Below, one piece after another: positions 1 through 64,000 of a stretch of 64,000 nt of DNA (within the stretch, counting starts at the first letter, position 1; the number at the start of each line of letters is the position of its first letter). Origin of the DNA: Akkermansia muciniphila (GTDB lineage Bacteria > Verrucomicrobiota > Verrucomicrobiia > Verrucomicrobiales > Akkermansiaceae); contig CAMDLP010000008.1 of the NCBI GenBank assembly GCA_945901795.1, forward strand, positions 1-64,000, given 5' to 3'. A program made the position numbers and the translations under genes. Below the pieces are notes generated by a model. It saw only the letters and a program-made list of their open reading frames with translations, made no database searches and was not told the origin of the DNA.

Positions 1-1020
1 TCCGGGACGATCCAGGTCACCAAGCTGGAGAATAATGGAACCGCCAGCAGCGTCGGAGCGGGCACTGCCTCGATCCGTCTGGGCAGTGACGCCACCGCCA
101 CCCTCGAATACATCGGCACCACCGACAGCAGCACCAACAAGGTCGTCCAGATCGGCACCAACACTGCCACCAACACGGGCAGCGCGGCGATTCTCAACAA
201 CAGTGCTTCTGGCAAACTCACGTTCACCGCCACCACTTTCAACCAAGTGGTCGGCGCTGCCACGGTAGCCCGTGCGCTGACCCTTGGTGGCACCTACACC
301 GGGGCCGCCAACGGAATCACAGGCGTCATCCAAGACCACAACACAGCCGGCGGGGGTATCGTCTCGCTCACCAAGGAGGGAGCAGGCACATGGGCTCTTT
401 CCGGTGCGAACACCTACACAGGTGACACCACGGTCAACAGCGGTGTGCTCGCCGTCAACGGAACTTCAATCCCGAATACCGGCAAACTCGTCATCGCGGG
501 CGGCATGGTGGACCTAACCAACACGGAAACCGTCTACACGCTCTTCCTCGGTGGCGTCCAGAAGGCGGCAGGGGATTACACCAGCGCGGATCCATCCGCT
601 AATTTCACCGGCTCCGGCACGCTGACCGTCCTCAGCGGCCCTCCCGGCGGCTTCTCCTCGTGGATCGCCGGTGCCTTCGCCAACGGCACGGTTCCTTTGG
701 ACAAGCGGGGTCCTCACGACGATCCCGACAACGACGGCATCAGCAACCTCGTCGAATACGCGATCGCAAGCCAAGACCCCACGGTGGGCAAGGCAACCAC
801 TGGCACTCTCACTGCCGGCGGCACACTTGGCTTCACCAAGCGCCTCGACGCCACCGGCATCACCTACGAAATCGAGTGTTCCACCCTGCTCACCGCCGTA
901 TCATGGACCACGCTGCCCAAACCCCCGGTCGTGGAAAGCCCGGGCGCGATCTCCTATACCTTCACGCTGGGCACCCCGGTCAAAAACTTCGCCCGCCTCA
1001 AAGTGACCCAGTTACCTTGA
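1..1020 (+). CDS. Autotransporter-associated beta-strand repeat protein, C-terminal part
   Basis: The reading frame is open from the first base, so the gene begins outside the window. The visible part is rich in Gly, Thr, Asn and Ala and contains the beta-strand repeat signature (GAGTWALSGANTYTGDTTVN, about residues 130-150 of the visible part), as in passenger regions of large secreted adhesins. After the repeats comes a typical verrucomicrobial C-terminal module: a short linker, an Asp-rich calcium-binding-like motif (DDPDNDGISNLVEYA), then a beta-rich end finishing FARLKVTQLP. There is no PEP-CTERM tail, so it is probably anchored or released differently from the next gene. The protein is presumably surface-exposed; its ligand is unknown. 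Confidence 0.8.
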   Translation, partial: SGTIQVTKLENNGTASSVGAGTASIRLGSDATATLEYIGTTDSSTNKVVQIGTNTATNTGSAAILNNSASGKLTFTATTFNQVVGAATVARALTLGGTYTGAANGITGVIQDHNTAGGGIVSLTKEGAGTWALSGANTYTGDTTVNSGVLAVNGTSIPNTGKLVIAGGMVDLTNTETVYTLFLGGVQKAAGDYTSADPSANFTGSGTLTVLSGPPGGFSSWIAGAFANGTVPLDKRGPHDDPDNDGISNLVEYAIASQDPTVGKATTGTLTAGGTLGFTKRLDATGITYEIECSTLLTAVSWTTLPKPPVVESPGAISYTFTLGTPVKNFARLKVTQLP

Positions 1021-1187
1021 TTCCTCCGGCACGGAGGCTAAAATCGAAAATCGAAAATCCAACATCCCAAATCCCAAATCCCAATCGCCCCGTGTCATCA
1101 CTTTGTGGACTATGCTCCCCCCTCAAAAATGAGGCATTGTTTGTCCTGTCAGCAAAACCCTAACTTCCTAACCCACCCCCGAAAACC

Positions 1188-3788
1188 ATGAAATCCAAGA
1201 ATCAAAATCCATTCCTCATCGCCATCGCCGCAGGCCTCGTTGTCACCACCACCACCACCCACGCGGCCGACGGCACTTGGAACGTCGATGCCAACGGCCT
1301 CTGGAGTCTCAATACTAACTGGGCCTCCTCCATCATCGCCAATGACTTAACCTCCACCGCGAATTTCACCAACAACATCACGGCTGACCGCACGGTGAGT
1401 CTCGATACGGATCGCACCATCAACCGAGTTAATTTCAGCGACGCCACCACCGCGAGTGCCGGAAGCTGGATTCTGAACAATAACGCCGTAGCCACCAATA
1501 ACCTCATACTCTCAGGCACTACCGGTGCTGCTACCGGCACCGTGCCGGTCATTGATGTGGGTGCACTTGGCACCGGCAAGACCGCCACCATCTCCGCCAT
1601 CATCGAAGGCAGCTACGGCTTCACCAAGACCGGCACCGGCACGCTGGTTCTTTCAGGCGCAAATAGTAATTTGTCCGGGAATGTGACCATTCTGAGCGGC
1701 ACAGTGGATAGCAAGGTCTCCACAACCACGCTGGGCACGGGCACGCTGGTCATTGGCGGGACCGGCGGCGTCAACCCCATCTTTCAAACCGGCGTAAACA
1801 ACGCCAACGCCGTCCAGGTCAACGCCAACACGACTGGCACATCCATCATCGCCGCGAACGGCACCGGCTCTTCAACCGTCATGTCCGGAGCGATTACCTT
1901 GAATAGCGCCAATCTAAATGTGCGGACCTTCTCCGCTGGCACGACGGCCGGGGTAACCTTATCCGGCGGCGTCACTGGCACCGGCAACCTGCTCATCAAT
2001 AACCTCAGCAACGGCACCGCTGCAACTGGCAAGGTCACCCTGAGCGGGGCCACTATCAACAATATCGGCACCGTCACCAGTCAAGGCACCGGGCCGACCG
2101 CCAACGTGATCAGCGCCGTGATTGGCGCGAATGTCACCGGCGTCATCCAAACCAATGCCACGACCGGGCTGAACCTCACCGCCGTGAATCTTTACACAAG
2201 CAACACGACCATCACCGATGGCACTTTGCAGATCAGCAGCGCGGGCTCGCTCAACAGCGGCAACTATGCGGGGGCGATTGCCGTCACAGCCGCGACCTCA
2301 ACCCTCCAATACAGCAGCAGCGCCGCCCAGACCTTCAGTGGCAACATTACGGGCCTCGGTGCGCTGACCAAAGATACCGGCACCGCCAGCACGCTGACGC
2401 TCTCCGGCACGAACAACTACTCCGGCGCCACCACGATCAGCGCCGGCACGCTGCGGCTCGGTGCCGGCGGCACCGCCGGCTCGTTGAACACGAGCAGCGC
2501 GATCAGCGTGGCTTCGGGATCCACCTTCTCCGTGAACCAGAGCGACACCGTCACCCAGGGCACCGACTTCAGCGGCGCGGCCATCTCCGGCGCGGGCGGA
2601 TTCATGCAAGCGGGCGCCGGCACCACCACCCTCAACGCCGCCAATACCTTCGGAGGTGGAGTCACCATCAAGAACGGCACGCTAGAAAGTAAGACCACCA
2701 CCACCACACTTGGCACCGGCACGGTCACCATGGGCGGCACCGGTTCAACGGGTTCCACCTATCTCACCGGGCAGAACAACTCGAATGCATTCGTTATCAA
2801 TGCTCCTGACAGCGGCACGGTGGCCATCGGCGCTAACGGTGCCGGCTCCGCATTCACGCTGTCCGGTGGAATCACCTTGAATGGCAATCTCACCATTCAG
2901 ACATACAACAACATCATCAACGGGACCACCAAGGCCCAGAGTGGGTTCACCGGTGGCATCACCGGCACCGGCAACGTGATTCTCAATAACAACGGTCTCG
3001 CCGCCAATACCATCACCATGAGCACCAGTGCGATCAACCACACGGGTAGCCTCACCCTGCAAGGTACCGCCACCGGCAATACCACCATCAGTGCGAACAT
3101 CGGTTCGAATGTAACCGGCGTGACGCAGAACAGTGCCACATCCCGCCTGGTTCTCTCGGGCACCAACACCTACACGGGAGCCACCACCGTCAGCGCCGGC
3201 ACCCTCGCGGTGAATGGCTCACTGGCAAACACTTCCACCACGGTCGGCAGCGGCGGCACCCTCCAAGGGAGCGGCAGCATGGGTGGATCGGTCACCGTGC
3301 AGAGCGGCGGAACAATCGCCGCTGGCAACAGCATCGAAAGTCTGACGACCGGGGCCTTGACCTTGCAAGCCGGATCCACTTTTGCCTATGAAATCGACAA
3401 TGATGCCGCTGCCGGCGTGGCGGGCGACCTCACCGCCGTCACTGGCATCCTGACCCTCGACTTGGGCAATGCGGCGCTCCTCACACTGGGCGAGCTCGGC
3501 TCAGGTTCTTGGACCATCGGCGAGAAGCTCACCCTCATCAGCTACTCCGGCGCATGGAACGGCGGCCTCTTCAGCTACAGCAGCAGCACCCTCGCGGATG
3601 ATTCCACCATCAACTTCAGCAGCATGGAGTGGTTGTTCAACTATAACGACGCCGCAGCGGGCACGAACTACACCGGCGACCTGGCCGGCAGCAGTTATGT
3701 GACCATGACGGCCATCCCAGAGCCGAATGCCGCAGCGCTGGTCGGCGGGTTCGGCATGCTGGCCCTGCTGCGCCGCCGCCGAAATTAA
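1188..3788 (+). CDS. PEP-CTERM autotransporter-associated beta-strand repeat protein
   Basis: 866-aa surface protein. It has an N-terminal signal peptide ending near THAADGTW, then repeated beta-strand modules (TGTGTLVLSGANS, TLSGTNNYSGATTISAGTL, LVLSGTNTYTGATTVSAG). The end is a PEP-CTERM sorting signal: the PEP motif in AIPEPNAAA, a hydrophobic helix and the basic tail RRRRN. Such tails are cut by exosortase, and one is encoded at 42.8 kb. Residues about 165-330 and 490-655 look like copies of one unit. The last 200 residues closely match the protein at 19140-20192. A hairpin terminator follows the stop. Function beyond cell-surface or matrix protein is unknown. Confidence 0.85.
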   Translation: MKSKNQNPFLIAIAAGLVVTTTTTHAADGTWNVDANGLWSLNTNWASSIIANDLTSTANFTNNITADRTVSLDTDRTINRVNFSDATTASAGSWILNNNAVATNNLILSGTTGAATGTVPVIDVGALGTGKTATISAIIEGSYGFTKTGTGTLVLSGANSNLSGNVTILSGTVDSKVSTTTLGTGTLVIGGTGGVNPIFQTGVNNANAVQVNANTTGTSIIAANGTGSSTVMSGAITLNSANLNVRTFSAGTTAGVTLSGGVTGTGNLLINNLSNGTAATGKVTLSGATINNIGTVTSQGTGPTANVISAVIGANVTGVIQTNATTGLNLTAVNLYTSNTTITDGTLQISSAGSLNSGNYAGAIAVTAATSTLQYSSSAAQTFSGNITGLGALTKDTGTASTLTLSGTNNYSGATTISAGTLRLGAGGTAGSLNTSSAISVASGSTFSVNQSDTVTQGTDFSGAAISGAGGFMQAGAGTTTLNAANTFGGGVTIKNGTLESKTTTTTLGTGTVTMGGTGSTGSTYLTGQNNSNAFVINAPDSGTVAIGANGAGSAFTLSGGITLNGNLTIQTYNNIINGTTKAQSGFTGGITGTGNVILNNNGLAANTITMSTSAINHTGSLTLQGTATGNTTISANIGSNVTGVTQNSATSRLVLSGTNTYTGATTVSAGTLAVNGSLANTSTTVGSGGTLQGSGSMGGSVTVQSGGTIAAGNSIESLTTGALTLQAGSTFAYEIDNDAAAGVAGDLTAVTGILTLDLGNAALLTLGELGSGSWTIGEKLTLISYSGAWNGGLFSYSSSTLADDSTINFSSMEWLFNYNDAAAGTNYTGDLAGSSYVTMTAIPEPNAAALVGGFGMLALLRRRRN

Positions 3789-3825
3789 TTGTTTCGGGAT
3801 TTATCCGGTTTATCCTGAAATTCAC

Positions 3826-3859
3826 GGGCCGCCGACTGGAGGGTCGGCGGCCCAGTTTT
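3826..3859 (+). terminator. Hairpin terminator after the PEP-CTERM gene
   Basis: An inverted repeat with arms GGGCCGCCGAC and its complement lies around a short TGGAG loop, followed by AGTTTTC. It sits 37 bases after the stop codon. The core GCCGACTGGAGGGTCGGC is also present in the hairpin after the paralogous PEP-CTERM gene (20352-20381). Confidence 0.65.
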
Positions 3860-3945
3860 CATGGCGGAACGAGCGGTGGTGAGCCCCCCCCCGCCCGCCC
3901 GCTTTTTTCGCCATCCATCATCTCAAGCTTAGATTCTTAACCTTC

Positions 3946-6900
3946 ATGAACTTCAAACCCGCTTCGCTCCGCTCCAATGACGCCCGTCGGTTCGGGGGGG
4001 ACCGAGGTTTTGCGCTGGTCGTCACCCTTTCCCTGATGATCCTGCTGACGGTGATTGCAGTGGGTTTGCTGACACTGTCCTCCATCAGTCTTCGCTCGTC
4101 CTCGAGGGCTGGCGCGCAGCAACAAGCGCAGGCCAATGCCCGCCTTGCACTGATGATGGCCCTCGGCGAGTTGCAAAGCGGACTTGGGCCTGACCAGCGC
4201 ATCTCGGCCTCCGGTGGCCAGCAACTCAAAGAGGGTGACAAGTCCGGCGGGAACCATTGGACTGGAGTCTATGATTCATGGCCGGCAAGTGCTGAGAAAC
4301 GTCCGTCACCCACCTTCAGGCGTTGGTTGATTTCCGGCGATGAGAGCGTGGTTATTAATCCGACTGCCCCGCAAAACGCCACGCCATTCGCAAAGAAGGT
4401 CTCGCTGGTGGCCGCCGATGCCGACCACAATGCGGTGGAAGCGGGACTCATCGACCTTCCCACCGGTGGCTATGCCTGGTGGGTGGGCGATGAGAACATG
4501 AAAGCCAAGCTCGGTGGAGCCGTTGAACCGGCCACGGATCGGGAATTTGCTGTCGCACGGATGCAGTCCGCGCCACGCGCCGCTCACGAGGTGTTTCTCG
4601 GCAGCGCCGTGACAGCCGCAGATCCGGTGCTGGACCGTTTGATCACCGTGAAATCCGCCGATCTCATCGCCAAGCCTGCAAAACCGGTTTTTCACGATGT
4701 CACGACCGCCGCGCTCGGCCTGCTGACCAATGTACGCGGCGGAGGATTCCGCAAGGATCTGAATTTCCTGCTGGAAACTCCAATGCCGGCAGTCAATTCG
4801 GCGGCAGTCGCCCCGCTCTACACTGCGGGCTCCATGGCTGGCATCAACCTTGGGGAACTGTGGGTCGATCACAACGTGTGGGCCGAACTCGAATATCCCT
4901 CCAGTCCGCCCAAGCATGCCGACGGCGGCACGATTCCTTCCGGCATGCCCTTTTTAGTGAGCACCGATGCCAAGAGCGACCCCTTCCTACTCTACAAGCA
5001 TTTGCCCCGGCTTCAGCTGACGCTTCTTTACTCGCTGATCAGTAAGAGCAGGATGGTCGGAAGCGTGAAACAGTATGACTTGTTTCTAGTGGCCGACCCG
5101 GTCTTTACGATTTGGAATCCCTTCGATGTCTGCCTTCACATCCCGCAGTCCGCCTTCGCCACCTTCAAAAGCTGGGCCATTCCTTATGACTTGAACCTGA
5201 AGTTGGAGAACGGGCCTGCGGGCAGCAAGGTCGCTTATACCAATTCGATCAAGAAACTCTCCAACGACCGCCTGTTCTTTTTTTATGGCCAGCTGGGCCG
5301 CGGTCAAAACCTCGTGATGCGGCCGGGAGAAGTGCAGATCATCGCCCAAGGCTTCGGGGAGAGTATCAAGAACGTTCCAGGAGGATCGTGGCAGTTCGAT
5401 GGAAAGCTCGGCTGGGAGTTCGCCTCGGGCTATGCCTATCCAATCCCCTACGAAACCGACCCCAAGTTGATGAGCGGTGCCCAGAAAATCACCTACTCGA
5501 TGACTCCCAACACGATCAAGAGCGATGCCGGCATGTTTCTCTGGAGTTACAACATCGGCGAGTTGGTGGATAGCTCCAATGCGACCAAATTCGTTGGCGC
5601 CTTCAACATCGATCTGGTCTATTCCCGGCTGGCCAGCGAATCGCCGATTGCGGCGGCCTCTTTCCCGAAGATCTTCCCCACCTTGCCGAACGACGCTTCG
5701 GCCGCAAAAACAATCGCCCAGTTGGAAGGAAATAAATGGCCCATCTGCGTGTTCACCTACGGTTTGCGAACGGAGTCAGATCCTCTTTTTGAAAACGACC
5801 CGACTTCGGGAACCCGCTTTACCGGGCGTGCCATGCTGCGGGCGAACGAAACTTCCGTGGCGCAGGACTTGTACAATCTCTCTCCGGACATCGTCCGGGC
5901 TTCTCCTCTGCAAGTCGGAATGCGGCGGGTGAACAGCCTGAACAGCCCGATCATCGAGTGTGACAGCAATGGCTTGGGTTATTATGGAGCGGAGTATGGC
6001 GCGTCGGGCGGCGTCTCCCATGTCATCACCCGCTCGATTCCGCGGGAACCCATCCACTCGCTCGGCGCCCTTCAGCACGGGGCTGCCGAGGGGACGAAGT
6101 TCGGTCAGGCCCGCGGCGAGAGATCGTGGTTCCTGCAACCATCCACCAGCCATGCGATCTCCAACTCGTTCGCGCCCTCCATTTTCGCACCCGCCGAGGT
6201 CCGCGGCACGCTTGCCGGACGGGATGCGGCGGATCATTCGTATCTGGCGAATCTGGCCCTCTGGGATACCTATTTCTACTCCTCCATCAAGCCGCGCACC
6301 ACTTCCGCCCACAAAAACAGTGACACCGCCTACCGGGAACAAAAAGAGCGGCTGGAGTCGTTCCTCGCCACCGGCAGTAACAGTTACAAGTCGCTACCCA
6401 ACGAGCGGATGAGAGCCTGGTCCTCCGATCCCAAGGCCACGCTCGATGCGATCTTTTCATCCGACAAGCCCACGGCTGAAGCTGCGGATCGCATTGCCTC
6501 CTGTCTGATGGTGGATGGCATGTTCAACGTCAACTCCACTTCGGTGGCGGCATGGAGAGGGTTTCTCTCGGGTCTCAAGGGGGCCAAGGTTCCCGTCAGT
6601 CCGACACCCGCTCTCAAGAAAGATCCGGATCTGGTCGAGACCGAGGGGACGCCGGTCGCCTCGCTGCTTGAGCCGGGTGCCGCTGTGATCGACGATACCA
6701 GCCTCAGCAACTCCGCGGGCCGGGACCAGTGGCTCGGCTTTCGCAGTCTGAAGGACGAGCAGATCGAAGAACTCGCCAAGGCCATGGTCAAGCAGGTGCG
6801 CAGCCGCGGCCCCTTCCTCTCCATCGCGGACTTCATCAACCGCCGTCCCGGCAGCGACAAGGAGCTGGCCTTGTCCGGTCCGCTCCAGAGCGCGCTCGAT

Positions 6901-7308
6901 GACAAGGAGGTCTCCATCAACGCGGCATTCCGTGACGGCGAGCGTGCCCTCAGCGTGGCGGAGGCCACCGACCAGGGATTTCCGTTCCCCGAGGCGGAGG
7001 CCGGTGCCAAGGCGGTCGCCGCCCCCGGCTATGTGAAACAGGGCGATCTGCTCACCACGCTGGGTCCCTTGGTCACGGTGCGTGGCGACACTTTCGTGAT
7101 CCGGGGCTACGGCGAGGCCCGCGATGCCTCCGGCAAAAACGTGACGGCGCGCTCATGGTGCGAAGCCGTGGTCCAGCGCGTGCCCGACTACCTCGACCCC
7201 TCGGACAAGGCTTACGACACCGTTCCGAAATCCAAGGTCAGCCTCGCTTTCGGACGCCGCTTCAACATCATCTCCTTCCGCTACCTGGATTCCCGGGAAA
7301 TCTCCTGA
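3946..7308 (+). CDS. Verru_Chthon cassette protein A
   Basis: 1120-aa protein matching the Verru_Chthon cassette protein A family, known from Verrucomicrobia. The N-terminus has a short basic leader and a pilin-like hydrophobic helix (RGFALVVTLSLMILLTVIAV, residues about 21-40). It resembles a type IV prepilin processing site but lacks the Glu5 of classical pilins. The rest is a long soluble domain with no enzymatic motif I recognise. The cassette normally also carries smaller pilin-like proteins B, C and D. Here two secreted paralogs of another type follow 35 bases downstream. It probably forms part of a secreted or pseudopilus-like assembly; this is family-based inference. Confidence 0.8.
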   Translation: MNFKPASLRSNDARRFGGDRGFALVVTLSLMILLTVIAVGLLTLSSISLRSSSRAGAQQQAQANARLALMMALGELQSGLGPDQRISASGGQQLKEGDKSGGNHWTGVYDSWPASAEKRPSPTFRRWLISGDESVVINPTAPQNATPFAKKVSLVAADADHNAVEAGLIDLPTGGYAWWVGDENMKAKLGGAVEPATDREFAVARMQSAPRAAHEVFLGSAVTAADPVLDRLITVKSADLIAKPAKPVFHDVTTAALGLLTNVRGGGFRKDLNFLLETPMPAVNSAAVAPLYTAGSMAGINLGELWVDHNVWAELEYPSSPPKHADGGTIPSGMPFLVSTDAKSDPFLLYKHLPRLQLTLLYSLISKSRMVGSVKQYDLFLVADPVFTIWNPFDVCLHIPQSAFATFKSWAIPYDLNLKLENGPAGSKVAYTNSIKKLSNDRLFFFYGQLGRGQNLVMRPGEVQIIAQGFGESIKNVPGGSWQFDGKLGWEFASGYAYPIPYETDPKLMSGAQKITYSMTPNTIKSDAGMFLWSYNIGELVDSSNATKFVGAFNIDLVYSRLASESPIAAASFPKIFPTLPNDASAAKTIAQLEGNKWPICVFTYGLRTESDPLFENDPTSGTRFTGRAMLRANETSVAQDLYNLSPDIVRASPLQVGMRRVNSLNSPIIECDSNGLGYYGAEYGASGGVSHVITRSIPREPIHSLGALQHGAAEGTKFGQARGERSWFLQPSTSHAISNSFAPSIFAPAEVRGTLAGRDAADHSYLANLALWDTYFYSSIKPRTTSAHKNSDTAYREQKERLESFLATGSNSYKSLPNERMRAWSSDPKATLDAIFSSDKPTAEAADRIASCLMVDGMFNVNSTSVAAWRGFLSGLKGAKVPVSPTPALKKDPDLVETEGTPVASLLEPGAAVIDDTSLSNSAGRDQWLGFRSLKDEQIEELAKAMVKQVRSRGPFLSIADFINRRPGSDKELALSGPLQSALDDKEVSINAAFRDGERALSVAEATDQGFPFPEAEAGAKAVAAPGYVKQGDLLTTLGPLVTVRGDTFVIRGYGEARDASGKNVTARSWCEAVVQRVPDYLDPSDKAYDTVPKSKVSLAFGRRFNIISFRYLDSREIS

Positions 7309-7343
7309 AGCCCCGCAAACCACCTCAACATTCCTTTGGCTCC

Positions 7344-8024
7344 ATGTTCCGCCTCTTGTCCACCCTCCTTCGGGTCACCGCTTGTTTCGCCGGCTCCTTG
7401 ACCGCCGCCACGGAGTCCAATACGACAGGCGTTCGCGCCCTGCTGCTCGTCCCGGGTGGTCCGGTCGTCAAGCTCCACCTGCTGTCCGGCAGCGTGGCCG
7501 GCGACGCGGTCCAGATCGGCGCGCGCGGCCTCAGCGATCCCTTTAAGCCCGGCACCCGTGAGTTCTCCCTCGCGGTTCCGGATGCCAAGCAGGAATCCGG
7601 CTTCCGCGCCGTCGCTAACGTCGTGCTGCCGGCGGAAGGCAAGGATTTCATCATCCTGCTGGAACCGGCCGGAGCCACTTACAAGGTCCATCTCGTCAAT
7701 GGCGGGGAATCCCGATTCGGCGCGGATAGCATACTATTTTTCAACGCCTCGGAGGTCACACTGGGAGCCACTCTCGGTGAGACCAAAGTGCTCATCAAGC
7801 CGCGCATGGCGGTATTCGCCAAGGCGCCGCCACGCGGTGAGAAGCCGTATTACCAAGTCACCTTCTACGAGCCGGACAAGGGCAAGGCCCGCCCCTTCGC
7901 CGACACCCGCTGGCCGCACAGGGACAAGGGGCGCTGCTATATTTTCTTCTACCGCAGCCAGACCGGCCGCCTCATCTATCAGGCGGTTGACGAGGAGTTG
8001 ACGCCGATGGCTTCGGTTCAATAA
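7344..8024 (+). CDS. Hypothetical secreted protein, tandem paralog 1
   Basis: 226-aa protein. The reading frame is open from 7155, but the ATG at 7344 is chosen because it starts a clear signal peptide (MFRLLSTLLRVTACFAGSLTAA) and lies just after the Verru_Chthon gene stop. The mature part is beta-rich, with segments such as VLPAEGKDFIILLEP and SILFFNASEVTL. Its layout matches the next gene (LPAEGK.F, FFN/FIN.S, a near-terminal TGR/NGK..Y motif), so the two arose by duplication. No family is recognised. Its position 35 bases after the Verru_Chthon gene on the same strand suggests one operon and a shared envelope role. Confidence 0.75.
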   Translation: MFRLLSTLLRVTACFAGSLTAATESNTTGVRALLLVPGGPVVKLHLLSGSVAGDAVQIGARGLSDPFKPGTREFSLAVPDAKQESGFRAVANVVLPAEGKDFIILLEPAGATYKVHLVNGGESRFGADSILFFNASEVTLGATLGETKVLIKPRMAVFAKAPPRGEKPYYQVTFYEPDKGKARPFADTRWPHRDKGRCYIFFYRSQTGRLIYQAVDEELTPMASVQ

Positions 8025-8058
8025 TGCCTTTCCCGAAAACCACGAACCTAACAACCCC

Positions 8059-8754
8059 ATGACACTCCGCCTGCCGCTACTTCTCCTCACTGCTATCAGC
8101 CTACCCTGTGCCATCCCGAACGCCAGGGGGGCAGGGCAATCCGAAAAAGGAATCATGCTGCGCCTTCTTGCCTGCGAAGTTACCAAGGAACCGGCGAAGG
8201 TGTTCCTGCAAACGAAGGAGTCCAAATCCGAAGTGCTTGATCTGCCCTCATCAGGATTCTCCGAGCCCGTTGCGGTGTCCGCCCGCTCGGTGGAGCTCAA
8301 GGCTCCTGACAGCGATGTCCCGCTTTGCGGTATCACTCTGCCCGCTGAAGGCAAGTCCTTCGCCGTCATGCTCGCTTCGGAAAAGCCCGCCGGCTTCGTC
8401 CCCTTCGTCGTCAGGCTCGACGACGACTCGTTCAAAACGGGCGATTATTTTTTCATCAACCGATCCGCGAAAACCGTGGTGTTGAAACTTGGCGGCACCG
8501 AGGTGATTCTTGAAACGGGGAATGGCGTGAAGTCGCGCCCCACCGAACCCGTTCATAACCACCACTATAACATCACCATGAGCGACCGCAGCGACGCGGG
8601 AGATAAAATCTTCGCCTCCACCCGCTGGCTGGTTGAAAATGGCAACCGCAGTTATATCATCTTCCTAACTGGATCCAATGGGAAGACGACCTATCGCAGT
8701 GTGGATCAATCGGTCGATGTCGAGGAGCCGGTCGGCAAAAAGAAGAAGCGCTGA
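8059..8754 (+). CDS. Hypothetical secreted protein, tandem paralog 2
   Basis: 231-aa protein with signal peptide MTLRLPLLLLTAISLPCAIPNARG. It resembles the preceding gene in length, in the central LPAEGKSFAVMLASE segment, in the DYFFINRSAKTVVLKLGGTEV segment and in the C-terminal GKTTYRSVDQ motif. It ends with a lysine-rich tail (GKKKKR). It lies 34 bases after paralog 1 and probably shares a transcript with it and with the Verru_Chthon protein A gene. The function is unknown; a cell-envelope or secreted role is inferred from the signal peptide and context. Confidence 0.75.
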   Translation: MTLRLPLLLLTAISLPCAIPNARGAGQSEKGIMLRLLACEVTKEPAKVFLQTKESKSEVLDLPSSGFSEPVAVSARSVELKAPDSDVPLCGITLPAEGKSFAVMLASEKPAGFVPFVVRLDDDSFKTGDYFFINRSAKTVVLKLGGTEVILETGNGVKSRPTEPVHNHHYNITMSDRSDAGDKIFASTRWLVENGNRSYIIFLTGSNGKTTYRSVDQSVDVEEPVGKKKKR

Positions 8755-8767
8755 AGAAACCCAGCGA

Positions 8768-8815
8768 GTTGGGGCGGGTGAAAGAACGCGGCGGCTGAAG
8801 CCCCAACCTGTTTTT
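8768..8815 (+). terminator. Probable terminator of the Verru_Chthon operon
   Basis: Arms GTTGGGGC (8768-8775) and GCCCCAAC (8800-8807) flank a long loop and are followed by CTGTTTTT. It sits just downstream of the stop at 8754. The long loop makes this less certain than a compact hairpin. Confidence 0.45.
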
Positions 8816-8881
8816 ACTACAAGCACTCAAACGCCATATTTGAAAATCCGCTCGCAGATATGAATTGCGGGACGGGCATTC

Positions 8882-11800
8882 TCACTGTCCGGGCGGATCG
8901 ATCATTTCAGCACGGATGAACTGGCGGGGAGCTCCGCTGACGGGTGTCGCGCTGCGGAAGATCATTTGGTTGGCCCCTTCCTCCACGACGGTGCAATGGA
9001 GCGATCCGCTCTGCCAGGTGGTCAGGTCCGAGCTGACCGCGCCAAGGAATTGCACGCCACGGCGACTGCTGCGCGGCAAGACGTATTCCAAGAAGCGATT
9101 GCCCGTGTCGGTCGTCATCCGCATCGCGGGCTTGGCCACCGACGAGGCCGAAAGCGGATCGGTGCCGGCGGCGTATTCCCACATCGTGGTGACGCCATCG
9201 CCATCGGCATCGTTGTTCCACTGGCTAGCGGGCCCGGTCAGGTTGGGATCGCTGCCGCCGAAGGTGCGGTAGCGCCATGGTTCGGGAGAGAGCAAGTCCT
9301 GATTGACTGCGGTGTCGCCCTGCGTGTTGTAGCTTGCCACTTGGAGCAGAATGTCTGAGACGCCGTTATCAAGGTTCACGGTGGCGGTGGTGGTCCCGGG
9401 AGGATATTCGCCAACCATCACGGGCGTGTCGCCGTTGACGGTCTTGCGGATCACATATCCGAGTTCGCTGTTGGCGGAATCGGACCAGTTGAGCCGCACC
9501 TGATTGAGGCCTTGGAAGGTCATCTGGACCGAACCGGGGGCTGTCGGCGCGGCGGAAGGTGCGGGTGAGAACTCCTTGGAACTGTCGCTGAACTGCCGGA
9601 ACGGGCGGTCGGGTATGCTGCCGATGTAGTTGGCGAGGCGCTTCTTGAGGTCGTAAGCGGTGGCGGGGTCTTGGCCGTAGAGGTTACTATCCTCGGTCGG
9701 ATCGGTGGTCAGATTGTAAAGCTGGTCATCGTCGAAGTAGGTCGGGTTGGTTATCGCGACGCCCCCACCAAGGCCGCTGTTATTGAGGTAATAGGGTCGC
9801 GGGACGGTTCCTCCCGTCGTTGTAGAGGCATTGTATTCCGGCCACCGGTAGCCGCTGGCGATCTGGGCGTAGACCGCTGGGGTGTAGCGCACGGCGATGT
9901 ATTTGCGGTTCTTGGTGCGGACGGCACGGGCGTAGCCGATCTCGCAGAATACGTCGTCACGGACCGCCGCACTGCTGCCGTTGAACACCGACACGAGGCT
10001 GACGCCGTCCACTGGACGGGTCGGCAGGGCGGAGGCCCCGGTCAGGGCGAGCAGCGTGGGGGCGATGTCCACCTGACTGACGACTTCATTGTAGGTCCGG
10101 CCTGGCGAGGTGATGCCACCGGGCCAGTTCATCACCAGCGGCACCTTCATGCCGAGATCGTAGAGCGAGGATTTCCCCCAAATGACCGGGCTGGAGAGCG
10201 TCTTCTCGCCGTGGTCGGAAGTGAAGATGATCAGCGTGTCGTTGCGGATGCCGTGCGCGGTCAGCTTGTTGAGGATGGCCTGGATCGAGTAATCGAGCCA
10301 GGTTTCGCGGGCGGAGATGAGGTCCTTGCCGCCGGTTTGCACCTGAGTGATGATCGACGAGCGCGTCGGCATGAATGAGTAGTCCTCGTTGGGCAGGTAG
10401 CCGGCGCTGGTGTAGGCCTTGTTGGCCCGCAGCGTGTAGTCGAGGTTGTTGTTCACGGGCCCGTGGTTGATGGTGGGAGCCATGTAGAGGAAGAAGCGCT
10501 CGTTGTGGTTTTCCTCGATGAAGCGCAGGGCGCGGCTGGTGATCCACTCCTGGTTGTGGACGTTGAGCTTGTCGCTGTAGAGTTCCTTGAGGTTGGCGTG
10601 GTAGAACGCGTCGACGTAGTCGAAGCCTTGGGCCCTCATGTTTTGGCAAACGACACGGTGGTTGTGCGCCATGGCTGCGTTGACCGCGGGATTGGTGGCC
10701 GGATCGGCGGCTTTCTCGTAGGTGAGGAGGCCCTTTGCCGCCCAGGTGGAGGTAACCTTGAGCTCGTCATCGAGCACGTGGGATTTCCCCACGAAGCCGG
10801 TGCGATAGCCGGCCTGTTGCAGCCAGGCACCAATGTTCTGCCCGTCGTGCTCCAGTTCGGTGTCCGACACGCCGAAGCGCCCGAGGGTTCCCAATGGATA
10901 GAGAGAGGTGAAGTTGGTGCTGGTGTTTCGCGACGGCCAACGGCTGGTGAGCAGCGAGTAGCGCGAGGGCCCGCAGACGGTCGAGGCAGCGAAGCCCGAG
11001 GTGAAACGCAGACCGGTGGTGGCAAGGGAATCAAGCGTCGGGGTGATGCAATTCCTACCCTCGAAGCCGAAGTGCTGTCCGCCGGCCATGTCGTCCACGT
11101 TGATGAGGATGATGTTCGGCCCGGCGGCGGTGGTCTGGGCCTTCACCTCGTAGTAGATGGAGGTGGCGGTGGCGACCAATTCGAGCCGACGAGTGGAAGG
11201 CAGGTCGAAATTGCGGGTGCGCATGGCCGCCGTGCTGCCGGAGAGTGATCCGAAGTTCGCCAGCACGAAACGGTCGCCGATGTTGTAGGGGCCGGTGAAA
11301 TTAGTGCCATCGAGAAGCCACTCCGACCCGACGTCGAGGACCAGTTTGGCGGCGCCGAGTTCGAGCGGCTCGCTGCCGCTGGAGTCCGGCTTGGTCTCCA
11401 CCGTGGCGGCGGAACCGACCGCGAATTCGTCGGCGGCGGAAGAGCCATTGTAGCCGAACGAAACGCCCGATCCGTCGATCACGAGGCGGACGGTTTTAGT
11501 GAGGTCGCGGCCGAGGGTCATGGCGCGCATCGAGAGCGCTCCCGCACCGGTCACGGTGAGCGAACCGTTGGTGATCAGGAGCTCGTCCGGACTGGTGGAT
11601 GCCGCGCTGTTGAGAATGACATCGTAGCCATTGATGATGGCATCGGCAGGAGACGCAGGCACGCCATCGGGGCTCCAGTTGGTGGCGTTGGTCCACAGGT
11701 TGTTTCCCGCGCCGTTGTCAAAACCTTCGGCTGCGGCAGGTGCGGTGACCGCGAAGGTGAAGCCGGCGATGCCCGCGCCGGTGGTCGCTCCGATTCCGGG

Positions 11801-13150
11801 AATCTCCTTGAAGGTGAGCGATTGGCCATTGGCAAGCGGCAGGCTCGGAAGGGTAAGCGTTCCCGTGGCGCTCGTCATGTTGGGGAAGTCGGTGTTCGTC
11901 GTTCCGTTGGAAACGCGGATGTCCCCGCCGGTGCCTTCGATGAAGGACCAACTTTTGAGAGCCAGTTGCAGGCCGACCGGCGCATTGAGCGTCCATGTCA
12001 GGGTTTCCGGGGTGGAGTTGACGTCGCCCGTGCCGTAGTTCAGCCCATCGACCCGATTGGAGTTCTCGCCCTGGATCCCGATTCCGCCGCCGCCAAGCTC
12101 ACTGATGGTCAGGTTTGCTCCGCCGGACTGGCTGCCCACCAAGGTGAAGGATTTCCCTAACAACGAGGCATCCACCACCGAGCCGACGTTGGTCTTGTCC
12201 CACTCCGCGACCATGTTGGAAAAGATCCCGCCGCTGGTGCTACTGGTCGAAGCATCAAGGGAAATGATCCCGGCGCTGTTGATGGAAAAACCCAGCGTGA
12301 TGGTTGCGGCGCTGGCGCTGGGTCCGATATACGGCGTGGTCGGTCCGTATCCGGTGCCGCTGTTGGCGAAAGTCACGACCGCGTCATTGGCCACCAAAGG
12401 AGGCGTGGGCTCCGCCACCACGTCGAAGGACAATCCGCTCAGCACGAAGCCCTGGGCATCCAAGTCCGTCGCGGAGTTGATGGTGAAATTGCCGGTGATT
12501 GCCTGGGCGGAGACATCGACCGTGCCGCCGGAGCCCGACAAGTCGTAGGCGGTTCCCGAGACTTTCATCTGGGTGCCCGCCGAGGTCGTGGCATTCGCGT
12601 AACCGATTTCCTGCAGCTTGAATTTCGTTCCGAGACCGCTGACCGTGGCGGTGATCTGCTCGGCGACGGCATCCACGAGGTGCGAGTTTTGACCTTGGAC
12701 GGAAAGGCCGGTGGTCAAGTTGCTGACGCGCAGGCTGACGCTCCCCGAGGACGTAAGCACGATACTGAAGGTCTGGCCCCACATGGAAGCATCACTGATC
12801 GTGCCGCAGGGGCCGTCGAACTCATCGACGTCGGCCGCCGGGCCTGAATTCACACAGGAGGCATTGAGGGTCACATTGCCCGAGCCATCCACCGTGAACG
12901 CCAAGGTGATCGTGCCGGTATTCTGGTTCGCGTTGGTCGCCACCGAGTTGCTATGGCTGAAGTCCACCTCCACAGCCGCCATTGCGGAACTGGCGCAGGC
13001 CAGCCAGCAAGCGGCGGCGACCAGAAGCCCGTCACATAACCGGGGAAGGCGGCGGAGCCGACTCGGGCTGTTTACAAAAGACGGGCCAATATCCGCATGA
13101 GCGGCGGTTGGCGTCAACGCAAGTGGGAAAAGACTGGATTTGATGTTCAT
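8882..13150 (-). CDS. Large multidomain sulfatase
   Basis: 1422-aa secreted protein. The start at 13150 gives an N-terminus with a basic region and a hydrophobic segment ending near ASSAMAAVEVDFSHS. Residues about 55-480 are two repeated beta-rich modules (the FAVDGSGNVTLNAS and GFSINSAGIISLDAS types), then a G8-like or pectate-lyase-like stretch to about 670. The sulfatase domain follows: metal-binding ILINVDDMAGGQ near 685, the formylglycine signature C-G-P-S-R with Cys726, and TSDHGEKT near 970. A fibronectin-III-like module and a calcium-binding-like DADGDGVTTMWEYAAGTDP precede the C-terminus. Cys726 would need oxidation by a formylglycine-generating enzyme or anaerobic maturase. The substrate is probably a sulfated polysaccharide (inference). 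Confidence 0.88.
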   Translation of the reverse strand: MNIKSSLFPLALTPTAAHADIGPSFVNSPSRLRRLPRLCDGLLVAAACWLACASSAMAAVEVDFSHSNSVATNANQNTGTITLAFTVDGSGNVTLNASCVNSGPAADVDEFDGPCGTISDASMWGQTFSIVLTSSGSVSLRVSNLTTGLSVQGQNSHLVDAVAEQITATVSGLGTKFKLQEIGYANATTSAGTQMKVSGTAYDLSGSGGTVDVSAQAITGNFTINSATDLDAQGFVLSGLSFDVVAEPTPPLVANDAVVTFANSGTGYGPTTPYIGPSASAATITLGFSINSAGIISLDASTSSTSGGIFSNMVAEWDKTNVGSVVDASLLGKSFTLVGSQSGGANLTISELGGGGIGIQGENSNRVDGLNYGTGDVNSTPETLTWTLNAPVGLQLALKSWSFIEGTGGDIRVSNGTTNTDFPNMTSATGTLTLPSLPLANGQSLTFKEIPGIGATTGAGIAGFTFAVTAPAAAEGFDNGAGNNLWTNATNWSPDGVPASPADAIINGYDVILNSAASTSPDELLITNGSLTVTGAGALSMRAMTLGRDLTKTVRLVIDGSGVSFGYNGSSAADEFAVGSAATVETKPDSSGSEPLELGAAKLVLDVGSEWLLDGTNFTGPYNIGDRFVLANFGSLSGSTAAMRTRNFDLPSTRRLELVATATSIYYEVKAQTTAAGPNIILINVDDMAGGQHFGFEGRNCITPTLDSLATTGLRFTSGFAASTVCGPSRYSLLTSRWPSRNTSTNFTSLYPLGTLGRFGVSDTELEHDGQNIGAWLQQAGYRTGFVGKSHVLDDELKVTSTWAAKGLLTYEKAADPATNPAVNAAMAHNHRVVCQNMRAQGFDYVDAFYHANLKELYSDKLNVHNQEWITSRALRFIEENHNERFFLYMAPTINHGPVNNNLDYTLRANKAYTSAGYLPNEDYSFMPTRSSIITQVQTGGKDLISARETWLDYSIQAILNKLTAHGIRNDTLIIFTSDHGEKTLSSPVIWGKSSLYDLGMKVPLVMNWPGGITSPGRTYNEVVSQVDIAPTLLALTGASALPTRPVDGVSLVSVFNGSSAAVRDDVFCEIGYARAVRTKNRKYIAVRYTPAVYAQIASGYRWPEYNASTTTGGTVPRPYYLNNSGLGGGVAITNPTYFDDDQLYNLTTDPTEDSNLYGQDPATAYDLKKRLANYIGSIPDRPFRQFSDSSKEFSPAPSAAPTAPGSVQMTFQGLNQVRLNWSDSANSELGYVIRKTVNGDTPVMVGEYPPGTTTATVNLDNGVSDILLQVASYNTQGDTAVNQDLLSPEPWRYRTFGGSDPNLTGPASQWNNDADGDGVTTMWEYAAGTDPLSASSVAKPAMRMTTDTGNRFLEYVLPRSSRRGVQFLGAVSSDLTTWQSGSLHCTVVEEGANQMIFRSATPVSGAPRQFIRAEMIDPPGQ

Positions 13151-13502
13151 GAAGTGGAAATTGGGAAATTCGGTTTGATGGGGCGAGGGCTGCCCGTTCT
13201 CTGTTTAAGGGGAAATTTAACGCAGATTAAAGATTCCTCATAGTCCACAAAGCGAGGACATCGACCGTATCTCTGGCCGGGATTCCAAGCCGTTCAGTCT
13301 CGCTCAATCCAGACCGGTTTCCGACCCGTCAAGTCGAACGAATGCTTGTCAGGTCGCCGGAAATGTCGTCGTTTTGAGGACTACCCAATTTCTGAAAAGT
13401 GGAGAACAATCAAACCCAGCAATAGTTTCTGAGCACAACCGATTGGGAGCCTCCGAAGCCCTATATTGAGCCTGTTTCGACGGCACGAGCTTAACATTCT
13501 CG
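13151..13502. other. Intergenic region between divergent sulfatase and GH genes
   Basis: About 350 bases separate the two divergent starts and must hold both promoters. The minus strand carries CTTTGTGGACTATG at 13239-13252, about 90 bases before the sulfatase start. The same 14-mer stands about 75 bases before the PEP-CTERM gene at 1188 in the same relative orientation. I see no ORF or RNA here. Confidence 0.5.
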
Positions 13503-14801
13503 ATGAAAACCACCCCGTCCACCCTTTTTGTGAGTCTTCTCTTGGCGGCATCTCTGCATGCGGAAGGGAGGGTCGATCCCTTGATTCCATATGCCGGCCC
13601 AAGCGCGAAAGGAGTGGATGTCTCCACCCTGAACGGCAAAGTCATGACCGGTTACCAGGGATGGTTCAATTGCCCGGACGATGGCGCCGGTCTCGGCTGG
13701 ACCCACTGGGCACGACAGGGGGCAAAACCATTCGCCCCCGGAAATGTCACCGTCGATCTGTGGCCCGATATGTCCGAGGCCACCGCTGAAGAGCGCTTCC
13801 CGACCGGCTTCAAACTCGCGAACGGAGAACCCGCGGTCGTTTTCAGCTCCTACAACCGCGCCACGGTGTTGCGGCATTTCAAGTGGATGCGCGACTACGG
13901 GATCGATGGGGTCTTCGTGCAACGTTTCGCCAACGGTCTGACAGCTGAATCCACCCGGCATCACAAGGACATGGTGCTCTCCAATTGCCGGGAAGGCGCC
14001 AATCTCGCCGGCCGGACCTATGCGGTTATGTATGACCTCAGCGGACTTCGCGCCGGTCAGACGAGCGTCGTCTCGGACGACTGGAAGATGCTCCGGAACC
14101 GGATGGCGATGGGCCGGGACCCCGCCTACCTGCACCACGAGGGCAAGCCTCTCGTCGCGATCTGGGGGATCGGTTTCAACGACGGTCGCGAATACACGCT
14201 CCAGGAGTGCCGCGCGCTGGTCGAGTTTTTCAAAGCCGATGGCTGCTCGGTCATGCTCGGCGTGCCCACGGGGTGGCGCGATCAAGACCGGGATGCCGTC
14301 ACCGACCCAGCATTCCATGACTTGCTGAAACTCGCCGATGTCATCAGCCCTTGGACTCCCGGTCGCTACAACACCCCCGCCGATGCCAGCGCCCACGCCG
14401 ACAAGTATTACACGGCGGATATCGCGTGGTGCCGCGAGCGGGCCATCGATGTTCTGCCGGTGGTCTTCCCGGGATTCAGTTGGCACAACTTGAAGCCGCA
14501 GGATCCTTTGAACCAAATCCCTCGGCTGAAGGGTGAATTCCTGTGGTCCCAGTTCGCCGGTGCCAAGAAAGCAGGCGCCTCCATGATCTATGTGGCCATG
14601 TTTGATGAGGTTGACGAAGGAACCGCCATCTTCAAATGCACCAACAGTCCCCCGGTCGGCACCAACCGGTTCCTTACCTACGAGGGACTGCCCAGCGATC
14701 ACTACCTCTGGCTAACAGGGGAGGGCGGCCGCTTGCTCCGAGGCGAGCGCGTCATGCAAAAATCGGTCCCCGAGCGCCCGGAATCTGCTAAAAACGACTA
14801 A
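13503..14801 (+). CDS. Glycoside hydrolase family 71/99-like protein
   Basis: 432-aa secreted protein with a signal peptide (MKTTPSTLFVSLLLAASLHA). The body matches GH71/99-like proteins, often annotated as xylosidase/arabinosidase: GYQGWFNCPDDGAGLGWTHW near residue 44, VTVDLWPDMSEA, RHFKWMRDYGIDGVFVQRF, and a C-terminal AMFDEVDEGTAIFKC motif. This family acts on mannans or related glycans, with acidic residues in a TIM barrel. It is divergent from the sulfatase and convergent with a two-component system, which suggests a small polysaccharide-use locus. The exact substrate cannot be told from sequence. Confidence 0.8.
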   Translation: MKTTPSTLFVSLLLAASLHAEGRVDPLIPYAGPSAKGVDVSTLNGKVMTGYQGWFNCPDDGAGLGWTHWARQGAKPFAPGNVTVDLWPDMSEATAEERFPTGFKLANGEPAVVFSSYNRATVLRHFKWMRDYGIDGVFVQRFANGLTAESTRHHKDMVLSNCREGANLAGRTYAVMYDLSGLRAGQTSVVSDDWKMLRNRMAMGRDPAYLHHEGKPLVAIWGIGFNDGREYTLQECRALVEFFKADGCSVMLGVPTGWRDQDRDAVTDPAFHDLLKLADVISPWTPGRYNTPADASAHADKYYTADIAWCRERAIDVLPVVFPGFSWHNLKPQDPLNQIPRLKGEFLWSQFAGAKKAGASMIYVAMFDEVDEGTAIFKCTNSPPVGTNRFLTYEGLPSDHYLWLTGEGGRLLRGERVMQKSVPERPESAKND

Positions 14802-14809
14802 CCTGACGA

Positions 14810-15442
14810 TCAAGACAGGTATTTGATGATCGCCTCCACCTTGCTGCGGACATGCAGCTTGAAGCAGATGCGCCTCACGTAAGTCCGGACGGTGGGCACC
14901 GTGAGGTCCAGCTGATCCGCCACTTCCTTGTGGATGTATCCGGCGGCCAATAGCTTGAGAACCTCGGTTTCCCGCGGGGATAGTGTTTCCCGTTCGTCCT
15001 GGGTTTGCCGCTCTTCCCGGAAATACATCGCCATCTTCCGCGCGATGGGACCGGAGAACGGAGACTCGCCGGCGAACACATCGCGGATCGCCTCGAGAAT
15101 GTCGTTCGAATTGCTCGATTTGATGAGATAGCCGCTCGCACCCTCCTTCAGCGCCCGAAAAATGTTGTCCTCCTCCTCGTAGGCCGTGAGCATCACCACT
15201 TCGAGTTTTGGCAGGCGCTTCTTCAGCCCGCGGATGCAGTCGATGCCTGATTTTCCGGGCAGGTTGATATCCATTAGAACGACGTCAGGCCGGAGCGCGG
15301 GGATCTTTATCTCGGCCTCCTCGGCGGAGGAAGCCGCACCCAAAAAGGTGATGTCCTTCGCGCCCTTGATGATTTCGATCAGGTGCTGCTGGAGCCGGAG
15401 GTCGTCTTCGACGATGACGACGCTTTTTTTCTCGGGGATCAT
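14810..15442 (-). CDS. LuxR/NarL-family response regulator
   Basis: 210 aa. The receiver domain has the acidic pocket (VEDD, residues 11-14), phosphoacceptor Asp58 in VVLMDINLPGKSG and a conserved Lys in SGYLIKSSN. A LuxR-type helix-turn-helix follows (LSPRETEVLKLLAAGYIHKE to VRTYVRRICFKLHVRSK). It is the partner of the histidine kinase whose stop lies 19 bases upstream on the same strand. It probably activates transcription when phosphorylated. The targets are unknown; the neighbouring sulfatase and hydrolase genes are candidates. Confidence 0.92.
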   Translation of the reverse strand: MIPEKKSVVIVEDDLRLQQHLIEIIKGAKDITFLGAASSAEEAEIKIPALRPDVVLMDINLPGKSGIDCIRGLKKRLPKLEVVMLTAYEEEDNIFRALKEGASGYLIKSSNSNDILEAIRDVFAGESPFSGPIARKMAMYFREERQTQDERETLSPRETEVLKLLAAGYIHKEVADQLDLTVPTVRTYVRRICFKLHVRSKVEAIIKYLS

Positions 15443-15461
15443 TGGATTCCTATTTGGTGAA

Positions 15462-17096
15462 TTATGCCACTGACGCAGTTAGGATAATCCGCAGACCTCC
15501 CTCGGCAAGGTGCTCGAACGTGCAATTACCAGCGATGGATTTCATGCGGCTTTTGAGGCTGTCGAGCCCGAGACCGGTGCGGCGGGATTTTTCGGAGATA
15601 CCAATACCATTGTCGGTAACCGTAATGGTCAGAATGTTCTTTTCCAGTTCGATTTTCATGTCGAGCTCAGTGGCCTGGGAATGTTTCAGCACGTTGTTCA
15701 CGCCTTCTTTGACCGCGAGGCTCACATTGTGCCGGAATTCATAGCTGATGGTTTGATTCTCCATGACGAACACGGCGTCCACCCGGCAACGGATATTCTT
15801 CAAGCGGCAGAGTTCGTTGACGAGTCGGTAGAGGAAATCCACGAGCGATTCCAAGTCGTCGTTGTTTGGATTGAGCATCCACACGGATTCCGATAGGGCG
15901 CCGATCAAGTCGCGGGACATGGAGGAAATTTGTCCGAACGCCTTGTTCGCCTCCTCATGGAGGATGGTGTTGTCGGCATGGGAGGCGACCAACGAGATGT
16001 GGGAAACCCGCGTGCCAATGTCGTCATGCAGATCCAGCGCGATCCGCCGCCGCTCCTCGGAAATCATCCGCTCCTGCTCCATATGGAGGCGGATTTTCCG
16101 GCGGATCAAATAACGTCCGACCAGGATCGAAATCAAGGCGAGGACCAAGGCAGTGCTTCCCCAGAACCAGAAACTCTTCCAGAAGACCCTCGGGACGACC
16201 AGAGAAATGGCGGATCCCGATTGCAGGGGCTCTCCCGTTAACGAGAGGTCTTCCACCACGAAGCGGTATTTCCCGGCGGGCAGGCGCTCGTAGATCGCCG
16301 TGAAGTTGCCGCCCAATCCCGTGCTGTAGGCTTCTTGCCAGCGGATTTCCAAGTTTTCGCGGCCAGCGATGTCAGGAGGGATCTGGATCCGGGTCGTCCA
16401 GTCGGCATGGGCGTTGATGTCGTCATCGACGATCAGCAGGATCGGAGATGAATTCTTCTGATCGTCAGGCTTGAGTTCGCTTGCCATCGAGGCATGGGTG
16501 CCGGACTTGTTCCACACCGCCTTGGGTCCTTCCGGGAATCCGCTGTCGGACATCAGGACCTTGGTGGTGGACCCGGATCTCCCCATCGAGGAGACCCCTA
16601 TATCCCTGATTGCATAGATCCCGACGAGCGTGGCGGGTCCGGCGGTGGTCATGGTGAGGGACATGGAGACCGCGTCAGGTGGGACGGTGACCCCTTCCAC
16701 CCGCGGGGTGAAATCGGAGTCCTCGATTGTTTTTCTCCAGCCCGCGCTGCGACCGCTAGCGGGGAAGGGGTCCACTTGGATCGGGTCACCCTTCTGGTTG
16801 AAAAACACCACCCGGAGGAAAATGGTATCCGCTTGTTGGCTCCAATCCTCATCGAGGCCTTCGAGTTTGTAACGCACGGACAGCGACCTGGGTTTCACGA
16901 AGAAACGCAGGTCGTTGGTTCCCGCCGGTAGCGTGAGATCAAGCCCCCGCTGGGCTCTCTGATCCCGGTTCACGAAGACATCCACGGACGTGGCTTCCGC
17001 TGCCGCGAGCCCCCCGTGCAGGGAGTAGGAGCAGGCGGTAAGCAGGAGGATTCGGTGGGTCACAGTCAAATCTGAGCACGACGATAGCACCGCCAT
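15462..17096 (-). CDS. NarL-type sensor histidine kinase with Y_Y_Y-like sensor region
   Basis: 544 aa from the ATG at 17096, chosen because it precedes a signal-peptide-like segment (HRILLLTACSYSLHGGLAAA); GTG at 17063 is an alternative, and the frame is open to 17315. The extracytoplasmic part contains VRYKLEGLDEDW, typical of the Y_Y_Y fold, and a second module PAGKYRFVVEDLSLTGEP. One transmembrane helix (SFWFWGSTALVLALISILV) leads to a HisKA_3 dimerisation helix with His357 in LDLHDDIG. An HATPase domain follows (EGVNNVLKHSQA, DNGIGI, GLGLDSLKSR). It is cotranscribed with the response regulator downstream. Confidence 0.9.
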   Translation of the reverse strand: MAVLSSCSDLTVTHRILLLTACSYSLHGGLAAAEATSVDVFVNRDQRAQRGLDLTLPAGTNDLRFFVKPRSLSVRYKLEGLDEDWSQQADTIFLRVVFFNQKGDPIQVDPFPASGRSAGWRKTIEDSDFTPRVEGVTVPPDAVSMSLTMTTAGPATLVGIYAIRDIGVSSMGRSGSTTKVLMSDSGFPEGPKAVWNKSGTHASMASELKPDDQKNSSPILLIVDDDINAHADWTTRIQIPPDIAGRENLEIRWQEAYSTGLGGNFTAIYERLPAGKYRFVVEDLSLTGEPLQSGSAISLVVPRVFWKSFWFWGSTALVLALISILVGRYLIRRKIRLHMEQERMISEERRRIALDLHDDIGTRVSHISLVASHADNTILHEEANKAFGQISSMSRDLIGALSESVWMLNPNNDDLESLVDFLYRLVNELCRLKNIRCRVDAVFVMENQTISYEFRHNVSLAVKEGVNNVLKHSQATELDMKIELEKNILTITVTDNGIGISEKSRRTGLGLDSLKSRMKSIAGNCTFEHLAEGGLRIILTASVA

Positions 17097-17265
17097 GGGT
17101 CGATTCAAGCAAGACCTCTGACTTTCCAAGGCCCCGAAGGGTTGCTTGTCCCTGAGGCGGAGTATTGGTCCGATTTCGAAGGTCTCCGCCTCATTTCGCG
17201 CTGATGAAAACTGGATTGGCAAAGCCGATGCGTTGACTAGCCTGTGGTGGATCGATCCGCTTCCC

Positions 17266-17750
17266 ATGTCACTCCAATCGTTCATTCTGTCAGCGCACTT
17301 CGCCGCAGCCATCATCGGCTTGGGCGGTTCGACGGGCGCATGGGGCGGGGACCTCGATCGACTCTCGATTACAGATCTGCAGCGGCGGTTGACGCTGCCC
17401 GCCGACTACAAGGGCGACGGCGAGAACCTCCTGTCGGCGTTGCAAGGCGGCACCGCCGCTCGCACGCGTCCCATCTTTTGGCACTGGACCGGCAAGGGCG
17501 CCGAGCCGGACTATTGGCCGCGTCTCGCCGTGCGTGACGCTGACTGGAAACTGGTGATGACGGCGGATCAAAACGTGTCGAACTGCACCATTTGAAATCG
17601 GATCGCGTCGAAGACACCGGCAACCAGCAGTCGAAGGATCATCCCGAGATTGTCGCCCGCCTGACGAAGCTCGCGCTTGACTGGAAAGCCACGTTGCCCA
17701 CCAAGGTGGACCCCACCTGTGTCAGCCCGGACCGGCGCGCGGCCAAATAG
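17266..17750 (+). pseudogene. Sulfatase remnant (C-terminal part, frameshifted)
   Basis: An ATG at 17266 begins a signal-like peptide that runs straight into the end of a sulfatase: GENLLSALQGG, RPIFWHWTG, AVRDADWKLVMT. At about 17577 the frame breaks. Shifting frame restores ELHHLKSDRVEDTGN, then HPEIVARLTKLALDWKATLP, ending at the TAG at 17748. The whole catalytic part, including the Cys-x-Pro-x-Arg signature, is missing. This is an internal deletion plus a frameshift, so no active enzyme is made. Confidence 0.75.
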
Positions 17751-17850
17751 AATTTGAAACAACGAAAACCCCCTCGCCATGTTCCGGGCCATCAAAGACA
17801 GCCGGAAATCCTGATTTGACAAATGCTTCACTGTAAAACATTGTTTATTC

Positions 17851-18078
17851 ATGATCAAGACCATCACCAAAATCGGCAACTCTCACGGCATCATCTTTGA
17901 TTCGGCGTTGCTCCAACTCGCCCACCTCAATCCGGGCGACGAGGTGAATGTGGAAGTGCACTCCGGGGGTACCATTACAATCACTCCCATGATGCCGGCT
18001 CCGAACCCAGCGGAATTCAGCGCCAAGGTCGAAGACGTAATGCAGCGGTATGCCCAAACCATGAAGCGCCTCGCATGA
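17851..18078 (+). CDS. AbrB/MazE-family antitoxin
   Basis: 75 aa. The N-terminus (KTITKIGNSHGIIFDSALLQ) is a SpoVT/AbrB-type swapped-hairpin DNA-binding domain, with GDEVNVEVHSGGTITITP completing it. The C-terminal tail is likely the toxin-binding region. It overlaps the Doc toxin gene by four bases (ATGA), the usual antitoxin-first order. It should neutralise Doc and repress the shared promoter. The module looks intact, unlike most other toxin genes in this window. Confidence 0.88.
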   Translation: MIKTITKIGNSHGIIFDSALLQLAHLNPGDEVNVEVHSGGTITITPMMPAPNPAEFSAKVEDVMQRYAQTMKRLA

Positions 18079-18473
18079 GTCCGGACCCCAACAAGTGCAT
18101 TCACCTCTCGCCGGATCAGGTTCTTGAAATCCATGCCGCGGCGATCCGGCTTTACGGCGACTCTGCGGGTCTTCGCGATTCCGCTTTGCTTCATTCGGCA
18201 ACTGCCGCACCCCAAGCCACGTTCGGCGGCCAATCCGCCTTCGCGGACACCGTGGAAGTCGCCGCAGCCTATCTGTTTTATCTCTGCAGCAACCATCCTT
18301 TTGTCGATGGTAACAAGCGTGTGGCCCTCGGTGCGTGCCTCGTCTTCCTCGAACTCAACGGCTACGAACCTGCACCTGATAGCGAAGACTGGGAAAACCT
18401 CACCCTCGCCGTCGCCGCCGGGCTTCTCTCGCGGGACGACGTCACGGCCACGCTGCGCAAACTGCTGCGTTGA
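18075..18473 (+). CDS. doc: Doc-type Fic-family toxin
   Basis: 132 aa. The Fic motif HPFVDGNKRV covers residues 74-83 and keeps the catalytic His, the anion-hole Asp-Gly-Asn and Arg. Doc proteins phosphorylate elongation factor Tu and stop translation. The length is close to phage P1 Doc (126 aa). The start overlaps the AbrB-like antitoxin stop by four bases. In P1 the antitoxin is Phd; AbrB-type partners are a known alternative. Confidence 0.9.
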   Translation: MSPDPNKCIHLSPDQVLEIHAAAIRLYGDSAGLRDSALLHSATAAPQATFGGQSAFADTVEVAAAYLFYLCSNHPFVDGNKRVALGACLVFLELNGYEPAPDSEDWENLTLAVAAGLLSRDDVTATLRKLLR

Positions 18474-18537
18474 ATCGCGGTGTGGATCACCCTCAAATAC
18501 CCCCTGAAATCCGCAGTCCCAATTGCGGATTCCAGGA

Positions 18538-18663
18538 TCACCAGAGGCGCGCCGCTCCCAACAGGCTGAGCGGCTTGTCTGGCGACAACAAGGTGCTGCC
18601 AGATTCGATGGCGTGTGCCGCGATCAGACGATCAAAAGGAGCATCATGACCTTCTGGCAACAT
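18538..18663 (-). pseudogene. C-terminal remnant of a PIN-domain (VapC-like) toxin
   Basis: Reading the minus strand to the TGA at 18538 gives LPEGHDAPFDRLIAAHAIES followed by GSTLLSPDKPLSLLGAARLW. The DAPFDRLIAAHA pattern is the conserved C-terminal acidic helix of PIN nucleases, and the following strand matches VapC ends. Upstream sequence no longer resembles PIN, so the N-terminal two thirds are gone. It faces the intact AbrB-Doc pair. Confidence 0.5.
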
Positions 18664-19139
18664 TCCAGATCGATAAATCACAATAATTTGAAGATGGAAC
18701 GGCGGATTCACGAATTTTCAGAAATGAATGATCGGAATCAGAGATTTGATTCAAAAAACCTTCTTCATTCGTGTCCATTCGCGTTCATTCGTGGTTAAAA
18801 AACACCGTGCGAGATCCACCACCGCACAGCGTCGCGTCCGATTCTCAGAAAATCTGCGGGCATTCTGTGAATACAGGATAGCCAAACCTGAAAAATAGGC
18901 TACGCTTTGATCTTCACCTCAGCAAAGGCCCTGTCCCTGAGCTCTGAAAATACCCACCAAACCCTGCCAAAAACCTTCTTTTCCCCGCCTCCCAGTCTTC
19001 GCCACCTACTTCGCCAAGGCTACGAAGGTCAAGAGGGCTACGACGGGCAAGCCGGTCAACCATCAACTCTTTCAACAACCTTCACGCTAAAACCAAAGCA
19101 AAATCCTAGCAAAAAACCAATCCATCTCAGAAAATCCCT
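18664..19139. other. Gene-free region before the second PEP-CTERM gene
   Basis: About 475 bases with no convincing ORF. Near 18766-18802 it contains a stretch of the form TCGTGTCCATTCGCGTTCAT followed by TCGTGG and an A-run, which reads like low-complexity filler. The last 90 bases are A/C-rich and probably contain the promoter and leader of the gene at 19140. No SD-like motif stands out. Confidence 0.4.
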
Positions 19140-20192
19140 ATGGAAATCCACTCCCGCCTCCCCTCCTTCCTGATCATTGCTTCCAGCTCCCTGCTCAGCA
19201 TCTCCCGCATCCACGCCGCCGACGGCACTTGGCTCGGTAACGATGGCAATTGGAACGCCACCGGAACTTGGTCTGGCGGCACCATCGCCGACGGCATCGG
19301 CTTCACCGCCAACTTCACGGGAGTCGACATCGCCGCCAACCGCACCATCACCCTGGCTGCCGACCGCACCATCGGTAACATCTCCTTCACCGACCTCACC
19401 ACGGCATCAAACAACGTGGCCATCATCGGTGCGAACACCCTGACCCTGGACGTCTCCACCGGCGTTCCGCTGATCACCGTCGGCAACCAGACCCTCACGA
19501 TTAACAGCGTCATCGCCGGAAATGAAGGATTGCAGAAAAACGGCGTCGGCACCCTGACGCTCAGCAACACAGCCAACACCTACACCGGCGCGACCAACGT
19601 CACCGGTGGTGTGCTCGCAGTGAACGGATCGCTTGCCAACACCACCACTACCGTCGGCACGGGAGCGACCCTCCAAGGCAGCGGTGGCATCGGTGGCTCG
19701 GTTACCGTGGAGGGTGGCGGCACCCTCGCCGCAGGCAATAGCATCGAGAGCATCACAACTGGAGCCTTGAGCTTGCAGGCCTTCTCCACCTTTGCCTATG
19801 AGATCAACAAGGACGCGGCAGCCAGCGTGGCCGGCGACCTGACGGCAGTGACCGGCAATCTGACCTTCGACCTGACCAATGCGGCCATCCTCACACTGGG
19901 CGAGCTCGGAAGCGGTTCGTGGACTGTCGGTGAGAAGCTCACCCTGATCAGCTACTCCGGCGCATGGAATGGAGGATTGTTCAATTACGGCGGCACCCTT
20001 GCCGACGACTCCACCATCAACTTCAGCGGCATGCAGTGGATGTTCAACTACAACGACGGCGCAGCGGGCACCAACTATACCGGCGACTTGACCGGCAGCA
20101 GTTTTGTGACCATGACGGCCGTCCCCGAGCCGAACGCCGCAGCCCTGCTGGGTGGCCTCGGCACCATCCTGCTGCTGCTCCGCCGCCGCTGA
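19140..20192 (+). CDS. PEP-CTERM autotransporter-associated beta-strand repeat protein, short paralog
   Basis: 350-aa paralog of the protein at 1188-3788. The signal peptide ends near RIHAADGTW. One autotransporter-associated repeat (GVGTLTLSNTANTYTGATNV) is followed by a 200-residue region closely matching the longer protein (AVNGSLANT, GELGSGSW, GEKLTLISYSGAWNGGLF). The PEP-CTERM tail is VPEPNAAALLGGLGTILLLL plus RRR. It is probably exported, cut by exosortase and placed on the surface or in the matrix. A hairpin with the same loop sequence as the one after the long paralog follows. Confidence 0.85.
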   Translation: MEIHSRLPSFLIIASSSLLSISRIHAADGTWLGNDGNWNATGTWSGGTIADGIGFTANFTGVDIAANRTITLAADRTIGNISFTDLTTASNNVAIIGANTLTLDVSTGVPLITVGNQTLTINSVIAGNEGLQKNGVGTLTLSNTANTYTGATNVTGGVLAVNGSLANTTTTVGTGATLQGSGGIGGSVTVEGGGTLAAGNSIESITTGALSLQAFSTFAYEINKDAAASVAGDLTAVTGNLTFDLTNAAILTLGELGSGSWTVGEKLTLISYSGAWNGGLFNYGGTLADDSTINFSGMQWMFNYNDGAAGTNYTGDLTGSSFVTMTAVPEPNAAALLGGLGTILLLLRRR

Positions 20193-20351
20193 GGAGCCAG
20201 TGCTTCGCTTGCCGCTTCGCGGCCCGGTGCTTCAGTGAATCAGTAAGAGAAAAGCGAAAGAAGCGGTGCGAAGCGGCTGATTCTTTCACTCTTACCGAAA
20301 TACCGAAATACAGACTTTCCGGAAGTTAATGGGTTTTCTTCCGGTCTGAAA

Positions 20352-20381
20352 GGGGCTGCCGACTGGAGGGTCGGCAGCCCC
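20352..20381 (+). terminator. Hairpin after the short PEP-CTERM gene
   Basis: Arms GGGGCTGCCGAC and GTCGGCAGCCCC around TGGAGG give a strong stem, but there is no long T-run. The stem-loop core is the same as in the hairpin at 3826-3859, indicating that the terminator was copied with the gene. Confidence 0.55.
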
Positions 20382-20649
20382 GAATTGTCTGACGGATTCA
20401 GGGGATATCCATCACGGAGATGAGGATGGCTGTGGTCCTGCGGGCTTCGGTGGCTCGGGGGCGATGATCTGTGGCAGGACTTTGACCAGAACCCGTCCGC
20501 CCTGCGACGCTGATGAGGCAGCGATTCAATGAATGCAACTTTGTCGCGGTAGAGGTATCTCGAGGTATCCCGAAAAAAAGGTATTTCAGGTCTTTTTCCT
20601 GCTACTCGGTGCCATTCCCTAGTAACCCGATTTCCGGGGAAACCCTTTA
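20382..20649. other. Gene-free stretch before the integrase remnant
   Basis: No convincing coding signal on either strand. It holds GAGGTATCTCGAGGTATCCC, a local direct repeat of GGTATC, and leads into the integrase-like fragment. Confidence 0.35.
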
Positions 20650-20931
20650 CTGGTCACGGATCACGGCGACAAAGTGGTCGCAGCGATGGACGCCGGCACC
20701 TTTGCCGACTGGCTCAACGGATTGCGCGGCATCCGGGAGGACAAGATCGGCGACAAGCTCACCATGACCACGCGGGACAATCTGAAAAAGACCTGCCGCA
20801 CCTTCTTCGGCTTCTGCATGGAACGAGGATGAACAAACCCGGCCGCCGAAGAGCACGCAGGGGCGTTCTGGGCCATCAAATCAGGCAAGGAGAAGGTTGT
20901 CAGCATCACCACGGGAAGGAGGACGGCATGA
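20650..20931 (+). pseudogene. Tyrosine recombinase (integrase) N-terminal remnant
   Basis: One frame reads VTDHGDKVVAAMDAGTFADW, then LNGLRG, then TTRDNLKKTCRTFFGFCMERG. A TGA at 20830 sits where the family normally has Trp, followed by TNPAAEEHAGAFWAIKSGKE up to the TGA at 20929. The layout (arm region, helical core-binding pattern, RG-x-TNPA) is that of the SAM-like N-terminal domain of phage-type integrases. The catalytic domain is absent and the frame is broken, so it is a dead fragment. Confidence 0.45.
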
Positions 20932-21249
20932 GTGAGAAACGAGGGAGACCGCGAAAGGGGATTGAACGTGTGCTAGCGGATAGGCAGAAAGGCCGTGGAA
21001 CACGCCTAGAACATAGGCCACAGCGTGGAACGCCGACTCCGCATTCTATACATTATTACAAGTCAGCAGCGCCGACCGGGGGGGGCGGCGGGGGTCGAGT
21101 TTTCGACCGGCTGCTGCCACCGGGACCTATTTCCCAGCCAAACCAAAAATGGCTAATGGGCTCCCTTTCCCCTGATCGGAGTCGCCAGTTTTAAATTTTG
21201 GCAAGGGGCGGATCAGTTTCGACTCTCCGGATTTTTGAAACCGCCACAT
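20932..21249. other. Gene-free region downstream of nadA
   Basis: About 320 bases without a believable ORF. It includes runs of G (GGGGGGGCGGCGGGGG near 21079) and a weak inverted repeat GTCGAGTTTTCGACCGG. It may be the scar of the element that carried the integrase fragment. Confidence 0.35.
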
Positions 21250-21268
21250 GCAGGAATGCCTGTGTCAC
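21250..21268 (-). repeat. 19-bp element abutting the nadA stop (copy 1)
   Basis: On the minus strand the sequence GTGACACAGGCATTCCTGC begins exactly one base after the nadA stop codon. An identical 19-mer begins one base after the rpsF stop (40062-40080). It can form a short hairpin (ACAGGCA, TTCC loop), here with one mismatch in the 3' arm. Confidence 0.6.
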
Positions 21269-21269
21269 T

Positions 21270-22205
21270 TCACTTCGACTGCTCGAGCATCCGCAGCAGC
21301 GGGGCTTCGGCGCGTTTGCGGAGGGATTCCTCCATTTCGACGCGGGGCTGGAGGGTGTCCAGGCAGTCGCGGAGTTTCTGGAGGGTGTTCATCTTCATGT
21401 AACGGCAATCCGCGCAGGCGCAGCGGTCGGTGGGGCCGGCGATGAGGTTCTTGTCCGGGCACTCCTTGCGCAGGCGGTGGAGCATGCCGCTCTCGGTGAC
21501 GACGATGATGTCTCTAACCGGCGATTTCTTGCAGTAGGAAATCATTTTCTCCGTTGAGCAAACCTCGTCGGCTAACAAGCGAACGGCCTGGGTGCATTCG
21601 GGGTGGGCGACGACGAGGGCGTCCGGGTATTCGGATTTTATGCGGTTGATCGAGTCGCGGGTGAACTCGACGTGGACGTAGCAGTTGCCTTTCCACAGAT
21701 CCATCTTGCGGCCGGTCTGTTCGATGACCCAGGCACCGAGGTTTTCGTCGGGGACGAAAAGGATCGGTCTATCAGCGGGAGCGAGGTTGACGATTTTTAC
21801 CGCGTTGCCGGAGGTGACGATGACGTCGCAGAGCGCTTTGACGCCGCCGGAGCAGTTGATGTAGGCGATGACGTAGTAGTTCTTCTCGGCGTTGGCGTTG
21901 AGGAAGGCTTCGAGCTGATCGGCGGGGCAGGATTGTTCGAGCGAGCAACCGGCATCGGCATCCGGCAGGACGACGATTTTTCCGGGGTTCACGATCTTGG
22001 CGGTTTCCGCCATGAAGTGGACGCCGCAGAAGACGATGACGTCGGCATCGGTGGCCTTGGCGTGATAGGCGAGGCCTAACGAGTCACCCACGTAGTCGGC
22101 GACGTCCTGGATGTCGCCGGTCTGATAGTTGTGGGCGAGGATGACGGCGTTCCTGGCCTTTTTGAGGGCGAGGATTTCCTCTTTGAGATCGAGGGCGGCG
22201 GGCAT
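21270..22205 (-). CDS. nadA: Quinolinate synthase NadA
   Basis: 311 aa from the ATG at 22205; the frame is open to 22457 but that extension is Arg/Pro-rich antisense-like sequence. NadA condenses iminoaspartate with dihydroxyacetone phosphate to quinolinate, the second step of NAD synthesis from aspartate. Visible signatures are ILAHNYQTGDIQDVADYVGD, PDADAGCSLEQSCPADQ, YINCSGGVKALCD, HPECTQAVR and the C-terminal RCACADCRYMKMNTL. The last contributes a [4Fe-4S] cysteine. It is last in a minus-strand run behind two bactofilin genes. nadB and nadC are not in the window. Confidence 0.95.
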   Translation of the reverse strand: MPAALDLKEEILALKKARNAVILAHNYQTGDIQDVADYVGDSLGLAYHAKATDADVIVFCGVHFMAETAKIVNPGKIVVLPDADAGCSLEQSCPADQLEAFLNANAEKNYYVIAYINCSGGVKALCDVIVTSGNAVKIVNLAPADRPILFVPDENLGAWVIEQTGRKMDLWKGNCYVHVEFTRDSINRIKSEYPDALVVAHPECTQAVRLLADEVCSTEKMISYCKKSPVRDIIVVTESGMLHRLRKECPDKNLIAGPTDRCACADCRYMKMNTLQKLRDCLDTLQPRVEMEESLRKRAEAPLLRMLEQSK

Positions 22206-22219
22206 TTCGGAATGGGAAG

Positions 22220-23059
22220 TTAGACTTGCGGGCTCAGCTCGGGGATCATCTCGATGGTGCCGGTGTGTTTGGCACCGGGCTTGACGATGAGCGAGGTGGT
22301 GCGGACGAGGCCTTGGAGGTGGGCGCGTTTTTCGAGGGTGACGGGGCCGGAGCAGGAGATCTGGCCGCGGACGTTGCCGTCGATGAAGGCGGTGACGGCG
22401 GTGACGGGATTGAGGAACTCGACGCGGGCGCCTTTTTCGACGCGGAGGTTCCGGCATTGGACGTCGCCGGTAATTTTGCCGTGGCTGCGGATGATGAGGT
22501 CACCGGTGCATTCGACCGAGCCGGCGAGTTCGCCGAGGACGGTTAGGTTGTGGCACTTGAGGGTGACGCCGGCGACGGTTCCGGATTTCTGGATGACCAC
22601 GTCGCCACAAGTTTGGATGCGGCGGTTCCAGTGCTCGGTGATGTCGTAACTGAGCAGGCTGATGTAGCCGCTGCATTTCGGGCACTGGCTGGACTGGGCC
22701 TCGCCGACGGTGGCGTAGGAATGGCCGCAGCCGAAGCAGGTGATTTCGCGAGGCGGCTTGGCGGGGTTGAACAAGCGCATCAGGAAGGATTGCGGCACCG
22801 GCACGACGGGGCCGCGACGAAGGAACGTCTCGAGCGCGGGCGCTTGCGGCGGCGGCTCGGGTTCCGGGTCGGAATCTTTGCGCGGGACGGCGAGCCGGGT
22901 GATCGGATGGGTTCTAACGACACCCTTGCCTTCGCGGACTTGGAAATTGGCGCGACAGGCCCGGCATTGCGTGGAAACCACGAGTGCGGGCTCGAACTGG
23001 ACTTTTCCGCATTCCGGGCAAGCTACCTCGATGCGATGGCGCTGGGGCTCATCGGCCAT
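22220..23059 (-). CDS. Bactofilin-like polymer-forming protein with N-terminal zinc ribbons
   Basis: 279 aa. The first 100 residues carry paired cysteine motifs, CPECGKVQ with CRAC (residues about 14-35) and CFGCGHSY with CPKCSGY (about 97-120), which resemble two zinc ribbons. Residues about 135-265 are a bactofilin-type right-handed beta-helix (GDVVIQKSGTVAGVTLKCHN, GDLIIRSHGKITGDVQCRNL, GNVRGQISCSGPVTLEKRAH). It starts 41 bases after the stop of the classical bactofilin and ends 14 bases before nadA. Bactofilins polymerise without nucleotide into cytoskeletal filaments. The zinc-ribbon fusion suggests an added binding function. Confidence 0.82.
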   Translation of the reverse strand: MADEPQRHRIEVACPECGKVQFEPALVVSTQCRACRANFQVREGKGVVRTHPITRLAVPRKDSDPEPEPPPQAPALETFLRRGPVVPVPQSFLMRLFNPAKPPREITCFGCGHSYATVGEAQSSQCPKCSGYISLLSYDITEHWNRRIQTCGDVVIQKSGTVAGVTLKCHNLTVLGELAGSVECTGDLIIRSHGKITGDVQCRNLRVEKGARVEFLNPVTAVTAFIDGNVRGQISCSGPVTLEKRAHLQGLVRTTSLIVKPGAKHTGTIEMIPELSPQV

Positions 23060-23100
23060 GGCAGTGCGAAGGGGTTTTCGAAGGAAGCACCTCCGACAAG

Positions 23101-23694
23101 TTAGGTGGAAGTGCCGGCAAGGGTGCCTTGTTTGGGGGCTTCAGGTGCTGGGTCTGCTTTGTTCGCGGCCGGCTGTTGGGCGGCGGGTTGGGCAGCAGCG
23201 GGCTGGGCGGATGCGACCACTTGTGCGGGGGTGCCGACAGTGGATTTTCCGACGAAAATGGCACCGGCCTCGATGGCGAGCGACTTGGCCTTGATGTCGC
23301 CGACGACTTCGGCGCTGGCCTTGAGTTCGACGCGGTCGGTGGCGGTGATGTTGCCGTGGACCTTGCCGTAAACGACGACGGTGGCGGTTTTGATCTCGGC
23401 CTTGATGCGGGCGTTTTCGCCGACGGTGAGATTGCCGTCGGAGGAGATTTCGCCTTCGATCTTGCCGTCAACGACGAGGTCGTTGGTGAACTTGACGGTG
23501 CCTTTGATTTCCACGTCGGTGGAGAGGAAATTGCGGGTGGCGGCGGGCGAAGGGCGCGCTGTCGGCGCGGCGGCGGGCGAGCCGTAGGCGGGTGAAACGG
23601 GTTCCGGGTGGCGGATTTCCGGAAGGGGTGGAGCGGACCGCTGGGATTCGCTGTTGTCTTGGCCGATTACTTTTTTAAACACGGGAAGAAACAA
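23101..23694 (-). CDS. Bactofilin family cytoskeletal protein
   Basis: 197 aa. A Pro/Ala-rich N-terminal tail (residues 1-55) precedes the bactofilin core: STDVEIKGTVKFTNDLVVDG, KIEGEISSDGNLTVGENARI, VYGKVHGNITATDRVELK and GDIKAKSLAIEAGAIFVG. A long Ala/Pro/Gln-rich C-terminal tail follows. The repeating six-residue turns fit the compact beta-helix known for BacA/BacM proteins. It lies between the TPR membrane protein and the zinc-ribbon bactofilin on one strand, probably one operon. A related partial gene is at the right edge of the window. Confidence 0.92.
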   Translation of the reverse strand: MFLPVFKKVIGQDNSESQRSAPPLPEIRHPEPVSPAYGSPAAAPTARPSPAATRNFLSTDVEIKGTVKFTNDLVVDGKIEGEISSDGNLTVGENARIKAEIKTATVVVYGKVHGNITATDRVELKASAEVVGDIKAKSLAIEAGAIFVGKSTVGTPAQVVASAQPAAAQPAAQQPAANKADPAPEAPKQGTLAGTST

Positions 23695-23734
23695 TGGTTG
23701 GGGTTATGATGATGTCAAATTGATGATTCAAAGG

Positions 23735-24499
23735 TTACTGACCGGGTGCTGTCGGAATTTCAGCGGCAGGGGCGGAAGGCGTGATGGTCGCTCCGGGTGG
23801 CAGCGCCGGTTTGGTCTCCGGCGTCGGTGCGGGCGGTGCCGGTGGCGGCTCGATCTCGACGGGTGGCTTGGTCTTCAGGATGGCCAGGCGGCGGGTGGCG
23901 GTGCCGGCGAAGCTGCTGTCCGGGAAATCGGTTTTTGCCTTGGTGTAGGAGGCGTCCGCCTTTTCGAGCTCGCCGGCGGCTTTGGAAATGTCGCCGAGGG
24001 AAATGAGCGCGAACGGAGCGATGAAGCGGGCGGCGGGATCGGAGGCGAGTTCTTCGAAGAGTTTCGCGGCGTCTCCGGATTTGCCCTGCGCCACCAACTT
24101 GGAAGCGAGATTGGCCTTGGCGGTGGGGATCGCCGGATGCTCGGGCGAGTCGGCGATGAATTTCCGGAGCGTGGCGACGGCGTCATCCTGTTTGCCCGCG
24201 GTCCACTGGCTGTTAGCGAGGAGGACCATCGCGCTGCCGCCAGCGGTGGTGCCGGCGTGTTCGGTGACGACGGCTTGGAGGGCGGCGAGATCTGCGGCCT
24301 TGGTGAGTGCTGCTCCGGCCGTTTGCTGGCGGCTGGTTTCCACGCCGCGGTAAATTACCAAAGCCACGGCTCCGATCGCGAGAAGGATGGCAAAAACGAC
24401 GATGCCCTTTTGGTTGCGGTCGAGGAACGCTTCGAAGGCGTTGGGTCCTTGTGAAATTTCAGCAAGCGGGACGGGAGATTCGGTGAGATCGGCGGACAT
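23735..24499 (-). CDS. TPR membrane protein (YfgM-like)
   Basis: 254 aa. A cytoplasmic N-terminus with FEAFLDRNQKGIVVFAILLA, the start of a transmembrane helix at about residues 33-52, precedes a periplasmic helical region. TPR-like repeats are visible (VVTEHAGTTAGGSAMVLLAN, KFIADSPEHPAIPTAKANLA, FELASDPAARF, ADASYTKAKTDFPDSSFA). The C-terminus is proline-rich. The layout resembles YfgM-like ancillary proteins. It is the first gene of the bactofilin-nadA run and is divergent from lpxB. Confidence 0.75.
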   Translation of the reverse strand: MSADLTESPVPLAEISQGPNAFEAFLDRNQKGIVVFAILLAIGAVALVIYRGVETSRQQTAGAALTKAADLAALQAVVTEHAGTTAGGSAMVLLANSQWTAGKQDDAVATLRKFIADSPEHPAIPTAKANLASKLVAQGKSGDAAKLFEELASDPAARFIAPFALISLGDISKAAGELEKADASYTKAKTDFPDSSFAGTATRRLAILKTKPPVEIEPPPAPPAPTPETKPALPPGATITPSAPAAEIPTAPGQ

Positions 24500-24665
24500 G
24501 ATGAGGGATGGACAAAGCTGCGGGGGCCGATCAAAGCGGCAGTGGCGTCGAAATCAATGCGGAACTCGGGAAGTTTTACGATTTTCACGGATTCGGGGCG
24601 AGTTCCGGGGTGGCGGGTGGATTTGTAATGGCCAGAGCCGGGCGGCTTGCCTAATTTGCCGCCGC

Positions 24666-25799
24666 ATGTCGAAACGGGTTTACGTGGTCGCGGGGGAGTT
24701 GAGCGGGGATGCTCACGGGGCGGGATTGCTGCGCTCGCTTGCGGAAATGGTGCCGGATTTGGAAATCCACGGAGCCGGCGGCCCGGAAATGGCGGAGATC
24801 ACCGGACCGGGCTTGCGCGACTGGGTCGAGGACGCCGCGGTGATGGGCGTCTGGGAGGTTTTGAAACGCTACGGCTGGTTCAAACAGCGGTTTGCCGAGA
24901 TGCTGGCAGAGTTGAAAAATTTCCAGCCAGACGTCCTGCTGCTCATCGATTACCCCGGCTTCAACCTGCGTTTCGCCGAGGCGGTGAAACGCGAGTGCCC
25001 GCGGACGCGGATCATTTATTACATCAGCCCGAAAGTGTGGGCGTGGAACAAGCGCCGCATCCCGGTGATGGCGCGGGTGCTGGATGAAGTGCTCTGCCTG
25101 TTCCCCTTCGAGCCGCCGATTTTCCAAACCGCCGGACTGAAAGCGACCTTCGTCGGAAATCCGCTGGTCGATGAGCTGGAGGAAAAACGCCTTCCCGGCG
25201 CGCGTCGCGACGAACGGCTCGTCGGGTTGTTTCCCGGCAGCCGCGAGCGGGAGGTCGCCCGGCTTTTTCCGATGATGGTCGAAACCGCGAAACGGCTGAA
25301 ATCTTCGGACGGCGACTTGAAATTCGAAGTCCCCGCCGCCTCCGCCAAGCTCGCGGAGCAGATCCGCGGCTTGATGGCGGAGGCCGGGGCGGGGGAGTTG
25401 ATCGCGGTCACCACCGGTGGAAGCCACTCGCTGATGCAGCGGGCGGGCTGCGCCGTGATCGCCAGCGGCACCGCGACGCTGGAGGCGGCGTATTACGGGC
25501 TGCCGTATTGTCTAGTCTATCGCGTCGCTCCGCTGACTTACCTGCTCGCCAAGATGCTGGTGAAAATCGAGCACATCGGCCTGGTTAACATCTTGGCCGG
25601 GGAAGGCGTCGTCGAGGAACTGATCCAGGCGAAAGCCGAACCGGTATCCGTGGCGCGCTCGTTGAAAGGATTCCTCGACTCCCCGGGCAAGCGCGAGGCC
25701 TTGCAGGCGCGGCTCGCGGAAACCTCGGCCAAGCTCGGTGGAAAAGGAGCCCACGAGCGAGCCGCCCGCGCCGTGGCGGGGTGGCTGGCGCAGCGGTGA
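24666..25799 (+). CDS. lpxB: Lipid-A-disaccharide synthase LpxB
   Basis: 377 aa from the ATG at 24666. LpxB joins UDP-2,3-diacylglucosamine and 2,3-diacylglucosamine-1-phosphate in lipid A synthesis, at the inner membrane. Motifs seen include VYVVAGELSGDAHGAGLLRS at the start, HGAGGPEM, DVLLLIDYPGFNLRFAE, YYISPKVWAWNKRRI, FVGNPLVDE, LFPGSREREVARLFPMM and the C-terminal SGTATLEAAYYGLPYCLVYR. The longer frame start at 24387 lies inside the divergent gene and is rejected. It implies a lipopolysaccharide outer membrane. Confidence 0.95.
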   Translation: MSKRVYVVAGELSGDAHGAGLLRSLAEMVPDLEIHGAGGPEMAEITGPGLRDWVEDAAVMGVWEVLKRYGWFKQRFAEMLAELKNFQPDVLLLIDYPGFNLRFAEAVKRECPRTRIIYYISPKVWAWNKRRIPVMARVLDEVLCLFPFEPPIFQTAGLKATFVGNPLVDELEEKRLPGARRDERLVGLFPGSREREVARLFPMMVETAKRLKSSDGDLKFEVPAASAKLAEQIRGLMAEAGAGELIAVTTGGSHSLMQRAGCAVIASGTATLEAAYYGLPYCLVYRVAPLTYLLAKMLVKIEHIGLVNILAGEGVVEELIQAKAEPVSVARSLKGFLDSPGKREALQARLAETSAKLGGKGAHERAARAVAGWLAQR

Positions 25800-25855
25800 A
25801 TTTCCAGCGCCTTGGGGGTTGCGTTTCGCGGGCGACTGGCTATTGAAGCGGCGCG

Positions 25856-26050
25856 ATGAAATCATTTTCGATCCTGCTTGTGACCGTTTCCCTGTTTGCC
25901 GTTTCCTGCGAGCGCCATGAATTCGAAGGCCCACAAGGCACCAAGCAGCTCAATGAAAATCACGCCGCCGCCGCGCATGACGAACACCCGGCAAGCCACG
26001 CGGAAACCGAAGAAGGTGATGTCAAAGACGGGCGGGTATTGAAACATTGA
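25856..26050 (+). CDS. Small His-rich lipoprotein
   Basis: 64 aa. The signal sequence MKSFSILLVTVSLFAVSC ends in a lipobox (AVSC), so Cys18 is probably lipidated. The mature 46 residues are charged and histidine-rich (NHAAAAHDEHPASHAETEE). No family is recognised. It follows lpxB by 56 bases and could share its transcript. Metal binding is possible from the His content but untested. Confidence 0.6.
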   Translation: MKSFSILLVTVSLFAVSCERHEFEGPQGTKQLNENHAAAAHDEHPASHAETEEGDVKDGRVLKH

Positions 26051-26066
26051 GCACTCCGGCCGTTTT

Positions 26067-26729
26067 CTAGCGGCACCGGGTGTAGCTGAGGAAACACTCC
26101 CCGGTTGCGGGCCGCGGGTCGAAGCCGCTGATTTCAAAAGCCACCGATTTCGGCAAAAACTCCATGGGAATCCCGGTCGCCGTGCTGGCCACGAAGCCGC
26201 CGAACAGCGTGTGTCCGGCGAGCGTGAGATGGAATTCATCGATCGCGTCCAGCTCCGCCAGCGCCCGCACCAGCTTGCCGCCACCCTCGCAGTGGAGGTG
26301 GCGGACATGGTGTTCGGTCGCCAGCGTTTCGAGAAACCCGGCCAGCGTTTGGCGGTGGACCGTGACTTTTAAATCCACATCACCCGCGAAATCGGCGGTG
26401 ACGAGTAGATGGATCTCGCCGCCGGGCTTGCTGAAAATCGGGTGCGCCGGATCGAGCTTGCCCGACCGCGAGACGATGCAGCGCAGCGGTTGCTCCGCTT
26501 TTCCGGGCACCGTGAGCGTCATCCGGTCGGCGTCCAGCGTGCCGCGCCCGACTAGGATCGCGTCGGCATTTCCCCGCAATTCCAGCAACCGGGCGTGGTC
26601 GTCGCGCGAGGTCCAGCCGGACGGCCGGGGCGGCGATGACGAGATTTTTCCGTCCGCCGAGATGGCTAGATTCGTGGAGATGCGGGGGCGCGGCATGCCC
26701 GGAGCGTGGCCGCTGCCGGTCGTTTGCAC
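26067..26729 (-). CDS. RibD C-terminal / dihydrofolate-reductase-like protein
   Basis: 220 aa, or 209 from the ATG at 26696, which fits the family start better (MPRPRISTNLAISADGKISS). It matches the RibD reductase domain: NLAISADGKI, GNADAILVGRGTLDADRMTL, and a LHCEGGGKLVRALAELDAID motif resembling the pyridine-nucleotide-binding glycine-rich loop. The fold reduces a pyrimidine ring in riboflavin synthesis. Stand-alone members often have unknown substrates. No deaminase domain is fused. Confidence 0.8.
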   Translation of the reverse strand: MQTTGSGHAPGMPRPRISTNLAISADGKISSSPPRPSGWTSRDDHARLLELRGNADAILVGRGTLDADRMTLTVPGKAEQPLRCIVSRSGKLDPAHPIFSKPGGEIHLLVTADFAGDVDLKVTVHRQTLAGFLETLATEHHVRHLHCEGGGKLVRALAELDAIDEFHLTLAGHTLFGGFVASTATGIPMEFLPKSVAFEISGFDPRPATGECFLSYTRCR

Positions 26730-26848
26730 AAACTCCGTTCTTCATTCCTTCGCGCAGCCAAGGAAGGGCGATATCCGATCGCCCGGCCCATGCTTCGGGG
26801 TCAGTCCCGGCTAACAAGCATTCGGATCATTCCTTGATCTGGATCTAA

Positions 26849-26947
26849 TCACCGGCCACCTAGTTTTGGATGGCGGAGCGGATTTGCTCCAAATAGAGCT
26901 CGGCGCAGGGCCACGGGCAGATTCTCATCGAGCAGGATCGTCTTCAC
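26849..26947 (-). pseudogene. Truncated PIN-like (DUF5615-type) toxin, N-terminal piece
   Basis: A GTG at 26947 starts 32 codons beginning KTILLDENLPVALRRAL, the diagnostic LLDENLP start of DUF5615 PIN-like toxins. It then diverges and stops at 26849, whereas intact members run to about 110 aa. It overlaps the end of an unrecognised upstream frame by 23 bases, as a toxin gene overlaps its antitoxin. Confidence 0.5.
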
Positions 26948-27140
26948 GGGCGAGCTTCAGGAATTCCACGGCATCGACCACGTCCCTTCCGGGGACCGGA
27001 ATCCAACCGGGCAACCGATGCAAGGTCAGTCCACCCAAGTCGAGACAGGCTTTTTCGAGGATAGCTATTACTTCGGGGTTGCATCCGGGTGGGCGTTGAA
27101 AAACGATGGGCTCTACCCCAATTGGAAATGACGTCCGGAA
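26925..27140 (-). other. Unrecognised open frame upstream of the toxin remnant
   Basis: A minus-strand frame without a clear start runs through the rhamnulokinase start and encodes VFQRPPGCNPEVIAILEKAC, LTLHRLPGWIPVPGRDVVDA and EFLKLARED before the TGA at 26925. It looks protein-like but matches nothing I recognise. It could be a decayed antitoxin or unrelated fragment, 3'-overlapping the truncated toxin. Confidence 0.3.
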
Positions 27141-28612
27141 GAGTATTCATCGCCGTGGATTTAGGTGCAGGCAGCGGTCGCGTGATCGCCGCGAGAACGG
27201 ACTTCTCCAAGCTGGAGCTTGAGGAGATCCACCGCTTCGACAATCCGGGGACGGATCTGCCGGGCGGATCGTTCTGGAACATCGTCGGGCTTTACCGTGA
27301 GATTCTCGAAGGCCTGCGCCGCGCGGTGGAGCGGCATGGCGAGAATATCGTCTCCATCGGGATCGATACCTGGGGCTGCGATTTCGGGCTGGTCGATGCA
27401 AACGGCGAGCTGTTGGGAATGCCGCACCAATACCGCGACCCGCGCTTCGAGGGGATGGCGGAGGCGATGCACGCGATCCTGCCCGAGGCGGAAATTTACG
27501 CGCAGACCGGGCTCAAGACGAATTTCTATAACAGCTCGCTGCACCTGCTGGCCGAAGCGCGCAAGAAGAGTCCTGCTTTGTTGAACGCGGAGCGCCTGCT
27601 TTTCGTGCCGGACTTGCTGGCGTATTGGCTGACCGGCAGGCAGGCGGTCGAGCGGACGATCGCCTCGACCTCGCAACTGATCGATCCGCGCACCGGCGAC
27701 TGGGCCTGGGGCGTGATCGACGCGCTGGGCTTGCCGCGAAAAATCTTCGGGGAAGTGGTCGCGCCGGGCACCGTGCTTGGGCCGATCCGTGAGGAAGTGG
27801 CGGCGTTCATCGGTCGGGCCGGGATTCCGGTGGTGGCCACGGCTTGTCACGACACGGCTTCGGCGGTGGCTGGCATTCCCATGATCGGCAGCGGAAATCT
27901 TTGGCTGTCATCGGGCACGTGGTCGATCATGGGCGTCGAGGCACCCGAGGCCATCACCACGCCGGAGGCATTCGAGCTGGGATTCTGCAACGAGCTGGGA
28001 GTGGATAACAGCGTCCGGTTTTTGAAAAACATCAGCGGCCTGTGGCTCATCCAAGAGTGCAAACGCCAGTGGGAACTCGACGGCGAAAAATTCGGCTACG
28101 CGGAAATGGCGGCGATGGCGAACGACGCCGAGCCGTTCACCGCCTTCATCGATCCGGACGACGCGAGCTTCGCTAGCCCCGGGGAAATGCCTGCCAAGAT
28201 CCGCGCTTACTGCGAGAAAACCGGCCAGCCCGTTCCTCTCAATCACGGCCAGGTCCTGCGGGTGGCCAGCGAATCGCTCGCGCTCAAATACCGCGTCGTG
28301 TATGACCGGGTCCGCAAACTAACGGGTCGTGATTTCACGCGCCTGCACGCGGGCGGCGGAGGCATCCAGAACGAGCTTCTCAGCCAGGCGACCGCCAACG
28401 CGCTCGGGATCGAGGTGATTGCCGGTCCGGTGGAGGCCACGTCTTGCGGCAACGTGATCACGCAGATGGTGGGCACCGGTCATCTGCCTGATATCAAGAC
28501 AGGACGGGATTTGATCCGGCGCTCGTTCGAGTTCCGGCTGTTCGCGCCCGGTGATTCCGCGGCGTGGGAAGCGGCGTTCCTGCGCTTCAAGACGGTTCTG
28601 GGTATGGAATGA
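27128..28612 (+). CDS. rhaB: Rhamnulokinase
   Basis: 494 aa from the ATG at 27128. It is a FGGY-family carbohydrate kinase matching RhaB, which phosphorylates L-rhamnulose at O1 with ATP. Motifs are FIAVDLGAGSGRV, IGIDTWGCDFGLVD, FYNSSLHLLAEARK, DLLAYWLTGRQAVERTIAST, ACHDTASAVAGIP, LWLSSGTWSIMG and LHAGGGGIQNELLSQATANA. No isomerase or aldolase gene accompanies it here, so the rest of the rhamnose or fucose pathway must lie elsewhere. The substrate assignment rests on overall similarity. Confidence 0.88.
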   Translation: MTSGRVFIAVDLGAGSGRVIAARTDFSKLELEEIHRFDNPGTDLPGGSFWNIVGLYREILEGLRRAVERHGENIVSIGIDTWGCDFGLVDANGELLGMPHQYRDPRFEGMAEAMHAILPEAEIYAQTGLKTNFYNSSLHLLAEARKKSPALLNAERLLFVPDLLAYWLTGRQAVERTIASTSQLIDPRTGDWAWGVIDALGLPRKIFGEVVAPGTVLGPIREEVAAFIGRAGIPVVATACHDTASAVAGIPMIGSGNLWLSSGTWSIMGVEAPEAITTPEAFELGFCNELGVDNSVRFLKNISGLWLIQECKRQWELDGEKFGYAEMAAMANDAEPFTAFIDPDDASFASPGEMPAKIRAYCEKTGQPVPLNHGQVLRVASESLALKYRVVYDRVRKLTGRDFTRLHAGGGGIQNELLSQATANALGIEVIAGPVEATSCGNVITQMVGTGHLPDIKTGRDLIRRSFEFRLFAPGDSAAWEAAFLRFKTVLGME

Positions 28613-29188
28613 TCCGAGTCCAGCCGCGCTGGGTGTGGTTTCCGATGTCGCCGTCTTTTGATCCGGGTTTTCCCCAAGAGAATCACACGAGGCGCGCAGC
28701 GGGCGATGGCGAATCAATTTCGCGGGCGAAAAAGTACTGCCAGGGAATCCGCGGCAAGTCCGGACAAACTACCGTTGCTCCGATCAAGGCCTGGCGGGGT
28801 TCGCTTGCCGAACCTCCACGGCCCCTGACAGCCCGGAGAGACAAAACCAGCCCGGCACGCCGCGCAATGCATTTGTTGAAAGCTTCAGCGCTCTTTCACC
28901 CCCTCGACGTGGGAGCCGTAGCGATGGAAACCCCTTGGACTGCGCGCAGCCTGCTGCCGCTTTGGCCAAGACAGCCTGCTGTCCAGGCCGGGGTGCTGGG
29001 GAGATGAGAAAGAAAATGCCGGATGCTCTGTGGTGCTGGGGTTGTCGGGATCGCAGCAGGCTGCGTATCCCAAAGCGGCAGCAGGCTGCGCGCAGTCCAA
29101 GGGGCTTGCCTCAAAGACACCTGGATGGTGACAAAGTTTCTTATTTTCCACACCCGACTACCCCGGGTTTTGGTGCTGAATAGCAAGA
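28613..29188. other. Repeat-bearing gene-free region
   Basis: About 575 bases between rhamnulokinase and the next possible gene. I see no supported ORF. The main content is the 35-bp inverted repeat described separately and partial copies of its core (GCAGCAGGCTGCG) between the arms. Confidence 0.45.
28931..29104. repeat. Perfect 35-bp inverted repeat with internal partial copies
   Basis: The 35 bases at 28931-28965 are the exact reverse complement of 29070-29104. The core is TGCGCGCAGCCTGCTGCCGC. Between the arms, 29053-29065 (GCAGCAGGCTGCG) is a further partial copy. The spacer is about 100 bases and has no coding signal. This looks like a REP- or MITE-like dispersed repeat pair. Confidence 0.75.
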
Positions 29189-29434
29189 ATGTGCCAAGAT
29201 TTGCACACGGGTATCCATTTCCTCGGCCACGGCGGGATCGGGCTGGTGAGTTTCGCGATGATCCTGCTGCCCTTGTGGGCCGCGATTTCGAGCCGGGCGC
29301 GGCCCGCGTTTCCGGCCGCTTCCGGAATGCAGGCGGGGCGGACGGAATGGACCGATGTTTCCGCATGGTATTGGGCGGCGCTGTGGCATCCGCTCAACGG
29401 GCCGTGGCAGGCGGAAACGGTGATCGGGGAATGA
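29189..29434 (+). CDS. Possible small membrane protein
   Basis: 81-aa frame with one hydrophobic segment (GGIGLVSFAMILLPLWAAIS, residues about 15-34) and a Trp-rich end (EWTDVSAWYWAALWHPLNGP). It has no recognised family. It precedes the next small gene by about 50 bases on the same strand. The composition is protein-like, but it could be a chance frame; an opposing minus-strand frame is also open here. Confidence 0.35.
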   Translation: MCQDLHTGIHFLGHGGIGLVSFAMILLPLWAAISSRARPAFPAASGMQAGRTEWTDVSAWYWAALWHPLNGPWQAETVIGE

Positions 29435-29482
29435 GAAGATTTTGTGCTTAGCCGCAGGCGGCGCATGCGCTACATCCGGGGC

Positions 29483-29803
29483 ATGGATGAACTGACACGT
29501 GATCACGGACCGCAGCCGCTCGACGGCCTGATGGACCGCTGGAATTTGACCAATCATGAATTGGTGGAAGTTTCCGAGGAACAACTGAACCACAAGCAGG
29601 TGCAGAAGGCGCGCAAGGGCCGCCAGCTCACGCTGCACCTGATGCAGAAGCTGATGCGGGCCGTCAACGAGGCGATTCTGGCGAAGCTGCCGAAGGAGCA
29701 GCGGCCGAACTTCGTGCCGTATTTGCACAAGTATTTGTTCAATTACGCCAAGGGCCATGACGCCGCCTGGGTGGATCCGAACGAGGAATTGATGGCGAAG
29801 TGA
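29483..29803 (+). CDS. Small conserved hypothetical protein, possibly DNA-binding
   Basis: 106 aa from the ATG at 29483 (the frame also has ATGs at 29444 and 29465). The helical N-terminal half (LDGLMDRWNLTNHELVEVSE, then QLNHKQVQKARKGRQLTLHL) looks like a helix-turn-helix pair, ending with a VNEAI helix. The C-terminal half has no motif known to me. It overlaps the next gene by four bases (GTGA), so they are translationally coupled. Confidence 0.65.
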   Translation: MDELTRDHGPQPLDGLMDRWNLTNHELVEVSEEQLNHKQVQKARKGRQLTLHLMQKLMRAVNEAILAKLPKEQRPNFVPYLHKYLFNYAKGHDAAWVDPNEELMAK

Positions 29804-30807
29804 GCGCGCCGCCATGGACCATCGCCGGACAAGGACTCGCGGGGACTTGTCTCGCGTGGGCGCTGCGGCGGCGTGGGGCGGAATTTATGTTAGTGGATCG
29901 TGGCGCGGGCGGCAGCTCGCGGGTCGCGGCGGGGATGGTGAATCCGATCACCGGGAAAAATTTCGAACCCAGCTGGCGGATCGCGGAGTTTTTGCCGGAG
30001 GCGCTGGAGTTTTATGCGGCCGTGGAGAAACAGATCGGGCGGCAGGTCTGGTATCCGTTTCCGGTGTTGCGGCTGGCTGGATCGGACAAGGAATGGCGGA
30101 AGATTGTCTCGAAGTTGGATTCGCCGGACGTCGTGCCGTGGATCGCGGGGGAGGTCCCCGCGCCGGACGGGTGGGTCGGCGCGGTGGAGGTGGGTGGCGG
30201 CGGACGGTTGGACACGCGGACTTTCATGGATGGCTCGCGGGAGTTTTTTGAAGAGCTCGGTTGTTACCGCAGCGGTGAGGTTTCTCTAGCGGAAGATAGC
30301 CGGAACGTGATCTGGTGTGAGGGCGCGGCGGGCTTGATGGCGGGGCGCTACGGTCCGCACCGCTGCGCGAAGGGCGAGATTCTAACTTTGCGAGCCGCGG
30401 GTTGGGATGAGACCCGCATCCGGATCGGCGCGGGCGGCTGGCTGGTGCCGCAGGGCGGGGGAGTTTTCAAGGCGGGCTCGACATACGAATGGGACGAGCT
30501 CGATGAACTGCCGACCGAAAAAGGAAGGGCGCGGGTGGAGGAAATCGCCAGCCGTCTGGGTGGTGGGGTTTTCGAAGTGATCGCCCACGAGGCCGGAGTG
30601 CGGCCGATTTTGCGGCGCAGCGAGCCGTTGATCGGACCGCTCGACGGCGGCGGCTGGATGTTCAACGCGCTCGGCTCGAAAGGCTCGCTCTACGCGCCGG
30701 GTATGGCGGGGCGGCTCGCTCGCTGGCTGCTAGACGGCGTCGAGCCTGAGCTGGAAGTGGACTTCCGGGTGTTTCGCGCACAAACTCTGCGAGATGAATC
30801 CCGTTGA
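29800..30807 (+). CDS. FAD-dependent oxidoreductase (DAO family)
   Basis: 335 aa starting at GTG 29800, coupled to the previous gene. The N-terminal dinucleotide-binding motif WTIAGQGLAGTCLAWALRRR, followed by EFMLVDRG, is the FAD Rossmann fold of D-amino-acid oxidase-like enzymes. GSSRVAAGMVNPITGK is conserved in relatives of MnmC and glycine oxidase. The end (GWMFNALGSKGSLYAPGMAG) closes the FAD site. It overlaps the following MnmM-like gene by 14 bases. Since that neighbour may modify tRNA wobble uridine, an MnmC-like oxidase role is possible but unproven. Confidence 0.8.
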   Translation: MSAPPWTIAGQGLAGTCLAWALRRRGAEFMLVDRGAGGSSRVAAGMVNPITGKNFEPSWRIAEFLPEALEFYAAVEKQIGRQVWYPFPVLRLAGSDKEWRKIVSKLDSPDVVPWIAGEVPAPDGWVGAVEVGGGGRLDTRTFMDGSREFFEELGCYRSGEVSLAEDSRNVIWCEGAAGLMAGRYGPHRCAKGEILTLRAAGWDETRIRIGAGGWLVPQGGGVFKAGSTYEWDELDELPTEKGRARVEEIASRLGGGVFEVIAHEAGVRPILRRSEPLIGPLDGGGWMFNALGSKGSLYAPGMAGRLARWLLDGVEPELEVDFRVFRAQTLRDESR

Positions 30808-31369
30808 CCCGCTGTCCCCCCCCCGCCCGACGGCTTTGGCGCAGGAAATCCTGAGACCTTTGATCCGGCCGGGGGATCTGGTGATCGACGCGACGGCGGG
30901 CAACGGCTACGACACGGTTTTTCTAGCGGAATGCGTCGGGCCGACGGGAAAGGTGCTCGCCTTCGACGTGCAGGAAGCGGCGCTGGCGTCTGCTAGGGCA
31001 AGGGTGGGCGAGACGCGGTGCGTGGAGTTTTTCCATGAGTCGCATGGAAAAATGGCGGATCACGCCGCGGGGGAGTCGGTGGCGGTGGTCATGTTCAACC
31101 TCGGCTACCTGCCGGGAGACGACCACCAGCTGACGACTCAATCCGCCGAGACGCTGGTGGCCTTGGAGGCGGCGGTCCGCTTGATCAAACTCGGCGGCGC
31201 GCTGTCGGTGATCTGTTATCCCGGCCACCCGGCGGGGGCCGCCGAGGCGGAGGCGGTGGAACGCTGGCTGACCGCCCAAGCCGCCGATGGCTGGCGGATC
31301 GCGAGGTATGGCGCCGTGGGGACGCGCCGGCCCGCGCCGTTTTTGCTGTTGGCGGGGAAGGGTTCTTGA
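30794..31369 (+). CDS. Class I methyltransferase, MnmM/YtqB family
   Basis: 191 aa. The SAM-binding motif VIDATAGNGYDTVFLAE, an acidic motif II (VLAFDVQE) and the family signature VVMFNLGYLPGDDHQLTTQ match the rRNA_methylase/YtqB family. B. subtilis MnmM of this family methylates 5-aminomethyluridine at the tRNA wobble position. The C-terminus (VICYPGHPAGAAEAEAVERW) is typical. The N-terminus is encoded through a run of eight C, the kind of tract prone to indels. It is cotranscribed with the FAD oxidoreductase. Confidence 0.82.
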   Translation: MNPVDPLSPPRPTALAQEILRPLIRPGDLVIDATAGNGYDTVFLAECVGPTGKVLAFDVQEAALASARARVGETRCVEFFHESHGKMADHAAGESVAVVMFNLGYLPGDDHQLTTQSAETLVALEAAVRLIKLGGALSVICYPGHPAGAAEAEAVERWLTAQAADGWRIARYGAVGTRRPAPFLLLAGKGS

Positions 31370-31681
31370 TTCACGGCCTTTCCAAGCCGCCGAGCACCAC
31401 GTTGAACGTGCCGACAAAGCGGGGGCGGGTGAATGCGATTCCGCGCGGGTTGTGCTATTGGAAAATCCGCCGCAGGAGCGCCGCCAGCCCGGGCTTGTCC
31501 AGTTCGTGTTTCGCGATGGCGATCAGGGCGTCGTAGAGTTGCTCTTGGACTGCGATGCTTGGATTGCAACGATAACCTTGCATGGCCCATGATCATGGCC
31601 GAAAACTACCCGCTGCCCGCATTTCTTTAAGTCTCGTTTGATGCGGATTGCGGATCGCGGATCGCGGAATTAAGAGGGGCC
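31370..31681. other. Short region between the MnmM-like and DHPS-like genes
   Basis: No gene is clear. A minus-strand 42-codon frame is described separately. Near 31640 the sequence has a repeated GCGGAT/CGCGGATCGCGG pattern of the low-complexity kind seen elsewhere in this window between genes. Confidence 0.35.
31455..31583 (-). CDS. Possible 42-aa peptide or gene remnant
   Basis: An ATG at 31583 opens 42 codons encoding GYRCNPSIAVQEQLYDALIA followed by IAKHELDKPGLAALLRRIFQ and a stop. The amino-acid composition and amphipathic pattern are protein-like. It is shorter than usual genes and matches no family I know. It may be a real small protein or the C-terminal scrap of a larger one. Confidence 0.3.
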   Translation of the reverse strand: MQGYRCNPSIAVQEQLYDALIAIAKHELDKPGLAALLRRIFQ

Positions 31682-32551
31682 ATGCGATTGAAGCTGCCCG
31701 CGCGGGTGATCGAGTTCCCCCGGCGACCGCTGGTGATGGGGATCGTGAACGTGAACGACGACTCGTTTTCCGGCGACGGGACGCTGGATTTTGAGACGGC
31801 GGTCGCGCAGGCGCGGAGCCAGGTGGCGGCGGGCGCGGACGTGATCGACGTCGGCGCAGAAAGCGCGCGGACGAACCGGTCGGCGGTGCCGGTGGCGGAG
31901 GAGCTGCGGCGGTTCCAGGGATTTTTGGAGTGCTGGGAGGACGTTTGGCAGGGCGTGGAGCCACGCGATGCGGAGCAAATCTGGCCGCCGGTTTTGTCCG
32001 TGAACACGTGGCGGCCGGAGGCGGTTGAGGGCGTTTTGCAGGTGGGAAATGTCGAGCTGGTCAATGACATGGGTGGGCTGCCGGATGACCGGAACGCGCG
32101 CCTCTGTGCGGCTCACGGGGCGGCGTTGCTCATCATGCACAGCGTGGGCGAGCCGAAGATCCCGCATTTTCAACAGCAATGGAGCGACGTGATGGGCGCA
32201 ATGGAGCGGTTTTTTGAGGAGAAACTCGCGCGGGCGGAAGCCGCCGGACTCTCGCTGGAAGCCGTCATCCTCGACCCCGGCATCGATTTCGCGAAGCAGC
32301 GGGAGGACAATCTCACGGTGTTCCGCGAGTTGGAGCGCTTGCACAAATTCGGGCGGCCGGTGCTGGTCCCGGTCTCGCGGAAGACGGTCATCGGAGAAGT
32401 CCTCGGACTGCCAGATCCCACGAGCCGCGATGCCGGGACGATCGCTTGCATCAGCGCGGCGATGAATCGCGGGGCAAAGATTTTCCGGGTCCATCACGTC
32501 GAGGCGGCGTGGCAGGCGGTGAAAACGCTCGCGGCGATTGACGGCGTTTGA
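31682..32551 (+). CDS. folP: Dihydropteroate synthase homologue
   Basis: 289 aa. The TIM-barrel DHPS pattern is visible: MGIVNVNDDSFSGDG (canonical NxTPDSFSDGG), AAGADVIDVGAESARTN, VLSVNTW, ELVNDMGG, VILDPGIDFAKQREDNL and VLVPVSRKTVIGEVLGL. DHPS joins p-aminobenzoate to the pterin diphosphate in folate synthesis. Several positions differ from classical FolP: NDD for TPD, MHSVGEP where MHMRG(T)P is usual, and TW for TY/TYK. It is therefore either the organism's FolP or a divergent relative. It converges with hisD. Confidence 0.8.
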   Translation: MRLKLPARVIEFPRRPLVMGIVNVNDDSFSGDGTLDFETAVAQARSQVAAGADVIDVGAESARTNRSAVPVAEELRRFQGFLECWEDVWQGVEPRDAEQIWPPVLSVNTWRPEAVEGVLQVGNVELVNDMGGLPDDRNARLCAAHGAALLIMHSVGEPKIPHFQQQWSDVMGAMERFFEEKLARAEAAGLSLEAVILDPGIDFAKQREDNLTVFRELERLHKFGRPVLVPVSRKTVIGEVLGLPDPTSRDAGTIACISAAMNRGAKIFRVHHVEAAWQAVKTLAAIDGV

Positions 32552-32608
32552 AGCCAGCTTCGGCGATGCTTGGCCTGATTTTGCGGTGTGGCGTTTCCGC
32601 GTGGTCGA

Positions 32609-33898
32609 TCATTTCTCCAAGCGGATGGCCGTGGATCTGCCGTGGGCGTCGAGCCCCTCGATGCGGGCGAACTCCTCGACGACGGATAGGGATTTTCTGA
32701 CAGAACTTTTGTCGAGCCGGACGATGCTGGTCCGGCGTTGGAACTGGTCCGCGCGGATGCCGGAGAACGAACGGCCGGAGCCGCCGGTGGGCAGCGTGTG
32801 GCTGGGGCCGGCGAGGAAATCGCCGACCGCGACCGGCGAGTCGTTGCCCAGATAGATCGCGCCGGCGGTGCGGATTTGCGGCAGCCAGCGGGCCTCGTCC
32901 GCGGTGATCAGCGAAAGGTGCTCGGGGGCGAAGGCGTTGGAAATGGCGACGCCTTCCGCGAATGATTTCAAGTGCAGCAGGAAGGTGCCGCGCTTGAGGA
33001 CCTCGCGGATGATTTTCGTGCGGGAAAGCGTCGGCAGCTGGCGCTCGATGGCTTTGACGACCTTGCCGAGCAGCGCTTTGGAATCGGTGGCGAAGCCGAC
33101 CACGCTGTCGCCGCCGTGCTCGGCCTGGGCGAGGATGTCGGCGGCGATGAAATCCGGATTTCCGGTCTTGTCGGCGAGGATGAGGATTTCGCTAGGGCCG
33201 GGCAGCAGGTCGATGGAGACCGCGCCGACGAGCTGGCGTTTCGCCTCGACGACGAAGCTGTTACCGGGTCCGAAGATCCGCTCCACCGGTTTGATCGAGC
33301 GCGTTCCCAAAGCGAGCGCGGCGATGGCTTGCGCGCCGCCGACCTTGATCGCCTCGGTCACGCCGGCGGCTTTCAGCGCATAGAGCAGCGCGGGATTCAC
33401 CGAGCCGTCCGGGCCGCAGGGGGTGGCGGCTAGAATCTCCGGCACGCCCGCCGCCTGCGCGAATCCGGCGGTCATCAACGCGGTGGAAACCAGCGGAGCC
33501 TTGCCGCCGGGAACGTAAACGCCCACCCGGTCAAACGGCGTGAAGCGCTCGCCGACCGTCGCGCCTTCCGCGTTTTTCGCCGACCAATCTTTCCGCAAAC
33601 TCCGTTTCGCGAAGCTGTGGATGTTCGTTAGACTGCGGGCGACCGCGGTTTTCGTCTCAGCGGTGACGGCCTTTTCGGCGGCGGAAAACTCCGCTTCGCT
33701 GACGAAGAGCGTCTTCGCGGTGAGCGTCGCGCCGTCGAAGCGCTTGGTGAAAGTGAACAGGGCCTCGTCGCCCTTGAGCGCGACTTGCGCGATGATTTCC
33801 GTGACCAGATCGCGGGTGCCGGGCTCCGGCAATGCGCGGCGGTTGAGGCGGCGGACAAACGGCACGTAGCCGGAATCGAGGTAGCTGAGAATTTTCAT
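32609..33898 (-). CDS. hisD: Histidinol dehydrogenase
   Basis: 429 aa. HisD oxidises L-histidinol to histidine in two NAD-dependent steps using Zn. Clear motifs: PGGKAPLVSTALMTAGFAQA, GGAQAIAALALGT, KIFGPGN-type sequence (VERIFGPGNSFV), DLLPGPSEILILADKTGNPD, AADILAQAEHGGDS and the C-terminal NAFAPEHLSLITADEARW with the metal-binding Glu-His. The length is typical. No other his gene is nearby. It is convergent with the DHPS-like gene across 57 bases. Confidence 0.95.
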   Translation of the reverse strand: MKILSYLDSGYVPFVRRLNRRALPEPGTRDLVTEIIAQVALKGDEALFTFTKRFDGATLTAKTLFVSEAEFSAAEKAVTAETKTAVARSLTNIHSFAKRSLRKDWSAKNAEGATVGERFTPFDRVGVYVPGGKAPLVSTALMTAGFAQAAGVPEILAATPCGPDGSVNPALLYALKAAGVTEAIKVGGAQAIAALALGTRSIKPVERIFGPGNSFVVEAKRQLVGAVSIDLLPGPSEILILADKTGNPDFIAADILAQAEHGGDSVVGFATDSKALLGKVVKAIERQLPTLSRTKIIREVLKRGTFLLHLKSFAEGVAISNAFAPEHLSLITADEARWLPQIRTAGAIYLGNDSPVAVGDFLAGPSHTLPTGGSGRSFSGIRADQFQRRTSIVRLDKSSVRKSLSVVEEFARIEGLDAHGRSTAIRLEK

Positions 33899-34028
33899 GC
33901 CGGGTGGAAGTGCCGGAACATGAGCGCCGGCGAGCGATTCGCCAAGCCTGATCCTGCGGGCGACGCATCTAAAATACTAAGACGTTAGCCGCAAAAAGGC
34001 GCAAAAAGAGCGCAAGAACCCAATCTCA

Positions 34029-34480
34029 TTACCAGTTCCTCAACGTGAGATTTCCACCGAGGCTGAAGCCGATGAGATCGATCGCGTCCGCCGGGTGGTT
34101 CGCCAGCGCGTGGGAGATGACCGCGTGTAAATCCCCGGTCGCGCCGCTGTGATACATCCGCAGCAGGCGGTTCGGCTCGCCGCCGCAGCCTCAAAATTCC
34201 ACGCCAGCACGTCCCAGCCACGCCGGAGCAAAGCGGCGGCCATGCCTTGGATGTAGCCGGTTTGCAGGTCGGCTTCCAAGCCGTGGGAGAGGATCGCAAG
34301 GCGCGCACGCCCCTGGTCCGCCCATTCCAAATCGACGAAATCACCGTCCAGCAGCTCCAAGCGCTCGGGCCGGTTCGTGACGCGCGCCACCCGCCGGAAC
34401 AGGGCGGGGTAGATGGTTTGCACGTGTCCGCCGGGAAGCCACGAGGGCGCGCGGTAGCTGGAATCCTGAATCAATGGCAT
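34029..34480 (-). pseudogene. YheT-family alpha/beta hydrolase, frameshifted and truncated
   Basis: From the ATG at 34480 the frame gives SYRAPSWLPGGHVQTIYPAL and ILSHGLEADLQTGYIQGMAA, then RRGWDVLAWNF. Losing one base near 34192 breaks the frame. In the next frame the family sequence continues as GEPNRLLRMYHSGATGDLHA, then HPADAIDLIGFSLGGNLTLR, and stops two codons later. The nucleophile motif GFSLGG is reached, but the catalytic Asp and His regions are missing. So there are two lesions, a -1 frameshift and loss of the 3' half. Confidence 0.75.
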
Positions 34481-34620
34481 GAACGTCTGCGCGTGATTTA
34501 GCCGCGGATTCTTGCCCCCGCAAGGCATCTGCGGACGCGCCCCCACAATGGCGCTTGTCATCCTTCCCGGCGGGGTATACCCGGACGGCGGCTTTAAGAA
34601 ATCGTGAAGCCAATTTACTC

Positions 34621-35196
34621 ATGACCTTCTTCATCCTCTGGTGCCTCGCAGGCCTCGCCGTCGGTATCGTCTTCGCCTCGTTTTTCGAATGGACGCTTCA
34701 CAAATACGTGATGCACCGCCCGGTCGGGAATTTCCGCTACGCGTTCCAGGCGCACGCCATCGTCCATCACGGGACGTTCAAGGCGGACAAGACCTATCAC
34801 CTCATCGATGAGAAGGACAAGGAGACCATCCCGATGGCGTGGTGGAACGGCCCGGTGATCATCCTGATCGGCGCGATCCCGTTCGCGCTGCTTTCCTTGC
34901 TGACCGGACAGTGGGCGTTCGTGGTCGGCGGCGTGCTGGCCTTCGGGTCGTACTACTGCTTTTACGAATACATCCATTGGTGCATGCATTTGCCGAAGGC
35001 CCGCCGGGTGGAAAAACCCTGGTGGTTCCGCCGGCTCAATGGCCACCACCTGCTGCATCACCGCTACATGCACAAGAATTTCAACGTCGTCCTGCCGGTC
35101 GCCGACCTGTGCCTCGGGACCTTCATGGCCCGCTCGAAAACCCACTTCGCCCAAGCGACGGGTCCGTCGGTGCCGAACATGCAGCCGCGGAGCTGA
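34621..35196 (+). CDS. Fatty acid hydroxylase superfamily membrane protein
   Basis: 191 aa from the ATG at 34621. It has four hydrophobic segments and the histidine clusters of the sterol desaturase/fatty acid hydroxylase family: HKYVMH, HAIVHH, HWCMH and HHLLHHRYMH. These would bind a di-iron centre at the membrane and hydroxylate or desaturate a lipid chain, possibly of lipid A, a carotenoid or a hopanoid-type substrate. The exact substrate cannot be deduced. It is followed by a small lipoprotein gene on the same strand. Confidence 0.82.
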   Translation: MTFFILWCLAGLAVGIVFASFFEWTLHKYVMHRPVGNFRYAFQAHAIVHHGTFKADKTYHLIDEKDKETIPMAWWNGPVIILIGAIPFALLSLLTGQWAFVVGGVLAFGSYYCFYEYIHWCMHLPKARRVEKPWWFRRLNGHHLLHHRYMHKNFNVVLPVADLCLGTFMARSKTHFAQATGPSVPNMQPRS

Positions 35197-35269
35197 TTTC
35201 GGGGCGGAAAGAGAATGCTGGAGTTTCCGGGTCAAAGCGGCTAGGACTCGCGAACACCCATCCGATCCC

Positions 35270-35437
35270 ATGAAATACCTACTGCTATTCCCGCTCCTTG
35301 GCCTCGCGTTTTCCACCATTTCCTGCCGCACCGTCACTCCGATCGATCCGATGACGATGAAGCAATCCTGCAAGTGCCTGCCTGAGAATTTCCGTCAGGA
35401 TGGCAGCTGCCACGCTGTCGTGAACGGCACGAAGTAA
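35270..35437 (+). CDS. Small lipoprotein
   Basis: 55 aa from the ATG at 35270. The signal peptide MKYLLLFPLLGLAFSTISC ends in a lipobox, so Cys19 is the likely lipidation site. The mature part contains three more cysteines (MKQSCKCLPENFRQDGSC). No family is recognised. It starts 73 bases after the hydroxylase and ends directly before the convergent methyltransferase-like gene. Confidence 0.6.
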   Translation: MKYLLLFPLLGLAFSTISCRTVTPIDPMTMKQSCKCLPENFRQDGSCHAVVNGTK

Positions 35438-36265
35438 TCAGGAAATCCGCCGGACCTCGACGCGGTCCCAAAACATCCGGTCCCGCCAGTCGCGGAAAAT
35501 TTCCTGATAGGTTTTGAGCTGCGGTCGCGTGGCCACCGCCTCACCTGCGACGAGAACTTCGTTCATGCCCGCCGGCGTCGTGAGGCTCCGCACCCGGGGA
35601 AACGCGTCACGCAGGATTTTCCGCGTGTGTGACTGCATTTTGCGGTGGCCGGCTCCGGTCACCAGATTCACCGCCAGCAAGCCGCCCGGAGCGGTGGCGC
35701 GGCGGAGATGGACCAGCAGCTCGGGATTCCAGGCCTGCGGGCGGAAAACGTCGGTCTTTCCCGCCAGATAGATGTCGTCGAACACCACGTCGAACTTGCG
35801 CTGGTTTCGCGCGAGCCACGGATAGGCGTCGGTGGTGATCACCTCGATGTCGAGCGCGTCGAGTTGCATGTGCTCGCGGGCGAGACCGACGATTTCCGCG
35901 TCGATGTCGATGGCGGTGAGTTTGCAATCCGGCAACAAGTGGCGCAGCACCCGGTAAGCCGTGCCGCCGGCCAGGCCGAGCATCAGGATCGAGCGCGGCG
36001 GGCCGTCCTTGCGCAGCAGCGCGGAGGCGGCGATGAGGTCCCACGCCAGTCCGGTTAGGAAACGGGTCTGGTGGAACGACGCATGCAGCGCCCCTGCGAC
36101 GCGGAACTCGGTGGCCAGCTCCGATTTCCAGATTTCCAGCGATTGAAAGCGAGTGTGGACGATTCCCGTGCGGCGCATCGGCGGGAGCATGTCGCGCGGA
36201 TTGGGCGGAGTCGAGGACTTCGGCGGGCTGGACAAGCGGGCGATCCGGCGCGAAAGAGATGCCAC
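35438..36265 (-). CDS. Spermidine-synthase-like protein
   Basis: 275 aa at most; ATGs at 36190 and 36178 are equally good starts and leave out a Ser/Pro-rich leader. The SAM-dependent fold shows SILMLGLAGGTAYRVLRHLL as the nucleotide loop, an acidic LTAIDIDAEIVGLAREHM, and VITTDAYPWLARNQRKFDVV with FDDIYL as in spermidine synthases (DVVFVDAF/DD). The C-terminal part (PGGLLAVNLVTGAGHRKM) fits. The key substrate Asp pair is only partly conserved, so it may act on something other than putrescine. Confidence 0.72.
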   Translation of the reverse strand: MASLSRRIARLSSPPKSSTPPNPRDMLPPMRRTGIVHTRFQSLEIWKSELATEFRVAGALHASFHQTRFLTGLAWDLIAASALLRKDGPPRSILMLGLAGGTAYRVLRHLLPDCKLTAIDIDAEIVGLAREHMQLDALDIEVITTDAYPWLARNQRKFDVVFDDIYLAGKTDVFRPQAWNPELLVHLRRATAPGGLLAVNLVTGAGHRKMQSHTRKILRDAFPRVRSLTTPAGMNEVLVAGEAVATRPQLKTYQEIFRDWRDRMFWDRVEVRRIS

Positions 36266-36270
36266 GCAGG

Positions 36271-36405
36271 ATGTTTCTCGAAATTCCCCATCGCTCGCCC
36301 TTGTGCGACTCTCACCGTGAGGAGGTCGCGAGTCTCGTGACGCACGCGGCGGGCGTGGTGTTCAGCATCGCGGCGCTGGTGACGATGGGCGGTTTTTTCA
36401 TTTGA
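36271..36405 (+). pseudogene. Hemolysin III (YqfA-like) N-terminal remnant
   Basis: 44 codons from the ATG at 36271 include HREEVASLVTHAAGVVFSIA and LVTMGGFFI, matching the start of the hemolysin III/YqfA family: a conserved EE-x2-x2-TH motif and the first membrane helix. The stop at 36403 follows immediately, where intact members continue with six more helices. It is therefore a truncated 5' piece, standing 31 bases before the BrnT-like gene. Confidence 0.5.
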
Positions 36406-36436
36406 CCCATTTGAAATAGCGCTGCATTTTTCAGGC

Positions 36437-36688
36437 GTGAAGTTCATACCGGGAGATGAAGCCAAGGGCAGTATGAAAGCCCGCGGTCTCACCTTCGAGA
36501 TGATCCTCACCGCCATCGCCGACGGCAAGATTCTCGCTTTCGAACCTTATCCGCAGCGTCCCGGCCAGATGCTCCTGATTGTTGAGATCGCGGGTTACGC
36601 CGTCGCCGCTCCATGCGAGCGGCGGGACGATGCCTGGCGCATTATCACCGCCTACCCGTCCCGCAAACACAAACGCCACTTGCCATGA
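36437..36688 (+). CDS. BrnT-like toxin
   Basis: 83 aa. The pattern TFEMILTAIADGKILAFEPY, then RPGQMLLIVEIAGYAVAAPC, and the C-terminal IITAYPSRKHKRHL match BrnT-type ribonuclease toxins (RelE-like fold). Its ATGA overlap with the next gene, and that gene's ribbon-helix-helix character, support a toxin-first module like brnTA. Whether it is still toxic cannot be judged, but the frame is intact and of normal length. Confidence 0.72.
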   Translation: MKFIPGDEAKGSMKARGLTFEMILTAIADGKILAFEPYPQRPGQMLLIVEIAGYAVAAPCERRDDAWRIITAYPSRKHKRHLP

Positions 36689-37008
36689 AAACGAAGCCCC
36701 GCATCAAATCCGTCGAGGAAGTCCCGCTCACCCCCTACGAGCAAGCCATCGAGGACGCCATCGACGAAAACGCTCCGCTCCAGCCCCTCAGCCCCGAGCG
36801 AAAAGCGGAATTCCAAGCCGCCGCCCGTGCCGCCCTGGTCGTCTTGCGTGGTGGCAAGCGTCCCGGCTCCGGTCGCAAGCCCCGTGCCTATGTCAAGACG
36901 ACGGTTCTTCTCGCCCCGGACGTCCGCGGCAAGCTCGAAATTCTCGCCAAGCAGGCCGGCAGCCTCAGCGCCGCGGTGGAAAAGGCGATCATGGCCCAGC
37001 CCGTTTGA
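36685..37008 (+). CDS. Ribbon-helix-helix antitoxin partner of the BrnT-like toxin
   Basis: 107 aa from the ATG at 36685, which overlaps the toxin stop. An acidic N-terminus (EEVPLTPYEQAIEDAIDENA) likely wraps the toxin. The C-terminus (GSGRKPRAYVKTTVLLAPDV, then RGKLEILAKQ) has a strand-helix-helix character typical of RHH repressors. It should bind its own promoter and the toxin. The order toxin-antitoxin matches BrnTA. Confidence 0.65.
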   Translation: MKTKPRIKSVEEVPLTPYEQAIEDAIDENAPLQPLSPERKAEFQAAARAALVVLRGGKRPGSGRKPRAYVKTTVLLAPDVRGKLEILAKQAGSLSAAVEKAIMAQPV

Positions 37009-37195
37009 GCGGTCACTCGACGAACATCGGTTCAATCCGATGGTTTTCCGTCACTGCCGGACCTGCTGACACCAAGCCACAGAAAACCATGAAAGCGACG
37101 CTTCGGATCGGCAATAGTATTTCTGAGCTCGAATCTTCCTCGACGGCGGCGCGTGGCCAGTGCTGGCTGTATCCCGCCACGTCCGCTTTTGAACC

Positions 37196-37264
37196 ATGCC
37201 CGAGTTCCCCGAAGTCGAAACCACGCGCCGCGGCATCGAGCTCAGAGTCCCTTCACCTTGTTAG
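37196..37264 (+). pseudogene. MutM (formamidopyrimidine-DNA glycosylase) 5' remnant
   Basis: From the ATG at 37196 the first 15 codons read MPEFPEVETTRRGIE, the diagnostic MutM/Nei N-terminus including the catalytic Pro2 and Glu3. The match ends abruptly and a stop follows at 37262. Only about 5 percent of the gene is present. It is cut where it meets the end of the minus-strand gene at 37242-37469. Confidence 0.65.
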
Positions 37265-37469
37265 CGGTGCCGGCAAGCACGGGCTTTTCGGTAGATCTGG
37301 AATCCACGGTGACCGTGCAGATGGTATGGAGCGGGAAGTCCACCCGGGGCGTGACCGAGGTCGATGGCCCGGTCGAGTTGCGCACTACCGCAGGAACACC
37401 TGAGGTCCAAGCCGAGCAAACGATCAGCGTGATCGCGCACCCAAGAAGAATCATGGTTTGCCGTTTCAT
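37242..37469 (-). CDS. Small secreted hypothetical protein
   Basis: 75 aa from the ATG at 37469. A hydrophobic N-terminus (MILLGCAITLIVCSAWTSGV) is a probable signal peptide. The mature part is Thr/Ser/Val-rich (NSTGPSTSVTPRVDFPLHTI) with no family known to me. Its 3' end overlaps the MutM remnant by 23 bases on the other strand, indicating that a rearrangement joined the two. It may be a real short gene or itself a truncated one. Confidence 0.45.
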   Translation of the reverse strand: MKRQTMILLGCAITLIVCSAWTSGVPAVVRNSTGPSTSVTPRVDFPLHTICTVTVDSRSTEKPVLAGTANKVKGL

Positions 37470-37676
37470 TGGTTTTGGGGGGTGTTGGTGCCGGGGGGGT
37501 GCGAGGAAAAACTCCCCGACACCGTGAACAATAACACAAGATGGCGTGGTTGCGAGCCGGGGTTTGCAAGGTGGGCGGGCTGATCTGCGGAAGGGAGCGC
37601 GAGATCGCCGCGCTGGGAATCGATGTCTGGATTTCGCGGGCTTGCGGTGGCGGGCGGGCGCGCTAGGGTTCGGGAA

Positions 37677-39176
37677 ATGAGTCGGCGATCGAGAAAACGC
37701 GGGGGGGCGGGGGGACGCCGTTGGTTGGGCAGGGCGGCGGTCTGGCTGCTGGTGCTCGGAGTGCTTGGATTGGGCGCGGGCTATGGCCTGCTGCGCCGCT
37801 ATCTGCACAGCGACGCGTTCCGGATTTTTCTATCAGCCGAGGCCGGTAAGGCCGCGGGCGTGACGGGTGAGTTCGCGCCTTTCGATTGGCAGGGCCTGGC
37901 GGTTGAGACGGAGTCATTCGTGGCGCGAGGCGACGGGCCGGTGACCGGACTGCGTGCGGACGGCTTGCACACGGAGATCGGACTCGGCGGGGTGCGGCGC
38001 GGCGTTTGGGAAATCCTCGGATCGAACGTGCGGCGTCTGGAAGTTTCCGTGGATGCGAGAAAACCGCTCAATGAGGCGCCGCCTAGGATCGAGCCCGGGG
38101 TGGCGAAGAAAGCGAAGCCCGCAGGCTGGTTTCCCAAGGAGGCGGAACTGCAAGGCATCGACGTGCGCGAGCTGGTGGTGAAGGTGATTCTCAACGAAGG
38201 TCTAGCAACGGCGAACGGCATCAACGTCCATGTCGAGCCGGCCGGGGCGAAGGACGCCTACCGCGCGGAGATCGAAGGCGGGACGGTCCGCCTGCCGTTC
38301 GGGATGGTGCCGGAGCTCCGGCTCGATCGCGCCCGGCTGCGCTATCAGGACAGCCGGGTTTTCCTGACTGAGATGAAAGTCGCCGCATGGGACAGCGGCC
38401 GCATCCAGGGCACCGGCGAGTGGGACATGGCGTCCCGGCAGTTTTTCATCGAGGGAGACGTCACCGGCGCGAAGTGCGAAAACGTCCTGAATGCAGATTG
38501 GTCGAAGCGGCTGACGGGGGATGTTACTTCAAGCTTCGGGTTGAACAACCGGCCGGGATTTCCGCAGGCGAGCGGTAAGCTAACCGTCAAGAACGGCGTG
38601 CTCACCGCCTTGCCGATGCTCGACGCGTTGGCCGCTTACGCCGACACGCGCCGTTTCCGGGTCCTGACGCTCAATGAAGCGCACACCGAGTGGAGCTGGA
38701 AATCGGGCGAACTCGCCCTGACGAACCTGGTGCTTGGCAGCGAGGGACTGGTGCGGATCGAGGGCTGCATGACCATCCGCGGTCGGCAAATGGATGGCGT
38801 TTTCCGCCTCGGGCTCGCTCCCGGCACGCTCGCCACCATTCCCGGAGCGGAGACGGACGTGTTCGCGCCCGGCGAGCGCGGTTTGCTTTGGACGACGCTG
38901 CGCATCACCGGCACCCTGGATGATCCGAAGGAGGACCTGACTAACCGGCTGATAGCAGCGGCGGGCCTGCGGATGTTCGAACAGCTTCCGGAGACGGGAG
39001 AACAGGCGCTCAAGTTCACCCGATCGCTGCTCGGTGATCCCTCTCCCAAGACGATCGAGAAGGGTGAGAAAATCATCAAGGAAACCCGCAAGACCGTGCG
39101 CGAAATCAGCGGGATTCTCGATGGCCTCCTCGGCGGAACACCGGAGGAGCCTGCCAAGGAAGACGAGCCGCAGTGA
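37677..39176 (+). CDS. AsmA-like envelope protein
   Basis: 499 aa from the ATG at 37677; the frame is open to 37623. The N-terminus is very basic and Gly-rich (encoded by runs of G) and precedes one transmembrane helix (AVWLLVLGVLGLGAGYGLL). A long periplasmic beta-rich domain follows, with LRADGLHTEIGLGGVRRGVW, RLDRARLRYQDSRVF and ASGKLTVKNGVLTALPMLD, as in AsmA/TamB-like proteins. These help lipid transport or outer-membrane assembly. The C-terminus is a charged helix (TIEKGEKIIKETRKTVREIS). Assignment rests on architecture. Confidence 0.65.
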   Translation: MSRRSRKRGGAGGRRWLGRAAVWLLVLGVLGLGAGYGLLRRYLHSDAFRIFLSAEAGKAAGVTGEFAPFDWQGLAVETESFVARGDGPVTGLRADGLHTEIGLGGVRRGVWEILGSNVRRLEVSVDARKPLNEAPPRIEPGVAKKAKPAGWFPKEAELQGIDVRELVVKVILNEGLATANGINVHVEPAGAKDAYRAEIEGGTVRLPFGMVPELRLDRARLRYQDSRVFLTEMKVAAWDSGRIQGTGEWDMASRQFFIEGDVTGAKCENVLNADWSKRLTGDVTSSFGLNNRPGFPQASGKLTVKNGVLTALPMLDALAAYADTRRFRVLTLNEAHTEWSWKSGELALTNLVLGSEGLVRIEGCMTIRGRQMDGVFRLGLAPGTLATIPGAETDVFAPGERGLLWTTLRITGTLDDPKEDLTNRLIAAAGLRMFEQLPETGEQALKFTRSLLGDPSPKTIEKGEKIIKETRKTVREISGILDGLLGGTPEEPAKEDEPQ

Positions 39177-39485
39177 AGCCCCGGATCACCCTCATCATCC
39201 CCGCCCACAACGAAGCGGCGTTCCTTCCCGCGTGCCTGGAGGCCGTGCCTGGAGGCAGCGGGCCGGATCGATGTCACGGTCGAGATCGTCGTCGTTCTCA
39301 ACCGTTGCACCGATGACACGGAGCGGATCGCGCGTCGCCACGGCTGCGTGATCGTCCGCGAGGACGCGAAAAATCTATCCGCCATCCGCAACCCCGCCTT
39401 CGTCCGCAAGGTTTTCCGCGGCGACGACCGGAAAGCCGCGGATCAATTCTGGTATGACGTGCGCTCGGATTGGTGGCGGGCATGA
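39173..39485 (+). pseudogene. GT2 glycosyltransferase remnant
   Basis: A GTG at 39173, overlapping the AsmA-like stop by four bases, begins KPRITLIIPAHNEAAFLPAC, the classic GT2 start. Near 39255 the frame shifts; the next frame continues DVTVEIVVVLNRCTDDTERI, ARRHGCVIVREDAKNLSAIR. It then jumps to a C-terminal end RKVFRGDDRKAADQFWYDVR and stops. So the gene has a frameshift and has lost its catalytic middle. The intact ancestor was probably cotranscribed with the AsmA-like gene. Confidence 0.7.
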
Positions 39486-39517
39486 AAAAAGCGAGGCTGC
39501 TTGCGCGGCCTCGCTTT
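39485..39517 (-). terminator. Rho-independent terminator after ssb
   Basis: On the minus strand the stem AAGCGAGGC / GCCTCGCTT with a 10-base loop is followed by TTTT. It lies 26 bases after the ssb stop and ends the ribosomal-protein operon. Confidence 0.75.
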
Positions 39518-39542
39518 GGGAGAAATCGGATCTACCAGGAAA

Positions 39543-40025
39543 TCAGAACGGGATGTCGTCGTCTTCCTGGAAGTCGTCGGCAGGGGCTGCGGACGCGCCT
39601 TGCGGCGGGCCGGAGTGTTGCTGGGGAGCGGAAGATGATTGTTGCGGGCGTTCGGAAAAATTGGCGCCGCCACTGTTGCCACCCGCGCCAGTGCCGCTGG
39701 AGAGGAACTGCATGTTCTCGCCGATCACGCGCAGTTTGCTGCGCTTTTTGCCGGTTTCCTTGTCGTCCCAGCTGTCGAGCTGGAGGCGGCCTTCGATGTA
39801 AACCGGGCGGCCCTTGACGAGATATTGCTGGGCGAGTTCCGCCTGGCGGCCCCACAGCGTGACTTCCACGAAGGTCGTCTCTTCCTGTTTCTGGCCTTGG
39901 TCGTTATTCCAAACACGATTGATGGCAAGGCTGATTTCGGAAACAGCGGTGCCTTTCGGAGTGTGGCGCAATTCGGGATCCCGGGTGAGATTGCCGATGA
40001 GCATGACTTTGTTGAGATTGGCCAT
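39543..40025 (-). CDS. ssb: Single-stranded DNA-binding protein
   Basis: 160 aa. The OB fold is clear: NKVMLIGNLTRDPELRHTPK, VSEISLAINRVW, TFVEVTLWGRQAELAQQYLV, GRPVYIEGRLQLDSWDDKET. The C-terminal tail is Gly/Pro/Gln-rich and ends DFQEDDDIPF, the acidic tip that recruits repair and replication partners. It binds single-stranded DNA as a tetramer. It follows rpsF, the usual neighbour, and is the last gene before the terminator. Confidence 0.96.
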   Translation of the reverse strand: MANLNKVMLIGNLTRDPELRHTPKGTAVSEISLAINRVWNNDQGQKQEETTFVEVTLWGRQAELAQQYLVKGRPVYIEGRLQLDSWDDKETGKKRSKLRVIGENMQFLSSGTGAGGNSGGANFSERPQQSSSAPQQHSGPPQGASAAPADDFQEDDDIPF

Positions 40026-40061
40026 AACAGGAGGATTTCTGGGGGTTGAGGAGAAGAACAG

Positions 40062-40080
40062 GCAGGAATGCCTGTGTCAC
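40062..40080 (-). repeat. 19-bp element abutting the rpsF stop (copy 2)
   Basis: On the minus strand GTGACACAGGCATTCCTGC begins one base after the rpsF TAA, the same spacing as after nadA (21250-21268). Here the surrounding bases give a perfect hairpin with arms ACAGGCA and TGCCTGT and a TTCC loop, in the 56-base gap between rpsF and ssb. Confidence 0.65.
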
Positions 40081-40081
40081 G

Positions 40082-40369
40082 TTAGGCGACGCGGACGAAG
40101 TGCTGGAGGTGGACGTGGCCGTTCAAGCGCAGACGGCTTTGGATCTTGGTGATCACTTCGGGTGCGCCTTGGAAGGTGTAGTTGACGTAGTGGCCGGACT
40201 CGAGGTGGCGGGATTCGTAGGCGAACTGGCGGCGGCCGAGTTGGGCGACCTTGTCGAGCGTGGCGCCTTCGGCTTCCATTTCCTTGGAAACGGTAGCGAC
40301 GAGCTCGTCAACGGTGCCTTCGAGGGACTTGGTGTTAAGGACGATCAGGCCTTGGTATTTGCGACTCAT
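40082..40369 (-). CDS. rpsF: 30S ribosomal protein bS6
   Basis: 95 aa from the ATG at 40369. It matches bS6: KYQGLIVLNTKSLEGTVDEL, VAQLGRRQFAYESRHLESGH and YVNYTFQGAPEVITKIQSRL. bS6 binds 16S rRNA with bS18 in the platform of the small subunit. The gene order pth-rpsF-ssb is common. Its start lies inside the end of pth, overlapping 35 bases, so translation is likely coupled. Confidence 0.95.
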   Translation of the reverse strand: MSRKYQGLIVLNTKSLEGTVDELVATVSKEMEAEGATLDKVAQLGRRQFAYESRHLESGHYVNYTFQGAPEVITKIQSRLRLNGHVHLQHFVRVA

Positions 40370-40952
40370 CTGGTGCTGGGAGTGGATTGTTACGTGTGTG
40401 AAAGCGATGCGCCGCAGTGGCGATGCCTTGGGAGCGCGCAAGCTGCACGGCATCCAGAGCGGTGGCAAGCATGTTTTCGAGAAGCGGGTGCTCGTCGGGC
40501 GAAAACTTGCCGAGGACGTGGCCGGTCATTTCGCCGGGTTCGCTGGCACCGATGCCGAGTTTGAGGCGGGGAAACGCGTCAGTGCCGAGGTGCTGGATGA
40601 TGGATTTGATGCCGTTGTGGCCGCCGGCGGAGCCTTTTTCGCGGAAACGCAGGGTGCCGAGCGGCAGGGCGACGTCGTCGTAAACGACCAGCATTTGCTC
40701 CGGCGTCCATTTGTGGAACGAGAGGATTTGCTGCACCGCGCGGCCGCTGAGGTTCATGAAAGTCTGCGGCTTGAAGAGGAGGGTGCCGGATTCGGGGATT
40801 TTGGCGAGCTGGCTCTGCCACTTGGGGGCGGACTGGAAGGTCGCTCCGGAGGCGGCGGCCAAGCGGTCGAGCACCATGAACCCGACGTTGTGGCGGGTCT
40901 GCTCGTATTGCTTCCCGGGATTTCCGAGACCGACGATGAGGGTGAAGGACAT
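40335..40952 (-). CDS. pth: Peptidyl-tRNA hydrolase
   Basis: 205 aa. Pth recycles tRNA from peptidyl-tRNA released during stalled translation. Visible are FTLIVGLGNPGKQYEQTRHN with catalytic His21, FKPQTFMNLSGRAV, VVYDDVALPLGTLRFREKGS and GGHNGIKSIIQHLGTDAFPR. Arg/Lys-containing C-terminal sequence extends beyond the usual end, and the last 12 codons overlap rpsF. It lies between rplY, separated by a terminator, and rpsF. Confidence 0.95.
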   Translation of the reverse strand: MSFTLIVGLGNPGKQYEQTRHNVGFMVLDRLAAASGATFQSAPKWQSQLAKIPESGTLLFKPQTFMNLSGRAVQQILSFHKWTPEQMLVVYDDVALPLGTLRFREKGSAGGHNGIKSIIQHLGTDAFPRLKLGIGASEPGEMTGHVLGKFSPDEHPLLENMLATALDAVQLARSQGIATAAHRFHTRNNPLPAPDESQIPRPDRP

Positions 40953-41012
40953 GGTGGGGTAAAAGCTGAAAAGCTGAGAAACTGAAAGGCTGAAACCGGA
41001 GATTTGAAATCA

Positions 41013-41050
41013 CAAAAAACGCCCGGGCCGCGAGAGCAGGCCGGGCGTTT
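41013..41050 (-). terminator. Strong terminator between rplY and pth
   Basis: On the minus strand a GC-rich stem built from AAACGCCCGGCC and GGCCCGGGCGTT with a 9-base loop is followed by TTTTT. It lies just after the rplY stop, so prs-rplY and pth-rpsF-ssb are probably separate or partly read-through units. Confidence 0.75.
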
Positions 41051-41073
41051 GGGAAGGAGCAATCGCTGGCGGA

Positions 41074-41670
41074 TCAGGCAGGAGTGCCGGCAGCGGCTTC
41101 GGAAACGGCTCCGGCTGGTTTGCCGATGTGCGCTACCACGACTTCCGCAGCGTGGGTTGCGCGGACGCCGGACGGGAAGGTGATGTCGCCGATGTGGAGC
41201 GAGTCGCCGACTTGCAGGTGGCTGATATCGACTTCGATGGTTTCGGGAAGATCGTTCGGAAGGCAGGTGATCTCGACCGCGTGGACATATTGTTCGACGA
41301 GGCCGCCGGCTTTGACACCTGCGGATTCACCGTTGAGGTGAGTCGGGATGTGGGCGGTGATGGCGGTGTTTTCGTCGATCGAACGGAAGTCGGCGTGAAG
41401 CGTGATGCCGGAGAGCGAGTCGTGCTGGATGGACTGGAGGAAGGCGAGGCGGGTGCCGTGGCCTTCGATTTCCAGATTGACGAGGATGTTTTCCGAGCTG
41501 CTGTGGGCGAGGAGGTCGGCGAAGGTCTTGGCATCGACCTTGAGGTTGATGTTTTCGGTGCCTTTTCCGTAGATGACGGAGGGAACCCAGCCTTCACGGC
41601 GCATTTGTTTGAGGCGGCCGGTGCCGCTGCGTGCGCGTGGTGCTGCTTGGAGTGTTGTCTTCTTGGCCAT
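41074..41670 (-). CDS. rplY: 50S ribosomal protein bL25 (Ctc form)
   Basis: 198 aa, the long Ctc-type form with two beta domains. Motifs: RSGTGRLKQMRREGWVPSVI and YGKGTENINLKVDAKTFADL at the N-terminus, ISALEIEG-like NILVNLEIEGHGTRLAFLQS, then HADFRSIDENTAITAHIPTH and CLPNDLPETIEVDISHLQVG. It binds 5S rRNA. It follows prs in the order prs-rplY-pth, widely conserved in bacteria. An alanine-rich C-terminal tail is typical. Confidence 0.95.
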   Translation of the reverse strand: MAKKTTLQAAPRARSGTGRLKQMRREGWVPSVIYGKGTENINLKVDAKTFADLLAHSSSENILVNLEIEGHGTRLAFLQSIQHDSLSGITLHADFRSIDENTAITAHIPTHLNGESAGVKAGGLVEQYVHAVEITCLPNDLPETIEVDISHLQVGDSLHIGDITFPSGVRATHAAEVVVAHIGKPAGAVSEAAAGTPA

Positions 41671-41794
41671 GACGTGAGGTCGTTGTGTATGATTTGCCGC
41701 CGGGGATTACTGCACCCAGTACGGGGGCGGCGTGTGTAGCGGCCGAAGCGGCGCTTGTCAAAAATTTGTTCGAGAATCGCTCGGTGGCGGTTTT

Positions 41795-42721
41795 TCAAAC
41801 GGCGAACAGCGAGGTGATCGACTGGCCGCCGTGAATCCGGCGGATCGCCTCGGCGAGCATGGGGGCGATGCTCACGACCTGGACTTTCGGGCCGGCGGCT
41901 TGTGGCACGGAATCGGTGGTGATGATTTCCTCGATCTTGGAATCGCGGATGCGCTGGTGGCCGAGCTCGGCCAGGATCGCGTGGGAGACTCCGGCGTAGA
42001 TGCGTTTGGCGCCGTTTTTGTGGAGGATTTCCGCAGCGGCGGTGAGGGTGCCAGCGGTTTCGGTCATGTCGTCCACCAGCAGGACGTCGCGGCCTTTGAC
42101 CTCGCCGATGACGTTCATGGCCTCGACGCGGGTGGCGCTGACCCGGTGTTTGGCGACGATGGCGAGCTCGGCGCCGAGGGCATCGGCATAGGCGCGGGCC
42201 ATTTTCACGCCACCGACGTCGGGCGAGACGACAGTGAGGTTGGAGGTGTCCGGGTGGCGTTCGCGGAGGTAGCCGATGAGCACGGATTTCGCGTAGAGGT
42301 GATCGACCGGGATGTCGAAAAATCCCTGGATTTGCGGCGCGTGGAGATCCATCGTGAGGACTCGGTTGACGCCGGCGGAGGTGAGTAAGTTAGCCACCAG
42401 CTTGGCGGTGATCGGCACGCGCGGCTGGTCCTTCCGATCTTGGCGGGCGTAGCCGAAGAAGGGCATCACCGCGGTGATGCGCTCGGCGCTGGCGCGGCGG
42501 GCGGCGTCCACCATGATCAGCAGCTCCATGATGTTGTGGTTGGTCGGCGGGCAGCTCGGCTGGACGATGAAAACATCCGCGCCGCGGACGTTCTCGTTGA
42601 TTTTCACCTCGGTCTCGCCGTCGGGAAAGGCGGAGACGTGGACGTCGGCGAGGGGTTGGCCGAGGTTGTCGGCGATGCGTTCGGCAAGGGCGCGGTGAGC
42701 GGTTCCACTGATGATTTTCAT
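41795..42721 (-). CDS. prs: Ribose-phosphate pyrophosphokinase
   Basis: 308 aa from the ATG at 42721. Prs makes PRPP from ribose 5-phosphate and ATP, the precursor of nucleotides, His, Trp and NAD. Signatures: VSAFPDGETEVKINENVRGA, VFIVQPSCPPTNHNIMELLI, FFGYARQDRKDQPRVPITAK, the Mg-binding MDLHAPQIQGFFDIPVDHLY, and the PRPP loop DVLLVDDMTETAGTLTAAAE. The length is typical. It is divergent from the exosortase gene, with about 100 bases between starts. Confidence 0.96.
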   Translation of the reverse strand: MKIISGTAHRALAERIADNLGQPLADVHVSAFPDGETEVKINENVRGADVFIVQPSCPPTNHNIMELLIMVDAARRASAERITAVMPFFGYARQDRKDQPRVPITAKLVANLLTSAGVNRVLTMDLHAPQIQGFFDIPVDHLYAKSVLIGYLRERHPDTSNLTVVSPDVGGVKMARAYADALGAELAIVAKHRVSATRVEAMNVIGEVKGRDVLLVDDMTETAGTLTAAAEILHKNGAKRIYAGVSHAILAELGHQRIRDSKIEEIITTDSVPQAAGPKVQVVSIAPMLAEAIRRIHGGQSITSLFAV

Positions 42722-42821
42722 GAGAAAAATGAGCGATAAACGGGAAGGCGGGCGGATTGTTGACAGTGGAGGGACCGTCGGCAATACTTTGCTCGGAAAT
42801 CGTCCAACCTATTCTTCCCTG

Positions 42822-43823
42822 ATGTCATCCAACTCACCCGAGGCGATCGCCGCCCCCCCGAAATCCTGCTCACAAGGCGCGGGCAAGCTGGTGGTATGGG
42901 TCTCGGTTTTGGTATCGGTGGTGCTGGTGGTTTGGTTTTACGGGTTTGAAACGCGCTACGATTCCGGCCGCGGGCAGTCGGCTTTCCGGTGGATTTACAG
43001 TGCTTGGAATGGCGAGACCGACTACGAGCACGGGCTGTTATTTCCCTTCGTGATCGCGGGTTTGATTTTCTATCGGCTCAAGGATCTCAAGGCTGCGGCC
43101 GGCAAGGAGAGCGCCTGGGGGCTGCTGGCGGTGTTGGTGGGAGTGTTGTTTTACGTGGCCGCCTATCGGACGCTCCAGCCGCGGATCGCGATGGCGGGGC
43201 TGCCGTTCATTGTCTGGGGCGGCGCCTGGTATTTGTGGGGCTGGCGGGTGGCGAAGCTGCTGACCTTCCCGCTATTCTTCTTCTGGCTGGCCGTCCCGCT
43301 GCCGAGTTTCCAACAGGCGACCACGCACTTGCAGTTGCTCGCCACTTCGATGGCCCATCACGGCTCGGGCTTGTTCGGCGTGGAAACCTATGTGGAGGGC
43401 ACCAAGGTGCTGCCGCTCAAGGGGGATTGGAAGCCCTTGGACATCGCAGCCGGATGCAGCGGCATCCGCTCGTTGATGGCCTTGCTGATGATCTCCGCGG
43501 CGTGGGCCTACATCGCGAAAATGGCGCTCTGGAAAAAGGTGCTGCTGTTTCTATCGGCGTTTCCGCTGGCGATTCTCGGCAATGCACTGCGGGTGACTTC
43601 CATCTTCGTGATCGGCGAGTATGGCAATGCGGAATGGGCGCGCACCACTTGGCATGACTGGTCGGGGCTGCTGCTTTTCTATCCGTTCTCGCTGATGCTG
43701 CTGCTGGCCATCCATTCGCTTCTCGAAGGCGGCTTGCCATGGAAGAAGCACAACCAGCGCCAACTCCGCCGGGTAGTCGTCACCCGCACGGATGAATCCA
43801 AACCCTTCCTACCGGAATCATGA
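42822..43823 (+). CDS. Exosortase
   Basis: 333 aa from the ATG at 42822; the frame is open from 42711 across the prs start. It is a polytopic membrane protein of the exosortase/archaeosortase family. The three catalytic positions are present: Cys212 in DIAAGCSGIRSL, Arg257 in GNALRVTS and His278 in TTWHDWSG. Exosortases cut PEP-CTERM tails and transfer the protein to an anchor. Substrates in the window are the proteins at 1188, 19140 and 53777. The stop overlaps the EpsI-like gene (ATGA). The N-terminal region contains a run of seven C. Confidence 0.92.
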   Translation: MSSNSPEAIAAPPKSCSQGAGKLVVWVSVLVSVVLVVWFYGFETRYDSGRGQSAFRWIYSAWNGETDYEHGLLFPFVIAGLIFYRLKDLKAAAGKESAWGLLAVLVGVLFYVAAYRTLQPRIAMAGLPFIVWGGAWYLWGWRVAKLLTFPLFFFWLAVPLPSFQQATTHLQLLATSMAHHGSGLFGVETYVEGTKVLPLKGDWKPLDIAAGCSGIRSLMALLMISAAWAYIAKMALWKKVLLFLSAFPLAILGNALRVTSIFVIGEYGNAEWARTTWHDWSGLLLFYPFSLMLLLAIHSLLEGGLPWKKHNQRQLRRVVVTRTDESKPFLPES

Positions 43824-44554
43824 AAACCAAATCCTGGCTTTTGCCCTTGTTTCTGGGAGGCACCTTTAGCGCGATTTATTTCCTGCCCAAGGTGGGGGCG
43901 GTCGCCCAGTCCGCGGTGAAAATGGAATTGCCAGCCACTTCGGGAAGCTGGTCGCTGGAAGGCCAGTCGCCCAGCGAGGCGGAGATCGGCACGCTCAAAG
44001 GCGACACCCAGTTCTCCAAGGCGATCTGCCTGGCCGCCCGGCTTGGCGAGGTCAACGCGGACGGTTATCTCGTCCCTGACCGGGTGGATCTTTCGATCGT
44101 TCTATCAGGTACGGATATCAACAACTCGATCCACCGGCCGGAGCGCTGCATGCCGGCGCAGGGGCACAACATCACTTCCTCCGGCGACCGGATTCTCAAG
44201 CTCCCCAACGGTCGCCAATTCGTCACCAAGCGGCTGGTCTCGGTCCAGTCGCAACGGATCAAGTCGAACACGGACCGCGAGGAGTATGCGAAATTCAACT
44301 GCCTGACCTATTACTTTTTCGTCGGGCACGATCATGTGACTAACGACCACCTCGCCCGGACCTTCATCGACATGAGGGACCGCCTGGTGCGCGGGATGGA
44401 CCAGCGCTGGGCCTACACCACGGTTTCGATGTGGTATGGCAAGGTGCCGTGGATTGAAAAGGAAGTCACCGAGGCGGAGGCGGACGCCAAGCTGCAGAAG
44501 TTTCTAGCGGATTTCGCCGAGCAGCAGATCGACTGGAACCAGGTGAAACCCTGA
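43820..44554 (+). CDS. EpsI-family exosortase-associated protein
   Basis: 244 aa with an N-terminal membrane helix (WLLPLFLGGTFSAIYFLPKV). The conserved EpsI motif IHRPERCMPAQGHNI is present, with the family-typical YFFVGHDHVTNDHLARTFID stretch. EpsI proteins are fused to, or encoded next to, exosortases in polysaccharide loci and are thought to help sorting or anchoring. The four-base overlap with exosortase shows cotranslation. It converges on the O-antigen ligase-like gene with one base between stops. Confidence 0.85.
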   Translation: MKTKSWLLPLFLGGTFSAIYFLPKVGAVAQSAVKMELPATSGSWSLEGQSPSEAEIGTLKGDTQFSKAICLAARLGEVNADGYLVPDRVDLSIVLSGTDINNSIHRPERCMPAQGHNITSSGDRILKLPNGRQFVTKRLVSVQSQRIKSNTDREEYAKFNCLTYYFFVGHDHVTNDHLARTFIDMRDRLVRGMDQRWAYTTVSMWYGKVPWIEKEVTEAEADAKLQKFLADFAEQQIDWNQVKP

Positions 44555-44555
44555 G

Positions 44556-46766
44556 TCAGCGTTTCAGCGGCTCGGGTTTGACCGGCTCGATTTTCGCGCC
44601 CTTGAGAAACGCGATCGTCTGGTCGAGGTAGGCGAGGTATTCGACGCGTTGGTTGGGCGTGACGCCGTGGGGGAGTTCGTGGGTCCGGCCGATGCGGCCT
44701 TTCGCCTCGATGAAACGACCGAGCGCCTCTGCGGGCCGGCGGGCGTTCCAGTCAGAAGCCGCCATTTTCCCATGGAGAACCCCGGCGCGGTAATGGGCGC
44801 GGGTTCCGTTGATCAGCGTGGCGGCAAAATCGTAGGCCTCCATGGCTCCCTGATAGTCGCCGTTAGCCTCGCGTGCCGTGCCCAGGCTTTCGTGGATGGA
44901 GACTCTCGCATCCCTCATGTCTGCGATGACCCAGTGCATCTGATCGACGGCCTCCTCGATCTGTTGGGCGGCGATTTCCACGGACGCGAGGGCGGCGGAG
45001 GGGTCCTGCGTGCCGAACTGGCGGACGGCTTTGCGGAGGAAGTGGTTGGCGAGAAAGAACCGGCCCCGGAATCCGGGTTCCATCCCGCCCTGCAGTTGGA
45101 TCGTCCGGTTGAAAGCGTCCTCCGCCTCTGAATCCCGTTGCAGCTGGCTCAGCAAATTGGCGCGGTTGACCACGGGGTTTGGATCGTATGGGTGCAGGAG
45201 TTCGGCGGTTTCGTAATCGCGGATCGCTTGTTCGGCGGCTTCCCGGGTTTTCGGCCCTGTGCCCGCAGCCGCGGCTTCCTGAAAAACAAACGCCCGGTCC
45301 TGATACAAGCTCGGCCGCGGCCACCGCCGGATGGCTCCTGTGAGAGCCTCGACGCGGGCCGCGTCCGATGTCGCCGCGACTTTGCTCAAATACCCGGGCC
45401 ACAGGATTTTGGTGACTTGCGTGCCTTTCCAGCCCATCGGAAGCAGGAGCATCGCGCAGGCGAGCGCTGCTAGGGAAAGCAGGATTCGTGAGAAGACCCG
45501 CGTGGAAGTGTCGTCCGGAGCCGCCGACGCGCGGGATAACTGGCCGAGGCAGATTCCTAGCAGGAGGATTCCCGGCAGCAGGTGGAACACGAAGCTGAAG
45601 CAGGACTGGACGAACATCCCCGCGAGCGCCGAGAGACCCCCAAGCCGCCAGGCCTCTCCTGAAGTGGGTTCCCGCGAAGGTTCTGGAAACAGAATCCGGA
45701 TCACCGCGACGATCGCCAGCGTCCCTAGCAGGCCGGTCAGCAGGCCCGTGCCGATGATGCCGTAGTCGGTGGCGGCCTGGAGCCATTCATTATGCACCTG
45801 CTCGGGAATGTGGGTGGCGATGTCGCCCTGGAGCGACTTGTCAGCGAATCGGAAACTCTCCCAGCTGAAACTCCGGCTGCCGCCGCCCGCCAGCGGATGC
45901 AAGCCGATGCAGGACCGCGCGACTCCCAGGAAATAAAGCCGGCAGTTGTTATCGAATATTCCGTCGATCCCGCTTCCTGCGCGCCTGAGCTCTTGGGAAT
46001 CCTGCCAGCCATTGAAGAGAAACCCTCCGATCGCCAGGCCGATGATCGGAATCGCGATCAACGCTGGCGCGAACCACCGCGCGTTTTGGCGCTGGCCGAT
46101 CGCCAACGCGGCGACCGCGAAGACCCCAGTGCCGACCGCCGCTCCCAGGATGCCGCCGCGGGACCGGGTGAAATACACGGCCACCAGTCCGGCGATTGCG
46201 ATCAGCGCCCACAGGACGCGTGTCAGCACGCCCTGCCGCCCGAACAACGCGGCGGCCGCGACCAGCAACGAGGAAGCGATCAGGTAGTTGGCGGCCTCAT
46301 TGTAATGCGCGTAAAACCCCGACGGAAATCCCGCGGCACGCGAGCGGAACACCGGAGTGAACGACGGGTCGATCACCTGCTTGCCGACGACCACCACGTT
46401 CGCCAGCAGTAGCAGGGCGACGCCCCAGATCAGGATCCGCTCGGCCGCCGCGTTGCCCTCGATCGCCCGGATGCTGATGAAGGAGCCGACGGCTCCGGCC
46501 AGCAATAACAGGTCCGCCTCGCCCAGTTCCGCCACCGGGGAAATCCACGCCCGCCACGCGAACCAAGCCGCGGTGATCGCCCCGAAGGCGATCAGGCCGA
46601 AGTCCGCGGCGAAGCGCCCTTTCCGCCAAAACACCGGCAGCGCCGCGGTGACGGCAAAGCCCAGCGCCAGCATCGCCGGGCCCCAGGTCCAAGGCCGCGT
46701 CTGCGGGCCGATCACCACCGCGAGGATCAAGGCGGCGACGAGAAAGATGGCGGAAACGGCAGGCAC
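44556..46766 (-). CDS. O-antigen ligase/polymerase-like protein with TPR C-terminus
   Basis: 736 aa from a GTG at 46766. The frame is open to 46844, but the extra 26 residues are translated from a TTTCAG-type filler also found upstream of pth, so the later start is preferred. About ten transmembrane helices precede the family loop with VYFTRSRGGILGAAVG and EQVHNEWLQAATDYGIIGTG (the Wzy_C/WaaL motif). Residues after about 430 are TPR-like (AVVNRANLLSQLQRDSEAED). It probably polymerises or ligates a lipid-linked glycan. Alternative assignment: protein glycosylation ligase. Confidence 0.82.
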   Translation of the reverse strand: MPAVSAIFLVAALILAVVIGPQTRPWTWGPAMLALGFAVTAALPVFWRKGRFAADFGLIAFGAITAAWFAWRAWISPVAELGEADLLLLAGAVGSFISIRAIEGNAAAERILIWGVALLLLANVVVVGKQVIDPSFTPVFRSRAAGFPSGFYAHYNEAANYLIASSLLVAAAALFGRQGVLTRVLWALIAIAGLVAVYFTRSRGGILGAAVGTGVFAVAALAIGQRQNARWFAPALIAIPIIGLAIGGFLFNGWQDSQELRRAGSGIDGIFDNNCRLYFLGVARSCIGLHPLAGGGSRSFSWESFRFADKSLQGDIATHIPEQVHNEWLQAATDYGIIGTGLLTGLLGTLAIVAVIRILFPEPSREPTSGEAWRLGGLSALAGMFVQSCFSFVFHLLPGILLLGICLGQLSRASAAPDDTSTRVFSRILLSLAALACAMLLLPMGWKGTQVTKILWPGYLSKVAATSDAARVEALTGAIRRWPRPSLYQDRAFVFQEAAAAGTGPKTREAAEQAIRDYETAELLHPYDPNPVVNRANLLSQLQRDSEAEDAFNRTIQLQGGMEPGFRGRFFLANHFLRKAVRQFGTQDPSAALASVEIAAQQIEEAVDQMHWVIADMRDARVSIHESLGTAREANGDYQGAMEAYDFAATLINGTRAHYRAGVLHGKMAASDWNARRPAEALGRFIEAKGRIGRTHELPHGVTPNQRVEYLAYLDQTIAFLKGAKIEPVKPEPLKR

Positions 46767-46779
46767 TGCGGAAATAAAT

Positions 46780-46810
46780 GCTGAAATGCTGAAAACTGAA
46801 ACGCTGAAAT
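46780..46810. repeat. GCTGAAA-type low-complexity array
   Basis: Repeats of CTGAAA/GCTGAAA (TTTCAGC on the minus strand) sit just upstream of the ligase-like gene start. A similar array lies at 40961-40995, upstream of pth. The two are similar but not identical. Confidence 0.5.
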
Positions 46811-46844
46811 TGAGGGATCGGGAAGACGAAAAACCGCCAGTCAC

Positions 46845-46925
46845 TCACTCCACCGTAAACCCCTCGAGGGACGCGGCTTCCTCCACCAACAGGGGCGCGA
46901 TCGCCGAAGAATCCCAAAATCTCAT
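46845..46925 (-). pseudogene. VapC-type PIN toxin, truncated after 26 codons
   Basis: The ATG at 46925 overlaps the antitoxin stop (ATGA) and encodes MRFWDSSAIAPLLVEEAASL, then six more residues and TGA. The WDSSAIAPLL start with the first catalytic Asp is diagnostic of VapC-type PIN nucleases of about 130 aa. All later acidic residues are missing. The stop abuts the 5' end of the open frame of the ligase-like gene, so the toxin was cut by a deletion there. Confidence 0.65.
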
Positions 46926-47212
46926 CGATTTTCCTCCTGCCGGTCGTCGATGATTGCCGCAGCCAATCCGTCTCGGTAGCGTCCCGGCGGCATCGTGAGG
47001 AAGGCTTGCACGTCCAGCAGGTTCTTGCGCGGTGCCGCGATTCCCTCGGCAACCAGGCTGGCGGTCTCGCTGGACAAGGTGCCCGGCGCGATCCGTTCCA
47101 AGGTCGCCACCGGAGATTTTCGATCCGTCACCACCACCAGCTCGCCGGAGCGCACGAGTTCCAAATGCGCGGATAGTCCGTCTTTGAGCTCGGAAATACT
47201 GGCGATTTTCAT
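46922..47212 (-). CDS. Phd/YefM-type antitoxin
   Basis: 96 aa from the ATG at 47212. The N-terminus (KIASISELKDGLSAHLELVR, then SGELVVVTDRKSPVATLERI) is the Phd/YefM DNA-binding fold. The C-terminal half (LLDVQAFLTMPPGRYRDGLA) would bind the toxin. It is the upstream partner of a PIN toxin of which only 26 codons remain. The antitoxin frame is intact, so it could now act as an orphan antitoxin or repressor. Confidence 0.8.
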   Translation of the reverse strand: MKIASISELKDGLSAHLELVRSGELVVVTDRKSPVATLERIAPGTLSSETASLVAEGIAAPRKNLLDVQAFLTMPPGRYRDGLAAAIIDDRQEENR

Positions 47213-47262
47213 GATGGCTATTTTAGCCTGATTGATCTGGCTGTCAACTTTTCGAATCTTCC

Positions 47263-48657
47263 TCACGCCGCGCCTTTGCCGAACAGCACCGCCGGGATGG
47301 TCCGCGCCAGGATCTTGAAATCCAGCCACAGCGACCAGTTGTCGATGTATTTGAGATCCATCGCCACCCAATCTTCGAAGCTGGTGATGGTGTTGCGGCC
47401 GCCGGCCTGCCACTCGCAGGTGATCCCGGGTTTCACGCTCAGCCTGCGGCGGTGGGAAAGCTCGCAAAACGCCTCGACCTCATAGATCGGCAGCGGCCGC
47501 GGGCCCACCAGGCTCATTTCGCCGGTGACCACGTTGAGCAGCTGCGGCAGCTCGTCGATACTGAATTTCCTGAGAAACGCCCCGAACGCGAAAATCCGCG
47601 GGTCGTTATGGAGCTTGAAAACCGGCCCGTCCATCTGGTTGCCGTGGTCCTCCTTGATCTGGTCGAGCATTTTCTCGGCGTTGGCCACCATCGTCCGGAA
47701 TTTCCACATCCGGAACGGCTGGCCGTAGCGGCCGGCCCGCATCTGTGAGAAAAACACCGGTGCTCCGGGGCTTTTGATCGCGATGCCCAGCGCCGCGAAA
47801 ACCCACAGCGGCGAGGTGATCAGAATGATGGCTGACGCGGCGACCCGGTCGAAAATCTCCTTGCACAGAAGCTCCCAGGAAAGCTCGGGCGTCGAGCGCA
47901 ACACCATCATCGGCTTGTTCCCGATCACGTCGAAAACCGGCCGCGCGATCTGGGCGCGGATGAACGAGGCTGCGATCCACGCCTCCACCCCCTGCAGCTC
48001 GCAGGCTTCCACCGCACGGGCGACTTTTTCGAACTCCGTGTTCTTGGCGGCGAACAGGACCCGGCTCACCGACTGCTCCTTCAGCAGGCTGAAAAGCTCG
48101 GAAACTTCGCGCGTGCCCAAGTCGAAGTGATCCACCACCTTCCAGCCGGAGACGATTTCCGGGTCGAGCTCCGCCAGCAGGTCCTTCATTTCCCCGCCCG
48201 AACCCGCCACCACGATCCGCTCCTTGGTGGCGTCGCTCTCGACCTGGTGCTTCAACCACATGGCCGTGACCCGGTCCCGCACGAGGAGGATGAAGAACAC
48301 GAAAACCAGCCCGAGCCCGAGCACCAGCCGCCGCGTGTCCGTTTGTTTTGCGAAGACCGCGAACAACCCGAGCATCAGCACGATCACCACGATCGAGCGC
48401 ATCAGCTGCCACATGGTCGCGCTGGTGTTCTTGTGCCTGAGACGCTCGTAAAAACCAAATCGTTCCAGGACCAGCGGGGTGAACGGCACCGCGATGTAAA
48501 GCACCCAGTTCATGCTCTTCCACAGCGCCTCCTCCTCGGTTCCCATCCCGAGCCAGCCCCGGACCTCGCCCCCGAGCCAGAAGGACAGCCATACTAACAA
48601 GGCATCCGTCAGCTGGAGCGCCTGGATGGTGAATGAATCTTTACGGCTGATAGCCAT
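47263..48657 (-). CDS. Polyprenyl glycosylphosphotransferase
   Basis: 464 aa. Four or five N-terminal membrane helices precede a nucleotide-binding-like CoA_binding_3 region (IVVAGSGGEMKDLLAELDPE). The C-terminal bacterial sugar transferase domain has KEIFDRVAASAIILITSPLW, APVFFSQMRAGRYGQPFRMW, KFRTMVANAE, and DELPQLLNVVTGEMSLVGPR-P. This enzyme moves a sugar-phosphate onto undecaprenyl phosphate, starting exopolysaccharide synthesis. It belongs to the exosortase-associated polysaccharide locus. The gene next to it on the same strand is the Phd-like antitoxin. Confidence 0.92.
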   Translation of the reverse strand: MAISRKDSFTIQALQLTDALLVWLSFWLGGEVRGWLGMGTEEEALWKSMNWVLYIAVPFTPLVLERFGFYERLRHKNTSATMWQLMRSIVVIVLMLGLFAVFAKQTDTRRLVLGLGLVFVFFILLVRDRVTAMWLKHQVESDATKERIVVAGSGGEMKDLLAELDPEIVSGWKVVDHFDLGTREVSELFSLLKEQSVSRVLFAAKNTEFEKVARAVEACELQGVEAWIAASFIRAQIARPVFDVIGNKPMMVLRSTPELSWELLCKEIFDRVAASAIILITSPLWVFAALGIAIKSPGAPVFFSQMRAGRYGQPFRMWKFRTMVANAEKMLDQIKEDHGNQMDGPVFKLHNDPRIFAFGAFLRKFSIDELPQLLNVVTGEMSLVGPRPLPIYEVEAFCELSHRRRLSVKPGITCEWQAGGRNTITSFEDWVAMDLKYIDNWSLWLDFKILARTIPAVLFGKGAA

Positions 48658-48835
48658 GGGTTTGTCAATCGGGCGATGGAAACCAGAGTTGCCAGTGCCG
48701 GAACAATCCCTAAAATTCCACCCTCTGCAACCTTAGATTCTCAAACAGTGCCGATTTGGTCACGGGCCGCCACATCCGGTCGGCGATCGGAATTTAGTTG
48801 GAAACCCGGCCTTGAAGTGTTTTCTCGCGCAGGAA

Positions 48836-49990
48836 ATGCGCCGCCTCACCTTAACCGGAACTTTTTTGCTCCTCTTGGGGGCGCTTTATGGTTTCTGGCA
48901 GCACCGCTTCGAGCGTGCGCCTGGGTATCCCACCGTGCGGCTTTCTGATCTCCGCGCGATCGCCAGTCCGGCTCCCGGCGTCGAGTGGCTGGGCCCGGAG
49001 ACCTATCCCCGCCTGCGGTTGCGGGTGGATCAGACTCACTCCAAGGTCGTCGCACGCGTGGATTTGCCGCAGATCCAAGCGGTGAGTTTTCTCCATGTCC
49101 GCTTCCAAGTTTCCCCCACCGACCTCATGCCGGGCAAAGAAACGTGGCAGGACGGTCGCTGCGTGATCGAGTGGCACCTGCAAGCCCGGGGCTCGGCTTG
49201 GGAAAATAATCCGTTTTGCTCTGCCAGGCACAGTGAGGCCAGCGGCATCGTCGAAATGGTCCTGAGGCCCGATCATCCGCCAGCCATCCCGGCCCTGCGC
49301 CTCGAAAACCTCGGAACCTCGGGCGATCTCGAACTCTCGATGTTCGAAGCCACCGTCCTGCGGGAGAGGCGGGTCTGGAAAATCAGCCGTTGGTTCCTGC
49401 TGGCGGGCTGGCTGGCCTGGGCGGTCGCCTGGATCGGGCCGCGCGGCAAGACCGGGCGGCTCCGTCCGCTGCTCGCTTCCGCGATCTGGCTGGTCATGGG
49501 GCTTTATTTCGTCGTTCCCGGCCCATGGAAAGACGTCAGGTCGTTTGCCGGACCGTTTCAAATCAGCCCGGACCCCCCGGCCGTTCCGGATTTTTCCGCG
49601 CCGGCTTCAAGGCCCGCCGCTCCGGCGATCTACAGGTCGTCCGCCAAGTTCGTGGTGTTAGAATCCGTGGGAAAAATTCCGGATCAAGGGGATTTCACGC
49701 TGCGCCTCAAGCGTTACGCGGCAAACGCCCGGCCACTGCTCCACATCATCCTGCTCTTCGCGCCCACCCTGGCGATGGCCTGTCTCGTCGGGCGGAAACC
49801 GGCGCGCTCGCTGGCTGTCATTCTCGCCCTCGCCATCGAGACCGCGCAATTGGCCTTCGGTTATGGCTTTGACTGGGTCGATGTTTTCGACCTCGCCAGC
49901 GACGCCGTCGGCATCGCGCTGGGACTGTGGCTGTATGGTCGCCTCAGGCAGCGCGAGTGGTCGGCCACGTGGTTGCCCCGGGAATCCTGA
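48836..49990 (+). CDS. VanZ-like membrane protein
   Basis: 384 aa from the ATG at 48836 (a TTG at 48812 would add eight residues). An N-terminal helix (LTGTFLLLLGALYGFW), a beta-rich soluble domain to about residue 180 and several helices precede a C-terminal VanZ-type motif: LALAIETAQLAFGYGFDWVD with DLASDAVGIALG. VanZ-like proteins occur in polysaccharide and exosortase loci; their role is unclear. It is divergent from the sugar transferase and convergent with a glycosyltransferase. Confidence 0.75.
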   Translation: MRRLTLTGTFLLLLGALYGFWQHRFERAPGYPTVRLSDLRAIASPAPGVEWLGPETYPRLRLRVDQTHSKVVARVDLPQIQAVSFLHVRFQVSPTDLMPGKETWQDGRCVIEWHLQARGSAWENNPFCSARHSEASGIVEMVLRPDHPPAIPALRLENLGTSGDLELSMFEATVLRERRVWKISRWFLLAGWLAWAVAWIGPRGKTGRLRPLLASAIWLVMGLYFVVPGPWKDVRSFAGPFQISPDPPAVPDFSAPASRPAAPAIYRSSAKFVVLESVGKIPDQGDFTLRLKRYAANARPLLHIILLFAPTLAMACLVGRKPARSLAVILALAIETAQLAFGYGFDWVDVFDLASDAVGIALGLWLYGRLRQREWSATWLPRES

Positions 49991-49991
49991 C

Positions 49992-50909
49992 TCACCCGTG
50001 TCCACGCCATTTTCCGAGCCGTCCCGTCCACCCGTCCCGGACCGCGGAACCGATCAGCGGCAGACGGCGCGGACCATCGATCCACGCGCTGGCCAGGGCG
50101 TAGGTCAGCGCGATCGCGAGCGCCCGCAAATCGCCCGCCTGCTGGCGCTTCAGCCAGACCATGTTGCGGACCTTGTAGTAGAGTTTCCAGTCCGCTAGCC
50201 CCCTCTCGAAGAAGAAACTTTTCCCGAAAAACCGCCAGTGGACCATGTTCTCCGGCCCCGGATGATCCATCACCGCGCCACGGACGGCCTCCTGCGAGAA
50301 ACCCGCCCGCTCGATCCGCGAGGGATATTCCTCGTCCTCGCCGCGGATGAACAATTCCCCGTTGACCGGCCCCACCGCCTCACGGATTTCGCGCGGAACG
50401 AGCGCTCCCGTCCATGAAATCCTGCTGCGCGTCCGTGGGCCGTCAGGCAGCTCCCGCTCGCTCCAAACCAAGCGCCAGCCGCCGCGGCCATCCTCGATTT
50501 GCAGCGGCCAGGTGAATTTCCCGCTCAGCGGATCCACCTGCAGCGCGTGCCGCACGATGTTAGGATTCCAGCGGCCCTCAAGCATCGCCGTCAGCGCCGC
50601 CTCGCGCGGCCACGAATCGTCGTCCAGAATCCAAACCGCGTCGGCCCCAGCCCCGAACGCCTGGTCCATCGCCTCCTCCACGCCGCCGGCGTTGCCCCGG
50701 TTTTCCGCCATCCGCCGCACCACCAGCGTGAAAGGTAGATCCGCTAGATTTTCCAACACGGCCGCCGTGTCATCCGTCGATCGGTTGTCCGCCACGATCA
50801 CCAGATCCGGCGGGCGGGATTGCCGTGCCAAAGCGAGCACGCAGGCCTTCGCGGTCTCCGCGCGGTTCATCGTCGCAAAGACGGCGGCGATTTTTAGGGA
50901 CGATGGCAT
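49992..50909 (-). CDS. GT2 glycosyltransferase (rhamnosyl/galactofuranosyl type)
   Basis: 305 aa. GT-A fold with KIAAVFATMNRAETAKACVL, then LVIVADNRSTDDTAAVLENL, the NxGNAGGVEEAM-type sequence (NRGNAGGVEEAMDQAF) and DAVWILDDDSWPREAALTAM with the metal-binding DDD. The catalytic region is FIRGEDEEYPSRIERAGFS. The WRFFGKSFFFERG and WKLYYKVRNMVWLKRQQAG segments match family members acting on cell-surface glycans. It adds a sugar, probably rhamnose or galactofuranose, to an exopolysaccharide repeat unit (inference). Confidence 0.85.
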   Translation of the reverse strand: MPSSLKIAAVFATMNRAETAKACVLALARQSRPPDLVIVADNRSTDDTAAVLENLADLPFTLVVRRMAENRGNAGGVEEAMDQAFGAGADAVWILDDDSWPREAALTAMLEGRWNPNIVRHALQVDPLSGKFTWPLQIEDGRGGWRLVWSERELPDGPRTRSRISWTGALVPREIREAVGPVNGELFIRGEDEEYPSRIERAGFSQEAVRGAVMDHPGPENMVHWRFFGKSFFFERGLADWKLYYKVRNMVWLKRQQAGDLRALAIALTYALASAWIDGPRRLPLIGSAVRDGWTGRLGKWRGHG

Positions 50910-51032
50910 GTGTTAAGCAGCGGGATGAGCTGCGGTTTCCACCGTGAATCTGTATAACAAGTAGAACCGGGTCAACGATGATGTTCCGCGCATCGGCACG
51001 AGAACCATAAGGTTTTCAGGCTACGAAGGAAG

Positions 51033-51105
51033 TACGAGGACTGGGACTCGAACCCAGGACCAATTGATTAAAAGCCAACTGCTCTACCAACTGAGCTATC
51101 CTCGC
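51033..51105 (-). tRNA. tRNA-Lys (anticodon TTT)
   Basis: 73 bases on the minus strand fold as a cloverleaf: acceptor GCGAGGA/TCCTCGT, D arm GCTC...GAGC, anticodon loop CTTTTAA with anticodon TTT (bases 51070-51072), and a T arm with GGTTCGAGTCC. The acceptor has a G-U at position 1:72. The 3' CCA is not encoded. Confidence 0.95.
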
Positions 51106-51220
51106 CTTCATTTCCGCTTGCGCGGGGCGGGACGAATAAAAGCGGGTGGTGGGGTTGGCAAGCTGATTTTTGGAAAGCTCCGCACTTTTATGGAGCCGCC
51201 AGAGAGGGCGGTGGTGGTCG

Positions 51221-52048
51221 TTAGGGAGCCTTGGATCTCTTGGGCAGGTGCCAAGGAGGGTTTTGCTCGTATTGCTCCTTGAGGGAGGGGAACGACTTTC
51301 CGGCCATTTCGAAAAAGTAGGGCGAAACGACGATCATCTGTAGCTGGAGCGCCCCGGCAAATAGGAAGACGAGTGCGACCAGGCGGAAGGGGCTCAGCCG
51401 GCTGGCGATGACCTGGTGGCCACCGCTGTGATCCCAGAGGGGTGCTCCGAGGCGTTTGGCGGCGAACAGGCTGAGGGCTTGGCAAAAGACCGCGAGCAGG
51501 CCCCAGCCGAAGCCGAAACCGGTCAGCATCACACGCAGGGAGCGGCGGATGGCGGCGGGCAGATCGAGCTCCGTGCCGTCGTTGTTGGTGACGTGGAGGC
51601 CGAGCAGCCATTTTCCCGGGGTGGTGCCGAATTTGTGAATGAGCAGGGCTTCGAGGGCGAACCACGGCACGCACTGGAGGAACATCACCCACGGATTGAG
51701 CAGGGTGGCTTGGATGTCCTGGCCGGCGGCCCACATGCCGAGCCACCAGACGCCGGAGTAGAGGTAGATATCGAACCAACGGGCCCAGAAGCGCCTGCCA
51801 TAGGCGGTTTTTTTGGGCAGTGGCGGCGGGAGGATTTGGCCGGGCGGAGCTTCGGGCGGCTGGGGAATGGCGGCCAGTTCGAACTCGCGGGTGAAGAGGT
51901 CGATTTCAATGAGTGGCTTCCATGCGTCGAGCCCATCGTGCCAGGCGGGCGTGGTGGCGGGTAGCTCGCCGGTTTCGATTTTCCGGCGGATTTCGAAATC
52001 GTGGATGGGGCCGATTTTCTCGCCGTCGCGAATGATCCAGACGTCCAT
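51221..52048 (-). CDS. RDD-family membrane protein with GYF_2-like N-terminal domain
   Basis: 275 aa. Residues 1-50 (VWIIRDGEKIGPIHDFEIRR to TPAWHDGLDAWKPL) are the GYF_2-like domain seen in many planctomycete and verrucomicrobial membrane proteins. A proline linker follows. The RDD domain has the RR-W-FDIYLY entry (RFWARWFDIYLYSGVWWLGM), a KFGTTPGKWLLGLHV core and three helices in total. RDD proteins are proposed transporters or sodium-proton antiporters. It is followed on the other strand by no gene and preceded by the LolC/E-like permease. Confidence 0.82.
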   Translation of the reverse strand: MDVWIIRDGEKIGPIHDFEIRRKIETGELPATTPAWHDGLDAWKPLIEIDLFTREFELAAIPQPPEAPPGQILPPPLPKKTAYGRRFWARWFDIYLYSGVWWLGMWAAGQDIQATLLNPWVMFLQCVPWFALEALLIHKFGTTPGKWLLGLHVTNNDGTELDLPAAIRRSLRVMLTGFGFGWGLLAVFCQALSLFAAKRLGAPLWDHSGGHQVIASRLSPFRLVALVFLFAGALQLQMIVVSPYFFEMAGKSFPSLKEQYEQNPPWHLPKRSKAP

Positions 52049-52050
52049 GG

Positions 52051-53778
52051 TTAGAGGTTTCGCAGGGATTTGGCCGCGTCGCTGCGGGCGGCGAAGAAGG
52101 CGGGGACGAGGGCGGCGAGCGAGCAGAGGACGAAGGCCATGAGGGCGAAGACGGCTTGCTCCAGCAGGTTGTTATGGGCGGGCAGGATGGTGAAGCCGGT
52201 GAACGAGGCGGCGAACGGATCGAAGCCGATGCCGCGGAGGACGGCTTGGATTTCTCCGCGGAAATGAATGACCACGCGGCCGAGCCCGACGCCGAGGATG
52301 GCGCCGAGCGTGCCGAGGATCATGCCCTGATAGAGGAAGACCCGGACGATCTGGCCGGGTGCCGCGCCGAGCGCTTTCATGACGCCGATTTCCCGCCGCT
52401 TCTGGATGGTGACGGTGAACATGACGGCCATCATCGAGAAGGCGGAGATGAGGATGATGAAGGAGAGCATGAAATACATCATGCCGCGCTGCTGCTCGAT
52501 GAGCGAGAAAAAGGCTTGGTATTGCTGGCCCCAGGTGAGGAGCGACCAGTCGGCTCCGAGCGTCTGGCGGGCTTCGGCGGCGAAGGTTTCGGCGTTGTAG
52601 GGATCGTCGAGACGCAGCGAGATGCCTTGCACGGCCTGGCCGAGTCCGGCGAGATCCTGGGCGAGGGGGAGGGGGACGAAAAGGTCGGGTGTCACGGCCA
52701 TCTGCGAGGCTTGATAGACGCCGGTGACTTCGGCTTCTTTCGGCAGGACCACGCTTTTGAGGCCTTTGAGCGTCTCGCCGTCCATCTTCCCGGCGTCGGT
52801 GGCGTTGAGGTCGGCGATGGCTTTTTCAATCTCGGATTTGGTTTTGGCGTCGAAGCGGAAGACCTTTGCGGTGTCGTCCTTTTCCGAGGAGTCCATGGCG
52901 ATGAGGACGCTGGCGAGCAGCTCGTGCTCCGGCTCGCGGATGTCTTCGGCGAGGATCGCCTCGAACGCGGAGTAAATTTTGCGGTAGGCGTCGAAGGAGA
53001 GCGTGGGTTTGTCACTGTCGGACTTCCACGCGCTGGCGAGGGTGTTGGTGTTAGTTTTCCATGCCTCGGCGAAGGCCTCGCGCACGGGGGGATTTTCGGT
53101 GGCCTTGTAAGCGCGCATGACCTCCTCGAAATTCCGTGTCGAGTAGAGGCGAAGATTGTCCCCCACGGCGAGCTGGAGCTGCTCGGCGAGGATCGAGGAA
53201 ATGATCACGCGGTCGTCGATTCCGAGATCGGCGGTGGAGGCGGGATGGTTTTCAAGATCGAGCATCTTGGCGATGCCCGCCACTTGCGCGGGGTCCGAGG
53301 TGTCGATGCCGCGGAAGAGTACCGGGCGCTGCCAGGATTGGACATCGACGATGACGTTGTCCGAGACGTAGGCGGTGGCGGATTCGACGTGGGGAAGTGT
53401 CTTCGCTTTCGCGGCGGCGGTGGTCCAATCGGTCATCCGGCCATCGGGCGAATTGCCGATTTGGCTGAGCAGCACGTGCGGGGTAAAGCCTAGCAGGCGC
53501 TCTTTGACGTTGCGTTCCAAGCCGGAGTAAACGGCCATGACGACCACCAGCACCAGCACGCCGAGCATCACGCCGAGCAGCGAGATCAGGCTGAACGAGG
53601 ACAGCATGGAGCGGCGGGGATTGAGATACCGCCGGGCGAGCAGAAGGCTGAAGGAACGTCGTTTGATGCCGCTAGCTAAACCGTGACGGGCTTGGGGGCA
53701 AGTGCGAGTGCCGAAAGAATTTCCTTGCCGCCCGGCGCGGATCCCGCTTAAAACTAGCGCATCAGATTCCTCCCCCAT
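52051..53778 (-). CDS. LolC/LolE-like ABC transporter permease
   Basis: 575 aa at most. The ATG at 53778 gives about 38 residues before the conserved entry helix (RRSFSLLLARRYLNPRRSML), and the next ATG at 53607 would cut that helix, so the true start lies between or at 53778. A first helix (SLISLLGVMLGVLVLVVVMA), a large periplasmic MacB-type domain of about 300 residues and three C-terminal helices (FIILISAFSMMAVMFTVTIQ, KRREIGVMKALGAAPGQIVR) match the LolC/E-FtsX family. It would export lipoproteins with a LolD-type ATPase, which is not adjacent here. Confidence 0.82.
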   Translation of the reverse strand: MGEESDALVLSGIRAGRQGNSFGTRTCPQARHGLASGIKRRSFSLLLARRYLNPRRSMLSSFSLISLLGVMLGVLVLVVVMAVYSGLERNVKERLLGFTPHVLLSQIGNSPDGRMTDWTTAAAKAKTLPHVESATAYVSDNVIVDVQSWQRPVLFRGIDTSDPAQVAGIAKMLDLENHPASTADLGIDDRVIISSILAEQLQLAVGDNLRLYSTRNFEEVMRAYKATENPPVREAFAEAWKTNTNTLASAWKSDSDKPTLSFDAYRKIYSAFEAILAEDIREPEHELLASVLIAMDSSEKDDTAKVFRFDAKTKSEIEKAIADLNATDAGKMDGETLKGLKSVVLPKEAEVTGVYQASQMAVTPDLFVPLPLAQDLAGLGQAVQGISLRLDDPYNAETFAAEARQTLGADWSLLTWGQQYQAFFSLIEQQRGMMYFMLSFIILISAFSMMAVMFTVTIQKRREIGVMKALGAAPGQIVRVFLYQGMILGTLGAILGVGLGRVVIHFRGEIQAVLRGIGFDPFAASFTGFTILPAHNNLLEQAVFALMAFVLCSLAALVPAFFAARSDAAKSLRNL

Positions 53779-54563
53779 GACCCCCCCCCACTCATCTCAT
53801 CCTCACTTTGGCAGCATTGGCTGGCATCTCCCTCGTCACTCCAGCCTTTGCGGTGATCAATATCGACTACGTCTCCGTCGGCCATGCCGAAAACGCGGCG
53901 TATAACTCTACCGGCTCGCTCTACGGTGCCGTGGCCTACGCCTACCAGATTGGTAAATACGAGGTCACCAATGCCCAGTATACCGCGTTCCTCAACGCCG
54001 CAGACCCCACGGGTGCCAATGCCAATGGCATCTATAACTCCAGCATGGGCCGCAACGCCCGCGGCGGCATCACCTACACGGCAGGCGCGGCCAGCGGAGA
54101 GAAATACACCATCCGCACCAGCATGGGCGACAAGCCGGTGAACTACGTGAGCTGGTATGACTCGGCCCGCTTCACCAACTGGGTGAATAATGGCCAGGGT
54201 GCGTGCAGCACCGAGACCGGAGCCTACATGCTGACAGGAAACACTGGCATCATCACCAAGAGCGTGGGAGCCATCGCCTGGCTACCGAGCGAGGAGGCGA
54301 ATAACTACTTCTACACGGCCGACCACAAATTGAACGTCTGGGAATGGAACGACGCTGTGATTTCCGGCTCGTCGCGCGGGCTGCGCGGGGGCTCGTTCCG
54401 CAGCAGCGGGAGCGGCCGGCGTGCATCCGGCCGCGGCAACGGCCGCGGCCCCACGACCGAGGTCAACAACATCGGGTTCCGTGTCGCCAGTGTCCCTGAA
54501 CCAACGTCCCTTGTCCTGATGATGCTCGCTGGCAGTGTGATGCTGGCCCGCCGGAAACGTTGA
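53777..54563 (+). CDS. PEP-CTERM protein with FGE-sulfatase domain, frame interrupted by a poly-C tract
   Basis: The open frame runs 53808-54563 without a good start. Upstream, ATG 53777 is followed by nine C (53781-53789). With eight C the frame reads MTPPTHLILTLAALAGISLV then TPAFAV, a perfect signal peptide, so the tract is one base out. The body has YQIGKYEVTNAQYTAFLNAA, NYVSWYDSARFTNW, NVWEWNDAVISGSSRGLRGG and NIGFRVASV, the FGE/SUMF1 pattern. A segment between PSEEANNYFY and NVWEWND is shorter than usual. It ends with a PEP-CTERM tail (VPEPTSLVLMMLAGSVMLAR). Phase variation or a sequencing error could explain it. Confidence 0.7.
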
Positions 54564-54944
54564 TTCTCCCCTTTGTCCTTGATCCCTTTGTTCTTTATCT
54601 TCGGGGAGCACACGCGCCCCCGCGTGTGGTTTACAGCGCCCTCGCTGAAAACAGGCGTGTGCTACAATTGCACGTCTTTTGGTGATGCCAGCCAACCCTG
54701 TCGCGAGGGCGCGACAAGGAACACGCGAGGGCGCGTGTGCTCCCCTTCCGCCGCAGGCGGACGGAACTTTTCCTGAGAAATGAAAGCCCCCGCTGGGTGG
54801 TGCGCATGGCCCATGACCGCAAGCGACCGCCTCCGAAGCAATTCGAATTCAGCGCGCTCCAGCTCAACGAATGCGGCCGGATGGACGGCGGCTGGCTGAA
54901 AAGCCGGACCTCGACAAATCCTCCATCCTGATTCAGATTTCCCC
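54564..54944. other. Gene-free region with inverted repeat
   Basis: 380 bases without a supported gene. It contains the 25-bp inverted repeat described separately. From about 54780 a short frame (RNESPRWVVRMAHDRKRPPP) exists on the plus strand but I cannot support it as a gene. Confidence 0.4.
54603..54745. repeat. 25-bp inverted repeat, REP-like
   Basis: The 25 bases at 54603-54627 (GGGGAGCACACGCGCCCCCG plus CGTGT) are reverse-complementary to 54721-54745 with one mismatch. Shorter GCGCCCTCGC/GCGAGGGCGC segments recur between them, as do GTGTGCT units. The pair spans 143 bases and is not coding. Confidence 0.65.
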
Positions 54945-55163
54945 ATGATTTTCAGTGCTGTTATTACCGAAGCCGAAGAAGGCGGCTACGTGGCCTCCAA
55001 TCCCGAAACGGGAACCACCACGCAGGGCGAGACCTTTGATGAGGCCGTAAGCAATCTGCGCGAGGCCACTGAGCTGTATCTGGAGGTTTTCCCGATGAAG
55101 CCGAAGGCACCTGCGGTCTTAACCTGTTTTGAAGTTTCCCATGCCCAAGTTGCCGGTTGTTAG
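54945..55163 (+). CDS. HicB-type antitoxin
   Basis: 72 aa. FSAVITEAEEGGYVASNPET, GTTTQGETFDEAVSNLREAT and ELYLEVFPMKPKAPAVLTCF match HicB, a partial RNase-H-like fold. HicB binds HicA toxin and often represses its promoter. The stop lies 23 bases inside the start of a hicA remnant of only 20 codons. The antitoxin is otherwise full-length for the short HicB type. No separate DNA-binding domain is seen. Confidence 0.78.
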   Translation: MIFSAVITEAEEGGYVASNPETGTTTQGETFDEAVSNLREATELYLEVFPMKPKAPAVLTCFEVSHAQVAGC

Positions 55164-55203
55164 CGGGAAGGAATGCCGCAAGTCTGCTCGCTTGAAAACG
55201 TGA
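55141..55203 (+). pseudogene. HicA toxin, truncated after 20 codons
   Basis: ATG at 55141 encodes MPKLPVVSGKECRKSARLKT and stops. The PKLPVVSGKE start is the hallmark of HicA mRNA interferases, which are about 65-80 aa with an active-site His later in the chain. That His and most of the double-stranded RNA-binding fold are gone. The overlap with HicB (23 bases) shows the original operon. Confidence 0.65.
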
Positions 55204-55304
55204 TGGCCGCCGCCCGCTTTCACGCCCGCTGGGAAACCCACGCCGTGCGCCTGCACGAGGAACTCACCGCAGGCACCTGCCTGTCGGGCCGCTAAACCTT
55301 CCGA
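55203..55304 (+). pseudogene. Possible reverse transcriptase N-terminal remnant
   Basis: Right after the hicA remnant a frame reads AARFHARWETHAVRLHEELT then AGTCLSGR, a TAA at 55293, then TFR. The pattern R-x-H-EEL-x-GT-(Y)-x-GR-Y-TFR is like the N-terminal part of bacterial group II/DGR-like reverse transcriptases, with the Tyr position turned into a stop. The fragment is short, so the identity is tentative. Confidence 0.3.
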
Positions 55305-55355
55305 TGAAGAAAAAGAAGCGGAGATGCCGGGGGCAAGTGCGAGTGACGCAGGAAA

Positions 55356-56258
55356 TCAATCATCGCTCGGCAAGCCGATGAGTTCGATGAGGCGTTGCAG
55401 GTCGTCGTCGCCGTAGTATTCGATTTCGATTTTGCCTTTTTTCGAGGAATGCTGGATGGCGACGTGGGTGGCGAGGTGCTCGCGGAGACGGTTGGTGATG
55501 GCGCGGACGTGAATGTCCACCTCGCGGGTGACTGGGCCTTTTCTCGCATCACCGGGCTCGTGGGAATCGCCGTTGAGGTAGGATTGGGCGAGTTTCTCGG
55601 TGGCGCGGACGGTGAGCTGGCGGCGGATGATTTGGTCGGCGGCGAGCAGCTGGGTGTCGTGGTCCTTGATGGCGAGAATCGCCTTGGCGTGGCCGACGGT
55701 GAGGCGGGCCTGGGCGACGAGCATTTGCACGTCGAGGTGCAAGCCGAGCAGGCGCATGGCGTTGGCGACGCTGGCGCGGGACTTGCCGACGCGGGTGGCG
55801 ATTTCATCCTGCTTGAGGGAAAATTCCTCGGCGAGGCGGACGTAGCCGGCTGCTTCTTCCATCGGGTTGAGGTCTTCGCGCTGGAGGTTCTCGATGAGCG
55901 CCATTTCCAAGACGTCGCGGTCGGAGGCCTCGCGCTCGATGACGGGCACGGTGGTTAGGCCGAGTTTTTTCGAGGCCCGCCAGCGGCGTTCGCCGGCGAT
56001 GAGTTCGAATTTTCCTTCGACCATCCGCACGATGAGCGGCTGGATGATGCCGTGCTGGCGGATCGACTCCATCAGGTCGTCGAGCGGGGATTCGACGAAC
56101 TGCATGCGCGGTTGCAGCGGGCTGGGAACGACGTGGTCGAGAGGGACGTCGCGGACCCGTTTGAAATCATCCGGCGCGACCAAGGCGTCTGTTGCCGATG
56201 GAGTCACACTTTTTTTAATGAGAGCTCCGAGTCCTTTTCCGAGTGCCTGTTTCGCCAT
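55356..56258 (-). CDS. parB: ParB-family chromosome partitioning protein
   Basis: 300 aa from the ATG at 56258. The N-terminal basic QALGKGLGALIKK motif binds ParA/Soj. The CTPase/ParB box includes PSPLQPRMQFVESPLDDLME, SIRQHGIIQPLIVR and the GERRWRA motif (ELIAGERRWRASKKLGLTTV). ENLQREDLNPMEEAAGYVRL and the KSRASVANAMRLL helix-turn-helix follow. It loads at parS sites and spreads. No parA is next to it in this window and no obvious parS palindrome was seen. Confidence 0.94.
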   Translation of the reverse strand: MAKQALGKGLGALIKKSVTPSATDALVAPDDFKRVRDVPLDHVVPSPLQPRMQFVESPLDDLMESIRQHGIIQPLIVRMVEGKFELIAGERRWRASKKLGLTTVPVIEREASDRDVLEMALIENLQREDLNPMEEAAGYVRLAEEFSLKQDEIATRVGKSRASVANAMRLLGLHLDVQMLVAQARLTVGHAKAILAIKDHDTQLLAADQIIRRQLTVRATEKLAQSYLNGDSHEPGDARKGPVTREVDIHVRAITNRLREHLATHVAIQHSSKKGKIEIEYYGDDDLQRLIELIGLPSDD

Positions 56259-56349
56259 GGGGGCGGGAGTATTACGCAAAGCCGCCGGGAAATCCAAGCG
56301 GAATTCAGCCAAGCTTGACGGGAGGCGGGACAGCGGCCATCCATGCGCC

Positions 56350-57030
56350 GTGAAATTGACCTTATTTATTTTCTCAATCGCGGTTGTCGCCTTGATTGGC
56401 GGCAGTGCTTCCGCGCAAAATGCGCCGCCACCGCTGGCTCCGCTGCCGAAGATTCCGAAGGAGGAAATTCCTTCTGCGCCCGCTTCGGCGGCACCGGCGG
56501 ATGTGGTGGCTTCCGCGGTGGCAGCAGTCGCGAGCCTCGGTGATGAGGTGGTGATGGGCCGCTATCAGGTCGCGGTGGAGCGGATGAATCCGCTGTGGAA
56601 GGAACGCACCGCTAACCGAATTGGCGGGATGAAAAAACTCGAAGAGCAGCTCGCGGGTGTGGCACAGCAAATGGTGCAGCAGGGGATCAGCATGATTTCC
56701 TTCAAGCCCCAGGGCGCGCCGCGGTCGTTCGAAGTCGGGCCCGGCAAGAAAGTGGAAAAGGTCAACGGCGTGGAAGTCGAAAACCTGATTTTTACCAAGT
56801 GGCTGGTGTTAGTGCCGACGGCGACCAAGTTCCGGATCATCCGCAAGGGCGAGACGAGACCGCTGGTGATCGACAGCATCGGCTTTCAAATTGCGATCTC
56901 GGACAAGAGCAGGAACGAGTGGTCGTTTATCGATGGCTCGGGGTTGACGGTGAATGATCTGCGGGGTTTGTTCGGCACTTTGCCGCAGGACCTGCAACTT
57001 CCCCTTTTGGAAAAACGCGAATCTCGTTAG
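56350..57030 (+). CDS. Hypothetical secreted protein
   Basis: 226 aa from a GTG at 56350, chosen because it opens a signal peptide (KLTLFIFSIAVVALIGGSAS-AQN). The mature part has a Pro/Ala-rich linker, then RYQVAVERMNPLWKERTANR, a helical LEEQLAGVAQQMVQQG segment and a C-terminal domain with KWLVLVPTATKFRIIRKGE and EWSFIDGSGLTVNDLRGLFG. The length and style match conserved verrucomicrobial exported proteins of unknown function. It lies divergent to parB and 10 bases before the SET gene. Confidence 0.72.
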   Translation: MKLTLFIFSIAVVALIGGSASAQNAPPPLAPLPKIPKEEIPSAPASAAPADVVASAVAAVASLGDEVVMGRYQVAVERMNPLWKERTANRIGGMKKLEEQLAGVAQQMVQQGISMISFKPQGAPRSFEVGPGKKVEKVNGVEVENLIFTKWLVLVPTATKFRIIRKGETRPLVIDSIGFQIAISDKSRNEWSFIDGSGLTVNDLRGLFGTLPQDLQLPLLEKRESR

Positions 57031-57040
57031 TATCAAGGTC

Positions 57041-57598
57041 ATGGCATCAAAGAAGAAGACGGTTGTTTCGGAGGAGAAGGTATTGCACCGCAAGCTTGTC
57101 GCGTTGTGGAACCGGGGGCAGAGCAAATACTGCGAGGTCCGCGGCTCGGAAATTCACGGCCGCGGCGTTTACGCGACGACTTTCATCCCGAAGGAAACGA
57201 AGATCATCGAGTATGTCGGCGAATTGATCAGCAAGGAGGAGAGCGATAGCCGCGGGGTTTCGCAGCACGCCAAAGCCATCGAGACGGGGGACGCGGCGGT
57301 TTATATTTTTACGCTCTCCAGGAATTACGACATCGATGGCAACGTGCCATGGAACACCGCGCGGCTGATCAACCATTCCTGCGCGCCGAACTGCGAGGCA
57401 TGGATCGTGGGGCGGAAGATTTATATTCACTCGTTGTGCGACATCAACACGGGCGAGGAACTGACCTTCGACTACGGCTTCGATGTGGACTGTTATGAGG
57501 ATCATCCCTGCCTCTGCGGCAAGCAGGGTTGCATCGGTTATATCGTCGGCCAAGCGCAGTGGGCGGAGCTAGAAGTGCGCTTGAAGGCGAGGGCTTGA
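57041..57598 (+). CDS. SET-domain protein methyltransferase
   Basis: 185 aa from the ATG at 57041. The SET fold is clear: YCEVRGSEIHGRGVYATTFI, IEYVGELISKEES, ARLINHSCAPNCEAWIVGRK (the NHSCxPN SAM-binding knot) and ELTFDYGFDVDCYED. A post-SET cysteine cluster CLCGKQGCIGYI completes it. It transfers methyl groups from SAM to protein lysines; bacterial targets are mostly unknown. It follows the secreted hypothetical gene and may share its transcript. Confidence 0.9.
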   Translation: MASKKKTVVSEEKVLHRKLVALWNRGQSKYCEVRGSEIHGRGVYATTFIPKETKIIEYVGELISKEESDSRGVSQHAKAIETGDAAVYIFTLSRNYDIDGNVPWNTARLINHSCAPNCEAWIVGRKIYIHSLCDINTGEELTFDYGFDVDCYEDHPCLCGKQGCIGYIVGQAQWAELEVRLKARA

Positions 57599-57613
57599 GC
57601 GCGCCTCATTCGG

Positions 57614-58498
57614 TCACCAGACCTTCATCCGGAGAGTGATTTGACCAAACAGTCCGGTGTCCATGTCTTCTTTGAAGAGTCGGTCGCCGTTAGGTTCTGT
57701 CAGGCGGATGTCGTTGCCGACCGTGGCACCCGCTCCGGCGGTGAGCCAGAGATTTCCTGACAGGCGGCGGCTCGCATAGACGCCGAGGCGGTAGGATGAA
57801 AGGTCGATGGAATGGGATCGTCCGTCCGCGTCGTCGATGTTCCAGATGCCGCCGCCCGAGTCGCCGCGCAGGCTGAAGAGCCAGTTTTCATCGAAGGAAT
57901 AAGCGGCGATGAACGTCGGGCCGTAGAGCCCGATCCGGACTTGGTCATTGACCATCCAGTCGAAGCCGATGCCTGGAAAGAACCGGGTGTCGCCATTGAG
58001 GTTCAGCACCACGGCGCCGAAGCCGAGGGTGAATTTCTCGTTGAAACGGTAGCCGGCGCCACCACCGAGATCGAAGGTGAAATCATCTTCCCCGACGTCT
58101 TCGAAATCGGTGGCGAGCTCGGCACGCGCCCAGCCGCCGTAGATCCAGGGCGAGCCTTCGCGCATCGAGATGGCGAAGGCGCTGAGATTGAGGGAGTGGA
58201 GATCCTCGTCGCCGATGGGGAAGTCGGCCGGCGTGTCATTGAAGTCGAGAGCGGTGGCCTCATATTCGAAAAACGGAAGAATTGTGAGGCCATCCATCGG
58301 CGAGATCGGCTTGGACAATACCGAGCGAAGCTCGAAGCGTGAAACTGATAGGCTGCCTGGGCCATCGCTGAAGTTCATTTCACCATCATGGCCGAAGGTG
58401 GCGCGCGCGGCGTCGGATCCGGGGACGACGGGCTGGGCTGAAATCGAAAGAAGGCAGCCTAACAAGACTGTCGCGGCGGATATTGAAATTTTCAACAT
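57614..58498 (-). CDS. Outer-membrane beta-barrel-like protein (DUF6268-type)
   Basis: 294 aa from the ATG at 58498, opening a signal peptide (MLKISISAATVLLGCLLSIS-AQP). The mature protein shows alternating beta strands with aromatic residues (FELRSVLSKPISPMDGLTIL, PWIYGGWARAELATDF, GAGYRFNEKFTLGFGAVVLN), and a barrel-like C-terminus ending in LRMKVW. Such proteins are common in Verrucomicrobia and Planctomycetes. It is probably a porin-like or surface barrel. It converges with the SET gene. Confidence 0.7.
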   Translation of the reverse strand: MLKISISAATVLLGCLLSISAQPVVPGSDAARATFGHDGEMNFSDGPGSLSVSRFELRSVLSKPISPMDGLTILPFFEYEATALDFNDTPADFPIGDEDLHSLNLSAFAISMREGSPWIYGGWARAELATDFEDVGEDDFTFDLGGGAGYRFNEKFTLGFGAVVLNLNGDTRFFPGIGFDWMVNDQVRIGLYGPTFIAAYSFDENWLFSLRGDSGGGIWNIDDADGRSHSIDLSSYRLGVYASRRLSGNLWLTAGAGATVGNDIRLTEPNGDRLFKEDMDTGLFGQITLRMKVW

Positions 58499-58567
58499 GC
58501 CGCAAAGTGTCGCGGATGCTCTGCCGCGCAAGCCCTTGAATTTCGAAATGACGAGGCGTGAGGAGAC

Positions 58568-58888
58568 TCAGCCCTGCATCAGCTTGACCCCCCACCAGAT
58601 CAAGGTGCCGGTGGCTGCCAAAAGAAGTAACAGGAGCATGAGGCTACGGCTTTGGTCGCGCAGGATGTTGGTTGCCTCGCCTCGCGAGACGAGTTCGGCG
58701 TGGGCCTTCATTCGTATGCGGTCCTCGATATCTGCGAGCGGCGGCATGGTGCACTCCCGGTCTTTTTGCTCCTGGGCGAGCTTCCTGGGGATTTCCGCGC
58801 ATTCCTTCTGGAGGAGGAGGAGTCGCTGCTCCGTCTCACGGAGTTGCTTCAGTTCCAGATCTTCTTTGAGAAGGGTGCTACGGCTCAT
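58568..58888 (-). CDS. Coiled-coil protein with C-terminal membrane helix
   Basis: 106 aa. Charged helical coiled-coil (KEDLELKQLRETEQRLLLLQ, ECAEIPRKLAQEQKDREC) is followed by a short linker and one C-terminal transmembrane helix (SLMLLLLLLAATGTLIWWGV), so the protein is tail-anchored with the coil in the cytoplasm. No family is recognised. It follows the next coiled-coil gene by 20 bases and shares its layout, so the two likely act together. Confidence 0.7.
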   Translation of the reverse strand: MSRSTLLKEDLELKQLRETEQRLLLLQKECAEIPRKLAQEQKDRECTMPPLADIEDRIRMKAHAELVSRGEATNILRDQSRSLMLLLLLLAATGTLIWWGVKLMQG

Positions 58889-58908
58889 GGTGCGCGGGGT
58901 GGGTCGGG

Positions 58909-59544
58909 TTATTTGGCGAGGTAAACGAAGAGAGCCAATCCGCCGAGCACGACGAGCGGAAGGTTGAAGGCGAATCCGTTGCGCAGGTTGGCCATGAATT
59001 CCGAGCTGCCCGCGCGGCGGCTGCCGGCGGCGCGGCCGCGTTTCGAGGCGCGGCCGAAAATCGCGCCGCTGCGACTGCCTTCGAAATGCGCCGCAGCCTG
59101 ATCGTATTCATCCGCGGCGATGTCGATGGTCATCGAGGCTTTTTCGAGCTTCTCGGAAAGGTGGTCGCGGCTCCAGCTCTCCGGATTGAATTTCTGGATC
59201 TTGTCGAGGTGGGCGGCGAAGCAGACGCGGCACTGTTCCAGGTCCTCCGCCTCTTGGCGCATTTCAAACAGCTCGCGGTCGATCAGGGTGAGCGAGGAGG
59301 TGAGTTTCTCGGTGAGTTCTACCTGTTGGGAAAGGAAGCCGCGCTTGCGGGTGGTGAGCTCCTCGAGCTCGCTTTTCTTGCGCTCGAGTTCCTCGCGCTG
59401 GAGCTGGATTCGGTCGAGTTCGTCCTGCGCGTCCTTGAGTTTGCGATCGTAATCCTCGTCGCGGTTGGAGCTGCCCGCGGACGACATTTCCATTTGGGTC
59501 GAGCGGATCTTAATGTGGTGGGTGTGTTCGCCGGGTGCAGCCAT
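58909..59544 (-). CDS. Larger coiled-coil protein with C-terminal membrane helix
   Basis: 211 aa from the ATG at 59544 (a further ATG at 59571 is possible). A long coiled coil (YDRKLKDAQDELDRIQLQRE, then ELERKKSELEELTTRKRGFL) is followed by a Cys pair (LEQCRVCFAAH), a charged Arg-rich stretch and one C-terminal membrane helix (FNLPLVVLGGLALFVYLAK). The topology matches the smaller neighbour downstream. Unknown function; perhaps a scaffold at the cytoplasmic membrane. Confidence 0.72.
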   Translation of the reverse strand: MAAPGEHTHHIKIRSTQMEMSSAGSSNRDEDYDRKLKDAQDELDRIQLQREELERKKSELEELTTRKRGFLSQQVELTEKLTSSLTLIDRELFEMRQEAEDLEQCRVCFAAHLDKIQKFNPESWSRDHLSEKLEKASMTIDIAADEYDQAAAHFEGSRSGAIFGRASKRGRAAGSRRAGSSEFMANLRNGFAFNLPLVVLGGLALFVYLAK

Positions 59545-59641
59545 GTGTCGTGAGGGGTTAAACAGATGCAAGTCCCTTATCTGAAATCATTTTCCGCATC
59601 CAGCGAAATATTTCAGCTTTGTTGACTAATTTTCCGCCCGC

Positions 59642-60055
59642 TCAAATGTAGAACATCGGCGCGCCCTGATTGCTGGCCAGACTTTCCACCGTGATTTGAT
59701 CCAGTGACTGCTGGAGGCCGGTGGAAACCTGCTCCCACGCGCGCCTCACCGCTTGGCCGGAATCGCCGTCCCGGGTCACGGAGCATTGGAGCAGCGCGGG
59801 GTCGACCGCTTCGACCACCTGCCGCAGCGTGATCTGGTCTGCGCCGCGCCCTAGCAGGTAGCCTCCGGCCTTGCCGCGGCGGCTTTCGATCAGACCCGCG
59901 CGCCGCAGGTCATTGAGGATTTGCACCAAAAAATTTCCGGACACTGCTTCGCGTTGCGCAAGGTCCTCAAGCCGTGTAAGAGTCCGCCCGTCATGGTATT
60001 TCGCCAGCTGGGTCATCGCCCGGCAGGCGTATTCCAATTTCTGTGAAATCTTCAT
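59642..60055 (-). CDS. Rrf2-family transcriptional regulator (CymR-like)
   Basis: 137 aa. The winged-helix start KISQKLEYACRAMTQLAKYH and ARRAGLIESRRGKAGGYLLG-like region match Rrf2. It has a single Cys (LLQCSVTRDGD) and lacks the three cysteines of the IscR Fe-S site, which fits CymR-type sensors. CymR represses cysteine genes with CysK. The gene is divergent from cysE with the start codons sharing two bases (CATG at 60053-60056), so regulator binding could affect both directly. Confidence 0.88.
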   Translation of the reverse strand: MKISQKLEYACRAMTQLAKYHDGRTLTRLEDLAQREAVSGNFLVQILNDLRRAGLIESRRGKAGGYLLGRGADQITLRQVVEAVDPALLQCSVTRDGDSGQAVRRAWEQVSTGLQQSLDQITVESLASNQGAPMFYI

Positions 60056-60917
60056 GAGCGAATCTCAACAGGCCGGAACTCTCCCGGCGAGCAAGAATCC
60101 GGGCAAGCTTTGCTCTGGAAAAGTCGCGGACCTCCGCAATGTCTGGGAAACCCTCCGCAGCGAAGCCGCCCGCGTCGCCGAGGAAGAGCCGACACTCCAT
60201 CACCTCGTTGACGACGTGATCCTTTCCCGCGAGACGCTCGCCGCCGCCCTCGGTGCCCGCTTGGCCCGCCGCTTGGCCCGCGAGGACATGCAGCGCGCCG
60301 TGATGGAGCCGCTGCTAACGGGCGTTTTCGAGGCTCATCCTCACATCGTCCACTCGGCCTCGCGCGATTTGCTCGCGATGTTCGAGCGGGATCCCGCGTG
60401 CTTTTCACCGCTGGAGCCGGTACTTTTCTTCAAAGGCTTCCTCGCTCTAACCACCTACCGGGTCTCCCACCAGCTCTGGCTGGACGGCCGCCGCTGGCTC
60501 GCCCTGTATTTCCAGAGCGTCGCCAGCGAGGCCTTCGCCGTGGACATCCATCCCGCCGCCCGCATCGGCTGCGGTATTCTGTTGGATCACGCGACCTCCT
60601 TCGTCGTCGGGGAAACGGCGATCATCGAGGATGACGTTTCAATTCTCCATGAAGTCACGCTCGGCGGCACCGGCAAGGCCACCGGCGACCGCCACCCGAT
60701 CATCCGCTCCGGCGTATTGCTAGGCGCGGGCGCGAAAATCCTCGGCCGCGTGGAAATCGGCACCGGCGCCAAGGTCGGTGCCGGCAGCGTCGTCCTCAAC
60801 GACGTGCCGCCGCACAAGACCGTCGCCGGCGTGCCCGCCATCGTCGTCGGCGTGACCAGCGGGGAAATGCCCGCCATTGAAATGAACCAGAGTCTCGACG
60901 GCGGCTTCCAAATTTGA
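60054..60917 (+). CDS. cysE: Serine O-acetyltransferase
   Basis: 287 aa from the ATG at 60054. CysE acetylates L-serine, the first step of cysteine synthesis. An N-terminal helical domain (ETLRSEAARVAEEEPTLHHL, VLFFKGFLALTTYRVSHQLW) precedes the left-handed hexapeptide helix: DIHPAARIGCGILLDHATSF, VVGETAIIEDDVSILHEVTL, GGTGKATGDRHPIIRSGVLL, GAGAKILG. Catalytic His and Asp positions are within DHATS and DRHP. The C-terminus is longer than minimal, with an acidic tail. Divergent regulation by the Rrf2 protein is likely. Confidence 0.94.
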   Translation: MSESQQAGTLPASKNPGKLCSGKVADLRNVWETLRSEAARVAEEEPTLHHLVDDVILSRETLAAALGARLARRLAREDMQRAVMEPLLTGVFEAHPHIVHSASRDLLAMFERDPACFSPLEPVLFFKGFLALTTYRVSHQLWLDGRRWLALYFQSVASEAFAVDIHPAARIGCGILLDHATSFVVGETAIIEDDVSILHEVTLGGTGKATGDRHPIIRSGVLLGAGAKILGRVEIGTGAKVGAGSVVLNDVPPHKTVAGVPAIVVGVTSGEMPAIEMNQSLDGGFQI

Positions 60918-60921
60918 ACCC

Positions 60922-61905
60922 ATGAAACTCCGTTTAACAACACTCACCCTGCTAGGGTTCGCCTCGTTGTCCTGTGACAAGGTGAAGGATCTCGCCAATA
61001 AGACAAAGTCGGCGGTGGAAGGCCAGATCGCCAAAAAAGCCGGCGAATCCGGCACCGCCCTTGCTGATCCCGCGCTCCAGAAACTCATCGATGAAACTCC
61101 CGAGGGCGTCGTTTTCCGCAAGGATTTGCCGTTCCCTGAAAAAATCGAAATCAGGACCACGCGCCGTCACGAGCTGTCCGGCCGGTTCTTCGAGGCTTCC
61201 GCCATCGAGAGCAATAGCAAGGTCGTCAAAGGAACCCAAACCACCGTCACCAAGCTCGAGCGCGCCGGCAACCAAGTCCGCTACACCCTCGAACAATCCA
61301 CCTTCGCCGAGCCCGTCATCGAGGGAGCGGATAATTCCAAGCAGCCCGTCGTCAAGCAACTGGCCCCTCCCTCCAGGCCGCGGGTTTTCGGTAAATCCGG
61401 CACCACTTGGAAAGCTGACGATACCGAAGGCTTCCGCGCCGCCGCTCTTTCCAAACAACTCGCGCCGGTCTTCGATTCGCTCCTCGTCGAAAACGCGCTC
61501 GCCCCCCGCACCCTTTGGTTCGGCAAGCACCGCTTCAAGATCGGCGACAAACTAACCGTCTCCGGTAAATCCCTGCCGATGCTGGTGACGGGAGACGCCA
61601 AGGGTTCCCTCAATCTAACGTTTGAAGCCATCGAGGCGGTCAAGGGTCATCCTTGCGGCGTCTTCGCCGTCAAGGGGGATTTCAGCCGCAAGCAGGCAAC
61701 CGACTTCGAGGGGAATTTCACCGACGAAGAGGTCGCCATTGAGTCGGGGAAACTCTGGGTCTCGCTCATCTATCCGATCATCCTGCGGGAGGAAACCGAC
61801 ACCATCCAGAGCACCAAATCCGGCGGCGGTGGCGGGCTTGCCGCACGCGGCCAAGCCTCGGTCAATGTTTCCGTCATTCGAGAGTGGAAAACGACGGGAC
61901 CGTGA
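60922..61905 (+). CDS. Hypothetical lipoprotein
   Basis: 327 aa. The signal peptide MKLRLTTLTLLGFASLSC ends in a lipobox, so Cys18 should be lipidated. The mature part starts with a charged helix (DKVKDLANKTKSAVEGQIAK). It has no family known to me; predicted beta content is high (VVKGTQTTVTKLERAGNQVR, KIGDKLTVSGKSLPMLVTG). It begins four bases after the cysE stop, but the link to cysteine metabolism is unclear. Confidence 0.75.
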   Translation: MKLRLTTLTLLGFASLSCDKVKDLANKTKSAVEGQIAKKAGESGTALADPALQKLIDETPEGVVFRKDLPFPEKIEIRTTRRHELSGRFFEASAIESNSKVVKGTQTTVTKLERAGNQVRYTLEQSTFAEPVIEGADNSKQPVVKQLAPPSRPRVFGKSGTTWKADDTEGFRAAALSKQLAPVFDSLLVENALAPRTLWFGKHRFKIGDKLTVSGKSLPMLVTGDAKGSLNLTFEAIEAVKGHPCGVFAVKGDFSRKQATDFEGNFTDEEVAIESGKLWVSLIYPIILREETDTIQSTKSGGGGGLAARGQASVNVSVIREWKTTGP

Positions 61906-61945
61906 ACGACTCTGCCCAAGCGATGGGCTCCTATTTCGCCACCTC

Positions 61946-62561
61946 ATGCAGCCACTGATGACAAAGCTTCCGGCTCGCCCACTTCTCCGAAGGGGAGGTT
62001 GGATACTCGGATTTTTCGGAATGATGATCGCTCCGATCATTCCGGCCTCCGCCCATGGCACGCACTCCGCGCTGATGTCGCGATTGGACGAGCGCTTGGC
62101 GGAACAACCGTTGAGCGGCGATCTCTGGTATCGGCGGGCTGTTTTGGAATTCGAGCATGAGGACTGGGCCGCCGCCGCCCTCGATTTCGAAAAAGCGGAA
62201 CGATACGCTCCCGGCGAGTTGCCCGTCCTGTGGTGGCAGGGCCGGATTCTCGACAAGCAGGGAAACTCCCAGGAAGCCAAGTCCGCGCCGCCCTCGCGGC
62301 AAATCCCGAGGCCCAACCGGATCTGGTTCATGAAGTGGCGCAGGCGCTCGCGAGCAACCGGTTGACAGACGAAGCGGTGCGGGTTCTCGAGGCCGGTGTG
62401 AAACGCCTTGGCCCGATCCCGTCGTTGCAGCTGAAGATACTCGAAGTGGAGGTGAGCGCGGGTCGTTATGACTCCGCGCTTTCCCGCCTGGACGCCATGC
62501 AGCGCTCCGGTCCGCGACCGGAACCCTGGATGGAGAAGCGCGCGTCCATCCTTGCGCAAGC
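61946..62561 (+). pseudogene. TPR protein, frameshifted and 3'-truncated
   Basis: From the ATG at 61946 a signal peptide (WILGFFGMMIAPIIPASAHG) precedes TPR-like helices (RLAEQPLSGDLWYRRAVLEF, AALDFEKAERYAPGELPVLW). Near 62285 the frame shifts; the next frame continues ALAANPEAQPDLVHEVAQAL, EAVRVLEAGVKRLGPIPSLQ and EKRASILAQA. At about 62561 the gene ends in mid-repeat and joins the metallophosphoesterase remnant. Both lesions show it is dead. Confidence 0.7.
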
Positions 62562-63713
62562 TTCGATCTTGCCAGCACCTGGACGAATTTTCCGGCATTC
62601 AATCCAACGATCACAACCGTTCCGAACTCCGTTGGCGTGACCACGACGGCACCCGCCCTCGTTACTTTCAGCAGTGCGCTGGCTAACAATTCCACCGTGC
62701 TCTTCCGCTGGGTGGATGACAATGCGCAAACTCAATCACCCGACCAAATTCTTGGACTGGATAACCTCAGTATCGCCGTGCCGATCGGTCAAACACCCGT
62801 CGGCACCTTGACTGCTCCGGAAAACGGCTCCGTTTGGTATCTCGGTGACACCATCAACCTCACTGCCACGGCTTCGGATTCGGACGGCTCTGTCACCAAG
62901 GTGGAGTTCTACCACGATGCTAACAACGGTTCCACCAACACCACGGCGAACTTCCATTACTTCGACATGTTCACCTTCCCCACCGCCGGCGAGTGCGGCG
63001 GCGCGGTGTCCGGCACCGAGCGGTAGTACAGCTTCGACTATGGAAACATTCATTTCATCTGCCTCGACTCGCAGGCCAGCGTGACCACCGTCGATAATTC
63101 GGCCACCACCGGCGTAAACGAGGACGGCCCGATGGCCATCTGGCTTCGCCTGGATCTCGCCAGCACCACCGCCAACGGAAAAATCCGCAACGCCGCCAAC
63201 GGCTTCACCGCCCCGGCCACTACCGCAGGTGCGGTGATCCCGCCCGATGGTGCCTACATCAAGCCGCTCACCGGCCCTCGCGACCATTTCGGCGCGGTTT
63301 ACAACACCGCAGGCATGTCCGGCCTGACGGGCACGGAAGCCATCGACCACAGCGCGATGTATGTTTCCTATAACAACGTCGGCACGGTGAACCTCAACGA
63401 CAGCGGCTTTATGGTAGCGGATATTTCCAACGGGCTTGTCACCAAGCGTGGCTCACCGTCACCATGGTATCAGACGTCCGTCAGCGGCACCGACTTCCGG
63501 GTCGTTTACATCCGCCGGAAAGACGCCGCGGCGGTCGGCATCGTTTACGCCCCGCAGTTCAGCCGGGATTTGATCAACTGGGCTGACAGCGCGGCCACTC
63601 CGACCGTCATCGCCGATGGCGGCGAGGTCGAGGCCGTGAGCGTCGAATACCCGCTCTTTCCTGCCGGGCGAGACGCGAGCTTCTTCCGCTTGGGAGCCCG
63701 CACCACTCACTGA
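62562..63713 (+). pseudogene. Metallophosphoesterase remnant with internal deletions and a nonsense codon
   Basis: One frame from 62562 gives FDLASTWTNFPAFNPTITTV, VTTTAPALVTFSSAL, FRWVDDNAQTQSPDQ and a TAG at 63024, then in the same frame YSFDYGNIHFICLDSQASVT, WLRLDLASTTANGKIR and DGAYIKPLTGPRDHFGAVYN. YSFDYGNIHF and the KPLTGPRDHFGA end match secreted purple-acid-phosphatase-like phosphoesterases. The metal-binding histidine segments (GDxH, NHE, HxH) are missing between them. It lacks its own 5' end and is fused to the TPR remnant. Confidence 0.65.
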
Positions 63714-63728
63714 TTGGACCGGTCCGGA

Positions 63729-64000
63729 TCAGCCGCCGATGTCGGTGCGGCCGGAGAGTTGGGCGCCTTCCTCCATCGAGAAAACCTTGGATTTGATGTC
63801 GCCGTTGATCTTCGATTTGTCCTTCAGTTCGCAGCGCTGGGAGGTGATCTTGCCTTCGACCTTGCCGTAAACCTTCACTTCGCCGGCAGTCACGTCGCCT
63901 TTGATGACAGCATTTTCGCCGATGGTCACGCGGCCCTTGTCCGAGGTGATTTCACCGTCGATTTTTCCATCGATGATCATGTCGTTGGAGAAGCGGATGG
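63729..64000 (-). CDS. Bactofilin, partial
   Basis: The frame runs off the right end, so the start is outside. The visible 90 residues are a bactofilin core: IRFSNDMIIDGKIDGEITSD, KGRVTIGENAVIKGDVTAGE, VKVYGKVEGKITSQRCELKD and KSKINGDIKSKVFSMEEGAQ. It resembles the bactofilin at 23101 in the order of turns (NDLVVDGKIEGEI, VYGKV-G-I) but with a short C-terminus. It is a third bactofilin-type gene in 64 kb. Confidence 0.88.
   Translation of the reverse strand, partial: IRFSNDMIIDGKIDGEITSDKGRVTIGENAVIKGDVTAGEVKVYGKVEGKITSQRCELKDKSKINGDIKSKVFSMEEGAQLSGRTDIGG

Follow-up and report, generated by a model that had tools for sequence, protein, structure and literature searches.

Overlapping start codons of a CymR-like Rrf2 regulator gene and divergent cysE in Akkermansia muciniphila and its relatives

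In a 64,000-nucleotide stretch of DNA from Akkermansia muciniphila (hereafter the window), two divergent genes begin within one tetranucleotide. The CATG at 60053-60056 holds, on opposite strands, the ATG of rrf2, which encodes an Rrf2-family regulator, and the ATG of cysE, which encodes serine O-acetyltransferase, with bases 60054-60055 common to both; the two-base overlap claimed by a sequence-only reading of this DNA is thus confirmed. Our best explanation, to which we give a probability of roughly 0.58, is that rrf2 encodes a CymR-like, probably autoregulated regulator of cysteine or sulfur metabolism whose gene is held in a head-to-head arrangement with cysE. A regulator-target relation between the two genes is likely, because the conserved overlap brings together a cysteine-pathway gene and a probable cysteine regulator.

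Results

The minus-strand ATG at 60055-60053 opens a 137-amino acid reading frame (rrf2, 59642-60055), and the plus-strand ATG at 60054-60056 opens one of 287 amino acids (cysE, 60054-60917). Upstream starts of rrf2 are excluded because a TGA at 60067 closes the frame, and its later candidates, TTG at 60037 and ATG at 60016, would each cost residues covered by the family model TIGR00738. The cysE frame has no ATG, GTG or TTG after 60054 up to ca. 60173 (ca. 120 nt), and its sole others upstream, the TTG codons at 59913 and 59871, lie deep within rrf2; no other predicted start of cysE in the window is credible. Thus, the overlap holds up against later in-frame starts and, as far as sequence can establish it, the two overlapping ATGs are the only sensible starts. 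The Rrf2 protein belongs to the Rrf2 superfamily by Pfam PF02082 (107.1 bits against a cut-off of 30), and its match to TIGR00738 (106.4 bits against 73.3) runs from residue 1. CysE belongs to the serine acetyltransferases by TIGR01172 (217.2 bits against a cut-off of 210.65), and Pfam finds in it SATase_N, beginning at residue 30 (104.3 bits), plus Hexapep. Elsewhere, the window encodes a bacterial SET-domain protein (57041-57595, plus strand; PF00856, 88.7 bits) and a bactofilin (63729-63980, minus strand; PF04519), and an Rfam search of 58000-64000 gave no match.

The gene pair was followed across 145 Akkermansiaceae genomes, in 114 of which, by a hand count from search listings, rrf2 and cysE are adjacent and divergent. 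The other 31 comprise 19 of a genus labelled g3 without an adjacent pair, six without an Rrf2 match (G044, G065, G097, G121, G130 and G137) and six that have one of the genes absent, weak, unlisted or at another site (G003, G004, G017, G027, G054 and G080). The 199 loci parsed, many of them redundant, reduced to 137 unique ones; 135 were usable after L080, with an interrupted cysE frame, and L187, in which rrf2 runs off the contig, were dropped, and in a further locus, L200, cysE gave no match. The measurements of geometry cover 94 of the 114 genomes, the remaining measured loci being further contigs. At L080 the junction itself reads CATG, and cysE is either broken there or misread in sequencing. 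Counted from the start of rrf2, the ATG of cysE falls at -1 (that is, CATG) in 83 of the 135 loci, at +3 in 14, at +7 to +9 in 16, at +17 to +22 in 21 and at +78 in one. On a midpoint-rooted tree of the concatenated Rrf2 and CysE proteins, the 83 CATG loci and eight others form one 91-member clade (support 0.998), and these eight, all at +8, form a single subclade of it. The overlap is therefore present in relatives, as a check of the initial claim required, and among the 135 loci it is confined to one Akkermansiaceae clade. Cultured carriers of the CATG pair include Haloferula rosea (L130) and Luteolibacter pohnpeiensis (L097).

Within the 83 CATG loci, none of the four bases changes on the tree by parsimony. 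The G at +1 (60056 in the window), which serves the cysE start codon only, shows no change, against 6-20 changes at each of +2 to +10 and a median of 15.5 at the third positions of rrf2 codons 5-44; this set was picked by its state and the test is partly circular, a fairer statement being that the 91-member clade keeps CATG save for one eight-member subclade. The CATG arrangement obliges both genes to start with ATG, as the A of each pairs with the T of the other. Among the +3, +7 to +9 and +17 to +22 groups, 39 of 51 loci start rrf2 with GTG.

Outside the family, we fetched 20 loci from other families of the order, listed reading frames for 10 and named proteins by search for four of these. 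One of these (L206) reads cysH, cysK, rrf2 (minus strand), cysC, cysD, where 21 bp separate the rrf2 start from the first cysC ATG; in the others, rrf2 lies near cysK (L208), near a sulfite reductase gene (L216), or near metY and cysK (L223). By eye, no sulfur gene was recognised among the reading frames of L210 and L224. These neighbours agree in part with the predicted role in sulfur metabolism. Two loci of a sister family, L207 and L211, also have a divergent cysE, whose first ATG is separated from the rrf2 start by 141 and 248 nt; thus, judged from these sequences, the extreme compaction is a feature of the window's own family.

Ordinary compaction could account for the CATG without any regulation of cysE by rrf2: the overlap would have come from a single base and been kept as hard to lose. 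Given the frames, the G at 60056 alone makes it, so that a single occurrence is not improbable; the spacings from -1 to +22, with one at +78, argue that exact overlap is not required across the family; and passages of PMC2174442 count 57 (331 minus 274) divergent overlaps shorter than 5 nt in 58 prokaryotes, or about one per genome. We nevertheless consider this explanation rather unlikely, since the pair stays adjacent in most of the genomes surveyed and, in other families, rrf2 is again found among sulfur genes, with different partners. The part that exceeds chance is the retention of CATG across the clade.

To return to the CymR-like reading, the regulator's predicted structure points in this direction. 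The AlphaFold2 model (mean pLDDT 85.5, from an alignment of 11 sequences) has B. subtilis CymR 2y75 as its best Foldseek match (TM 0.83), with 32-36% identity to the 2y75 chains over the aligned model. On the CymR equivalog NF047409 the protein scores 74.7 and 73.8 bits, far under the cut-off of 195. An IscR-type Fe-S sensor would fit some of the same evidence, as IscR structures rank just after CymR and TIGR02010, the IscR model, gives 71.8 bits, only slightly below the 74.7 of the CymR model. We judge this identity improbable: the protein has two cysteines only, at residues 11 and 91, and not the three-cysteine cluster motif of IscR. Among 20 further Rrf2 proteins taken as a control, moreover, all 14 long paralogs carry a cluster-like cysteine motif and 13 of them lack a terminal isoleucine, the other ending in NHHI.

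The six short Rrf2 proteins in that control, from other families, all end in isoleucine. In our set, the last four residues read M-[FYW]-[YFH]-I at 135 of 135 loci, with the M and I invariant; in the window they are MFYI (codons at 59645-59656, minus strand). Because this end is invariant yet disordered in the model (pLDDT below 50 at residues 131-137), it suggests a partner-binding tail. Order-level relatives (n = 20) end in isoleucine in 18 cases and in phenylalanine in two. CysE itself ends in isoleucine at 64 of 135 loci, the window included (codon at 60912-60914, plus strand), and not at the other 71, with ca. 20 changes on the tree. According to passages of PMC12895370, C-terminal isoleucine motifs occur in CysE, the CdiA toxin, EGL-9 and CymR, all partners of CysK or a homologue, and passages of PMC4961446 describe CymR on DNA as stabilised by CysK. 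Short Rrf2 proteins of other families (L238-L243) end in GYGI, FEI, FDI or FGI, the first of which is the tail given for the CysK-binding CdiA toxin in the same part of PMC12895370.

Residues 1-29 of CysE, which precede SATase_N (60054-60140, plus strand), form an extension of variable length that overlaps with the promoter presumed for rrf2. Measured from the rrf2 start, a conserved CysE residue stands at 11 different distances among the 83 CATG loci (65 to 125). Each of these distances is 2 modulo 3, and at least 13 length changes of the N-terminus, 13 being our count, are all frame-preserving, which is what translation of the stretch from the CATG would produce. That cysE truly begins at another codon, which would make the overlap an artefact of annotation, deserves hardly any credence: a further in-frame ATG, GTG or TTG does precede the conserved domain in 57 of the 83 loci (ATG in 26), but such codons sit at differing places among relatives and are absent from the window, the G at +1 does not vary, and every length change stays in frame back to the CATG.

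On the rrf2 strand, a pattern T-N-T-G-N-T terminates 12 or 13 nt upstream of the rrf2 start in 66 of the 83 CATG loci, in 13 of the 16 loci at +7 to +9, in nine of the 14 at +3 and in 15 of the 21 at +17 to +22, though not in the one remaining locus; at other positions it averages at most 0.35 loci per position. It looks like a DNA signal rather than a coding effect, because in the +17 to +22 group nearly all of the stretch is upstream of cysE. Read as a -10 element, it would give rrf2 a leader of ca. 5 nt, and a near-leaderless mRNA is plausible. In the window the candidate element is CCTGTT, which lacks the first T (60067-60072, minus strand, within cysE codons 5-7); its role is inferred from this pattern. 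For cysE, no comparable signal and no consensus promoter were found, and no sigma-70-like promoter occurs on either strand of 59850-60250. Comparing rrf2 codons 2-10 with codons 11-44 revealed no significantly higher conservation at third positions in the former (p = 0.23), and RNA structure across the starts was not convincing (z-scores of 0.34, -1.05 and -1.78). Separately, a short palindrome right before the cysE ATG was considered as an operator and rejected, as third positions there vary freely.

Of 41 long reading frames in the window, a set that contains some spurious antisense frames, one has a Shine-Dalgarno-like 4-mer before its first ATG, against 14.8% of 5000 random positions. This suggests that translation in this genome starts largely without Shine-Dalgarno sites, and because the 4-mers are depleted, a ribosome site within the neighbour's coding sequence is probably not needed. 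The earlier proposal that each gene's ribosome site must sit inside the other gene is weakened by the same count.

A conserved block of ca. 35 nt, AACCTNAYAAWACAAGGTAA...ACTAAGG, lies at ca. 2393-2427 of L245 (minus-strand reading), with relatives in L246, L247, L251 and L257. It ends directly before the first gene of an apparent operon for sulfite reduction with a putative cysH and with cysK, the latter matching PF00291. The block may be an operator or a promoter. A matrix built from the five sites upstream of this operon was scanned over the 137 rrf2-cysE regions, which on average scored no better than shuffles with the full block or with either of two parts of it. The best single scores did exceed the best shuffle (17.67 against 7.38 for the full block, 14.67 against 12.60 and 13.22 against 11.64 for the parts), and the four top full-block scores (L148, L137, L190 and L149) fall on A/T-rich stretches at three distinct positions, all in loci outside the CATG clade; we read them as chance, less surely so for L148 (17.7). 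Thus, the scan of 137 regions found no operator motif common to the sulfur genes, here represented by that operon in the same genome, and the rrf2-cysE pair. We call the regulator CymR-like, and not a CymR, because of this failed search and because its score of 74.7 bits compares with an equivalog cut-off of 195.

Discussion

The sequence-only reading had taken the pair as an extreme divergent regulator-target layout. That proposal stands in part: the overlap is conserved and it does pair a regulator with a cysteine-pathway gene, but no operator was found. The mechanism that we propose is modelled on CymR and draws in part on the passages cited above. By this analogy, Rrf2 with CysK bound would act at the common start region to repress both cysE and its own gene. 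O-acetylserine, the product of CysE, would compete with the Rrf2 tail for CysK, which would relieve repression of cysE and rrf2 alike.

The rrf2 promoter would lie under the variable N-terminal extension of CysE, and the overlap may be tolerated because of this placement and because translation seems largely free of Shine-Dalgarno sites. Once formed, the overlap would be self-locking, since drift to GTG at either ATG would break the other. A broader account, which we offer tentatively and hold somewhat doubtful, extends to Verrucomicrobiota of the order: a short Rrf2 with a CysK-docking isoleucine tail would have CysK as corepressor, CysE would supply the opposing input through O-acetylserine and, at the 64 loci noted above, its own isoleucine tail, and in the window's clade the start-codon lock would force both ATGs.

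The regulator suggests that cysteine sensing of the CymR-CysK type may extend past Bacillota. Among open-access titles and abstract openings, a scope that leaves subscription journals mostly outside, we found no description of an Rrf2-cysE pair or of CymR in Verrucomicrobia or Akkermansia. The clade-wide overlap is also a clear example in nature of two genes that hold each other's start codons in place, because divergent overlaps are strongly under-represented in prokaryotes according to passages of PMC2174442.

Among known systems, IscR belongs to the same Rrf2 family and has a similar HMM score and fold match, but the window's regulator lacks its three-cysteine cluster. CymR of B. subtilis and S. 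aureus (2y75, 3t8r) resembles the regulator in fold, in similar length and in a sulfur-gene neighbourhood. CymR also has a C-terminal isoleucine motif in the account given in passages of PMC12895370, as does the window's protein; PDB sequence searches left the last residues unaligned, so this likeness does not extend to a comparison with the tail letters of solved CymR chains. In contrast to CymR, the window's regulator sits head to head with cysE, in another phylum, and far below the CymR equivalog cut-off. Finally, as in divergent regulator-target pairs and the rare divergent overlaps of prokaryotes covered in that part of PMC2174442, one start region serves a regulator and its probable target; here, by contrast, the overlap involves two bases of the start codons themselves and is kept across a clade.
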